Source: Desulforapulum autotrophicum
Lineage (GTDB): Bacteria; Desulfobacterota; Desulfobacteria; Desulfobacterales; Desulfolunaceae
Direction: 5' to 3'
Length of the DNA stretch: 35,654 bases
Assembly: GCA_020723285.1 (NCBI GenBank)
Contig: DYJE01000043.1
Location: 1 to 35,654, forward strand
Below the pieces are notes generated by a model. That model was not told the DNA's origin and did not search any database. It worked only from the letters and a program-made list of their open reading frames with translations. The position numbers and the translations under genes are program-made. Positions 1 to 35,654 of the stretch are shown here, piece by piece. The stretch's first letter is position 1. The number at the start of each line of letters is the position of its first letter.

Positions 1-14
1 ATATGTTACACAGT

Positions 15-30
15 TAATTATGCATAATTA
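15..30. repeat. 16-bp perfect AT-rich palindrome
   Basis: TAATTATGCATAATTA is its own reverse complement. It covers the stop codon of the truncated SDR gene (stop at 18-20), exactly where the SDR reading frame stops resembling its family. It may mark the end of an inserted or rearranged segment lying mostly outside the window. A chance AT-rich palindrome is possible. Confidence 0.4.
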
Positions 31-680
31 TGGAGGCAACTGTTAAAGAAAAGCTTGAGCCATTCGATGGTTTCCGGTGTTTCAGACGGGTAGAAAAAAG
101 ACGTGTTCAAGGGTCCCGGTGCTATGGTGTTTACAGTAATTCCCCTTGCCCCCACTTCTTTTGCAAGGGCTCGGGTAAAATCTTCCAGCGGGGCTTTGCT
201 TCCGGCGTAGATTGAATAGAATCCTGTGGTCGCGCCCAGAAGTGTCGTTCCGATATTGATTATCCGGCCATTTTCCTCCATGCGACTGGCTGCTTCTCTC
301 ATACAGAAAAATGCCGCTTTTGAATTGATGGCGAAAATCCGGTCATAATCGTCTTCAGTGATTTCGAGAAACGGTTTTTTGATGATCATTCCTGCGTTGT
401 TGATCAGGATATCTATGCGGCCGAAACGATCCATGGTTTGATCGAAGAGCGCTTCAATTTCTTTTGTTTTTGTTAAATCGGCCTGGATGGTTAACGCCTG
501 CCCGCCGGATGATACCACGATTTCGGCTGTTTCCTCCGCGTCTCTTTTTGAACTGATGCTGTTGTAATGGACCGCGACGGACGCTCCTTCCATCCCCAGG
601 GATTCCGCAAAAGCCCTGCCCATATTCCGAGATGCGCCCGTGATAACCGCCACTTTCCCCTTTAAAAAATTTTGTGTCAT
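18..680 (-). CDS. SDR family NAD(P)-dependent oxidoreductase, C-terminally truncated
   Basis: This is a classical short-chain dehydrogenase/reductase with a Rossmann fold, likely cytoplasmic; the substrate cannot be told. It has the nucleotide-binding TGASRNMG motif near residue 14, NNAG near residue 95 and the catalytic YxxxK as YAGSK near residue 158, followed by the PGP motif. The start is supported by an AAAGGAC ribosome site about nine bases upstream. At 220 residues it is about 30-40 short of the usual 250-260. Homology appears to stop after the segment ETPETIEWLK; the remaining dozen residues are unlike the family and end in a palindromic AT-rich stretch. The last helices and strand, which complete the subunit interface, are missing, so it may be a pseudogene produced by an insertion, deletion or frameshift. 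The AraC-type gene upstream on the same strand could control it. Confidence 0.85.
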   Translation of the reverse strand: MTQNFLKGKVAVITGASRNMGRAFAESLGMEGASVAVHYNSISSKRDAEETAEIVVSSGGQALTIQADLTKTKEIEALFDQTMDRFGRIDILINNAGMIIKKPFLEITEDDYDRIFAINSKAAFFCMREAASRMEENGRIINIGTTLLGATTGFYSIYAGSKAPLEDFTRALAKEVGARGITVNTIAPGPLNTSFFYPSETPETIEWLKLFFNSCLHNYA

Positions 681-882
681 TGTCTTGTCCTTTTTTTATG
701 TTGGTTACGTTGATTTTTTGAATCTTTCATCGTCGTGGGTGGACTATAGAACGAGGTGGGGAATGGAATATTGAACAAAGCTATTCAGTTTGGAACAATC
801 TTATGATTTTTTCAAAATATACGGGCTGAGACCCTCAATGTTTCCATGACAGCTGGACAGCCCATGATTGTCATTTGAAGGG

Positions 883-1794
883 CTATCCCTGGTTTCGAAT
901 CTCTTTCGGTGTAAGGCCCACATGGCGGCGAATAAGACGGGTCATGTGGCTTTGATCGGAAAAACCGGCCTGAACCGCGATATCTGCGATAGATATCCGG
1001 GTGTTACTGAGAAGCTCTTTGGCTTTTTCAATACGCCGGGACATGACAAATTGATGAGGTGCAAGCCCCGTGCTTCTTTTGAACAAGGCTGCAAAATAGG
1101 TCGGGCTTAAATCAGCAGTACGGGCGATGCTTTCAAGGGTTATATCCCCTTCAAGGTTATCGTTGATATATTCGATGATACGATTCAACTTCCAGGGCTG
1201 AAGTTTAAAAGTTTGGGTCGGGGGGGTGGTTTTCCAAACAGAATGCTTTTTCAGGATGTGTGTGATCAGGGTTTGGCTTAATGTTTCAGCATAGATCCGG
1301 TCTGCCGGGCCGTCCTGTTCGAATTCGGCAAGCAGGCTTGTGGCCAGTTGTTTTAGAAGCCCGTCACTGAATTTGTACCGTGGATGCAGTTCCACTTTGC
1401 GGCAAAGTTCCATTTCTTCTGCCGTACTGTTCATGAAGGATGAATTGATCGCAAGAACAAGGAGTTCCACATCGGAATCCCAGCACGGAGAAGCGAAATA
1501 TCCTGCCGGATTGATTAATGTGTCACCTTGGGAAAATCTGGCTTTGTTTACTCGTCCTCCGTCTTTCCATTCCAGTGTTGAAGGTGTTCCGGTGTGGATG
1601 ACGATGACGTGATTTTGGGAGGGGGTGTAGGTGTAATTTGATTCGGCAGAAGAACATTCGAGGTTTCTTTCCACGATGCAACCTTTCAAGGATGTTCCAC
1701 TTCCCGAAAGATTGATCAGATGGGGCTTGATAAAAGATTTAGAATTAACATGTTTTTTCTGATCAATCGGATTTTTAATCTCAGGTGTCGCCAT
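883..1794 (-). CDS. AraC family transcriptional regulator
   Basis: A 303-residue regulator in two parts. Residues about 40-160 look like the AraC-type cupin ligand-binding domain. Residues about 200-300 form the paired helix-turn-helix domain, with the family signature IADIAVQAGFSDQSHMTRLIRRHVG and the following LTPKEIR ending. It would bind DNA as a dimer; the effector is unknown. It lies about 200 bases upstream of the truncated SDR gene on the same strand, so the SDR is a natural candidate target, but no operator repeat was recognised in the gap. The start is the first ATG of the frame, preceded by a GGGAA-type purine stretch. The length is normal for the family. Confidence 0.9.
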   Translation of the reverse strand: MATPEIKNPIDQKKHVNSKSFIKPHLINLSGSGTSLKGCIVERNLECSSAESNYTYTPSQNHVIVIHTGTPSTLEWKDGGRVNKARFSQGDTLINPAGYFASPCWDSDVELLVLAINSSFMNSTAEEMELCRKVELHPRYKFSDGLLKQLATSLLAEFEQDGPADRIYAETLSQTLITHILKKHSVWKTTPPTQTFKLQPWKLNRIIEYINDNLEGDITLESIARTADLSPTYFAALFKRSTGLAPHQFVMSRRIEKAKELLSNTRISIADIAVQAGFSDQSHMTRLIRRHVGLTPKEIRNQG

Positions 1795-2006
1795 CGTTTT
1801 CCCATTTCATGAAACCGAAAACTGGTTTGTCATTTTTACATTATAGAGACGATATTTAACCGGTCAAGATATTTAGCCCTTTGAATGCTGTAGAGAAATC
1901 AAAAAGTTTTGGAGTCTTTTTTTATGAGTCTTTCAGTCCCCGGAGTTGTGTACGGTTTCCTTCTGATGCGTGATGATGTTTGAAAGTGCGTACAATAGAA
2001 AGTCGA

Positions 2007-2027
2007 CTGGGGTTTTTGAGACCCCAG
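2007..2027 (-). terminator. Hairpin downstream of the PhaC-like gene
   Basis: CTGGGGT (2007-2013) pairs with ACCCCAG (2021-2027) around a 7-base loop, 40 bases past the stop of the gene ending at 2068. No strong T-run follows on the minus strand, so it is a modest terminator candidate. Confidence 0.4.
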
Positions 2028-2067
2028 CCGGTTTCAATCAATGCCAATGTCCTGTCATCAGCCCGTA

Positions 2068-3126
2068 TCAGGCCGCCACCATTTCACGCTCATCGGTTTT
2101 TGGGACAGGTCTGACGTTCATGATGAAGTTCAGGGCTTCAGCCCAGTGGGGCTGGGAATCCGTACGCATGAACACACCGATATGCCCGGATTTGGGGATG
2201 ATCCGTTTGAACATGTGGGATTCCGGGGTCGACACATAATCCGACAGGGCGTAAACCTGTTCGAACGGAGTGATGTCGTCCTTCTCACCGGCGATCATGG
2301 CCACCGGGCAGGTGATCCGTTTCAGGTCCACGTTCCTGTGAAGGATTCGAAGTGTCCCCTTGATCAGCTTGTTTTTCTTGAACAGCTCGTATACGGCCTG
2401 GAGATACCATTTTCCGGAGATGTTCTGGGTGTACTCGTACCAGGTCCTGAATTTTTTGGCCCGTTCAAGCTTGCCGTCATCCCGGATGCTTTCCCAGAGA
2501 TTCACATAGTCCTCCACGTACCGTTCATAAGGGCTGGTGAGTTTCCAGCCGGACAGCATCACATCGCCTCTCAAAAAACCGCCCCCTGTCTTGACCATCA
2601 GGTCATAGCCTTTCATGGGGATGCGGTCCACAAATTCATGAACCTTGCTTTTTCCGGCCCTGAAATCGATGGGCGCGGCCCCGATAAGCAGGGACGCCAC
2701 TTTTTCCGGGTATATGGCCGCGTAAATCGTTGCAAGCCATCCACCCTGGCACAGGCCGATAAGATGGACTTTGCCTCCGGCCTGTTCGATGCATACATCG
2801 AGGTACAGGACAAGGTCGTCGATGGTTTCGTTCAGCCGGACGGAATTTTTCCATTCAATGGCGAAGACGGCGTTGTCTGTGGTTTGTGCACATGTCTGGA
2901 CAAGGCTCTGGGCCGGAGAACCGAAGTCCGCGATGCATGAATGATGGCCAGCCTGTGGCGGTATGATGAGCACGGGCGGCCGTTCACTGGTTTTATCCAG
3001 GTTGAAGCCCAGAAGTTTGTATGCCATTTCTTCCTGAACGACCTGATGCTCGCTAATCCAGTCCGGTTTTTCCGTAATCATCAGCTCCGAGCAGTATTTA
3101 AGCACCTCTTTGAAATCAAAAACCAT
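2068..3126 (-). CDS. PhaC/PhaZ-like alpha/beta hydrolase (PHA synthase or depolymerase family)
   Basis: A 352-residue alpha/beta hydrolase of the polyhydroxyalkanoate synthase/depolymerase superfamily. The nucleophile elbow is GLCQGG with Cys126 in place of the usual lipase serine, as in PHA synthases. A charge-relay Asp lies in GEKDDITP and the histidine in SGHIGV near the C-terminus. It lacks the long N-terminal region of class I PhaC and is close in length to class III PhaC, but no PhaE partner is present. It could polymerise short or unusual hydroxyacyl-CoAs, or act as a thioesterase or depolymerase. It is divergent from the phasin genes that start at 3585, which supports a role in granule metabolism. 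An AAAGGGGG ribosome site sits just before the ATG. Family is secure; the reaction is not. Confidence 0.8.
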   Translation of the reverse strand: MVFDFKEVLKYCSELMITEKPDWISEHQVVQEEMAYKLLGFNLDKTSERPPVLIIPPQAGHHSCIADFGSPAQSLVQTCAQTTDNAVFAIEWKNSVRLNETIDDLVLYLDVCIEQAGGKVHLIGLCQGGWLATIYAAIYPEKVASLLIGAAPIDFRAGKSKVHEFVDRIPMKGYDLMVKTGGGFLRGDVMLSGWKLTSPYERYVEDYVNLWESIRDDGKLERAKKFRTWYEYTQNISGKWYLQAVYELFKKNKLIKGTLRILHRNVDLKRITCPVAMIAGEKDDITPFEQVYALSDYVSTPESHMFKRIIPKSGHIGVFMRTDSQPHWAEALNFIMNVRPVPKTDEREMVAA

Positions 3127-3495
3127 TCATACCCCCTTTAATAGATAACACTTTTCATGGAATCCGCCGTCATCAGCGGGCTGACAAAGGACGGACGTCT
3201 GTTTGGCTCATGTCCTGTGACAGGTTTAATTCAGATAAACCCTGCTGGAAATAAAGGGTGTCTTAAAAAACAGCCACAGACATGGGCAGGTCATGATTTA
3301 AGGGATTGACTAAAGGGTAGGACCTTTTTTTTTCTTTGTAAACACAAAAATGACAATCAATACAATGATGCAACGCAATATATTATTTTGCTCTGGTTTG
3401 TTGTTTTTAAATATTGTCTTGTAAAAACAGATTGAAATGTTTCAGTGGCTGGTATTTTGTCCGATAAAAAAATATTGCAACGCACAAATTTTTTC

Positions 3496-3523
3496 TTGAC
3501 AGTTTTTTGTCCTGACTTAGTTT
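3496..3523 (+). promoter_or_regulatory. Candidate sigma-70 promoter for the phasin gene
   Basis: A perfect TTGACA (3496-3501) is followed after 16 bases by a weak TAGTTT (3518-3523). It lies about 60 bases upstream of the phasin ATG in an otherwise AT-rich 458-base intergenic region (3127-3584) where no further gene was seen. Confidence 0.4.
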
Positions 3524-3539
3524 GTGTTCAAGAGAAAGT

Positions 3540-3579
3540 ACAAACAAAAAACAAACACAGACAAACAAACAAAGGAGAG
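3540..3579 (+). promoter_or_regulatory. CAA-rich unstructured leader plus strong ribosome-binding site
   Basis: The 40 bases before the first phasin ATG are almost purely A and C with repeated ACAAACA blocks, then AAAGGAGAG about 7 bases from the start. Such a leader cannot fold with itself and would favour high translation, which suits an abundant granule-coat protein. The interpretation is inferred. Confidence 0.45.
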
Positions 3580-3584
3580 ACACC

Positions 3585-3845
3585 ATGAAAAATATCACCT
3601 GGATCAAAGAAGCCATTGAATACAATAGAAAAAATATTGAAAAGGCATTCGAAGCCGCTGAGACCGTTCACGGAAAAACAGAAGAATACACCGGCAAAGC
3701 CCTGGAACAGGCACCCCTTGTTCCGGAACAGGGTAAGGAACTTGTGAGAACCTGGTTTGAGGAAGGCCGCAGGCTCCGCCGGGAATTCAGGGAGGCCGTA
3801 CTCAAAGGACACGAAAGACTCGGCGAACTGGTCGCTGCCGCTTAA
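3585..3845 (+). CDS. Phasin-like granule protein 1
   Basis: An 86-residue, all-helical, highly charged protein without a signal peptide. Its context and its similarity in length and layout to the gene at 3967 mark it as a short phasin, coating intracellular PHA granules. The shared pattern is an N-terminal IxxNxxNxEKxF/Y stretch, then a PLVPEQ or FIPGPV segment, then KELVRTW or KEFYKQW. The frame is open further upstream, but the ATG at 3585 has the ideal AAAGGAGAG ribosome site, so that start was chosen. It lies 740 bases upstream of phaC on the same strand and is divergent from the PhaC-like hydrolase. Identification rests on context plus sequence character. Confidence 0.7.
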   Translation: MKNITWIKEAIEYNRKNIEKAFEAAETVHGKTEEYTGKALEQAPLVPEQGKELVRTWFEEGRRLRREFREAVLKGHERLGELVAAA

Positions 3846-3852
3846 ACGATAA

Positions 3853-3916
3853 ACCCGGGGTGGTTTTTTTAAGGGATTAAAGAAAACAAAAGCAGGTCAT
3901 ACGGCTTACCCCGGGT
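3853..3916 (+). other. Inverted repeat between the two phasin genes
   Basis: ACCCGGGGT (3853-3861) and ACCCCGGGT (3908-3916) are perfect reverse complements separated by 46 bases. In a phasin transcript they could form a stem that partly terminates transcription or protects mRNA ends. Seven T residues follow the left arm directly, not the right one, so it is not a standard terminator. Confidence 0.4.
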
Positions 3917-3966
3917 ACTTCAATCCCGTCTTAATAATAAGGTACTAAATGACAAGGAGATACGAT

Positions 3967-4230
3967 ATGGATACCAAGGCAACCATCATTAAAATCGTAG
4001 GCATCAACAAGGAAAATTTCGAGAAATCATACAATTACATTGTGAAGCTTCAGGATCAGGCGGAACAGAGAGTCAATACCTTTGTGGAGGATACGGCCTT
4101 TATCCCCGGCCCGGTGAAGGAATTTTACAAGCAGTGGGCAGAGACGGCGAAAAACAGCCGTGACGCCCTTAAAAAATATGCGGACGAAGGTTACCAGGGC
4201 CTTGAAAACTACCTGGCCACCACCGCATAG
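3967..4230 (+). CDS. Phasin-like granule protein 2
   Basis: An 87-residue helical protein, similar in size and layout to the product of the gene at 3585. It begins MDTKATIIKIVGINKENF and contains FIPGPVKEFYKQW, the hydrophobic-aromatic core expected of a phasin, followed by a charged helix. The ATG at 3967 was preferred over the one at 3949 because AAGGAG sits 7 bases upstream of it. It is followed by a strong hairpin at 4291-4326, so the two phasins probably form their own transcription unit. The pair could form hetero-oligomers on granules or serve different growth conditions. No catalytic residues are expected. Confidence 0.7.
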   Translation: MDTKATIIKIVGINKENFEKSYNYIVKLQDQAEQRVNTFVEDTAFIPGPVKEFYKQWAETAKNSRDALKKYADEGYQGLENYLATTA

Positions 4231-4290
4231 CAAACCACCGAAACATGGCGGCGGACCATGACCGACTGCTGATGAATAAAAGTTTCCAAT

Positions 4291-4330
4291 ATCCCGGAGC
4301 CTGACAGACTTAAAGGACTCCGGGATTTTC
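4291..4330 (+). terminator. Rho-independent terminator after the phasin genes
   Basis: ATCCCGGAG (4291-4299) pairs perfectly with CTCCGGGAT (4318-4326), followed by TTTTC. The 18-base loop is long, but the stem is GC-rich and the T-run is in place. Confidence 0.65.
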
Positions 4331-4535
4331 ATACCGTCATGTCAACCTCAGGCAACACGGCATTTTTTCTGTTTGGTTTTTTAAATGCTTTGCGGTAGAC
4401 TGAAGGCCCTTGACACGAAATTACAACCACACAAACAAGTGATGAAAGATACAGGGTGCGGGTTCCCGATTGTATGCCATGATGGCCATGGACACGGTTT
4501 CGGGAATGTCGCATTTCTGCATCGGAGGGAAGAGG

Positions 4536-6416
4536 ATGGCAGGAGAAAAAGAGCAGAAAACACAGAAATTTTCCAAATTATCCGACCTGATGATCAAGTT
4601 TTCGGACAAGCAGAAGTCCCTTATGTCCACGCTGGCCAAGCCGGTGAAGCAGGCGGAGCTGAAAAAGGATCTGGCCCTTCTGGCTGATTTCGCTGAAATG
4701 ATGGTGAGACTATCCGGTGACAGTGGGACGATGATTTCGGTTCAGCAGGACTACATGACGGATCTTTTGTCGTTGTCAGACCGGTTCGGAAGAAAACTCA
4801 TGGGATTGAGTTCCGATGAAGACAAGCCGCAAAAGGTGACGGACAAGCGATTTAAAAGCGAGGAATGGAGCCGGAATCCTTTTTTTGAATTCATCAGGGA
4901 TTCGTATCTTATTTCATCGAAACACATCAATCAGGCTGTGTCACAGGTCAAGGGCATGGACGAGAAAAAAAAGCGCCGCGTGGAATTTTTCACCCGGCAG
5001 CTTCTTGAAGCCGCAAGCCCCTCAAACTACCTTCCCACCAATCCGGAACTGTTGAAACTGACCTTCGAAACAGGGGGCGACAACATTCTTGAAGGAATGG
5101 ACAATCTGCTGAACGACGTGAACTGCCACGACGGAACGCTGTCCATCAAGATGACGGCGACCCACGCCTTTGAAATCGGAAAAAATCTTGCCACAACAAA
5201 GGGGAAGGTGGTGTTCCAGAACGATCTGGTTCAGCTGATCCAGTACAGTCCGACCACGGAGGAGGTTTACAGTGTTCCCGTCCTCATTTCCCCACCCTGG
5301 ATCAACAAATTTTACATTCTCGACATCAACGAACAGAGCTCACTGGTCAAATGGCTGGTGGATCAGGGCTATACCGTGTTCATGATTTCATGGGTCAACC
5401 CCGGCAGCCAGCATGCAGACAAAACATTCGAAGATTACATGCTGGAAGGACACCTCGCCGTGCTTGATGCCATAGAAAAAATCACGAAACAGAAAAAGGT
5501 TTCCGCCATCGGATACTGCACGGGTGGAACGCTTCTGGCCACCACGGCGGCCTATCTTGCGGCCAAAGGGGAAGACCGCTTCGCCTCTCTGACCTATATG
5601 GCCACATTGATCGATTTTTCAGAACCTGGAGAGCTTGGGATATTTCTGGATGAACATCAGGTGAAGAGCATCGTTGAGGATGTGGAACAGGTGGGGTATC
5701 TGGACGGCCGCCATCTGGCCAAAACCTTCAACATGCTGAGGCCCACGGATCTGATCTGGTCCTACGCTGTCAACAATTACCTGAAAGGTCAGGAACCGGT
5801 TCCGTTCGATATCCTGTACTGGAATTCCGATTCCACAAACCTTCCGGCCAAGATGTACAGCTTTTATCTTCAGAACACCTACATCGAAAACCGCCTCAAG
5901 GACCCCGGCGGTATCTCGCTGAACGGGGTTGCCATCGATATCCGGAACATCACTGCTCCGGCTTATTTTCTGGCCACCGAAGAGGATCACATCGTTCTGT
6001 GGCAGGGGGCTTACAAAGGGGCCATGCTGCACAGCGGACCTGTCAGGTTTGTCCGGGGAGGCTCGGGGCATGTGGCCGGCGTGGTCAATCCTCCCGCCAA
6101 GAAAAAATACGGATACCGGGTGTCTGTCGGCCTCGCCGATGATCCGCATACATGGCTGGAGCAGACCGCTTTCCGTGAAGGTTCCTGGTGGCTGGACTGG
6201 CATGAATGGAACGTGCAGCATGCCGGAGAGAGGGTAAAAAAAAGAGTGCCGGGCTCAGGAAAGATCAAGGCCGTTGAAGATGCACCGGGAAGCTATGTCA
6301 AACACAGCCTTGAGAAAAAATACAAATGCCGGGAAAACTGCTCGTGCAAGAAACCTGTCCGAAGTGGACTGACCCAGATTCAGAGCCATGTGCCTCAAAA
6401 AAACACGGCGCGTTGA
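4536..6416 (+). CDS. phaC: Class I poly(3-hydroxyalkanoate) synthase
   Basis: Polymerises (R)-3-hydroxyacyl-CoA into polyhydroxyalkanoate at the granule surface. With the ATG at 4536 (ribosome site GGAGGGAAGAGG) the protein has 626 residues, the size of class I enzymes. The N-terminal third is the helical PhaC_N region, including NPFFEFIRDSYLISSKHI; the alpha/beta hydrolase core follows. The catalytic triad is visible: Cys328 in GYCTGG, Asp484 in EEDHI and His512 in GSGHVAG, in the same order and nearly the same positions as in the Ralstonia enzyme. The frame is open to 4470, but that extension has no good ribosome site. An unusual tail after residue 590 contains a small cysteine cluster (CRENCSC). 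phaA and phaB are not in the window, so the precursor genes must be elsewhere. Confidence 0.95.
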   Translation: MAGEKEQKTQKFSKLSDLMIKFSDKQKSLMSTLAKPVKQAELKKDLALLADFAEMMVRLSGDSGTMISVQQDYMTDLLSLSDRFGRKLMGLSSDEDKPQKVTDKRFKSEEWSRNPFFEFIRDSYLISSKHINQAVSQVKGMDEKKKRRVEFFTRQLLEAASPSNYLPTNPELLKLTFETGGDNILEGMDNLLNDVNCHDGTLSIKMTATHAFEIGKNLATTKGKVVFQNDLVQLIQYSPTTEEVYSVPVLISPPWINKFYILDINEQSSLVKWLVDQGYTVFMISWVNPGSQHADKTFEDYMLEGHLAVLDAIEKITKQKKVSAIGYCTGGTLLATTAAYLAAKGEDRFASLTYMATLIDFSEPGELGIFLDEHQVKSIVEDVEQVGYLDGRHLAKTFNMLRPTDLIWSYAVNNYLKGQEPVPFDILYWNSDSTNLPAKMYSFYLQNTYIENRLKDPGGISLNGVAIDIRNITAPAYFLATEEDHIVLWQGAYKGAMLHSGPVRFVRGGSGHVAGVVNPPAKKKYGYRVSVGLADDPHTWLEQTAFREGSWWLDWHEWNVQHAGERVKKRVPGSGKIKAVEDAPGSYVKHSLEKKYKCRENCSCKKPVRSGLTQIQSHVPQKNTAR

Positions 6417-6461
6417 TTTTTTAGATCATGATCGCTGTCTCAGCGGGTAAAGGGAGAAAAC

Positions 6462-7679
6462 ATGCCGTTTTTCAAGGCGGGTACAGGTCGAAGCGCACTC
6501 CGGGATTCTCGGGCGGCAGGCATCGAAGCCGCTGAAATTGCCAAAGGAAACGTTCAGGGGAAGGCCGACGCCCTGCTTGTGTTTTCGTCGCCATTACACG
6601 ATCACGAGGCTCTTGTCGGCGGAATTGTCACAGTGTTCGGGGATGTGGCCATGGCCGGTGGAACCACTGCGGGAGAGATATCCGGTGACGGTTTTTCGGA
6701 AAATTCCGTGGTGGTTCTTGCTCTCAAGTCCGATGCGCTTCGTTTTGTGACCGATGTGTACACCGGCATGCGGGGCAATGAATACGGCTGCGCCCTGAAT
6801 TTCGTCCAGGCTGTGAAGGGCCGTTTTCACGATGGGAACGCACTGTCTTTGTTCGTTTTCCCTGATGGGATGGGTGGAGACGGAGTCCGCGTGATCGAAG
6901 GGCTTCAGGCCGGAATGAGCCATCCCATTGAAATTGTGGGTGGTTTTCTTGGGGATAACGACCGTTTTTTCCGCACGTTTCAATACTGCAATGGCAAGGT
7001 TTATCAGAATGCCATCACCGGTCTTCTCATCATTGCACCCTCGGGGCTTGACGTCAAAACAGGAACGGGTGTCGGCAGCGGTTTCGCATCCATCGGAAAC
7101 AGCATGTGCTGCACGGAATCCAGCGGGAATGTGATTGAAGAGATCGACCATGAGCCGGCTCTCGATCTTTATATGGAGCTTCTGGGGGAAGGCAGGTCCA
7201 GGCGGCTGCCTGAAGTGTGTCTGGAGTATCCTTTCGGCCTGATCGAAAGTACGGCTCAAAGACCGGGTCCCCCTTATTTTCAGATACGATGCGGTTTATC
7301 CGTGGATTATGAAAAAAAGACAATCACGCTGGCCGGTGCCGTGCCCAAGGGGAGCGCCATGACCCTGACCTCCGGTTCCAGAGGGGACCTGATCAACGGG
7401 GCCAGAACAGCCGCCGAACGGGCGAGGGATTGTCTGAAAGGTTACAAACCCGAGCTGATCGTTGTATTCAGCTGCGTGGGACGGAAAATCGTTCTGGGAA
7501 GGCGTGTGGAAGAAGAAGTGAAAGTCGTCAAAGAGGTTCTCGGCATGTCGACGCCGGTCATTGGGTTCTACACCTACGGAGAAATCGGGCCGGTGGACAT
7601 AATGACCGAAGATCTCACGGATGTCCGTTTTCACAATGAAACCCTGGTGGTCTGGGTCTTGGGGAGTCCTTATCTATGA
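6462..7679 (+). CDS. FIST-domain signal transduction protein
   Basis: A 405-residue soluble protein made of FIST_N (about residues 30-230) and FIST_C (about 240-390), a sensory module thought to bind small ligands such as amino acids. Supporting segments are AMAGGTTAGEISGDGF near residue 65, GGFLGDNDRFFRTFQYCNG, and the C-terminal VFSCVGRKIVLG and GFYTYGEIGP typical of FIST_C. There is no transmembrane or output domain. Its stop codon overlaps the ATG of the hybrid kinase (ATGA), so the two are translationally coupled, and the FIST protein is probably the kinase's input subunit. It starts 45 bases after phaC, so co-transcription with PHA synthesis is possible. The ribosome site is AAAGGGAG. 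Confidence 0.88.
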   Translation: MPFFKAGTGRSALRDSRAAGIEAAEIAKGNVQGKADALLVFSSPLHDHEALVGGIVTVFGDVAMAGGTTAGEISGDGFSENSVVVLALKSDALRFVTDVYTGMRGNEYGCALNFVQAVKGRFHDGNALSLFVFPDGMGGDGVRVIEGLQAGMSHPIEIVGGFLGDNDRFFRTFQYCNGKVYQNAITGLLIIAPSGLDVKTGTGVGSGFASIGNSMCCTESSGNVIEEIDHEPALDLYMELLGEGRSRRLPEVCLEYPFGLIESTAQRPGPPYFQIRCGLSVDYEKKTITLAGAVPKGSAMTLTSGSRGDLINGARTAAERARDCLKGYKPELIVVFSCVGRKIVLGRRVEEEVKVVKEVLGMSTPVIGFYTYGEIGPVDIMTEDLTDVRFHNETLVVWVLGSPYL

Positions 7680-9619
7680 TGCGCAGACACTCGTATTCCA
7701 GGCGTGAAAACATGACTGGCCGCCATGGAAGAAAAAGGTCGGCCAGGTTGGCGGCTCTGAATCACAGAAACAGCAAGCTGAAAGCCCAGAACAAAATTCT
7801 GAAATCAGAATTCAGGGATCTTTCAGGTTTTCATTTTGAGCTGGAGAGGAAGAATAACGAACTGGAATCGATCCGGGACGAGCTGCGCAAACAGAACATT
7901 CAGCTGATCAAAAATTCCATCGAGCTTTCGGACGTCATGCGGCAGCTTGAAGACAAGAACTACGATCTTCGCCTTCTCCACAGCACCCTTGAAGACCAGG
8001 TGAATATCCGGACAAACGCGCTCCGGCTCATTAACAAGAAGCTGGTCGAAGAGATTCGGGAAAAAACAAAGGCTCAGGATGCACTGAAGGAACAGGAAGT
8101 CCAGTACAGGATTGTATTTGAAAATTCGGGAACGGCCATATTTATCATCGAGCGGGACATGCGTATTTCCATGGCCAATGAAAAAAGTTTCGAACTAACC
8201 GGAATTCCGAACGATGAAATCGAAAAGGGTATGATGTGGACGGCGTTTGTGGCTGACCCCGAGACAAGGTCCCGGATGATGCGGTTCCACGAACTGCGGC
8301 GGATCGATCCAGGTCTGGCACCCGCCGAGTACGAGTTCCAGTTGAAACACGCTTCAGGTGAAGTAAAAGATGTTCTGGTCTATGTGAATTCCGTTGCCGG
8401 GACCGATAAAAGCATTGCTTCGATGATCGATATCACCAACAGGCGCAGGGCTGAACGGGAAAAACTGGAGTTGGAAAAACAACTTAACCAGACCCATAAA
8501 ATGGAGGCCATTGGAACGCTTGCGGGTGGAATAGCCCATGATTTCAACAATATCCTTACCGTGATCATGGGCTACGTGGAGATGGCCATGTCATCCACGA
8601 AAAATGACACGGATCTGTCAAGATGGCTGGGGCGGACTCTTTCGGCATGCACCAGGGCGAGGGATCTGGTGGTTCAGATTCTCACCTTCAGCCGCCAGAA
8701 TGATCTGGAACTGAAACCCGTCAGGATTGTTCCGATTTTTAAAGAGGCCGTGAAATTTCTCCGGTCATCCATTCCCAGTACCATTACCTTTGATCTCCAT
8801 GTGGAATGCGAGGATGAGAGGGTATTCGGCGACCCCACCCAGATCCATCAGGTCATGATGAATTTGTGCACCAACGCGGTTCACGCCATGGGGGGAAAAA
8901 GCGGAGAACTGGGGATCATGATCAGGCCCGTGAACCTGGAAACGGCTTTTGCCCAGAAAAAAGGCCTTCCACCTGGCCGTTACATCGAATTGACCATATC
9001 CGATACCGGACACGGCATCGGACCTTCCATCATCAACCATATCTTCGATCCGTTTTTTACCACGAAAAAAGTCGGGGAAGGAACCGGCATGGGATTGGCC
9101 ATGACCCATGGGATAGTTCAGAGAATGGGCGGGAATATCGGAGTGGAAAGCACTCAGGGCGCGGGCACGGTTTTCACGGTGTATTTCCCCGAGGTCGCAG
9201 GGTCCGCAGATGAAGGGCCGTCATTCATTTCGGAAGAACGCGGCGGACATGAGCGGATTCTTCTGGTGGACGACGACGAAAGCGTGCTGGATGTCATGGC
9301 CGAACTGGTGTCCCTGATCGGCTACACCGTCGTTCCCATGTCGAGTAGTCAGGAGGCGGTGGCCAGGTTCAAAGCCGATCCGTGGGCCTTTGATCTCGTG
9401 ATCACCGATAAAACCATGCCCTTTATGACCGGCCATGAATTTGCAAAACAACTGCTCTCCATCCGTCCCGGCCTTCCCATCATCATGTGTACCGGTTTCA
9501 GCGACACGGATGACATTGCCGAAGCGGACCGGGAGGGAATTTCCGCCTTTCTCACCAAACCTGTGGAGCGCAGCAGGCTCTCCCAGGCCATCCGGCAGGT
9601 CCTTGGCGGAAAGGCGTGA
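7676..9619 (+). CDS. Soluble PAS hybrid histidine kinase with C-terminal receiver
   Basis: A 647-residue cytoplasmic hybrid kinase. Residues about 25-140 form a long coiled coil and about 142-255 a PAS domain. The HisKA dimerisation helix carries the phospho-acceptor His288 (GGIAHDFNN). The HATPase domain follows, with N-box [13 protein letters not shown]1 box SDTGHGIG, F box FDPFFTTK and G2 box GTGMGLAM. A receiver domain from about residue 525 has acidic residues DDD and phospho-acceptor Asp578 (ITDKTMP). No transmembrane segment is seen, so the signal is internal, probably supplied by the coupled FIST protein through the coiled coil. No separate output regulator is adjacent. The gene is convergent with pta, with only seven bases between the stop codons. 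Confidence 0.95.
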
Positions 9620-9626
9620 GGTCCGA

Positions 9627-11738
9627 TCAGGCAATCCCTTTTTCGTACTGGGCCTGAATGGCGGTCATGGCCACGGTGTTCACGATGTCGGGGACCGTGC
9701 AGCCGCGGCTCAGGTCGTTCACCGGGTATTTCAGCCCCTGGAGAACCGGGCCGATGGCCACGGCGTCCGCTGATCGCTGAACGGCCTTGTACGTGTTGTT
9801 GCCGGTGTTGAGGTCCGGGAAAATGAATACCGTGGCTTTACCCGCCACTTCGCTGCCGGGAAGCTTGGTTTTCGCCACGGCCATGTCCACGGCGGCGTCG
9901 TATTGAATGGGACCTTCGATTTTGAGACCGGGCATCAGGGTTTCAGCCCGTTCCTTGGCGATGCATGCGGCCTCTCTCACTTTGTCCACATCAGCCCCTG
10001 TTCCCGAGGTTCCTGTGGAATAGGAAAGCATAGCCACAATGGGTTCGATGCCGAAGGTCCTGGCGGTCTGGGCCGAGCTCAGGGCGATTTCCGCCAGCTC
10101 TTCCGCATTGGGATCGGGGTTTACGGCGCAGTCCCCGTACACCAGGACCCGGTCTTCCAGGCACATCAGGAACACACTGGAAACAATGGAGATGCCCGGT
10201 TTGGTCCGGATAATCTGGAGTGCGGGGCGAATGGTTTCCGCCGTGCTGTGGACGGCCCCTGAAACCATGGCGTCGGCGTGGCCTTTGTACACCATCATGG
10301 TGGCGAAAAAATTCCTGTCTTTCATCATGTCCCTGGCATTGTCGGGTGTGATGCCTTTATGCTTCCGCATGTCATAGAAGGTCTGGACGTAATCTTCGAA
10401 CAGTTCGCTCTGTTCTGGGTCGATGATTCGGGTTTTGCCCATGCGCAGGCCCAGAAGGTCGATCTTGTCACGGATCACCTGGATGTCCCCGAGGATCACC
10501 AGGTCCGCCACATCCCGGTCGGACAGGACTTCCACCGCTCTCAGGATTCTCTCTTCGTTTCCTTCGGGAAGCACCACACACTGCTTGTTTTTCTTGGCGC
10601 GCTTGATCAGGTTGAACTCGAACATCTTGGGCGTGACGATGGTCTGGGGCGTGGTGATCAGTTTTTTCTCCAGGGTTTCCGTGTCCACATGCTTGTCGAA
10701 CAACGCCAGAAGTTCCGTGATTTTCCGTTCATCCGTGGGGGAAATTTTCGTGTGGATGCGGTTGATCCGGGTCGCCACCTGGAAGGTGTCTTCGGCAACC
10801 GTCATCACGGGGACCATTTTGGGAGATGTGAGTATCAGGTTCATGATATCCTTGTCCGGTTTATAGCCGCCGGTGAGTACGATGCCTGAAATACTCCGTC
10901 TGAAAGCGGATGACGAAATGGCGATGGCGGTGACGATCATGTCCGCCCGGTCACCGGAGGTGACAATCAGAGAGCCCCGGACCAGCGAGGCCACAAGGTT
11001 CTGGATCTGCATGGCTCCGACCTTGAGGGAGTGAACGTGCCGGCTCATCTCGTTTTCTTCTCCGCAGAGGACCTCCGCGCCGATGGCCCGGGCCACCTCC
11101 TTCAGTGTGGGACGGCCCAGGGCGGGGTTGTCGGGAATGGTGAACAAAAGCTGGTCCTTGGCCAAAGGGTTGGCTTTCAGCTTGTTCATGATGATGTCCC
11201 CATGGTCATGGTGAATCCGGTTTACCAGGGTCCCGAACATCTGGCATTTCTTGTCGTTCAAAGATTCCAGGGCCACTTCCACGGAACCCAGGGTTTCGCC
11301 CACGCTTTTCCCTGCGGCGTTCACCACCAGAAGCACGGGGCAGGACAGGTTCTTGCTGATTTCAATGTTGATGTCGAATTCGTAGGCCGCCGTGGACGCC
11401 GCGTAATTGGTGCCGTCACACAACACGAAATCGCAGAGTTCCTTCAGTTCGTTGTATTTTTTGATGATGCCCTCGATAACGTCCAGAGGTTTGCCCATGG
11501 CCGCCAGATCCGTGGCCTCTTTGGCCGTCATGCCGTACATTTTTTCATACGGATAGGGCAGGTTGAAATACGTGGCGATGAGATGGATGTTGTTGTCAGG
11601 TTCGGTTGTGTCCGCAATGATCGGTCTGAAAAAACCCACCCGGCTGATTTTCCGCTCCAGCATTTCCATGATGCCCAGTAAAATGGCCGACTTTCCGCTT
11701 TTTGCCTCGTTTCCCGTGATGTAAAGACTGTCTGACAT
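9627..11738 (-). CDS. pta: Phosphate acetyltransferase, long form with P-loop and DRTGG domains
   Basis: Interconverts acetyl-CoA plus phosphate and acetyl phosphate plus CoA, linking acetate metabolism to ATP via acetate kinase (ackA is not in the window). The 703-residue protein has the long architecture: an N-terminal dethiobiotin-synthetase-like P-loop domain with GNEAKSGKS, a DRTGG regulatory domain at about 215-330 (including TSGDRADMI and LTGGYKPD), and the catalytic PTA_PTB domain from about 385, with VVLPEGNEERILRA, DAMVSGAVHSTAETIRPALQ and SYSTGTSGTG. An upstream in-frame TTG was rejected because GAAGGAG lies at the right distance from the ATG at 11738. It is transcribed towards the FIST/kinase genes. 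Confidence 0.95.
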   Translation of the reverse strand: MSDSLYITGNEAKSGKSAILLGIMEMLERKISRVGFFRPIIADTTEPDNNIHLIATYFNLPYPYEKMYGMTAKEATDLAAMGKPLDVIEGIIKKYNELKELCDFVLCDGTNYAASTAAYEFDINIEISKNLSCPVLLVVNAAGKSVGETLGSVEVALESLNDKKCQMFGTLVNRIHHDHGDIIMNKLKANPLAKDQLLFTIPDNPALGRPTLKEVARAIGAEVLCGEENEMSRHVHSLKVGAMQIQNLVASLVRGSLIVTSGDRADMIVTAIAISSSAFRRSISGIVLTGGYKPDKDIMNLILTSPKMVPVMTVAEDTFQVATRINRIHTKISPTDERKITELLALFDKHVDTETLEKKLITTPQTIVTPKMFEFNLIKRAKKNKQCVVLPEGNEERILRAVEVLSDRDVADLVILGDIQVIRDKIDLLGLRMGKTRIIDPEQSELFEDYVQTFYDMRKHKGITPDNARDMMKDRNFFATMMVYKGHADAMVSGAVHSTAETIRPALQIIRTKPGISIVSSVFLMCLEDRVLVYGDCAVNPDPNAEELAEIALSSAQTARTFGIEPIVAMLSYSTGTSGTGADVDKVREAACIAKERAETLMPGLKIEGPIQYDAAVDMAVAKTKLPGSEVAGKATVFIFPDLNTGNNTYKAVQRSADAVAIGPVLQGLKYPVNDLSRGCTVPDIVNTVAMTAIQAQYEKGIA

Positions 11739-11984
11739 GGCTGGCTCCTTCAACTTTAAAGAGTAAAAATGAAGCCCCTTGATCGTTCCCGACGGGGTGA
11801 AGAGTCAATGTATTACAGGCGGGGTTCATTCGTCAATCGGTTGCTTCGTCGATTATCGCGGCAACCAACCATCATGCTCAGAATAAATGTCAATCTTGTT
11901 ATATGGTTTAACAGGAAATTTGACCGGGTTCACACTCTGCTTACGCCCGATAAATTGGTGTATGGCAACAATGCGCCAGTCTCT

Positions 11985-12265
11985 CGTAGGTCGGGTTCTA
12001 AAACCCGACAAATGATCCGATCCTTTAAAAAATCAGAATGATATCCTAATTGGAAGCCGATTTGGTTTTGTAAAGATAACCGTGTCCGGTTGGAAAACAC
12101 GATTCGAAGTATAGATGCTGGTCGGCTTGAAGATCGAAATCCGACGGGCCTTCGCAGAACGAAGGGTGACGGATGATAGGCAGAACGGGCTGAAAGGTAA
12201 TATATTCGTTTCGAATTAAATGGATCGGGTCATTTGTCGGGTTTCGTGCCTCAACCCGACCTACG
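11985..12265. repeat. Paired inverted REP-like element, copy A
   Basis: The left arm 11985-12022 starts CGTAGGTCGGGTT and contains the small hairpin CGGGTT/AACCCG. The right arm 12222-12265 is its near-perfect inverted copy, ending AACCCGACCTACG; both arms also share ACAAATGAYCCGATCC. A third related hairpin, GTCGGCTTGA with TCCGAC, lies between them at 12121-12146. The layout is like a bacterial interspersed mosaic element or a short non-autonomous transposon. The right arm is 48 bases from the end of the NlpC gene and may act as its transcript end. No gene was found in 11739-12312. Confidence 0.7.
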
Positions 12266-12312
12266 ATAGGCTTTCTTCAAACGTTACAAAGTCAGATTAT
12301 GAAAGAAAATGA

Positions 12313-12963
12313 TTACTGAGCGATCACACGCCGCGCCATGCGGAAGGCTTTGCGCCAGTATCGTTCATCCAGGTCGGCCATGGAAACACCGCGGTTTCGG
12401 GAGGCGTGGATGAATTTGTTGTTGCCGATATAGATGCCGACGTGGCGGGGATAGGAACGGGGGAAGAAGACGATGAGGTCTCCGGGTTTGAGTTCGTCTT
12501 TGTCGATGCGCTGGCCGGTGCTCATGAATTCCCTGGATGACCGGGGGACGCTGAGGTTGAACAGTGCCGTATATATATGATGGACGAAACCGGAGCAGTC
12601 GATGCCGCGCATGGTGTTTCCGCCCATTCTGTAGGGGGTGCCTTTCCAGTGTCTGAATTCTTTTAATATGGAATTCTGAATATCTGAAAGCTCAGGATTG
12701 TCGAGATCGGGAAAGGGCTGATCGTCCCATTCGGTATAGGGTTCTTCCAGCTCGTCCATGTCTTCGAGGGCGTCAGGACGCTGGGGCATGGCGGCAAGCC
12801 GGGCTTTGTCGGTGTGGAGGGCGGAGTTTCTCATTTCCGCTTCGGAGCTTCGTTCGCTGACCACGATGGAAAAGGCCTGTCGGGTGGAGCATGACGTGAG
12901 AATGATGCCGGCGATGGCGAGGGTCAGTAATCTTAGTATTTGAATTTTGTGGTTCTTTTTCAT
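12313..12963 (-). CDS. NlpC/P60 family lipoprotein (cell-wall endopeptidase)
   Basis: Predicted to cleave peptidoglycan stem peptides from a membrane-anchored position. Residues 1-25 form a lipoprotein signal with lipobox LTSC (Cys25). After a charged linker the NlpC/P60 domain starts near residue 95, with catalytic Cys123 in GIDCSGF, His174 in PRHVGIYIG and a third polar position at His186 (FIHAS). The protein has 216 residues, similar to the Spr/MepS group. Its ATG is preceded by AAGGA. It is a single-gene unit: repeat elements lie downstream, and a DsrE gene on the same strand lies upstream. Confidence 0.92.
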   Translation of the reverse strand: MKKNHKIQILRLLTLAIAGIILTSCSTRQAFSIVVSERSSEAEMRNSALHTDKARLAAMPQRPDALEDMDELEEPYTEWDDQPFPDLDNPELSDIQNSILKEFRHWKGTPYRMGGNTMRGIDCSGFVHHIYTALFNLSVPRSSREFMSTGQRIDKDELKPGDLIVFFPRSYPRHVGIYIGNNKFIHASRNRGVSMADLDERYWRKAFRMARRVIAQ

Positions 12964-13080
12964 TGTCTAATCCTTCAGAGTCTTCGGGATCATGGCAAGA
13001 AAAATATAACGGCAAAATATTTTTCTGATCCGGGTTTACTTTTTAAATACTTTTGAAACGCTGATAACTTCGATACAGTT

Positions 13081-13440
13081 TTACAGGCTGATCACCGTGC
13101 TGGCGCAGGCCATTTCGATCAGTTCGACGGCGGTTCCAAACCGTGCACCGTCTATCAGATCGTTTTCCGTGATCTGCCTCGCTTTGGCGCAAGGCGTGCA
13201 CACAACGATAGGAACATGGAATTCCTGTAAATGAATCATAAGATCCGAAGCGATATCTCCGGTTGCGGCCCTGAGGTTGTCGATCAATCCTTTTTTGGCA
13301 AGGTAAACCCCTTCATCAAGAAGAAACAGGGTGACTTTTTTCCCCTGTTTCTGGGCAACGGCTGCAAGATGAATAGCTCGTGTTGAGCGGTTCGTGTTGT
13401 CTGTACCGCAAGATACGACAACAAGCACGGAATCGTTCAT
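13081..13440 (-). CDS. DsrE family protein
   Basis: A 119-residue protein of the DsrE/YchN alpha/beta fold, used in sulfur-relay and persulfide transfer and in related small proteins of unknown role. Visible features are the N-terminal VLVVVSCGTDN strand, KKVTLFLLDEGVYLAKKG in the middle and the conserved cysteine in VVCTPCAKAR, the place where the active-site cysteine of DsrE-like proteins sits. The start at 13440 was chosen because GGAGAG precedes it at proper spacing; an in-frame ATG eight codons upstream has no such site. No dsrF or dsrH partner is adjacent, so a dissimilatory sulfur role cannot be claimed. Confidence 0.82.
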   Translation of the reverse strand: MNDSVLVVVSCGTDNTNRSTRAIHLAAVAQKQGKKVTLFLLDEGVYLAKKGLIDNLRAATGDIASDLMIHLQEFHVPIVVCTPCAKARQITENDLIDGARFGTAVELIEMACASTVISL

Positions 13441-14095
13441 GGGCTCTCCAAAACTGGTTTTCATCCGGTTGCAAGCGGCCGGGTTTTTCGTGTATCATAA
13501 AAAACCCTGAAAGACAGCGTGTTGTGCGAGACCGGATTGTTCTTGCGCACCAGAGAACATCCGTTGAGTTGCTGTCTAACCACCTGAGTCGTTTCCTTTT
13601 TTTTAAATCTCGTTCATAATTCGAAGGGATTATAGCCGATAAGACCTGAAAAGAAAACCCCCTGGGGCTGTAAAAAGCCATAATAAGGTTATAATATCGT
13701 GAAACTATATCTATAACATATTGATTAAACTTGATTAAAAAAATTTTGAAAAAAAATTAGCCAATTATGTTTGTCAATAGAATAGTGAGGCTTTGGTAAA
13801 ATATTTTTCAAGGATCTAAAAGGCTAAGATTTTTAAGGATACGGGCCGAGATTTTGTGACGTTTTATGATGTTTTATGATGTTTTCTGATGTTTTCTGAT
13901 GTTTTTCAGGTGAGCCCCGGTTTCATGAATTTCGGTGGCGTGGTGATGCGGAGCATGGCCGGAATCATGTTTTCATTAATCCTTGACAACGATACATTAT
14001 ATGGTGTTGATTAGTCACTATTTCGGTTTTTTATTAAAGGCGGTTTCCATGATTCATCCATCGAAACCGCTGATTCTTATCGACAAGGGGATACA
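13441..14095. other. 655-base non-coding AT-rich region
   Basis: No supported gene was seen between the DsrE-like gene and the J-domain gene, which are divergent. The middle is very AT-rich (13680-13800). It contains a 10-base tandem repeat (listed separately) and an isolated TTGACA at 13983-13988 without a convincing -10 partner. It probably holds the promoters of both neighbours. Confidence 0.5.
13861..13906 (+). repeat. 10-bp tandem repeat, about 4.6 copies
   Basis: Four perfect-length units of GTTTTMTGAT (two with A, then two with C at the sixth base) are followed by a partial fifth unit, GTTTTT. The period is close to one helical turn, so the T-tracts are phased on one face of the DNA. 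It lies about 190-230 bases upstream of the J-domain gene. Confidence 0.8.
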
Positions 14096-14908
14096 ATGCT
14101 GACACATGCATCAGGCGCGGACGTTGTCCGTGCATACCGGTTATTGTTCAGTCCTGAGGATTTCTCGGGCAGGGGGCTTATTTCCTTGTCATTCGTAGAA
14201 AACCTTGACCCTTCAGCGGTGAAGAACGCATTCAGGAAAAAAGCCCTGGAAACGCATCCCGACAGGGCCAAGGCCCTTGGCCGGGAGGAAGTTGAACAGG
14301 CCGATCTTTTCAGGCAGGTGAAACAGGCTTACGAGGTGCTCATGCCTGTGGCTGAAAATAAAGGTGAGACCATCACCCCCCCTCAACCCCGTGCCGGGTC
14401 AAAGAACCGATCTGCAGACGGCTTGAACACCAAAACAAATAATCATGAAGAAAAAAGCCGGAAAGAGCGGAAAACCGAAAAAACATCCTCCGGTTATTAT
14501 TATGGAACAATCCCCGGGCACAGGCTGCGTCTTGGGCATTACCTGTATTATTCGGGCATCATTTCCTGGAAGAATTTGATCAATGCCGTGGCGTTCCAGA
14601 TGAGGGCCAAACCAAGATACGGTGAAATCGCCGTGGGCTGGAAAATGCTCACCCGTGAAGAGCTGATGCTGTTCCTCAATCCCCTTAGCGGCCATGGGAA
14701 AATCGGTGAACGCCTGAGAAGGTCCGGTATGATCACGGATTTTCAGCATCTGGCCATCCTTGGAAAACAGAGGAAATGTCACAGCCTTTTCGGGGAATAC
14801 TTTGTCAATGAGGGTATCCTGTCCCGGCGTCAGCTGGACATTGCTGTGCGGCGTGCGGAAATGCACAACAGGACGATCGCAGGCTTCCGTCAGGGCATAA
14901 GGGCTTGA
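14096..14908 (+). CDS. J-domain protein with two MshEN-like modules
   Basis: A 270-residue soluble protein. Residues about 10-85 form a J-domain with the diagnostic HPD at His54-Pro55-Asp56, which would stimulate an Hsp70 ATPase. A charged low-complexity linker follows (about 90-135). The C-terminal half holds two modules of 24 + 5 + 24 residues (145-197 and 202-254). The first 24-residue unit fits the MshEN nucleotide-binding pattern at every key position: RLG at 145-147, Gly154, Leu161 and Gln168. The third unit reads KIG...Gln225. Such domains bind cyclic di-GMP in MshE-type ATPases. A J-domain tied to a possible c-di-GMP sensor is an unusual fusion; ligand binding is inferred only. The start has AAGGGG seven bases upstream. 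The MORN lipoprotein follows on the same strand after 112 bases. Confidence 0.82.
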   Translation: MLTHASGADVVRAYRLLFSPEDFSGRGLISLSFVENLDPSAVKNAFRKKALETHPDRAKALGREEVEQADLFRQVKQAYEVLMPVAENKGETITPPQPRAGSKNRSADGLNTKTNNHEEKSRKERKTEKTSSGYYYGTIPGHRLRLGHYLYYSGIISWKNLINAVAFQMRAKPRYGEIAVGWKMLTREELMLFLNPLSGHGKIGERLRRSGMITDFQHLAILGKQRKCHSLFGEYFVNEGILSRRQLDIAVRRAEMHNRTIAGFRQGIRA

Positions 14909-15020
14909 CAGGAATTGCCGAACGTGAGACGACCCGCGTCACAAACAAAAAATAAGGCCGGTTCTCGCTTGACCGTAGCGGCATGACCGGTTCCTGACTT
15001 TAAACAATCAAGGGAAAAAA

Positions 15021-16412
15021 ATGAGATATTATAAAATGTTTGTCGTTTCATCCTGTATTTTTCTCACAGGATGCCTGACCCTTCTTGATCCGCTTAAAAA
15101 AGACAGTCTGGCCGGAGATTCCGCTGTGCTGTCGGCTCCTGCGGGAGAATGCATCAGCGGAGGATGCGGCAACGGGAAAGGGGTGATGATTCTTCCGGAC
15201 AAATCCATATACAGGGGGTATTTTGTCGGCGGGGCCAGAAAAGGCCAGGGCCAGTGCTCGTTTCCGGACGGAAGGTTTTACACCGGCGAGTTTGACGGGG
15301 GTTTCATGCACGGTCAGGGGATGATGACGTACCCCGACGGATCGAACTACAACGGTGACTTTCTGTATGGCAACATCACCGGAAAAGGTGTGCTCAGCCT
15401 GTCCACCGGGGTGTATTATTCCGGCGCGTTCAAGGACGGTCGGTACGAGGGCCTGGGTTCACTGACGTATCTCGATGGACGAAAGTACACCGGCTATTTC
15501 AGGAACGGCCAGAAAAACGGGTTCGGGACGACGACGTTTGCGAGCGGATTGAAATACATCGGCGAGCACAAGGATGGGAAAATCGAGGGAACCGGAACCA
15601 TGCTTTACACCACCGGGGATCAGTATACCGGCGAATTCAAGGATAACACGTTTAACGGAGAGGGTGCTGTCACGGCACCTGACGGGAGTATCTGCACGGG
15701 GTATTTTGAAAATGGAGCCGTTAAGGGAACCAGCGCTCTGGCTTTTCCCAACACCACCCTTTACCAGGGAGACCTGAGCGAAGATCTCAGGATGAACGGG
15801 GGCGGGATTCTGATCCGGGGTGACGGGACCCGGTTTGTCGGTGAGTTCAAGGATAATCTGTATAATGGTCAGGGAACCTTGTACTACCCCTGCGGGATCA
15901 GTTATTCCGGTCCGTTCAAGGACGATGTGATGGCCGGAAAAGGCGTCTGGACGTTCCCCGATGGCAGCCGCATGGTCGGCCGGCTGGACGTGAGAGACCC
16001 TACAGGCCAGAAAAAAGGATGGCTGTCCACGGAAACCGAATGGAAATTCAAGGAAAACGCTTTTAAGAAATACAAACTGTCGGGCAAAGGTGTTTTCACA
16101 TATCCCGATGGCTGTGAATTCACGGGAACCCTGATAAAAGGTATCAAAAACGGAAAAGGGGTTCAGAAAAATTCCGATGGGTCCTCGTATGAAGGTGATT
16201 TTAAATCGGATCTGTACGATGGAAAAGGGGTTTTCATATCTCCTTCCGGCGAGCGCTTTGAAGGGGTTTTCAAGGGCGGCGTCAAAAAGGCTGCAGAACC
16301 CATGGAAAGGGCCGAAGGAAAAGGCCCCGGCGAAACGTCCGGCGGCCTTGGTGTCGCTGAAAAAAGCACTGAAGACAAGACCGCTGTCGCAAACGGTTCA
16401 GTTGCGCAATAA
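15021..16412 (+). CDS. MORN-repeat lipoprotein
   Basis: A 463-residue protein that begins with a lipoprotein signal peptide (lipobox LTGC, Cys18) and is then almost entirely MORN repeats, about 14-15 units of roughly 23 residues with the pattern YxGxFxxGxxxGxGxxxxxDG. Examples are YTGEFDGGFMHGQG and YTGEFKDNTFNGEG. One repeat-breaking insert of about 25 residues lies near residues 328-350. The C-terminal 40 residues are low-complexity, rich in Glu, Gly and Lys. MORN sheets form elongated beta-structures that bind proteins or lipids, so an outer-envelope scaffold role is likely, but no partner can be named. The ribosome site is AAGGG. The small ORF at 16459 follows closely and may be co-transcribed. 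Confidence 0.9.
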   Translation: MRYYKMFVVSSCIFLTGCLTLLDPLKKDSLAGDSAVLSAPAGECISGGCGNGKGVMILPDKSIYRGYFVGGARKGQGQCSFPDGRFYTGEFDGGFMHGQGMMTYPDGSNYNGDFLYGNITGKGVLSLSTGVYYSGAFKDGRYEGLGSLTYLDGRKYTGYFRNGQKNGFGTTTFASGLKYIGEHKDGKIEGTGTMLYTTGDQYTGEFKDNTFNGEGAVTAPDGSICTGYFENGAVKGTSALAFPNTTLYQGDLSEDLRMNGGGILIRGDGTRFVGEFKDNLYNGQGTLYYPCGISYSGPFKDDVMAGKGVWTFPDGSRMVGRLDVRDPTGQKKGWLSTETEWKFKENAFKKYKLSGKGVFTYPDGCEFTGTLIKGIKNGKGVQKNSDGSSYEGDFKSDLYDGKGVFISPSGERFEGVFKGGVKKAAEPMERAEGKGPGETSGGLGVAEKSTEDKTAVANGSVAQ

Positions 16413-16458
16413 TTTTTTATTTGCCTGATCAGGGCAGGATATGAAAGGACAGGACGCC

Positions 16459-16668
16459 ATGAGCGCATCAACCATGGATGAACAGATTCTGAGGGCCAGC
16501 AAGGAAATCATCGTGAAATTCATCGAAGTGGGGAAAGTTTCGCCCACGTCCTTTGCCGGAGCGTTCAAGGACATCTACTCGGCGATCGATGAGACGGTCA
16601 AATCCCATCAGGGCGAGGTCCCTTGCCTTCCATCTGAACCTACGAAAACAAAAGAAAAAAAGAAATAA
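16459..16668 (+). CDS. Small protein with MucR/Ros-like N-terminal motif
   Basis: A 69-residue protein (75 if translation starts at the in-frame ATG at 16441). The core, from ILRASKEIIVKFIEVGKV to SPTSFAGAFKDIY, resembles the N-terminal helix region of MucR/Ros regulators and similar short proteins common in sulfate reducers, but the zinc-finger part of MucR is absent. The tail is lysine-rich. AAAGGA lies upstream of the chosen start, though spacing is long, so the start is uncertain. It sits 46 bases after the MORN gene and converges with rtcB. Function is unknown; a small DNA-binding or regulatory protein is possible. Confidence 0.6.
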   Translation: MSASTMDEQILRASKEIIVKFIEVGKVSPTSFAGAFKDIYSAIDETVKSHQGEVPCLPSEPTKTKEKKK

Positions 16669-16729
16669 CAGGTTTGGGTCCCGGAAAAAATGCTTTATCC
16701 CAAAATGCATCCCGGCTTCTTGAGGATGT

Positions 16730-17935
16730 CTACCCTTTGACCACCGCAAGGGGGGTGAGTTTGACAAGGGGTTTGATCAGGTCCAGTTCGGATTCGATGA
16801 CATCCTCGATGTTCTTGTAGGCCTGGGGGGCTTCCCCAAGGTCGTATTCCCCCTGTCCTTTTCCTCTTCTGATTTTGCTCCACCGGTCATAGACAACATC
16901 CCCCATGACCTTGTCGCATTCCGAAACGGTGAGGGTCCGGGAGGCTTCCTTGCGGCCCATGACACGTCCGGCCCCATGGGAGCAGGACATGAACGATTCG
17001 GGATGGCCTAAGCCTTCGACGATATAGGACGGTGTTCCCATGGAACCGGGGATGATGCCGGTTTCACCTTTTCTGGCCGAGGTGGCTCCTTTGCGGTGGA
17101 CCCACACGTTCCTGCCGAAGTGGTTTTCAAGGGCCGCGTAGTTGTGATGGATGTTGACCTGGTTTTCAAAATCCGCGCCGTTGAAAACCGAGCTGAAGGC
17201 CGTCATGAAGCGGTCCATGATCTGGCGGCGGTTTTCACGGGCGTAGGCCAGGGCGAAGTTCATGTCCCGGATGTAATCCTTGCCTTCAGGGCTTGAAACC
17301 GGAAGAAAAGCCAGATCCTTTGCGGGGATCAGGGAGTTCCACCGGGTGTTCAGGCGAAGGGCCGTTACGTGGTAATGTTTGGCGATGATGTTCCCGAGAT
17401 GGCGGGACCCCGAGTGGATCATCAGCCAGATGCGTCCATCGTCGCCGTTCTGGATTTCGATGAAATGATTGCCGCCGCCCAGGGTTCCCAGATTTTTCCC
17501 GGCCAGATCTTTCACATGGCCGGAATACCAGCCCCTTCCCGTGAAATCCTCCATGGACTCCGGCATGCGATCCCAGTTCTGGGCGCTGCGGTGGGATTTT
17601 CCCTCGCCGCAGGGGATCAGCTCGTGGATTTTCATGACCGTTTCGCGCAGGCGTTTCCGGTCCGCATCGGAAGCGTGCACCGACGTTCTCACCGCCCCCA
17701 TGCCGCAGCCGATGTCCACGCCCACGGCGTTGGGGATGATGTCATTCTCACAGGCGATGACCCCGCCGATGGGCATGCCGTAGCCGGGATGGCAGTCGGG
17801 CATCAGGGCCACATGACGGAACACCGACGGATGCCGGACCAGGTCTTCCGCCTGTTTCATGGCTTCGGTTTCCATGTCGTCGCACCAGGATTTCAAAGGA
17901 ACCCGGTAATCGTTTTCTTTTCTGACCCATTTCAT
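16730..17935 (-). CDS. rtcB: RtcB family RNA-splicing ligase
   Basis: RtcB joins RNA 2',3'-cyclic phosphate or 3'-phosphate ends to 5'-OH ends using GTP and Mn2+, in RNA repair or tRNA processing. The 401-residue protein shows the family landmarks: MPDCHPGYGMPIGGV at about residues 45-59, VGVDIGCGMG with metal ligands Asp74 and Cys77, LGGGNHFIE, the metal-binding histidines in HSGSRHLG and HHNYA, and SHGAGR, which contains the histidine that carries GMP. It overlaps the upstream CPBP gene by four bases (ATGA), so the two are translationally coupled. No rtcA or rtcR is adjacent. Confidence 0.95.
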   Translation of the reverse strand: MKWVRKENDYRVPLKSWCDDMETEAMKQAEDLVRHPSVFRHVALMPDCHPGYGMPIGGVIACENDIIPNAVGVDIGCGMGAVRTSVHASDADRKRLRETVMKIHELIPCGEGKSHRSAQNWDRMPESMEDFTGRGWYSGHVKDLAGKNLGTLGGGNHFIEIQNGDDGRIWLMIHSGSRHLGNIIAKHYHVTALRLNTRWNSLIPAKDLAFLPVSSPEGKDYIRDMNFALAYARENRRQIMDRFMTAFSSVFNGADFENQVNIHHNYAALENHFGRNVWVHRKGATSARKGETGIIPGSMGTPSYIVEGLGHPESFMSCSHGAGRVMGRKEASRTLTVSECDKVMGDVVYDRWSKIRRGKGQGEYDLGEAPQAYKNIEDVIESELDLIKPLVKLTPLAVVKG

Positions 17936-18654
17936 ATGATTCTGTAAGCCATGGCAAGGCTTCCCAAAACGGCGTGCGACAGGATGACGCCCCAGATGTT
18001 GCGGTGTTTTTGGTATTCAAAACCCCAGGCCATCCCGGCAACGAAGGTGACGGGGATCATGGGAGGATAAAGATATATCACGTGGAGAAAGGCGAAGACG
18101 GCGGATGTCAGAATGAGAACGAGTCCTTTTCTTTCGGCCATCTTCGTTTGATCGAGTTCGGCGAAAAAAAGACCCCGGAAAAAGATTTCCTGAACCGGGG
18201 CGAGAACGAAAATATAGGCCAGATAAGCCTTGATACCCAGTAACGGATGCCGGGGTCGTTCGCATCCGGCTTTGTGGAGAAGGTAAAGGGCCATGGCTCC
18301 CATGAGGCAGAGCAGTCCGTTCCAGGCCAGGGATTTTCCAAGGTGCTTGCCGCGAAAGCCGAGATCTGCCGGTGAATGCCGGCGGATCACACAGAACGCG
18401 GCCATGGCACCCAGGACCAGGGCCATGGTCTGGAAACGGAAACCGAAAGGGATGATCCCTGCCCAGACCAGGGTGACCGGGAGGAAAAAACCTGCGGCAA
18501 GAAAGATGGAAAAAGCATGATGCTCTATAATATCAAGTGCTTCTTCCTTGCCTTTTTCCGGGAACAGCCGGGACGGCCACAGGGAAACCTCTTCCCCTTG
18601 CACGGAAATCACGATGTCGTCTGTGGAAATCTGTTCCATTGCCTGGCCTGCCAT
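17932..18654 (-). CDS. CPBP family intramembrane protease-like protein
   Basis: A 240-residue membrane protein with about six hydrophobic helices after a 40-residue soluble N-terminus. The CPBP/Abi region (about 145-235) has the three family motifs: APVQEIFFRG (the EExxxR motif, here with Gln in place of the first Glu), FAFLH (FxxxH) and VILSHAVLG (HxxxN/G-like). The first glutamate is the catalytic one in Rce1-type proteases, so the substitution may weaken or change activity, though QE variants exist in the family. It overlaps rtcB by ATGA. The start is uncertain: neither this ATG nor the one at 18639 has a strong ribosome site. Confidence 0.82.
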   Translation of the reverse strand: MAGQAMEQISTDDIVISVQGEEVSLWPSRLFPEKGKEEALDIIEHHAFSIFLAAGFFLPVTLVWAGIIPFGFRFQTMALVLGAMAAFCVIRRHSPADLGFRGKHLGKSLAWNGLLCLMGAMALYLLHKAGCERPRHPLLGIKAYLAYIFVLAPVQEIFFRGLFFAELDQTKMAERKGLVLILTSAVFAFLHVIYLYPPMIPVTFVAGMAWGFEYQKHRNIWGVILSHAVLGSLAMAYRII

Positions 18655-18883
18655 TCTTGCCGTTGTCTGTCCGGATTAGGGTCATGATACGGCCGCCGCC
18701 GCGTCTTAAGCCCTTCAAGGATCGGGGTCCCACTGTTTTATGATTTTCCGGTCTTCGAGGAACAGCCGTATGGAGAAATGCCGGAATTATCGATGGCCAC
18801 GATGTAAATTGATCTGCCTTCCTAACATAATCCTAACCAGTTGGCAATCCTTTGTCCTGTGCTCGAAAGAAGGAGCCATTGAA

Positions 18884-18913
18884 TTGACATTAAAAAGTTG
18901 ACGATGTCATATT
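18884..18913 (+). promoter_or_regulatory. Candidate promoter of the HD-MoxR-vWA/FGE operon
   Basis: TTGACA (18884-18889) and CATATT (18908-18913) are separated by 18 bases, 80 bases upstream of the HD-protein ATG. The surrounding 338-base gap (18655-18992) becomes abruptly AT-rich from about 18780. No operator repeat was recognised. Confidence 0.4.
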
Positions 18914-18992
18914 CCTTGAAATAGGGTGCAATATTAAACAAACCAATCATCAAGTTGTGCTATTTCCAAGGATCTGACAAAGGAGTCCGAAA

Positions 18993-20966
18993 ATGCTCGC
19001 TCAAACGTTTCCTGCTGATTCTCCCCTTGTAAAAGCCTTAGATGAAAAATGTAGAAAAAATCAATCTGCATACTTTGGACTTTTCGTAAAATTAAACACT
19101 TGGGCTGACTCTCAATTGAAAACCGGGAGCGTGATATACAAGCAGATTGACCACGGAATTAGGCATTCCATGGCGCTCCATAGATTCGCCGATAAACTTT
19201 TACACCCCCTTTTGGAAAAAGAAGACCTCAATGAAAAAGAGCTCTTCCTTATGCTTTCATCTATTTATCTTCACGATATCGGAATGCAGATTGGTTGGGA
19301 GAACCACCTGAAAATTAATAAAACTCGGGATGAACTGAGTTCTGAAGATAAAGATAAATTAAGAAAGCACCACGCATCGGTTACGGGAGCTATCATTCGT
19401 TCATTTCCTGCCGAAAACAGTCCTTATAAAGCCTTTATCGATTCACTCTCAAAAGGTGAGGAAGCCATTCTATGCAAAGATTTGAATGAACATCTTGCCT
19501 ATGTCTGTGAATCCCACAAAAAAGATAAATTGGAATCTAAGCTTAAAGATGAAATACCCCAAAAATTTAAAGATTTTATGCTTAAGGATATAAAGATTGA
19601 TCTCTTGTCTGCCATGCTTCAAATCTGTGATGTCCTGCATATGGACAAATCCCGTTTGATAATTCCATTGTTTGAAGAAACGATAGAAAAAAAGATGAAA
19701 GGTCAGTTTTGCGAAATTGATTATGAAGATGTTGATATTGAGCGGAATTTTCAAAACTATTACATAGATAAAGTCGACGTGGAACAAACTGGAGGCATCG
19801 ATAGTGCCTACGTTATCAGTGTGGATTGCAGTTATCATGCGAACGAGTTGGATCAAGTCAAAGAGAAATTCAAAACCGTATATCAGAATCGGTTGGAAAA
19901 TAAGGATGGATCATGTGTCTCTATATTGAATAATTATGGAATACATTTTTCGACCAGTTATCCGGTAAATGAAGTCGGGTCTGATTCTACGAAGTCAGAG
20001 TACATTGATTTTAAGAGCGTAAGTGCTCAAAAAAACAATGATTCAAAAGACGAAGAAAATCCAGGGAATAAATCGTTCACCGAACCTCCGCTTGATGGAA
20101 TAAAGCATGAAGATGAAACCAAAGGTCCGAATGACGAAGTTCTTACGAAAATTCGCGACAGACTTCACGAACTGTTTGAAGATTCAGACCTGAGTGTTTT
20201 GAAAGAATCGTTGATTCGTGAATGGCGGAAATTAAATCCAGGCATAGAACCTCCAACGCTGGAAGACATCCTCATCGGTTATGGTGATGACGCCGTTTAT
20301 CAGTTGACTGTGGGGTTCCGTGACAGTTTGAACGAAATGAGTAAACATAAATACAGCCCAAACAATAAAACATTATGGGACAAAGCCCTCGTGATACTTG
20401 GCCAGATAGTTTTGTTGTCCCTGAATTATAAACTGGTTACGGATCAAGTCGGAAACCAAGAAAAGCTGAGTGGGATTATAAAATCTCTGCCTGTTACCAA
20501 TACATTGGAACTTGAATCACTTTTTGCAGCGTTTCTTGATACATATCCAAGGCTTTCAGTTCAAAAGACTGCAAGTCGGCCATGTATTGTCGGGGAAAAC
20601 GGAATTGATCACACCCCGGAAGGCGGCAACTGGACTGATGTAGATCCTGTGCTTGAATTTATGAATGTTTTGTGGGTCAAAATATTTAGAGCATCCTCCC
20701 CAAAACCCATTTCGCCCTATGACCAGGATTTACTGAGAGAGGCTATAAAAACAGAAAACCGTGAAAACAAGAATATCTATATCGTTGTGAACAGCAATGA
20801 TCATCCTTTGAGAAATGAGGCTGTCTGCCAAAAAGTTAAAGAGGCGCTTTCAATCCATGTGTTGATCATGAATACGGCGGATTCCAAAAGGGTCTTTGTT
20901 GTCTCAACACCCAAAATGGAAAACGATCTGATCCATTTTTTTAAATTAAAACCGATACCGGAGTAA
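18993..20966 (+). CDS. HD-domain protein of a MoxR-vWA conflict-type operon
   Basis: A 657-residue soluble protein. Its N-terminal 220 residues form an HD-superfamily metal-dependent hydrolase: His58 (GIRHSM), His94-Asp95 (IYLHDIGMQ), His126/127 and Asp213 (ICDVLHMD) give the expected metal ligands. Substrates of this family range from nucleotides to cyclic nucleotides. A beta-containing segment follows to about residue 325, then a low-complexity acidic linker (about 330-380), a helical region (385-500) and a C-terminal alpha/beta part; I do not recognise the last two. The ATG has AAAGGAG eight bases upstream. Only three bases separate its stop from the MoxR ATG, so it belongs to that operon. 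Its DNA is far more AT-rich than the neighbours: 19681-19740 has 18 G/C, against 41 in 21121-21180. It is probably the sensor or toxic enzyme of the system; that is inferred. Confidence 0.8.
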   Translation: MLAQTFPADSPLVKALDEKCRKNQSAYFGLFVKLNTWADSQLKTGSVIYKQIDHGIRHSMALHRFADKLLHPLLEKEDLNEKELFLMLSSIYLHDIGMQIGWENHLKINKTRDELSSEDKDKLRKHHASVTGAIIRSFPAENSPYKAFIDSLSKGEEAILCKDLNEHLAYVCESHKKDKLESKLKDEIPQKFKDFMLKDIKIDLLSAMLQICDVLHMDKSRLIIPLFEETIEKKMKGQFCEIDYEDVDIERNFQNYYIDKVDVEQTGGIDSAYVISVDCSYHANELDQVKEKFKTVYQNRLENKDGSCVSILNNYGIHFSTSYPVNEVGSDSTKSEYIDFKSVSAQKNNDSKDEENPGNKSFTEPPLDGIKHEDETKGPNDEVLTKIRDRLHELFEDSDLSVLKESLIREWRKLNPGIEPPTLEDILIGYGDDAVYQLTVGFRDSLNEMSKHKYSPNNKTLWDKALVILGQIVLLSLNYKLVTDQVGNQEKLSGIIKSLPVTNTLELESLFAAFLDTYPRLSVQKTASRPCIVGENGIDHTPEGGNWTDVDPVLEFMNVLWVKIFRASSPKPISPYDQDLLREAIKTENRENKNIYIVVNSNDHPLRNEAVCQKVKEALSIHVLIMNTADSKRVFVVSTPKMENDLIHFFKLKPIPE

Positions 20967-20969
20967 CCC

Positions 20970-21950
20970 ATGCTGAACATAAAACCCAATGAAATCATGA
21001 CCATTCCCGCCACAGGGTCATGGCCTGAAACGAAACATGTGTTTGAAGAAAAGGGCATCTGGGCCGTGAATGCGGCGTTGACCGCAGAGCGTCCGCTTTT
21101 GATCCGGGGTGAACCGGGCATCGGCAAAAGCCAGCTGGCGCGGGCTGCGGCCCATGCGCTTGGTCGGGCGTTCATTTCCGAAGTGGTTCATGCAAGGAGT
21201 GAATGCCAGGATCTTCAGTGGCTTTTCGACGCCCTGGCGCGGCTTGGGGAAGCCCAGACCCTTGGGGTGACGGGCAAGGAGGTGGATGTGAAAACGGCCC
21301 TTGATCCACTGAAGTATCTGAGTCCGGGGCCGTTGTGGTGGACGTTCAACTGGGAAACAGCGGAAAAACAGTCTCGAACCAGTATGAACGGGGTGAGAAA
21401 ACCTGAAAAACCTGACGGATGGACACCTGAAAAGGGAAGCGTTCTGCTGATCGATGAAATTGACAAGGCCGATGCGGATCTGCCCAACGGACTTCTGGAA
21501 ACCCTGGGAAACGGGGCGTTTACCGTGCCGTATCTGGATCGGCCGGTGAAACTGGGTGAGAATGTCCCGCCGCCCCTTGTGGTGATCACCACCAATGAAG
21601 AACGGGAACTGCCGTCCGCCTTTATCCGGCGCTGTCTTGTTCTTCACATGAAGCTGCCGGGCGAAAAAGGCACACTGATGGAATGGCTGAGCGAACGGGG
21701 CCGCATTCATTTTGGAGACGCATGCAGTCCGAAGGTCCGGCAGAGAGCTTCGGAAATGCTGTGGAATGACCGGCAGGACGCTGAGAAAGGGAACCACCCG
21801 GCACCGGGTCAGGCGGAATACCTGGATATCCTGAGAGCCATCAAAGGCATGGACGAGGGACGGCCCGCGAATGAAGGAATCCAGCTGAAACACCTTGAGA
21901 TGATCGGCGATTTCGCCCTTAAAAAATACCCGGATGACAACAGGGCATGA
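20970..21950 (+). CDS. MoxR-type AAA+ ATPase
   Basis: A 326-residue AAA+ ATPase of the MoxR/RavA-like group, which act as chaperone-like remodellers together with vWA-domain proteins. Walker A is GEPGIGKS (47-54), Walker B LLIDEIDKAD (Asp162, Glu163), sensor 1 is VVITTNEE (about 204-211) and arginine-finger candidates are Arg220/Arg221 in AFIRRC. The lid follows to the C-terminus. Between Walker A and B lies an insert containing GPLWWTFNWETA, reported in conflict-system MoxR proteins as well as here. It overlaps the next ORF by ATGA, so it is translationally coupled to the vWA/FGE protein, its likely partner. GC content is similar to the chromosome backbone, unlike the HD gene. Confidence 0.92.
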   Translation: MLNIKPNEIMTIPATGSWPETKHVFEEKGIWAVNAALTAERPLLIRGEPGIGKSQLARAAAHALGRAFISEVVHARSECQDLQWLFDALARLGEAQTLGVTGKEVDVKTALDPLKYLSPGPLWWTFNWETAEKQSRTSMNGVRKPEKPDGWTPEKGSVLLIDEIDKADADLPNGLLETLGNGAFTVPYLDRPVKLGENVPPPLVVITTNEERELPSAFIRRCLVLHMKLPGEKGTLMEWLSERGRIHFGDACSPKVRQRASEMLWNDRQDAEKGNHPAPGQAEYLDILRAIKGMDEGRPANEGIQLKHLEMIGDFALKKYPDDNRA

Positions 21951-24682
21951 GGCCTTCCATGGGGATAAACAACAGCCATTATCCGTTTTCCGGCCGTGCC
22001 GATCTGCTCCGTTTTCTGGCCTGTCACGGCAAAGCGGGCCTTCACGCCATGGCGGAATTCGCGGGGTATGAGCTCAGGGAAAAGGAAAAAAAGTCCGAAC
22101 CGGATGAAAAGCCCGTGGATTTTGCGTCAGAGGTGGCTGTGACAACCGCCACGAAACACACCTTTGTTGCACCGGTTGAAAGCAGAAACTTCTGGTATGT
22201 GTCGGAACACCGGGTCAAGAAAGTGGAGGAAAGCACCATTGAGGCTCCTTCATGGACGCACAAAACCCCGGAAAACCCCATTTTTGGAAATGACGAAATC
22301 AAGACGGATTACACAGCTCCGTTGCCGCAGCCCATTCCCCTGGTGGCATGGTCAAGGCTCTGGCCGTTTCTCAGACGTTCCCTCGGTGCCGTGAGGCAAA
22401 GCCGGAACCTCGATATGGCGCGCTTCACGGAAACTATTTCAAACCTCAAACCTTTAAAGAAAATCCCTTTTACATCCCGGTTCGGCTGGGATCACTCCGG
22501 TTGCCTGATCTTTGATTTCGATGCGCGCCTTCTGCCCATTTGGGGCGACATCAACCGGCTTCACGGCGGCATTGAAAAACTCCGGGGAAACTCCGGCCTT
22601 GCCGCATACAGGCTCGATGACGGACCCGAAGGCCAATTTCGAAAACGTGAACGAAACCATCACGGAAAGATCGATCCCGATGTGGCGTTCAGGCTCCCGG
22701 AACCGGGAACACCGATGTTGATCGTCTCGGACCTGGGCTGTCTGGAGCCCACGGGCACCCGGAAACGTCAATGGCTGTCATTCGGGAAACGGATGAAACG
22801 GTCCGGTATTCGCCCGGTGGTGCTGACCCCGTGCCCGCCTTCCTGTTGGGATGACGATGTGTTAAGCCACTTTGCGCCGGTGTGGTGGGATAGGGGAAAC
22901 CGTTCATTCAAAGTCAGGCCTGTCAGTCACGGGTTTTCGAAATCATCGGTGGATGCGTTGAAAACAAGGGAGATGAAGACGGGGCGTCTTCTTTCGCTTT
23001 TGTCTCCCGCCATCCGGGTTGAACCGGAACTTTTAAGGGCCATGCGAATGTCGCTGTCGTGCGCGGAAGCGGATGCGTCAACGGAGATCCTGGCCTGGAA
23101 CCATCCCTCGGTAGAGCGATCCTACACCGCCTGGACCTTTGATGTGAAAAAAGTGGAAACCTTATGGGGTGAATTCAGAAAAGAGCCGGAACAGCGAAGA
23201 AACAAGGCGGTTTCCCTCATTGAAAAATACCATGGTCATTTGTCCGGGGCCGTCCGGTTCGAGGAAAAACTCTATTCGGATTTCCTGACCGGCGAGACTC
23301 CCGGCTGGACCGAAGCCTTTATTCAAAAATTTTTCAGAACCCTTGACGACCCCTGGTTTTTCAATCAGGAAAATATCCGAAAGTGGTTTCAGCGCTTCAC
23401 CCGGAGGATGCACCCCGATGTCTGGCCACTGATCACCGCTCTTTCAGCCTGCTGGCTAAAGGCCAATCTTGAGGGCTGGAAAACCGGAACCGTCACGCCG
23501 CCCGAGGGCGTGGATGTCGTGGAAGCCATAAAAACACTGCCTCAAAAAGAAGCACCGGAAACCTACGTCATCCGTCAGGTGGGTGAACACCTTGTGATTA
23601 AAGGTGCAGGAACGGAAGACAGGTCTTCGCCGTTTGAAACCGGCAGTTTTGTGGCGACGGTTTTAACGCGCCAGTCCTGCATCACCCTGGAACATACCGA
23701 AGCCAAAACCAAACCGCTTCAGCACGATTCGGTCACATCATTTTCCTTGCCGTCAGCAGGCCCGGTATTCCTTTCAACGGACATGGACCACATCAGGCTG
23801 AATACGGTGAGAAAATTATCCTGTGCATCGGTTATGGGCCGGGACAGCCGGGGGCTGTACATCCGGCTGGATGATGCCGGTGATTCAGAGCGCATAGACT
23901 GGCCGGAATGGGCGGATCGGGTTGGATGCGATGAATACGGGCTTTATGCGGAATTTATTGTTGAAACCGTCACCCAGCGGATGCGCTGGATCAGGCCGGG
24001 GACGTTTAGGATGGGCTCACCTGAAAATGAACCGGAAAGATCAAAAAATGAACGACAGCATCGAGTCACGTTGACCCGTGGCTACTGGCTTGCGGATACG
24101 GCCGTAACTCAATCCTTATGGGAAGCCGTGTGGATGGGTAATCCCAGTCGGTTCAAAGGAAAAGTCCGCCCTGTTGAAAAAGTCAGTTGGAATGATTGTA
24201 TGCTTTTTATCGAGAATATCAACGAGCTGAAGCCAGGCCTTGATATCCGGTTGCCCACGGAGGCCGAATGGGAATACGCCTGCCGTGCGGGAACGGAAAC
24301 GCCCTTCAGCTTTGGCAGGAATATCACGCCGGAGCAGGTAAATTACGACGGGAATCACCCGTATGCCAAAGGGGAAAAAGCGAAATACCGGAAAGAAACG
24401 GTTGAGGTTAAATCGCTTCCGGCCAATCCCTGGGGCTTGTACGAGATGCACGGGAATGTGTGGGAATGGTGTTCTGACTGGTACGGTGACTACCCTGAAG
24501 GTGTTGTTGACGATCCTCATGGTCCTGAACACGGCGTTAACCGTGTGCTACGCGGCGGTTCCTGGGTCGGCTACGGCGGGGACGTCCGTTCCGCGCTCCG
24601 CTTCAGGGACGAACCCGGCTTCCGTGACAACTTTACCGGTTTCCGTCTCGCCCGAGGTCAGAAGGAAGGCGGAGCCGAATAA
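21947..24682 (+). CDS. vWA-like protein fused to a C-terminal FGE/C-type-lectin domain, putative DGR target 1
   Basis: A 911-residue protein. Residues about 180-300 look like a von Willebrand factor A fold: CLIFDFDARLLPIW (strand with Asp190/Asp192/Arg194, a degenerate MIDAS), LIVSDLG (258-264) and SGIRPVVLTPCP. The middle (300-660) is unrecognised. Residues 679-905 form a formylglycine-generating-enzyme (SUMF1/FGE-sulfatase) domain with MRWIRPGTFRMGSPENEPER, RLPTEAEWEYACRAG and NPWGLYEMHGNVWEW. The catalytic cysteine pair of true FGE is missing from the GGSW segment, so this is a binding rather than an oxidising domain. That segment is the hypervariable block (24563-24637). MoxR coupling suggests ATP-driven control of an effector or receptor. 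ATG 21947 overlaps the MoxR stop; an in-frame ATG at 21959 is an alternative start. Confidence 0.85.
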   Translation: MRPSMGINNSHYPFSGRADLLRFLACHGKAGLHAMAEFAGYELREKEKKSEPDEKPVDFASEVAVTTATKHTFVAPVESRNFWYVSEHRVKKVEESTIEAPSWTHKTPENPIFGNDEIKTDYTAPLPQPIPLVAWSRLWPFLRRSLGAVRQSRNLDMARFTETISNLKPLKKIPFTSRFGWDHSGCLIFDFDARLLPIWGDINRLHGGIEKLRGNSGLAAYRLDDGPEGQFRKRERNHHGKIDPDVAFRLPEPGTPMLIVSDLGCLEPTGTRKRQWLSFGKRMKRSGIRPVVLTPCPPSCWDDDVLSHFAPVWWDRGNRSFKVRPVSHGFSKSSVDALKTREMKTGRLLSLLSPAIRVEPELLRAMRMSLSCAEADASTEILAWNHPSVERSYTAWTFDVKKVETLWGEFRKEPEQRRNKAVSLIEKYHGHLSGAVRFEEKLYSDFLTGETPGWTEAFIQKFFRTLDDPWFFNQENIRKWFQRFTRRMHPDVWPLITALSACWLKANLEGWKTGTVTPPEGVDVVEAIKTLPQKEAPETYVIRQVGEHLVIKGAGTEDRSSPFETGSFVATVLTRQSCITLEHTEAKTKPLQHDSVTSFSLPSAGPVFLSTDMDHIRLNTVRKLSCASVMGRDSRGLYIRLDDAGDSERIDWPEWADRVGCDEYGLYAEFIVETVTQRMRWIRPGTFRMGSPENEPERSKNERQHRVTLTRGYWLADTAVTQSLWEAVWMGNPSRFKGKVRPVEKVSWNDCMLFIENINELKPGLDIRLPTEAEWEYACRAGTETPFSFGRNITPEQVNYDGNHPYAKGEKAKYRKETVEVKSLPANPWGLYEMHGNVWEWCSDWYGDYPEGVVDDPHGPEHGVNRVLRGGSWVGYGGDVRSALRFRDEPGFRDNFTGFRLARGQKEGGAE
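24563..24637 (+). other. Hypervariable block 1 (DGR variable-region-like)
   Basis: Twenty-five codons that differ at 16 codons (26 bases) from the matching block at 25892-25966, whereas the 75 bases upstream differ at 12 bases and the 39 bases downstream are identical. Ten of the 16 differing codons change only at the first and/or second base, and most pairs can be derived from an AAC or AAG template codon (for example GGC/AAC, CTC/AAC, TTC/AAC). Adenine-directed mutagenesis by a DGR produces this pattern. It encodes the ligand-facing loop of the lectin fold. No template repeat was found in the window. Confidence 0.72.
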
Positions 24683-24691
24683 GGGAAAGAG

Positions 24692-24734
24692 GCATGCCGG
24701 ACAGACAGAGCGGAGCGGCGTCGGTCAGGCATGC
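24692..24734 (+). other. Conserved hairpin downstream of variable block 1
   Basis: A 15-base left arm GCATGCCGGACAGAC (24692-24706) pairs at 13 of 15 positions with the right arm 24720-24734 around a 13-base loop. A homologous structure follows the second FGE gene at 26020-26061, with compensatory base changes. No T-run follows, so it is not an ordinary terminator. Hairpins just 3' of the variable region help target DGR retrohoming in known systems. Confidence 0.65.
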
Positions 24735-24763
24735 CGGAGGCCGAATCTAAACAGGATAACGAT

Positions 24764-24841
24764 ATGAAATATCAGTTTTTTACCATAACGGCCCTTGAGT
24801 TTGAATAGGCTCAGGATGATTTGAACCGGTTTCTTGCGTAA
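24764..24841 (+). pseudogene. Decayed small ORF resembling a DGR accessory protein
   Basis: An ATG with AGGAT upstream opens MKYQFFTITALEFE, then an in-frame TAG (24806-24808), then AQDDLNRFLA, then TAA (24839-24841). Intact proteins beginning MKYQFFTIPAL and continuing to LNRFLxSHR are, from memory, encoded between target gene and reverse transcriptase in many DGR loci (the HRDC-like accessory type). Two stops within 26 codons and loss of everything after RFLA mark it as a relic. It sits 80 bases after a variable-region gene, exactly where the accessory gene would stand. Confidence 0.5.
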
Positions 24842-24916
24842 CGCGCCGGTTATGTAAATTGATATTTTCAGTATGTTGAGCCTTTTTTCTTTTCATGATT
24901 CGAAGAAGATGCGGCG

Positions 24917-25067
24917 CGTAGGTCGGCTTGAGGTACGAAAGCCGACGGGCGGTGGTTATGGATCCATCGGTGATTGTTATCTTTTGGGGTTATTTGATTT
25001 TTCAACCGTCGGATTATTTTAAGGATGGGGGCATTTGTCGGCTTTCGTTCCGAGAAGCCGACCTACG
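24917..25067. repeat. Paired inverted REP-like element, copy B
   Basis: The left arm 24917-24950 starts CGTAGGTCGGCTTGAGG; the right arm 25031-25067 ends AAGCCGACCTACG and is its inverted copy. Each arm can itself fold (GTCGGCTT with AAGCCGAC). It belongs to the same family as the element at 11985-12265; here the spacer is 80 bases. It lies between the two FGE genes, just after the decayed accessory ORF. No gene was found in the rest of 24842-25174. Confidence 0.7.
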
Positions 25068-25174
25068 AGAGATTGCAGTGGGTTTATGGCTGGAAACGAT
25101 GAGAATGGCTCATAATCGTATTTCCGAACGCCTGTCGTTAGGGTTCTCTCTAAAACAAGACAATAAAAGGATAA

Positions 25175-26008
25175 GTGAATTCCTTGGAACAGACTGTTCA
25201 AATACATTCCACAGAACCGGACGTTTTTCCCATGGACTGGGCCCGTGACTGGGGTCAGGATGCTTACGGTTACTTTATGGCGTTTACCGTCTACGGGGTC
25301 CGGCAGTGTTTCAGGTGGATCAGGCCCGGTGAATTCATGATGGGTTCGCCTGAAAATGAGCCGGAAAGATTTGGTGATGATTGGCAACACCCCGTGACCC
25401 TGACCCGCGGGTTCTGGCTTGCGGAGACGGCTGTAACGCAAGATTTATGGGAAGCGGTGACGAAAGAAAATCCCAGCGGTTGCAAAGGAAAAAACCGGCC
25501 TGTGGAAACGGTCAGCTGGGAGGATTGTGTGGGATTTATTCAAACCCTCAACGACTTGAAGCCGGGTCTTGATCTCAGGTTGCCCACGGAGGCGGAATGG
25601 GAATACGCCTGCCGCGCGGGAACAAAAGACCCGTTCAGTTTTGGCCGGAACATCACGCCGGATCAGGTGAATTACGATGGAACTATGCCGTATGCCAAAG
25701 GGAAAAAAGGAAAATTCCGGAACGAAACCGTTGATGTCAAATCGCTTCCGGTAAATCCCTGGGGCTTGTACGAGATGCACGGGAACGTGTGGGAGTGGTG
25801 TTCTGACTGGTACGGTGACTATTCTGAAGGTGAAGTTGTTGATCCCCGTGGTCCTGAAAACGGCGATTACCGTGTGCTGCGCGGCGGTTCCTTTCTTAAC
25901 TACGGCATGAACGTCCGTTCCGCCAACCGCAGCTGGAACGAGCCCGGCAACCGCTACAACAACTTCGGTTTCCGTCTCGCCCGAGGTCAGAAGGAAGGCG
26001 GAGCCTGA
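25175..26008 (+). CDS. FGE/C-type-lectin domain protein, putative DGR target 2
   Basis: A 277-residue protein consisting of little more than the FGE-sulfatase fold: CFRWIRPGEFMMGSPENEPER near residue 47, RLPTEAEWEYACRAG, NPWGLYEMHGNVWEWCSDWYGDY and the terminal RVLRGGSF...GFRLARGQKEGGA. It is a close paralogue of residues 660-911 of the vWA fusion upstream, and the last 13 codons are identical in DNA. The cysteines that catalyse formylglycine formation are absent, so it is probably a ligand-binding protein. The start is GTG at 25175 with AAAAGG five bases upstream. No signal peptide is visible, so it is cytoplasmic. Its variable block keeps many AAC codons. It is separated from the operon by a repeat element and probably has its own promoter. 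Confidence 0.85.
   Translation: MNSLEQTVQIHSTEPDVFPMDWARDWGQDAYGYFMAFTVYGVRQCFRWIRPGEFMMGSPENEPERFGDDWQHPVTLTRGFWLAETAVTQDLWEAVTKENPSGCKGKNRPVETVSWEDCVGFIQTLNDLKPGLDLRLPTEAEWEYACRAGTKDPFSFGRNITPDQVNYDGTMPYAKGKKGKFRNETVDVKSLPVNPWGLYEMHGNVWEWCSDWYGDYSEGEVVDPRGPENGDYRVLRGGSFLNYGMNVRSANRSWNEPGNRYNNFGFRLARGQKEGGA
25892..25966 (+). other. Hypervariable block 2 (DGR variable-region-like)
   Basis: The 25-codon counterpart of 24563-24637. It contains seven AAC codons, the codon preferred in DGR templates because its two adenines can be randomised without making stops. The boundary is sharp on the 3' side: the next 39 bases, beginning GGTTTCCGTCTCGCCCGAGG, are identical in both genes and would serve as the initiation-of-homology segment. 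Confidence 0.7.
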
Positions 26009-26019
26009 CAGCCGGAAGG

Positions 26020-26061
26020 GTGTGCCGACAGACGGAGAGGAACGGAGTCGGTCTGGCGCAC
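26020..26061 (+). other. Conserved hairpin downstream of variable block 2
   Basis: Left arm GTGTGCCGACAGAC (26020-26033) pairs with right arm GTCGGTCTGGCGCAC (26047-26061) with one bulge, one mismatch and one G-T pair, around a 13-base loop. Compared with the hairpin at 24692-24734, a C-G pair has become T-A and an A-T pair has become G-C, so the fold rather than the sequence is preserved. No gene was found from here to 26474. Confidence 0.62.
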
Positions 26062-26284
26062 CCCATGTTGATCGCATGTGAAGTTTTTTTTGGCTGTTTA
26101 AATCTGTTCCGATTCATGCCGGAGTCCCTGCCGGGAGCCAACCCCTCTCTTCGCTGGGGCAGGCTGTTTTGAAAACGTTTCACAAAACAGGTTACGGGTT
26201 TTATTCCAAATGAACGGCCTTGTTTGATTGATCTTTATTCAGGCTGGAATCGCCATTCTGCCGCCGTATCTCTGCCCAACCCGT

Positions 26285-26333
26285 TTGTCCAGCTTTTCAA
26301 AAGCTGGTCCCCCGGAAGGGCCGCCGGAGGCAA
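26285..26333. repeat. Intergenic GC-rich repeat unit, uninterrupted copy
   Basis: Begins TTGTCC, contains the perfect palindrome CCAGCTTTT/AAAAGCTGG (26289-26307) and ends GGGCCGCCGGAGGCAA. A diverged copy is present at 28050-28265, where it is split by another element. The palindrome could act as a bidirectional transcript end. Confidence 0.6.
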
Positions 26334-26474
26334 CGTTCATCCAGAACGATTTTTTTTTAACGACTAAAAATCAAATACGACAGGCCGCTGTCGTATTGGG
26401 GGGTGTAGGGTGAAGGTGAATCGCGTGACGGATCGTTTACGCCAACCTTACAAACACATAAAGGAGACGAAACC

Positions 26475-26735
26475 ATGAACACCCAAACGTTTTGCCAGAG
26501 CTGCGGGATGCCGCTGGCCGACCAGGCGATGAAAGGGACGAAAGCCGATGGAACGGTGGCGGATGAGTTCTGCACCTATTGCTATCAGAAAGGGGCCTTT
26601 ACCCAGGATGTGACAATGCCCCAGATGATCGAGATCTGCGTGCCCCATATGGTGAATTCGGGCATGCCGGAAAAAGAGGCGAGGATCCTTCTTGAAAATT
26701 CGCTGCCCAACCTCGCGAGGTGGAGCGGAAAATAG
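26475..26735 (+). CDS. Putative zinc-ribbon protein
   Basis: An 86-residue cytoplasmic protein starting MNTQTFCQSCGMPL, with a second pair in FCTYCYQKG. The two CxxC pairs would bind one zinc ion, as in the small zinc-ribbon family whose members begin CxSCGMP. The C-terminal part (MPQMIEICVPHM and LLENSLPNLARW) is the helical tail usual in this family. The function of the family is unknown. The ribosome site is AAGGAG. Its stop codon is directly followed by the ATG of the WYL regulator, so they are one operon, and such proteins often sit beside YafY-type regulators. Confidence 0.85.
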   Translation: MNTQTFCQSCGMPLADQAMKGTKADGTVADEFCTYCYQKGAFTQDVTMPQMIEICVPHMVNSGMPEKEARILLENSLPNLARWSGK

Positions 26736-27662
26736 ATGAAGACGGACCGCCTTCTTTCCATCACCCTTTATCTGATCAACCATCGGAAAGTCACGGCACG
26801 GGAGCTGGCCGAACGTTTCGAGGTTTCTCAGAGGACCATCCAGAGGGACATGGAAGCCCTGTCTGTTGCGGGGATTCCCGTGTATGCGGACAGGGGGAAC
26901 GAAGGCGGTTACCGGATTCTCGACACATACACCGTGGACCGGCATTATTTCGCCCCGCGGGAGCTTTCGGCCCTCGCATCCCTTGTGGGGCGTCTCAACA
27001 GCCTTCTTGATCACAGCACGTTGAAGCATACGGAAGAGAAGCTCCTGAACCTGGCCCGAACGGAAACCTCTGGGAATAAACACAGCACCCTGATCATGGA
27101 TTTCACACCCTGGGGGCTCGATGACGGAAGGCGGCAGCTTTTCAGGGAGATCTATCACTGTGTGGAAAACAACCGGGCGGTCCGCATCAGGTACTCGTCG
27201 CCTTCGGGCGACATCACCTTGCGGACCGTGGAGCCCGTGAGCGTGATCATCAAGGGGTCGGCCTGGTATGTTTACGGACACTGCCGCCTTCGAAACGCGG
27301 GACGCCTTTTCAAGATCACCCGGATCATCGAGGCCGAACCGCTTGAGGAGTACTTCAGTGCCGAAGCCCACCCGCCATACAGAGACGATCCGGTTCACCC
27401 GGCAGATCCACGGCCCCTCACCCTGTTCGTCCTCAAATTTGCGGGGTCGGCACGGGGCAGGATCACCGATTATTACAACCCGGACAGCCTTCACTTCATG
27501 CCCGACGGGAGCATCATGGGCTTTTTCCCCTTCCCGGAAGACGAGTGGGTCTACGGCTGGATCATGAGTTTCGGGCCGCTGGTGGAGGTGCTGGAACCTC
27601 CCCACGCCAGGGCGCGCATCCGGGAATGGGTGGCGGCGCTTTCGGCGACTTACGGGAAATAA
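26736..27662 (+). CDS. YafY-type HTH/WYL-domain transcriptional regulator
   Basis: A 308-residue regulator. Residues 1-60 form an HTH_11 winged helix with RELAERFEVSQRTIQRDMEAL. Residues about 140-225 form the WYL ligand-binding domain, with IRYSSPSGD, VEPVSVIIKGSAWYVYGHC and the family residues W-Y-V. The C-terminal extension (about 230-308) is the WCX part. WYL domains sense nucleotides or other negatively charged ligands and are common in stress and defence loci. The start codon directly follows the zinc-ribbon stop codon without a gap. The target is unknown; autoregulation of this operon is possible. Confidence 0.9.
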   Translation: MKTDRLLSITLYLINHRKVTARELAERFEVSQRTIQRDMEALSVAGIPVYADRGNEGGYRILDTYTVDRHYFAPRELSALASLVGRLNSLLDHSTLKHTEEKLLNLARTETSGNKHSTLIMDFTPWGLDDGRRQLFREIYHCVENNRAVRIRYSSPSGDITLRTVEPVSVIIKGSAWYVYGHCRLRNAGRLFKITRIIEAEPLEEYFSAEAHPPYRDDPVHPADPRPLTLFVLKFAGSARGRITDYYNPDSLHFMPDGSIMGFFPFPEDEWVYGWIMSFGPLVEVLEPPHARARIREWVAALSATYGK

Positions 27663-27849
27663 AAAGGGCTTTTCATCCGTTTCGATAAAATCGAGGGCGG
27701 ACGGTTCGGTGTGCGGGTCGGACCGACCGAATCCAAGCCGGTCATAGGCAAAGAGGGCCCTCGACAACCGGCGTGAGAGGATCTCCGGGGACGGTGAGGC
27801 TGTAAACTCTTGCCATTATCGTGCTCATGGGCGTTACAACCTAATGGTA

Positions 27850-28011
27850 TCATTGCTCAAGCCGGGATAGAAAATCCGGCATGGTGTCCCGTTCGGCCGG
27901 GGTGAAACGGCTGATGTATTCCCGGTTGATCTTTTCAAACAACCCAAGGATGGCGTTCTTGTGCAATCTCCCCGTTCGGTTTGATAACGAACTGGAATAA
28001 GAACCCCACAT
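27850..28011 (-). pseudogene. Possible MarR-family 3' remnant
   Basis: An open stretch of 53 codons on the minus strand. Its last 35 residues, containing AILGLFEKINREYISRF and TPAERDTMPDFL, resemble the C-terminal helix of MarR-type regulators. The part before it has no recognisable DNA-binding domain. It is most likely the degraded end of a regulator gene. The rest of 27663-28328 holds repeats only. Confidence 0.4.
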
Positions 28012-28049
28012 AACTGTTGCAGGATCACGGCGCAGCCGTTAAGACATGG

Positions 28050-28265
28050 TTGTCCGGCTTTTTAAAACGTGTCCTCACGAAAGTGGGGACGCTGGCCCCC
28101 CGGGGGGGCAATGGTGTTGGTTTAAGCATGATCGTTTTTGATGGGCACGCTGACGCTTTGCCCATCCTACGGGATTCCGGTCTTTGGCCGTAGGATGGGC
28201 AAAGGCGAAGCCGTGCCCATCTCTTAAGCCAACACCATTGCCCTTGGGAGGGCCACCGGAGGCAA
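28050..28265. repeat. Second copy of the GC-rich repeat, split by an insertion
   Basis: The outer parts, 28050-28105 (TTGTCCGGCTTTTTAAAA, then GCTGGCCCCCCGG) and 28250-28265 (GGGCCACCGGAGGCAA), match the uninterrupted unit at 26285-26333. They are separated by a palindromic element at 28106-28243. A short hairpin, GTCCTCAC and GTGGGGAC with a GAAA loop (28071-28090), is an extra insert in the left part. Confidence 0.6.
28106..28243. mobile_element. 138-bp palindromic MITE/BIME-like element
   Basis: The terminal arms GGGCAATGGTGTTGG (left) and CCAACACCATTGCCC (right) extend to 21 bases with one mismatch. Inside them a second inverted pair reads GATGGGCACG...CCATCCTACGG and its complement. The element thus folds over nearly its full length. 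It has no ORF, so it would be mobilised in trans. It lies inside a repeat whose uninterrupted copy is present 1.8 kb upstream. Confidence 0.65.
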
Positions 28266-28328
28266 ATCCAAAGACCTAAAAATTAAAACAATACCCGGCA
28301 GACATGCCGGAAAATAACAGGGAGTCTC

Positions 28329-29321
28329 GTGAAACATCAAACCCCATGGCGCTGGACGCCGGTTATTTTAGGCTTGTTCGGACTTCTGGCGCTCACGGCG
28401 GTCATCGGTCTTGCCACCGGGGCGGGGAAGGTGGATTTTGGGGAATTGATCCGCGCCCTGTCGGGAAGCGGGGATTCCATGGCTAACGCCATTGTCACCC
28501 GGATCAGGCTTCCACGGGTCCTTGTGGCGGCTGTGGCCGGAGCGGTTCTGGCTCTGGGCGGTCTCACGTTCCAGGCGATCCTGAGAAACCCTTTGTCCGA
28601 GCCCTATATTCTTGGGGTGTCGGGCGGATCGGCCGTGGGGGCCATTCTCGGGATTCTCGCGGGATTTTCACGGTTCCCCGGCGTGGGGCTTTCCGCTTTT
28701 GCCGGGAGCATGGCGACCCTTGCGCTGGTGGTGTTCCTGGCATCGGGCCGGGCGTCGTTCGCCCGGGAATTCCTGATTCTCGCCGGGGTCATGGTGAACG
28801 CTTTTTCATCGGCGTTCATATTGTTTCTCATGAGCATGGTTCAGGATGGCAAAATCCACACCATCATGTTCTGGCTCATGGGTGACCTGTCGTCGCCGGA
28901 TATGGGGCAGGCGGCTGTTCTTTGTTTTTCCGCAGTTCCCTGCTTCATTCTTGTCCTTGTGCTGTCTCACCGCATGAACCTCCTGCTTCTCGGCAACGAC
29001 AAGGCGGAATCTCTGGGGATTGACGTGAAGCGGACTACCCTTCTTCTGCTCGTCGCCACCTCGTTCATGGTCAGCGCCACGGTGTGCCAGTGCGGCCTTC
29101 TGGGGTTTGTGGGGCTGGTGATTCCCCATATTTTCCGGCTGGTTCTTGGAACCGACCACCGGATTCTCGGCCCGGCCTGCATTCTCGGCGGAGCGTCCTA
29201 TCTTGTGTTCTGCGACGCTGCGGCACGTTTCATTCCCTCCCAGGGTGAGATCCCCGTGGGCGTGGTCACGGCCATGATCGGCGTGCCCATTTTCATCACC
29301 CTTCTTCGGAGAAAAGCATGA
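28329..29321 (+). CDS. FecCD/BtuC-type ABC transporter permease
   Basis: A 330-residue polytopic membrane protein with about ten hydrophobic helices, the permease of an importer for ferric siderophore, haem or cobalamin. Family segments are VTRIRLPRVLVAAVAGAVLA, GGLTFQAILRNPLSEPYILGVSGGSA and CGLLGFVGLVIPHIFRLVLG. The start is GTG at 28329 with AGGGAG upstream. It overlaps the ATPase gene by ATGA. No substrate-binding protein, TonB receptor, cobalamin riboswitch or Fur box was recognised nearby, so the substrate cannot be fixed and the binding protein must be elsewhere. Confidence 0.92.
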   Translation: MKHQTPWRWTPVILGLFGLLALTAVIGLATGAGKVDFGELIRALSGSGDSMANAIVTRIRLPRVLVAAVAGAVLALGGLTFQAILRNPLSEPYILGVSGGSAVGAILGILAGFSRFPGVGLSAFAGSMATLALVVFLASGRASFAREFLILAGVMVNAFSSAFILFLMSMVQDGKIHTIMFWLMGDLSSPDMGQAAVLCFSAVPCFILVLVLSHRMNLLLLGNDKAESLGIDVKRTTLLLLVATSFMVSATVCQCGLLGFVGLVIPHIFRLVLGTDHRILGPACILGGASYLVFCDAAARFIPSQGEIPVGVVTAMIGVPIFITLLRRKA

Positions 29322-30139
29322 GCGAAAGAAGGAAAGGCGCGGTTCTTGCGGAACATCTGGGGTTTTCCTACGGAGGTCCTGAAGGGGATGCGGTGTTGTC
29401 CGATGTGTCGTTAGACGTGGCGCAAGGGGAGTTCTGTGCGATCCTTGGTCCCAACGGATCGGGGAAAAGCACGTTGATGCGTCTGCTCGGCGGCCTTGAA
29501 AAACCGGTGACAGGCCATGTTGAATTTTTCGGAAAACCCCTTGCCTCCTATTCCCGCAACGAAAGGGCACGGCGTATCGCCTATGTTCCCCAGACTGTTT
29601 CCGTGGATTTTTCCATTGCCGTCAGGGATCTGGTGATGTGGGGACGCTCGCCGCACCAGGGACTTTGGGGCGCCGGGTCGTCCGTGGACCGGGAGATCGT
29701 GGACGAGGCCATGGCTTTCACTTCCGTATCAACCCTGGCAGCCCGCGATGCCCGGACCTTGAGCGGGGGAGAACGCCAGAGGGTGTTCATCGCCGCCGCC
29801 ATTGCCCAGGAACCGTCGCTCCTTCTTCTGGACGAACCCACGTCCGCCCTGGATCCGGCCCATCAGATCCGGGTGATGGACCTTTTGACCCGGCTGAAAA
29901 CGGAACGGAACATGGCCGTGGTCACCGTGCTCCACGACATCAACCTGGCCGCCATGGCCGCTGACCGCGCCGTTGTTTTAAAACGCGGACGAGTCGCCGC
30001 CATCGGGCCTGTCAGCGACGCGTTATCCCGAAACATTCTTGAAAATGTCTACGAATGCGGTTTTCATGAGGACCGCCACCCTTGTATTGATGTTCCCCGG
30101 TTTACACCCGTTCCAGGAAAAAACCCCATGTCAAATTGA
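29318..30139 (+). CDS. FecE/BtuD-type ABC transporter ATP-binding protein
   Basis: A 273-residue ATPase that powers the permease encoded just upstream. Walker A is GPNGSGKST (about 44-52), the Q-loop lies in YVPQTVSVDFSIAVRDLV, the signature is LSGGERQRV, Walker B LLLLDEPTSALD and the H-loop VTVLHDINLAA. The order and spacing are those of iron-chelate/cobalamin importers. It is translationally coupled to the permease. The hydrogenase operon begins 223 bases downstream, and that gap holds no recognised gene. Confidence 0.95.
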   Translation: MSERRKGAVLAEHLGFSYGGPEGDAVLSDVSLDVAQGEFCAILGPNGSGKSTLMRLLGGLEKPVTGHVEFFGKPLASYSRNERARRIAYVPQTVSVDFSIAVRDLVMWGRSPHQGLWGAGSSVDREIVDEAMAFTSVSTLAARDARTLSGGERQRVFIAAAIAQEPSLLLLDEPTSALDPAHQIRVMDLLTRLKTERNMAVVTVLHDINLAAMAADRAVVLKRGRVAAIGPVSDALSRNILENVYECGFHEDRHPCIDVPRFTPVPGKNPMSN

Positions 30140-30362
30140 TTTACATTTTCTCAATTATTCATTATGGTCAGAACCATCATCTATTTTCATTTCCGCATCC
30201 GTAATTCATACCATTGTTTTTTTGTTGAAAGCTGTTGTTGATCGCCAGGCAGGCAGGTTCTTCTCCGGACTTTTGCGTCTATCCGCTCAGCGTATCCGGT
30301 GCGGCAGTCTTCCTGATCTGGGTGTTCCCGGCCGGACCGGACAAAATTTCAGGAGGGATGCC

Positions 30363-31409
30363 ATGCTGTACAAGACCATTGACAAGGAGGATCTGAAAAA
30401 CCTGATCGACGTGCACCTGCATGATGTGGAGTGCATCGGGCCGCGTCAGGTGGGGACCAATGCCAAGGGAAGGCCCCTTTATCAGTTCCTCCCCGTGTCG
30501 TCCTTCGACGACATGGACCTCGATTACGACACCACAGAGTATTCGGCAAAAACCTACTTCCTCCCATACAAGGAGGTTCTTTCCACCTTTCACTTCGACG
30601 ATTCGGGATGGACCCAGGACATCACCTACCGCAAGCATCCCCGGATCATCGTGGGGCTCCACCGCTGTGACATCAACGGCCTGGTCAAGCTGGACAAGGT
30701 GTTCGCCAAGGAGTTCCACCCCAACCCCTATTATCTGTCGCGGCGGGGCAACACCCTTATTATCGGCATCGGATGCCACAAACACTGCGAAGGGGGATTC
30801 TGCTCGTCCATCGGCTCCGATTCCGTCACACACGGGTTCGACCTGTTCCTTACCGACATCGGTGACCGGTATTTCGTCAAGGTGGGATCGGATAGGGGAT
30901 TCAACGCCCTGAACAAGATCAACGTCCGGGACATCTCCGATGAGGATCGGAATCAGTATTTAAGTAACCGGAACAACTTTGAATCCAGTTTCAAGAAAAC
31001 CGTAAAGGTGGAAAACCTTCCCAACCTCCTCGACATCGAATTCGAATCCGAGGTGTGGAAAAAATGGGGAGACAAATGCATGAGCTGCGGAAGCTGTGCC
31101 ATGGTCTGCCCCACCTGTTACTGCTACGGCGTGACGGAGAATCTGTCCATGGATTTCAAGAAAAGCGAAAAAACCAAACAGCTCTATTCGTGCAACCTCT
31201 ACGATTTTGCCCAGGTCGCCGGGGGCCATAACTTCAGGCCTGCCCGGGAAACGAGGCTCAAGTACCGGTATTACCACCAGCACCGGGGGTTTGTGGAAAC
31301 CTTTGGCCAGCCCATGTGTGTGGGATGCAACCGTTGCAGCCGGGTCTGTCTTGCCGGCATCAATCCAACCGAAGTGATTCGTGACATTCAGATGGAGCAT
31401 GGACGATGA
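30363..31409 (+). CDS. hydB: Sulfhydrogenase-type hydrogenase beta subunit (4Fe-4S)
   Basis: The electron-transfer subunit of a soluble group 3b [NiFe]-hydrogenase. The 348-residue protein ends with two ferredoxin-like clusters: CMSCGSCAMVCPTCYCYG near residue 240 and CVGCNRCSRVCLAGINP near residue 320, linking the flavin subunit to the hydrogenase module. The upstream part, with HRCDINGLVKLDKVF and IGIGCHKHCEGGFCSS, is typical of the HydB/AsrA-like family. The reading frame is open from 30039, but the ATG at 30363 has AGGAGGG and begins the homologous protein. It overlaps hydG by ATGA, starting the operon order beta-gamma-delta-alpha known from Pyrococcus. Confidence 0.9.
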   Translation: MLYKTIDKEDLKNLIDVHLHDVECIGPRQVGTNAKGRPLYQFLPVSSFDDMDLDYDTTEYSAKTYFLPYKEVLSTFHFDDSGWTQDITYRKHPRIIVGLHRCDINGLVKLDKVFAKEFHPNPYYLSRRGNTLIIGIGCHKHCEGGFCSSIGSDSVTHGFDLFLTDIGDRYFVKVGSDRGFNALNKINVRDISDEDRNQYLSNRNNFESSFKKTVKVENLPNLLDIEFESEVWKKWGDKCMSCGSCAMVCPTCYCYGVTENLSMDFKKSEKTKQLYSCNLYDFAQVAGGHNFRPARETRLKYRYYHQHRGFVETFGQPMCVGCNRCSRVCLAGINPTEVIRDIQMEHGR

Positions 31410-32314
31410 AAAAAATAATGCACCCTTATGACATTACCCATGAAACAGACATGGTGGAGCCCCTCGACTACAACCGCCAGAGCCGTCTGAAGGATGTGGA
31501 CCGGAGTTTCAAGGCGGAAATCACCAACATCATCCGTCTGACAGACATGGAAAAGCTTTTCCAGATCCGCATGGTGGATGACAATGACTGGCAGCGTTTC
31601 ACGTTTTTGCCGGGCCAGTTCGTGATGCTGGAGCTGCCGGGCTACGGGGAAATCCCCATTTCCTTTTCCTCTTCTCCCACCATCAAAAGCACCATCGAGC
31701 TGTGCATCCGGAAAACCGGGAAAGTCACCGAGGCCCTTCACCGGGCGAAACGCGGGGGCATCGTGGGACTGCGCGGTCCCTTCGGCACCTATTTTCCCAT
31801 GGAGCAGATGAAGGGCCACAATATCCTTCTTATCGCAGGGGGGCTTGGCCTTGCCCCATTGCGTGCCCCCATCAGCTACGTGATCGAAAACCGTGCCGAT
31901 TTCCAGAACGTCAACATTCTTTATGGGGCCAGAGACCCTTCGAATCTCCTTTTCGACTACCAGTACGAACAGTGGAACAGGATCGACGACATCACGCTTC
32001 AAGTCATCGTTGAGAACCCGAACAAAGCCTGGACCGGTCCGGTGGGCATGATCACCAAGCTTCTGGACGACGTCACCGTGCCACCGGATCAGACCTACGC
32101 CATTGTCTGCGGCCCACCCATCATGTTCAAGTTCGTGTGCAACCGCCTGAACGCCATGGGCATTCCCATGCAGCGCATGTTCGTTTCCCTGGAGCGGAGG
32201 ATGCACTGCGGCATGGGCAAGTGCTGCCGGTGCAACATCGGTTCGTCCTACACCTGCATCGACGGTCCGGTGTTCGATTTCTGGACGGTGATGAACTTAA
32301 AGGAAGCCATTTGA
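31406..32314 (+). CDS. hydG: Sulfhydrogenase-type hydrogenase gamma subunit (FAD/NAD(P)-binding)
   Basis: The flavin subunit that exchanges electrons with NAD(P)H. The 302-residue protein has a ferredoxin-reductase fold: an FAD region with FLPGQFVMLELPGYGEIPISFSSSP, an NAD(P) region with ILLIAGGLGLAPLRAPI and ILYGARDPSNLLF, then AIVCGPPIMFKFV. It ends in a cysteine motif, MHCGMGKCCRCNIG with a further Cys in YTCIDGP, that binds a [2Fe-2S] cluster as in PyrK/HydG proteins. It is coupled by ATGA to the beta subunit; the small subunit gene follows after 15 bases. Confidence 0.92.
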   Translation: MKKIMHPYDITHETDMVEPLDYNRQSRLKDVDRSFKAEITNIIRLTDMEKLFQIRMVDDNDWQRFTFLPGQFVMLELPGYGEIPISFSSSPTIKSTIELCIRKTGKVTEALHRAKRGGIVGLRGPFGTYFPMEQMKGHNILLIAGGLGLAPLRAPISYVIENRADFQNVNILYGARDPSNLLFDYQYEQWNRIDDITLQVIVENPNKAWTGPVGMITKLLDDVTVPPDQTYAIVCGPPIMFKFVCNRLNAMGIPMQRMFVSLERRMHCGMGKCCRCNIGSSYTCIDGPVFDFWTVMNLKEAI

Positions 32315-32329
32315 TGAAAGGATACGGCT

Positions 32330-33088
32330 ATGAAATATCTGGGCATTGAAACCCAAAAACCCAAAATCGCCATTTTCGATTTTACGAGCTGCGAAGGCTG
32401 TCAGCTTCAGCTCGTCAACAAGGAGGAGACCCTTGCCGACTTTCTCGCCGCCGTGGAAGTCGTCAATTTCCGTGAGGCCTCCTCTGCACGGTCCGACGAT
32501 TACGATATCGCATTCATTGAAGGGGCCGTTTCCCGGAACGATGAGGTGAAACGACTTACGGCCATTCGTGAAAAGGCCAAGGTGCTTGTGGCCCTGGGGA
32601 CCTGCGCCTGCTTTGGCGGGGTCAACAAACTCAAGAATGAATTCGAGATGAAGGACATCAACAGGGACGTTTACGGTAAAAATCCCAAGGAAACCCTCTG
32701 GGTCCGGTCCGTGGGAGAGGTGGTCAAGGTGGATCTGGAAATTCCCGGATGCCCGGTATCCAAAAACGAGGTGGAGGCCATTGTCCGGCATGTGATTCTG
32801 GGGGCACCTTTCACCTTTCCCGTCTACCCGGTGTGCGTTGAATGCAAACAGCGGTTCACATCCTGCCTCATGGAAAAAGGGCAGCTTTGCCTTGGGCCCA
32901 TCACGCGGGGAGGGTGCAACGCCCCGTGTTCGGTGGGCGGCACGGGATGCTGGGGGTGCCGGGGGCCAGCCACGGATCCGAATTACGATTCCTTTTTCGC
33001 GGTCACCGCTGACCGGGGCTTTTCGAAGGAGGACGTGGCGGAGCGGATGGGATTTTACGGGACATTTCAGGAGGTACAGAACCGATGA
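32330..33088 (+). CDS. hydD: Group 3b [NiFe]-hydrogenase small (delta) subunit
   Basis: The 252-residue small subunit that carries the iron-sulfur clusters next to the NiFe site. Proximal-cluster ligands are seen in FTSCEGCQ, GTCACFGGV and IPGCPVSK. Additional cysteines in CVECKQRFTSC, the CLGPITRGGCNAPC segment and GCWGCRGP suit medial and distal clusters. It has no twin-arginine signal, so it is cytoplasmic, as expected for group 3. It overlaps the large subunit by ATGA. Confidence 0.93.
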   Translation: MKYLGIETQKPKIAIFDFTSCEGCQLQLVNKEETLADFLAAVEVVNFREASSARSDDYDIAFIEGAVSRNDEVKRLTAIREKAKVLVALGTCACFGGVNKLKNEFEMKDINRDVYGKNPKETLWVRSVGEVVKVDLEIPGCPVSKNEVEAIVRHVILGAPFTFPVYPVCVECKQRFTSCLMEKGQLCLGPITRGGCNAPCSVGGTGCWGCRGPATDPNYDSFFAVTADRGFSKEDVAERMGFYGTFQEVQNR

Positions 33089-34359
33089 AAATCAATTTGA
33101 ATGTGGATGTCCACCATTTGACACGAATCGAAGGGCATGGAAACATCAAGGTCAAGGTTGAAAACGGGGAGGTGAAGGACGCCCGCTGGGACGTGATCGA
33201 AACCCCCCGGTTTTTTGAGGCCATGCTGAAGAACAAACATTACACCACCGCCGGAATCCTGGCGGCCCGGATCTGCGGGATCTGTTCCATCAGCCACAGC
33301 CTGTGCAGCATCACGGCCACGGAACGGGCTTTCGGTGTCGCTGTTCCTCTTCCGGCGGAAAAACTGCGGCTTCTGGCCAAGCACGGGGAGACCCTCCAGA
33401 GTCATGTGCTGCACGTGCTGTTCCTGGCCGCACCCGATTTTTTTGCGGAACCCAGTGTCATCCCGCTGATCGAAAAACGGCCGGACGTCGTGGCCATCGC
33501 GCTCCGTCTCAAGGGATTTGCCAATCGGCTCTGCGACGCCGTGGCCGGACGCACCACTCATCCGGTGACGTTCCAGGTGGGGGGCGTCACCGCCGCGCCC
33601 ACAAAAAAGGACCTTCTGGCTTACAAGGCGGAGATGGAAGGTCTTCTCGCCGATCTCACGGCCGTCGCCGAACTGGTGGCGACGCTTGAAATTCCTGATT
33701 TTGTGAGGGAAACCGAGTTCGTCTCCCTTAAAGGGGACACGGATTATCCGTTCATCGGAGTCAAGGTGGGGTCCAGTGACGGGGTGTTCAAGGATTCCAT
33801 GGATTACCTCTCCATCACCAACGAATATGTGGACCCTGAAAACACCTCCAAATGGACGAAACTGTCCAGGGAATCCTATGCGGTGGGAGCCCTTGCCCGG
33901 GTGAACAACAATTACGCCCTGCTTCGGCCGGAAGCGGTGAAGGTCGCCGAAGCCCTGAAACTTTCACCGGTCTGCCACAACCCCTTCATGAACAACGTGG
34001 CCCAGGTGGTTGAAAGCGTTCACGCGGCTTACGAAATCATCCGTCTGATCGATGAGCTGCTGGAGTCGGATCTTGGCCATCTCATGGGAGACGTGACGCC
34101 CAAAGCCGGGGAAGGGGTGGGAGCTGTGGAAGCGCCAAGGGGTATTCTTTTTCATCATTATGATTACGATGACACAGGGAGGATCATCAAGGCGAACTGC
34201 GTGGTTCCCACCACCCAGAACAATGCGAACATCCATCTCGATATCCGGAGCTTCGCACGCCAGTTCGCGGTGAAAGGCATGACCGACGCCAGGATGGAGC
34301 TTCTCTGTTCCATGCTGGTGAGGTCCTACGATCCCTGCCTGTCCTGCTCGGTTCACTGA
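33085..34359 (+). CDS. hydA: Group 3b [NiFe]-hydrogenase large (alpha) subunit, no C-terminal extension
   Basis: The catalytic subunit that makes or splits H2. The 424-residue protein has the N-terminal HHLTRIEGHG, L1 motif RICGICSISHS (Cys64, Cys67) and L2 motif DPCLSCSVH (Cys418, Cys421); the four cysteines bind Ni and Fe. Translation stops directly after His424, the residue at which the maturation endopeptidase normally cuts off a C-terminal peptide. The precursor is therefore made in mature form, and a dedicated protease should not be needed. With hydBGD it forms an NAD(P)-linked sulfhydrogenase that may dispose of or use H2, or reduce polysulfide. No maturation genes (hyp) are in the window. 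Confidence 0.94.
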   Translation: MKINLNVDVHHLTRIEGHGNIKVKVENGEVKDARWDVIETPRFFEAMLKNKHYTTAGILAARICGICSISHSLCSITATERAFGVAVPLPAEKLRLLAKHGETLQSHVLHVLFLAAPDFFAEPSVIPLIEKRPDVVAIALRLKGFANRLCDAVAGRTTHPVTFQVGGVTAAPTKKDLLAYKAEMEGLLADLTAVAELVATLEIPDFVRETEFVSLKGDTDYPFIGVKVGSSDGVFKDSMDYLSITNEYVDPENTSKWTKLSRESYAVGALARVNNNYALLRPEAVKVAEALKLSPVCHNPFMNNVAQVVESVHAAYEIIRLIDELLESDLGHLMGDVTPKAGEGVGAVEAPRGILFHHYDYDDTGRIIKANCVVPTTQNNANIHLDIRSFARQFAVKGMTDARMELLCSMLVRSYDPCLSCSVH

Positions 34360-34378
34360 TCATTGAACTTTTTTCAGG

Positions 34379-34402
34379 GCCTCCGGCGTTCTTGCCGGAG
34401 GC
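34379..34402 (+). terminator. Terminator of the hydrogenase operon
   Basis: GCCTCCGGC (34379-34387) and GCCGGAGGC (34394-34402) form a perfect 9-bp GC stem with a 6-base loop, 20 bases after the hydA stop, followed by the pyrimidine-rich TCCCTTC. Confidence 0.75.
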
Positions 34403-34460
34403 TCCCTTCAATGTTTATAGTGATTGACAGATTAAAATTCCGAAATGGAGTTATCCTTTA

Positions 34461-34501
34461 TTCGATGTTGGACGTTGGGCGTTGGATGTTCGATGTTCAT
34501 T
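34461..34501 (+). repeat. GATGTTC/GACGTTG-rich short repeat, left copy
   Basis: A run of imperfect units: TTCGATGTTGGACGTTGG, then GCGTTGGATG, then TTCGATGTTCATT. An inverted copy, in which GAACATC units repeat, lies at 35579-35610 on the other side of the DUF4412-type gene. Degenerate heptamer runs of this kind recur between genes in deltaproteobacteria, as far as I recall. Confidence 0.55.
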
Positions 34502-34681
34502 CATTCGCGCAATCGGAACAGTTTTATGACAACCACTCTAAAACGGATTGATCCCTGTTTGGAATAATCCTCTTGTCTGCCTGTCCGTTCTTGAAAGACA
34601 ACGGCATGAATGGTATCGTCCGTTGATCTTTTCAAAAAAAGTCCATGATGAACATAAAAACGACAAAAATGGAGGAACGAC

Positions 34682-35443
34682 ATGCAGATTCGCTCATGGA
34701 AAACTTTGGCGGCCCTTGGGGTTGCCCTGACGATGCTGTGCCCGGCCCTGGTTCTGGCCGATGTGTTCATGAAACAGAAGCACCACACCGGAAGCTTCAC
34801 CATGATGGGCCAGACCCAGCCGGCCAAGGACAGCGTGGAGAGCATCTGGATCACCGATACGGTCATGCGTAATGACAGCAGGGATCAAAGCGTGATCATC
34901 CGGCTTGACAAGAAGACCATCACCGTCATCGACCATCAGGGGAAAAGCTACACGGAAATGCCCATGGACATGGACAAGGCCATGGGGCAGATTGGCGGGG
35001 GCAAGATGAGCAAAGAGGAAAAAGCGGCCATGGACGGGATGATGAAAGGCATGATGAAATTCACGATGACGGTGACCGACACCGGACAGATGAAAAAGAT
35101 CAAGTCCTGGAACTGCCGCAAGTACATCCAGAAACTGGACACGGGCATGGGCCCCTCCACCACGGAAGTCTGGGCCACCGAGGACATCAAGTCCCAGGGC
35201 GATCTTTTCGCCCGGTATTCCGCCATCATGATGACCATTCAGCCCGGCTTGAGGGAATCCATGGACAAGGTTCTGAAAGAAGCCAGAAAAATAAAAGGGG
35301 TCATGGTTTCAAGCAGCACAGCCACCACCATGATGGGCGCATCGCTCAAAACCACGGTGGAACTGCTTGAGTTCAGGGACGGCAAGGCACCGGCAGACAT
35401 CACGGCTGTTCCTAAGGGGTATAAAAAACAGGCTGCGATGTGA
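34682..35443 (+). CDS. Exported DUF4412-type protein
   Basis: A 253-residue protein with a clear Sec signal peptide (hydrophobic core AALGVALTMLCPALVLA, cut before DVFMKQK). The mature part has the features of DUF4412: an N-terminal beta-region containing SIWITDTVMRND and IIRLDKKTITVIDHQGKSY, then a methionine-rich helix (KMSKEEKAAMDGMMKGMMKF) and a later WNCRKY motif. It is probably periplasmic or outer-membrane associated, perhaps a carrier of a hydrophobic ligand as in LolA-like folds; that role is inferred. Thirteen methionines in about 45 residues (102-146 region and flanks) are notable. The ribosome site is GGAGG. It is a single-gene unit bounded by repeats. Confidence 0.82.
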   Translation: MQIRSWKTLAALGVALTMLCPALVLADVFMKQKHHTGSFTMMGQTQPAKDSVESIWITDTVMRNDSRDQSVIIRLDKKTITVIDHQGKSYTEMPMDMDKAMGQIGGGKMSKEEKAAMDGMMKGMMKFTMTVTDTGQMKKIKSWNCRKYIQKLDTGMGPSTTEVWATEDIKSQGDLFARYSAIMMTIQPGLRESMDKVLKEARKIKGVMVSSSTATTMMGASLKTTVELLEFRDGKAPADITAVPKGYKKQAAM

Positions 35444-35578
35444 GAGATCAGGAATCGCCCATGATCCAATGATCCAGCCGCCGTTCATCCGTTCCAGATC
35501 CACCCTGCCGCCGCTTCGACTGATCAGCGCGGTGGTGGCGCTGTCGCGGGTGGCGGCAGGGTCATTATGATCATTTTT

Positions 35579-35610
35579 GAACATCGAACATCGAACATAC
35601 AACATCGATG
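35579..35610 (-). repeat. GATGTTC-rich short repeat, right (inverted) copy
   Basis: Contains GAACATCGAACATCGAACAT and then ACAACATCGATG; the reverse complement gives the same GATGTTC units as at 34461-34501. The remaining bases to the window end hold no recognised gene. Confidence 0.55.
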
Positions 35611-35654
35611 CCCATGTAAAAAGTCAGGAGCTCAACAAAGGACATAATTGTAAT

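What the first reader, a model, noticed from the sequence alone, without database searches (positions are those of the whole stretch)
24692..26061. Conserved hairpin after both variable blocks, with compensatory base changes
Hairpins at 24692-24734 and 26020-26061 have the same 13-base loop length and similar arms, and lie 55 and 54 bases past the variable blocks. Between them one C-G pair has changed to T-A and one A-T pair to G-C, keeping the pairing. No T-run follows, so terminator function does not explain them. In studied DGRs a hairpin or cruciform at this place promotes retrohoming; those have shorter loops, so this may be a variant.
Basis: partly seen in the sequence, partly recalled or inferred. 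Interest (0 to 1): 0.72.

Follow-up and report, generated by a model that had tools for sequence, protein, structure and literature searches.

The report
Hairpin marks of a lost mutator
Two DNA hairpins behind two hypervariable immune-like genes match the landing signals used by gene-diversifying retroelements, but in this genome the retroelement itself appears to be lost, and the hairpins resemble a long, GGA-centred form seen in related loci.

Summary
The hairpins are real (H1 24691-24735, H2 26018-26063), and so are the two compensatory changes: all 8 outer pairs survive five substitutions (chance about 0.005). The link to a diversity-generating retroelement (DGR) is supported. Four related loci share the tandem target genes; two (G046, G133) hold reverse transcriptase (RT) and template repeat (TR) between them.

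Corrections. (1) The "13-base loop" has GGA at its exact centre. Across 42 template-proven variable repeats (VRs) from 31 loci, a hairpin tipped by GRA or GRNA follows the VR significantly in 21 of 42, against 2 of 32 TR sides. (2) The locus looks like a relic. No DGR RT, TR or TR-flank RNA was found in the 97%-complete draft. An accessory-gene stub with stops and a genome-wide repeat stand where those genes should be. The VRs differ at 8 of 80 non-adenine sites (proxy TR), against 0-3 of 80-103 in TR-bearing loci. (3) H2's central tip cannot close (A·A), as relaxed constraint would give.

Known kind, new structural variant. A conserved RNA beside the TR was found on the way.

The parts
24691..24735 (+). 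Hairpin H1: 8-bp outer stem, 1x1 mismatch, 3 bp, 1x1, 3 bp, 13-nt purine-rich middle centred on GC-GGA-GC
   Evidence: GRA/GRNA test E -14.0, p 0.007; GCGGAGC at 24710, GAGCGGAGCGG at 24708
26018..26063 (+). Hairpin H2: 9-bp outer stem with one T-G, 3 bp, 1x1, 3 bp, 13-nt middle GGAGA-GGA-ACGGA whose central GGA cannot close
   Evidence: the hit (p 0.013) uses an off-centre GGA; GAGAGGAACGG at 26035
24551..24656 (+). Variable repeat VR1; VR-end block 24638-24655
   Evidence: A-site test with proxy TR; VR end found only twice in the genome
25880..25985 (+). Variable repeat VR2; VR-end block 25967-25984
24668..24676 (+). Short GGC-GGA-GCC element just after VR1, inside a stretch identical in both genes; sits nearer the place of the G046 hairpin GTCCGGC-GGA-GCCGGAC
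   Evidence: only 3 bp, function doubtful
25997..26005 (+). Same short GGC-GGA-GCC element after VR2
21947..24682 (+). Target gene 1, 911 aa, C-terminal FGE-sulfatase (C-type-lectin-like) domain
   Evidence: Pfam PF03781, E 2e-45
25175..26008 (+). Target gene 2, 277 aa, FGE-sulfatase domain
   Evidence: Pfam PF03781, E 9.7e-48
24764..24862 (+). Remnant of the HRDC-type DGR accessory gene, stops at codons 15, 26 and 33
   Evidence: 25-residue BLASTP match to the G046 accessory protein, 14 of 25 identical, E 9e-8; reading frame; HRDC in the G046 protein
24917..25076 (.). Genome-wide palindromic, MITE- or REP-like repeat pieces (24917-24946, 25004-25076) where RT and TR would be expected
   Evidence: 81 matches in the own genome, the window's own included; 40 of 111 candidates scored
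20970..21950 (+). MoxR-like AAA ATPase gene
   Evidence: PF07728, E 1.3e-10
18993..20966 (+). HD-CE domain gene
   Evidence: PF24391, E 3.5e-20

Best explanation
H1 and H2 are the DGR target-site hairpins of two paralogous DGR target genes in a conflict-type gene cluster. In an intact DGR, mutagenised cDNA copied from the TR replaces the VR, and a hairpin or cruciform just past the TR-VR homology promotes homing (shown experimentally for phage BPP-1, PMC3240598; inferred here). In many related loci this hairpin has a freely varying stem, sometimes a bulged or purine-rich inner part, and a GGA or GRNA tip. In this genome the accessory gene, RT and TR have been lost and a palindromic genome repeat lies in their place, so retrohoming in cis has stopped and VRs and hairpins are drifting. 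Shown: hairpins, VR signature, the missing parts in the draft, the remnant. Inferred: target-site function, and that the loss is real rather than an assembly gap.
For: A-site signature of VR1/VR2, 18 of 27 against 8 of 80. Tandem FGE targets with the DGR cassette between them in G046 and G133. GRA/GRNA-tipped hairpins after 21 of 42 proven VRs against 2 of 32 TR sides (Fisher p 4e-5); centre GRA/GRNA in 15 of 42 VR sides, 1 of 32 TR sides, 20 of 420 shuffles. H1 and H2 both fit GAGxGGAyCGG; GAGGGACGA has 9 hits in 740 kb of these loci, 6 just after a VR. Loss: only a group II intron RT found; no DGR RT at the thresholds used; no TR end; no TR-flank RNA in window or genome; accessory remnant; repeat insertion. 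Drift at non-A sites 8 of 80 against 0-3 of 80-103 in 14 pairs of TR-bearing loci. Phage BPP-1 as positive control shows GCGGGGCC-GAAA-GGCCCCGC right after its VR.
Against: Half of the proven VRs (21 of 42) have no significant hairpin of this class. H2's central tip is not closed; its hit uses an off-centre GGA, and its best centre is GAA, one base off. Covariation inside this hairpin rests on two copies. The genome is a draft of 92 contigs. The proxy TR comes from another genus, so some of the 8 drifted sites could have been adenines in the lost TR; low drift in TR-bearing loci is partly due to my acceptance rule (at most 4 non-A mismatches to the TR). The GRA/GRNA class was fixed after GGA had been seen, though GRNA and GRA are in print; GAGGGACGA is post hoc.
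Confidence: 0.74

Rival explanations
1. The two targets are still diversified in trans by a DGR that lies in the unassembled few percent of the genome, or in some strains of the population.
For: The genome is 97.16% complete in 92 contigs. Doré et al. report targets diversified in trans and strains with and without RT (PMC10907252, passages). VR1 and VR2 keep a clear A-site signature.
Against: No RT, TR end or TR-flank RNA in the assembly. Eight non-A differences between the VRs, six at third codon positions, where 14 pairs in TR-bearing loci show 0-3. H2's tip is broken.
Confidence: 0.15
2. The hairpins act in the mRNA, as 3'-end stabilisers or weak terminators, and their place behind VRs is secondary.
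For: They fold well as RNA and lie right after stop codons; T8 lies 20 nt past H2.
Against: The terminator scan calls neither; no Rfam match up to E 1. In related loci the hairpin tracks VRs and not TRs and some lie inside the coding frame (G046 target 1). The tips match stable DNA mini-hairpins.
Confidence: 0.07
3. The two hairpins are alike only because the genes arose by duplication, and their pairing is chance inheritance without selection.
For: Only two copies in this genome; the compensatory signal rests on five substitutions; H2's tip pair is broken (and sequence).
Against: Chance of keeping all 8 outer pairs about 0.005; fold z-scores; the same kind of centre in unrelated stems of other loci.
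Confidence: 0.04

Closest known systems
Target-site hairpin/cruciform of the phage BPP-1 DGR (Guo et al. 2011, PMC3240598; passages seen)
   Same: Place just past the VR, GC-rich stem with free sequence, conserved purine tip, present on the VR side. H1 and H2 start 34 and 32 nt after the likely homology end; the phage examples lie at 4-34 bp.
   Different: Phage hairpins have 7-10 bp stems and 4-nt GRNA loops. H1/H2 have 8-9 bp outer stems with mismatched inner stems and a 13-nt purine-rich middle centred on GGA.
Nanoarchaeal DGR hairpins with GRA trinucleotide loops (Paul et al. 2015, PMC4372165; passages seen)
   Same: 3-nt GRA tip, as in H1 (GGA) and in many related loci.
   Different: Those lie within the target gene; H1/H2 follow the stop codon, have longer composite stems, and the RT is missing.
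Degenerate DGR loci of Thiohalocapsa PB-PSB1 (Doré et al. 2024, PMC10907252; passages seen)
   Same: DGR targets of conflict systems, MoxR-type ATPase nearby, RT or TR replaced by MITE-like repeats.
   Different: The words hairpin and cruciform do not occur in that main text; here accessory gene, RT and TR are all gone at the locus and no other DGR was found in the genome.
Extraordinarily stable GNA/GNNA DNA mini-hairpins such as GCGAAGC (Hirao and co-workers, as described in PMC4686876; passages seen)
   Same: GCGGAGC (H1 centre) and GCGGTAGC, GCGGCAGC, GCGAAGC in related loci are a GNA or GNNA loop on two G-C pairs.
   Different: That work is on short synthetic DNA; no paper in the library held both 'diversity-generating retroelement' and 'mini-hairpin'.

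Membership tests
Diversity-generating retroelement, complete | DGR-type reverse transcriptase | tested here: not met
   PF00078 finds two adjacent pieces on C28, one with the group II maturase domain; DGR RT queries: no match at 1e-30 or 1e-40
Diversity-generating retroelement, complete | Template repeat | tested here: not met
   VR-end 18-mer with up to 2 mismatches only at the two VRs; TR-flank RNA model best E 3.05 in the genome
Diversity-generating retroelement, complete | Accessory gene (Avd or HRDC type) | tested here: not met
   Only a remnant with stops
DGR target gene | VR whose variation falls on template adenines | tested here: met
   18 of 27 against 8 of 80 with the G046 TR as proxy; 16 of 25 against 10 of 82 with the G279 TR; own TR unknown
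DGR target gene | C-type-lectin-like FGE domain with C-terminal VR | tested here: met
   PF03781 in both genes; VRs at their ends
DGR target-site hairpin (Guo 2011) | Inverted repeat 4-34 bp past the VR | tested here: met
   34 and 32 nt, with the homology end set by analogy with G046
DGR target-site hairpin (Guo 2011) | GC-rich stem of 7-10 bp with a 4-nt GRNA loop | tested here: not met
   Outer stems of 8 and 9 bp fit, the loop does not: 13-nt middle centred on GGA, closable in H1 only
DGR target-site hairpin (Guo 2011) | Required for retrohoming | not testable with these tools
   Needs a homing assay
Intrinsic terminator | GC stem followed at once by a T run | tested here: not met
   T8 only 20 nt past H2, none after H1

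The most novel reading that the evidence does not exclude
Chromosomal DGRs of this group use a second kind of target-site element: a long DNA hairpin with a free stem, a purine inner loop or 5' bulge, and a GNA/GNNA mini-hairpin tip (GCGGAGC or GAGGGACGA type). It is read as a DNA shape by the homing machinery and stays visible as a fossil after RT and TR are gone, so it can be used to find former and orphan DGR targets.
Probability: 0.33. Interest if true: 0.62.

Novelty: new variant of a known kind. Interest (0 to 1): 0.47.

Why it matters
How a DGR tells recipient from donor has, to my knowledge (recalled), been worked out experimentally mainly in one phage. A structural variant shared by a set of chromosomal, immune-type DGRs, with tips that match known ultra-stable DNA mini-hairpins, gives a concrete and testable physical hypothesis (DNA shape rather than sequence) and a search handle for targets that have lost their retroelement. 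A relic locus also shows what happens to hypervariable sensors once diversification stops.

Tried and rejected
Other FGE genes of the genome as further hairpin copies: five of six places were tested and none carries it. Close relatives for direct covariation of H1/H2: a DNA query with VR end plus hairpin matched only the window's genome among 146, so covariation inside this hairpin rests on two copies. Viral contigs: 80 of 161 FGE-relative loci fetched, their downstream stretches listed and not used in the final counts; the RT query found no relative there. The one genome-contig scan gave one locus, not used. Terminator and Rfam readings rejected. A first hairpin test on 23 VRs was widened to 42. 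Short arm matches at C79 and C69 were read; by eye they have no matching second arm.

Sampling and dropped rows: 45 loci besides the window were scanned for TR-VR pairs (24, 21); 31 entered. The other 14 are L131, L133, L181, L183, L186 (its VR repeats one of L185), L191, L192, L198, L252, L256, L263, L267, L269, L270. The script stopped at its own time limit; of the loci left over only L198 was scanned later. One search dropped one duplicate VR (L186) and two with too little sequence behind them (L189, L268). VRs of one locus are not independent: 16 of 31 loci have at least one significant VR side, 2 of 31 a significant TR side. The motif GAGGGACGA was defined on the same data it was counted in.

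Full report
What is in the sequence. H1 and H2 are as described: matching arm layout, a 13-nt middle and two compensatory pair changes. With flanks they fold better than nearly all of 200 shuffles, as DNA (z -3.45, -2.50) and as RNA (z -4.41, -2.74); bare H2 is weaker (z -2.14). In the outer eight pairs five substitutions separate the copies and all eight pairs survive, with a chance of 0.005 under random placement. Against this, a pair next to the centre is C-G in H1 and A·A in H2.

What surrounds it. Upstream lie an HD-CE gene and an AAA_5 ATPase gene, and the hairpins follow two FGE-sulfatase-domain genes. Among the best protein matches, four loci, in G098, G046, G067 and G133, have a long and a short FGE gene in tandem behind an ATPase-like gene (ATPase judged by eye). 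In G046 an HRDC accessory gene, an RT and a TR lie between the targets; in G133 an RT and a TR do. The G046 RT carries LPIGALTSQ; that this is typical of DGR RTs is recalled.

The window genes look like DGR targets. With the G046 TR as stand-in, VR1 and VR2 differ at 18 of 27 template-adenine sites and 8 of 80 others (Fisher p 2.7e-8); with the G279 TR, 16 of 25 and 10 of 82. The 300 nt upstream of the VRs differ at 43 sites, 25 of them at third codon positions.

The DGR appears to be gone. A PF00078 search of the own genome finds two adjacent RT pieces on C28, one with the group II maturase domain. DGR RT queries find nothing at E 1e-30 or 1e-40. The 18-nt VR end, which a TR would share, occurs only in the two VRs. 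A covariance model of the RNA beside TRs has no match up to E 1 in the window and a best E of 3.05 in the genome. The first 25 codons of the accessory gene are recognisable, with a stop at codon 15 and further stops at codons 26 and 33. Beyond it lies a palindromic repeat with 81 matches in the genome, its own included. This resembles degenerate loci of Thiohalocapsa, where MITE-like arrays replaced RT or TR (PMC10907252, passages). VR pairs of TR-bearing loci differ at 0-3 non-A sites of 80-103 (14 pairs), partly by my acceptance rule; the window pair differs at 8 of 80, six at third codon positions.

The hairpin family. TR-VR pairs with nearly only adenine mismatches were kept for 31 of 45 scanned loci. 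In the 115 nt after the VR, a hairpin with GRA or GRNA tip beats shuffles at p<=0.05 in 21 of 42 VRs and in 2 of 32 TR sides (Fisher p 4e-5). Where the best 3-4-nt-loop hairpin reaches -6 kcal/mol, its loop is of that class in 17 of 25 VR sides and 2 of 16 TR sides (p 0.001). When the tip need not close, the centre of the best hairpin is GRA/GRNA in 15 of 42 VR sides, 1 of 32 TR sides, 20 of 420 shuffles and 0 of 5 other FGE genes of this genome. H1 scores in both tests (p 0.007). H2 scores too (p 0.013), but through an off-centre GGA, and its best centre is GAA, one base off. The words GCGNAGC or GCGNNAGC occur in 18 of 42 VR sides and 1 of 32 TR sides. GAGGGACGA has 9 hits in 740 kb (both strands), 6 of them just after a VR. 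H1 and H2 both read GAGxGGAyCGG.

Inner parts. A 2-nt 5' bulge three pairs below the tip is seen in L149, L187, both VRs of L195 and two of three in L253. A GGA/GGA inner loop is seen by eye in L188 and L253. These are shared shapes, not a proven rule: 21 of 42 VRs have no significant hairpin, and by eye 6 of 8 VRs with T-rich downstream sequence are among them.

Physical reading. DNA hairpins with GNA or GNNA loops on two or more G-C pairs are unusually stable (PMC4686876, passages). The GCGGAGC-type tips have that form, which fits a role as DNA. Guo et al. (PMC3240598, passages) showed for BPP-1 that stem pairing and loop sequence matter and that the structure forms in supercoiled DNA. The GRNA consensus is theirs; 3-nt GRA loops are reported for nanoarchaeal DGRs (PMC4372165, passages). 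The step from stability to recognition is inference.

Function now. Most likely none in cis: without RT and TR the hairpins would be fossils, and H2's centre has already lost its closing pair. Rescue in trans cannot be excluded with a draft genome.

Literature limits. Searches in an open-licence library. The large DGR survey of Wu et al. 2018 was not held, and Guo et al. cite unpublished data that inverted repeats nearly always follow VRs. So the long GGA-centred form may be known to specialists.

Noticed in passing
L180:10907-11016, L188:5472-5581, L184:4443-4552 and nine other TR-bearing loci (alignment A1): A conserved, partly covarying RNA-like element directly 3' of the TR (CTCA, stem with RGAT-like loop, TGACC, ATCC.G.CCC stem-loop GGGCAAAAAG, GCTGGTAG). 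A covariance model finds it at E below 1e-7 in 9 further places of 36 sources; no Rfam match at gathering threshold in the two loci tested. Perhaps the TR-RNA part that the RT needs.
   Followed up: partly
window 24917-24946 and 25004-25076: Palindromic repeat pieces with 81 matches in the genome (the window's own included), a REP- or MITE-like family.
   Followed up: partly
L009:3684-4574 (G000:C28:40133-40503): Broken group II intron reverse transcriptase, the only RVT_1 match of this genome.
   Followed up: no
L017 (G000:C48:224344-224577): Short FGE C-terminal fragment with a VR-like end (...GGIRLALTPGQ), possibly a remnant of another target gene.
   Followed up: no
L131 7511-9249 (G098) and L133 8037-11867 minus strand (G067): Two more tandem FGE pairs with no RT between them; their second targets keep GGA-tipped hairpins (p 0.007 each), the first targets a weak one (G098, p 0.04) or none (G067). 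Possibly independent relics.
   Followed up: partly
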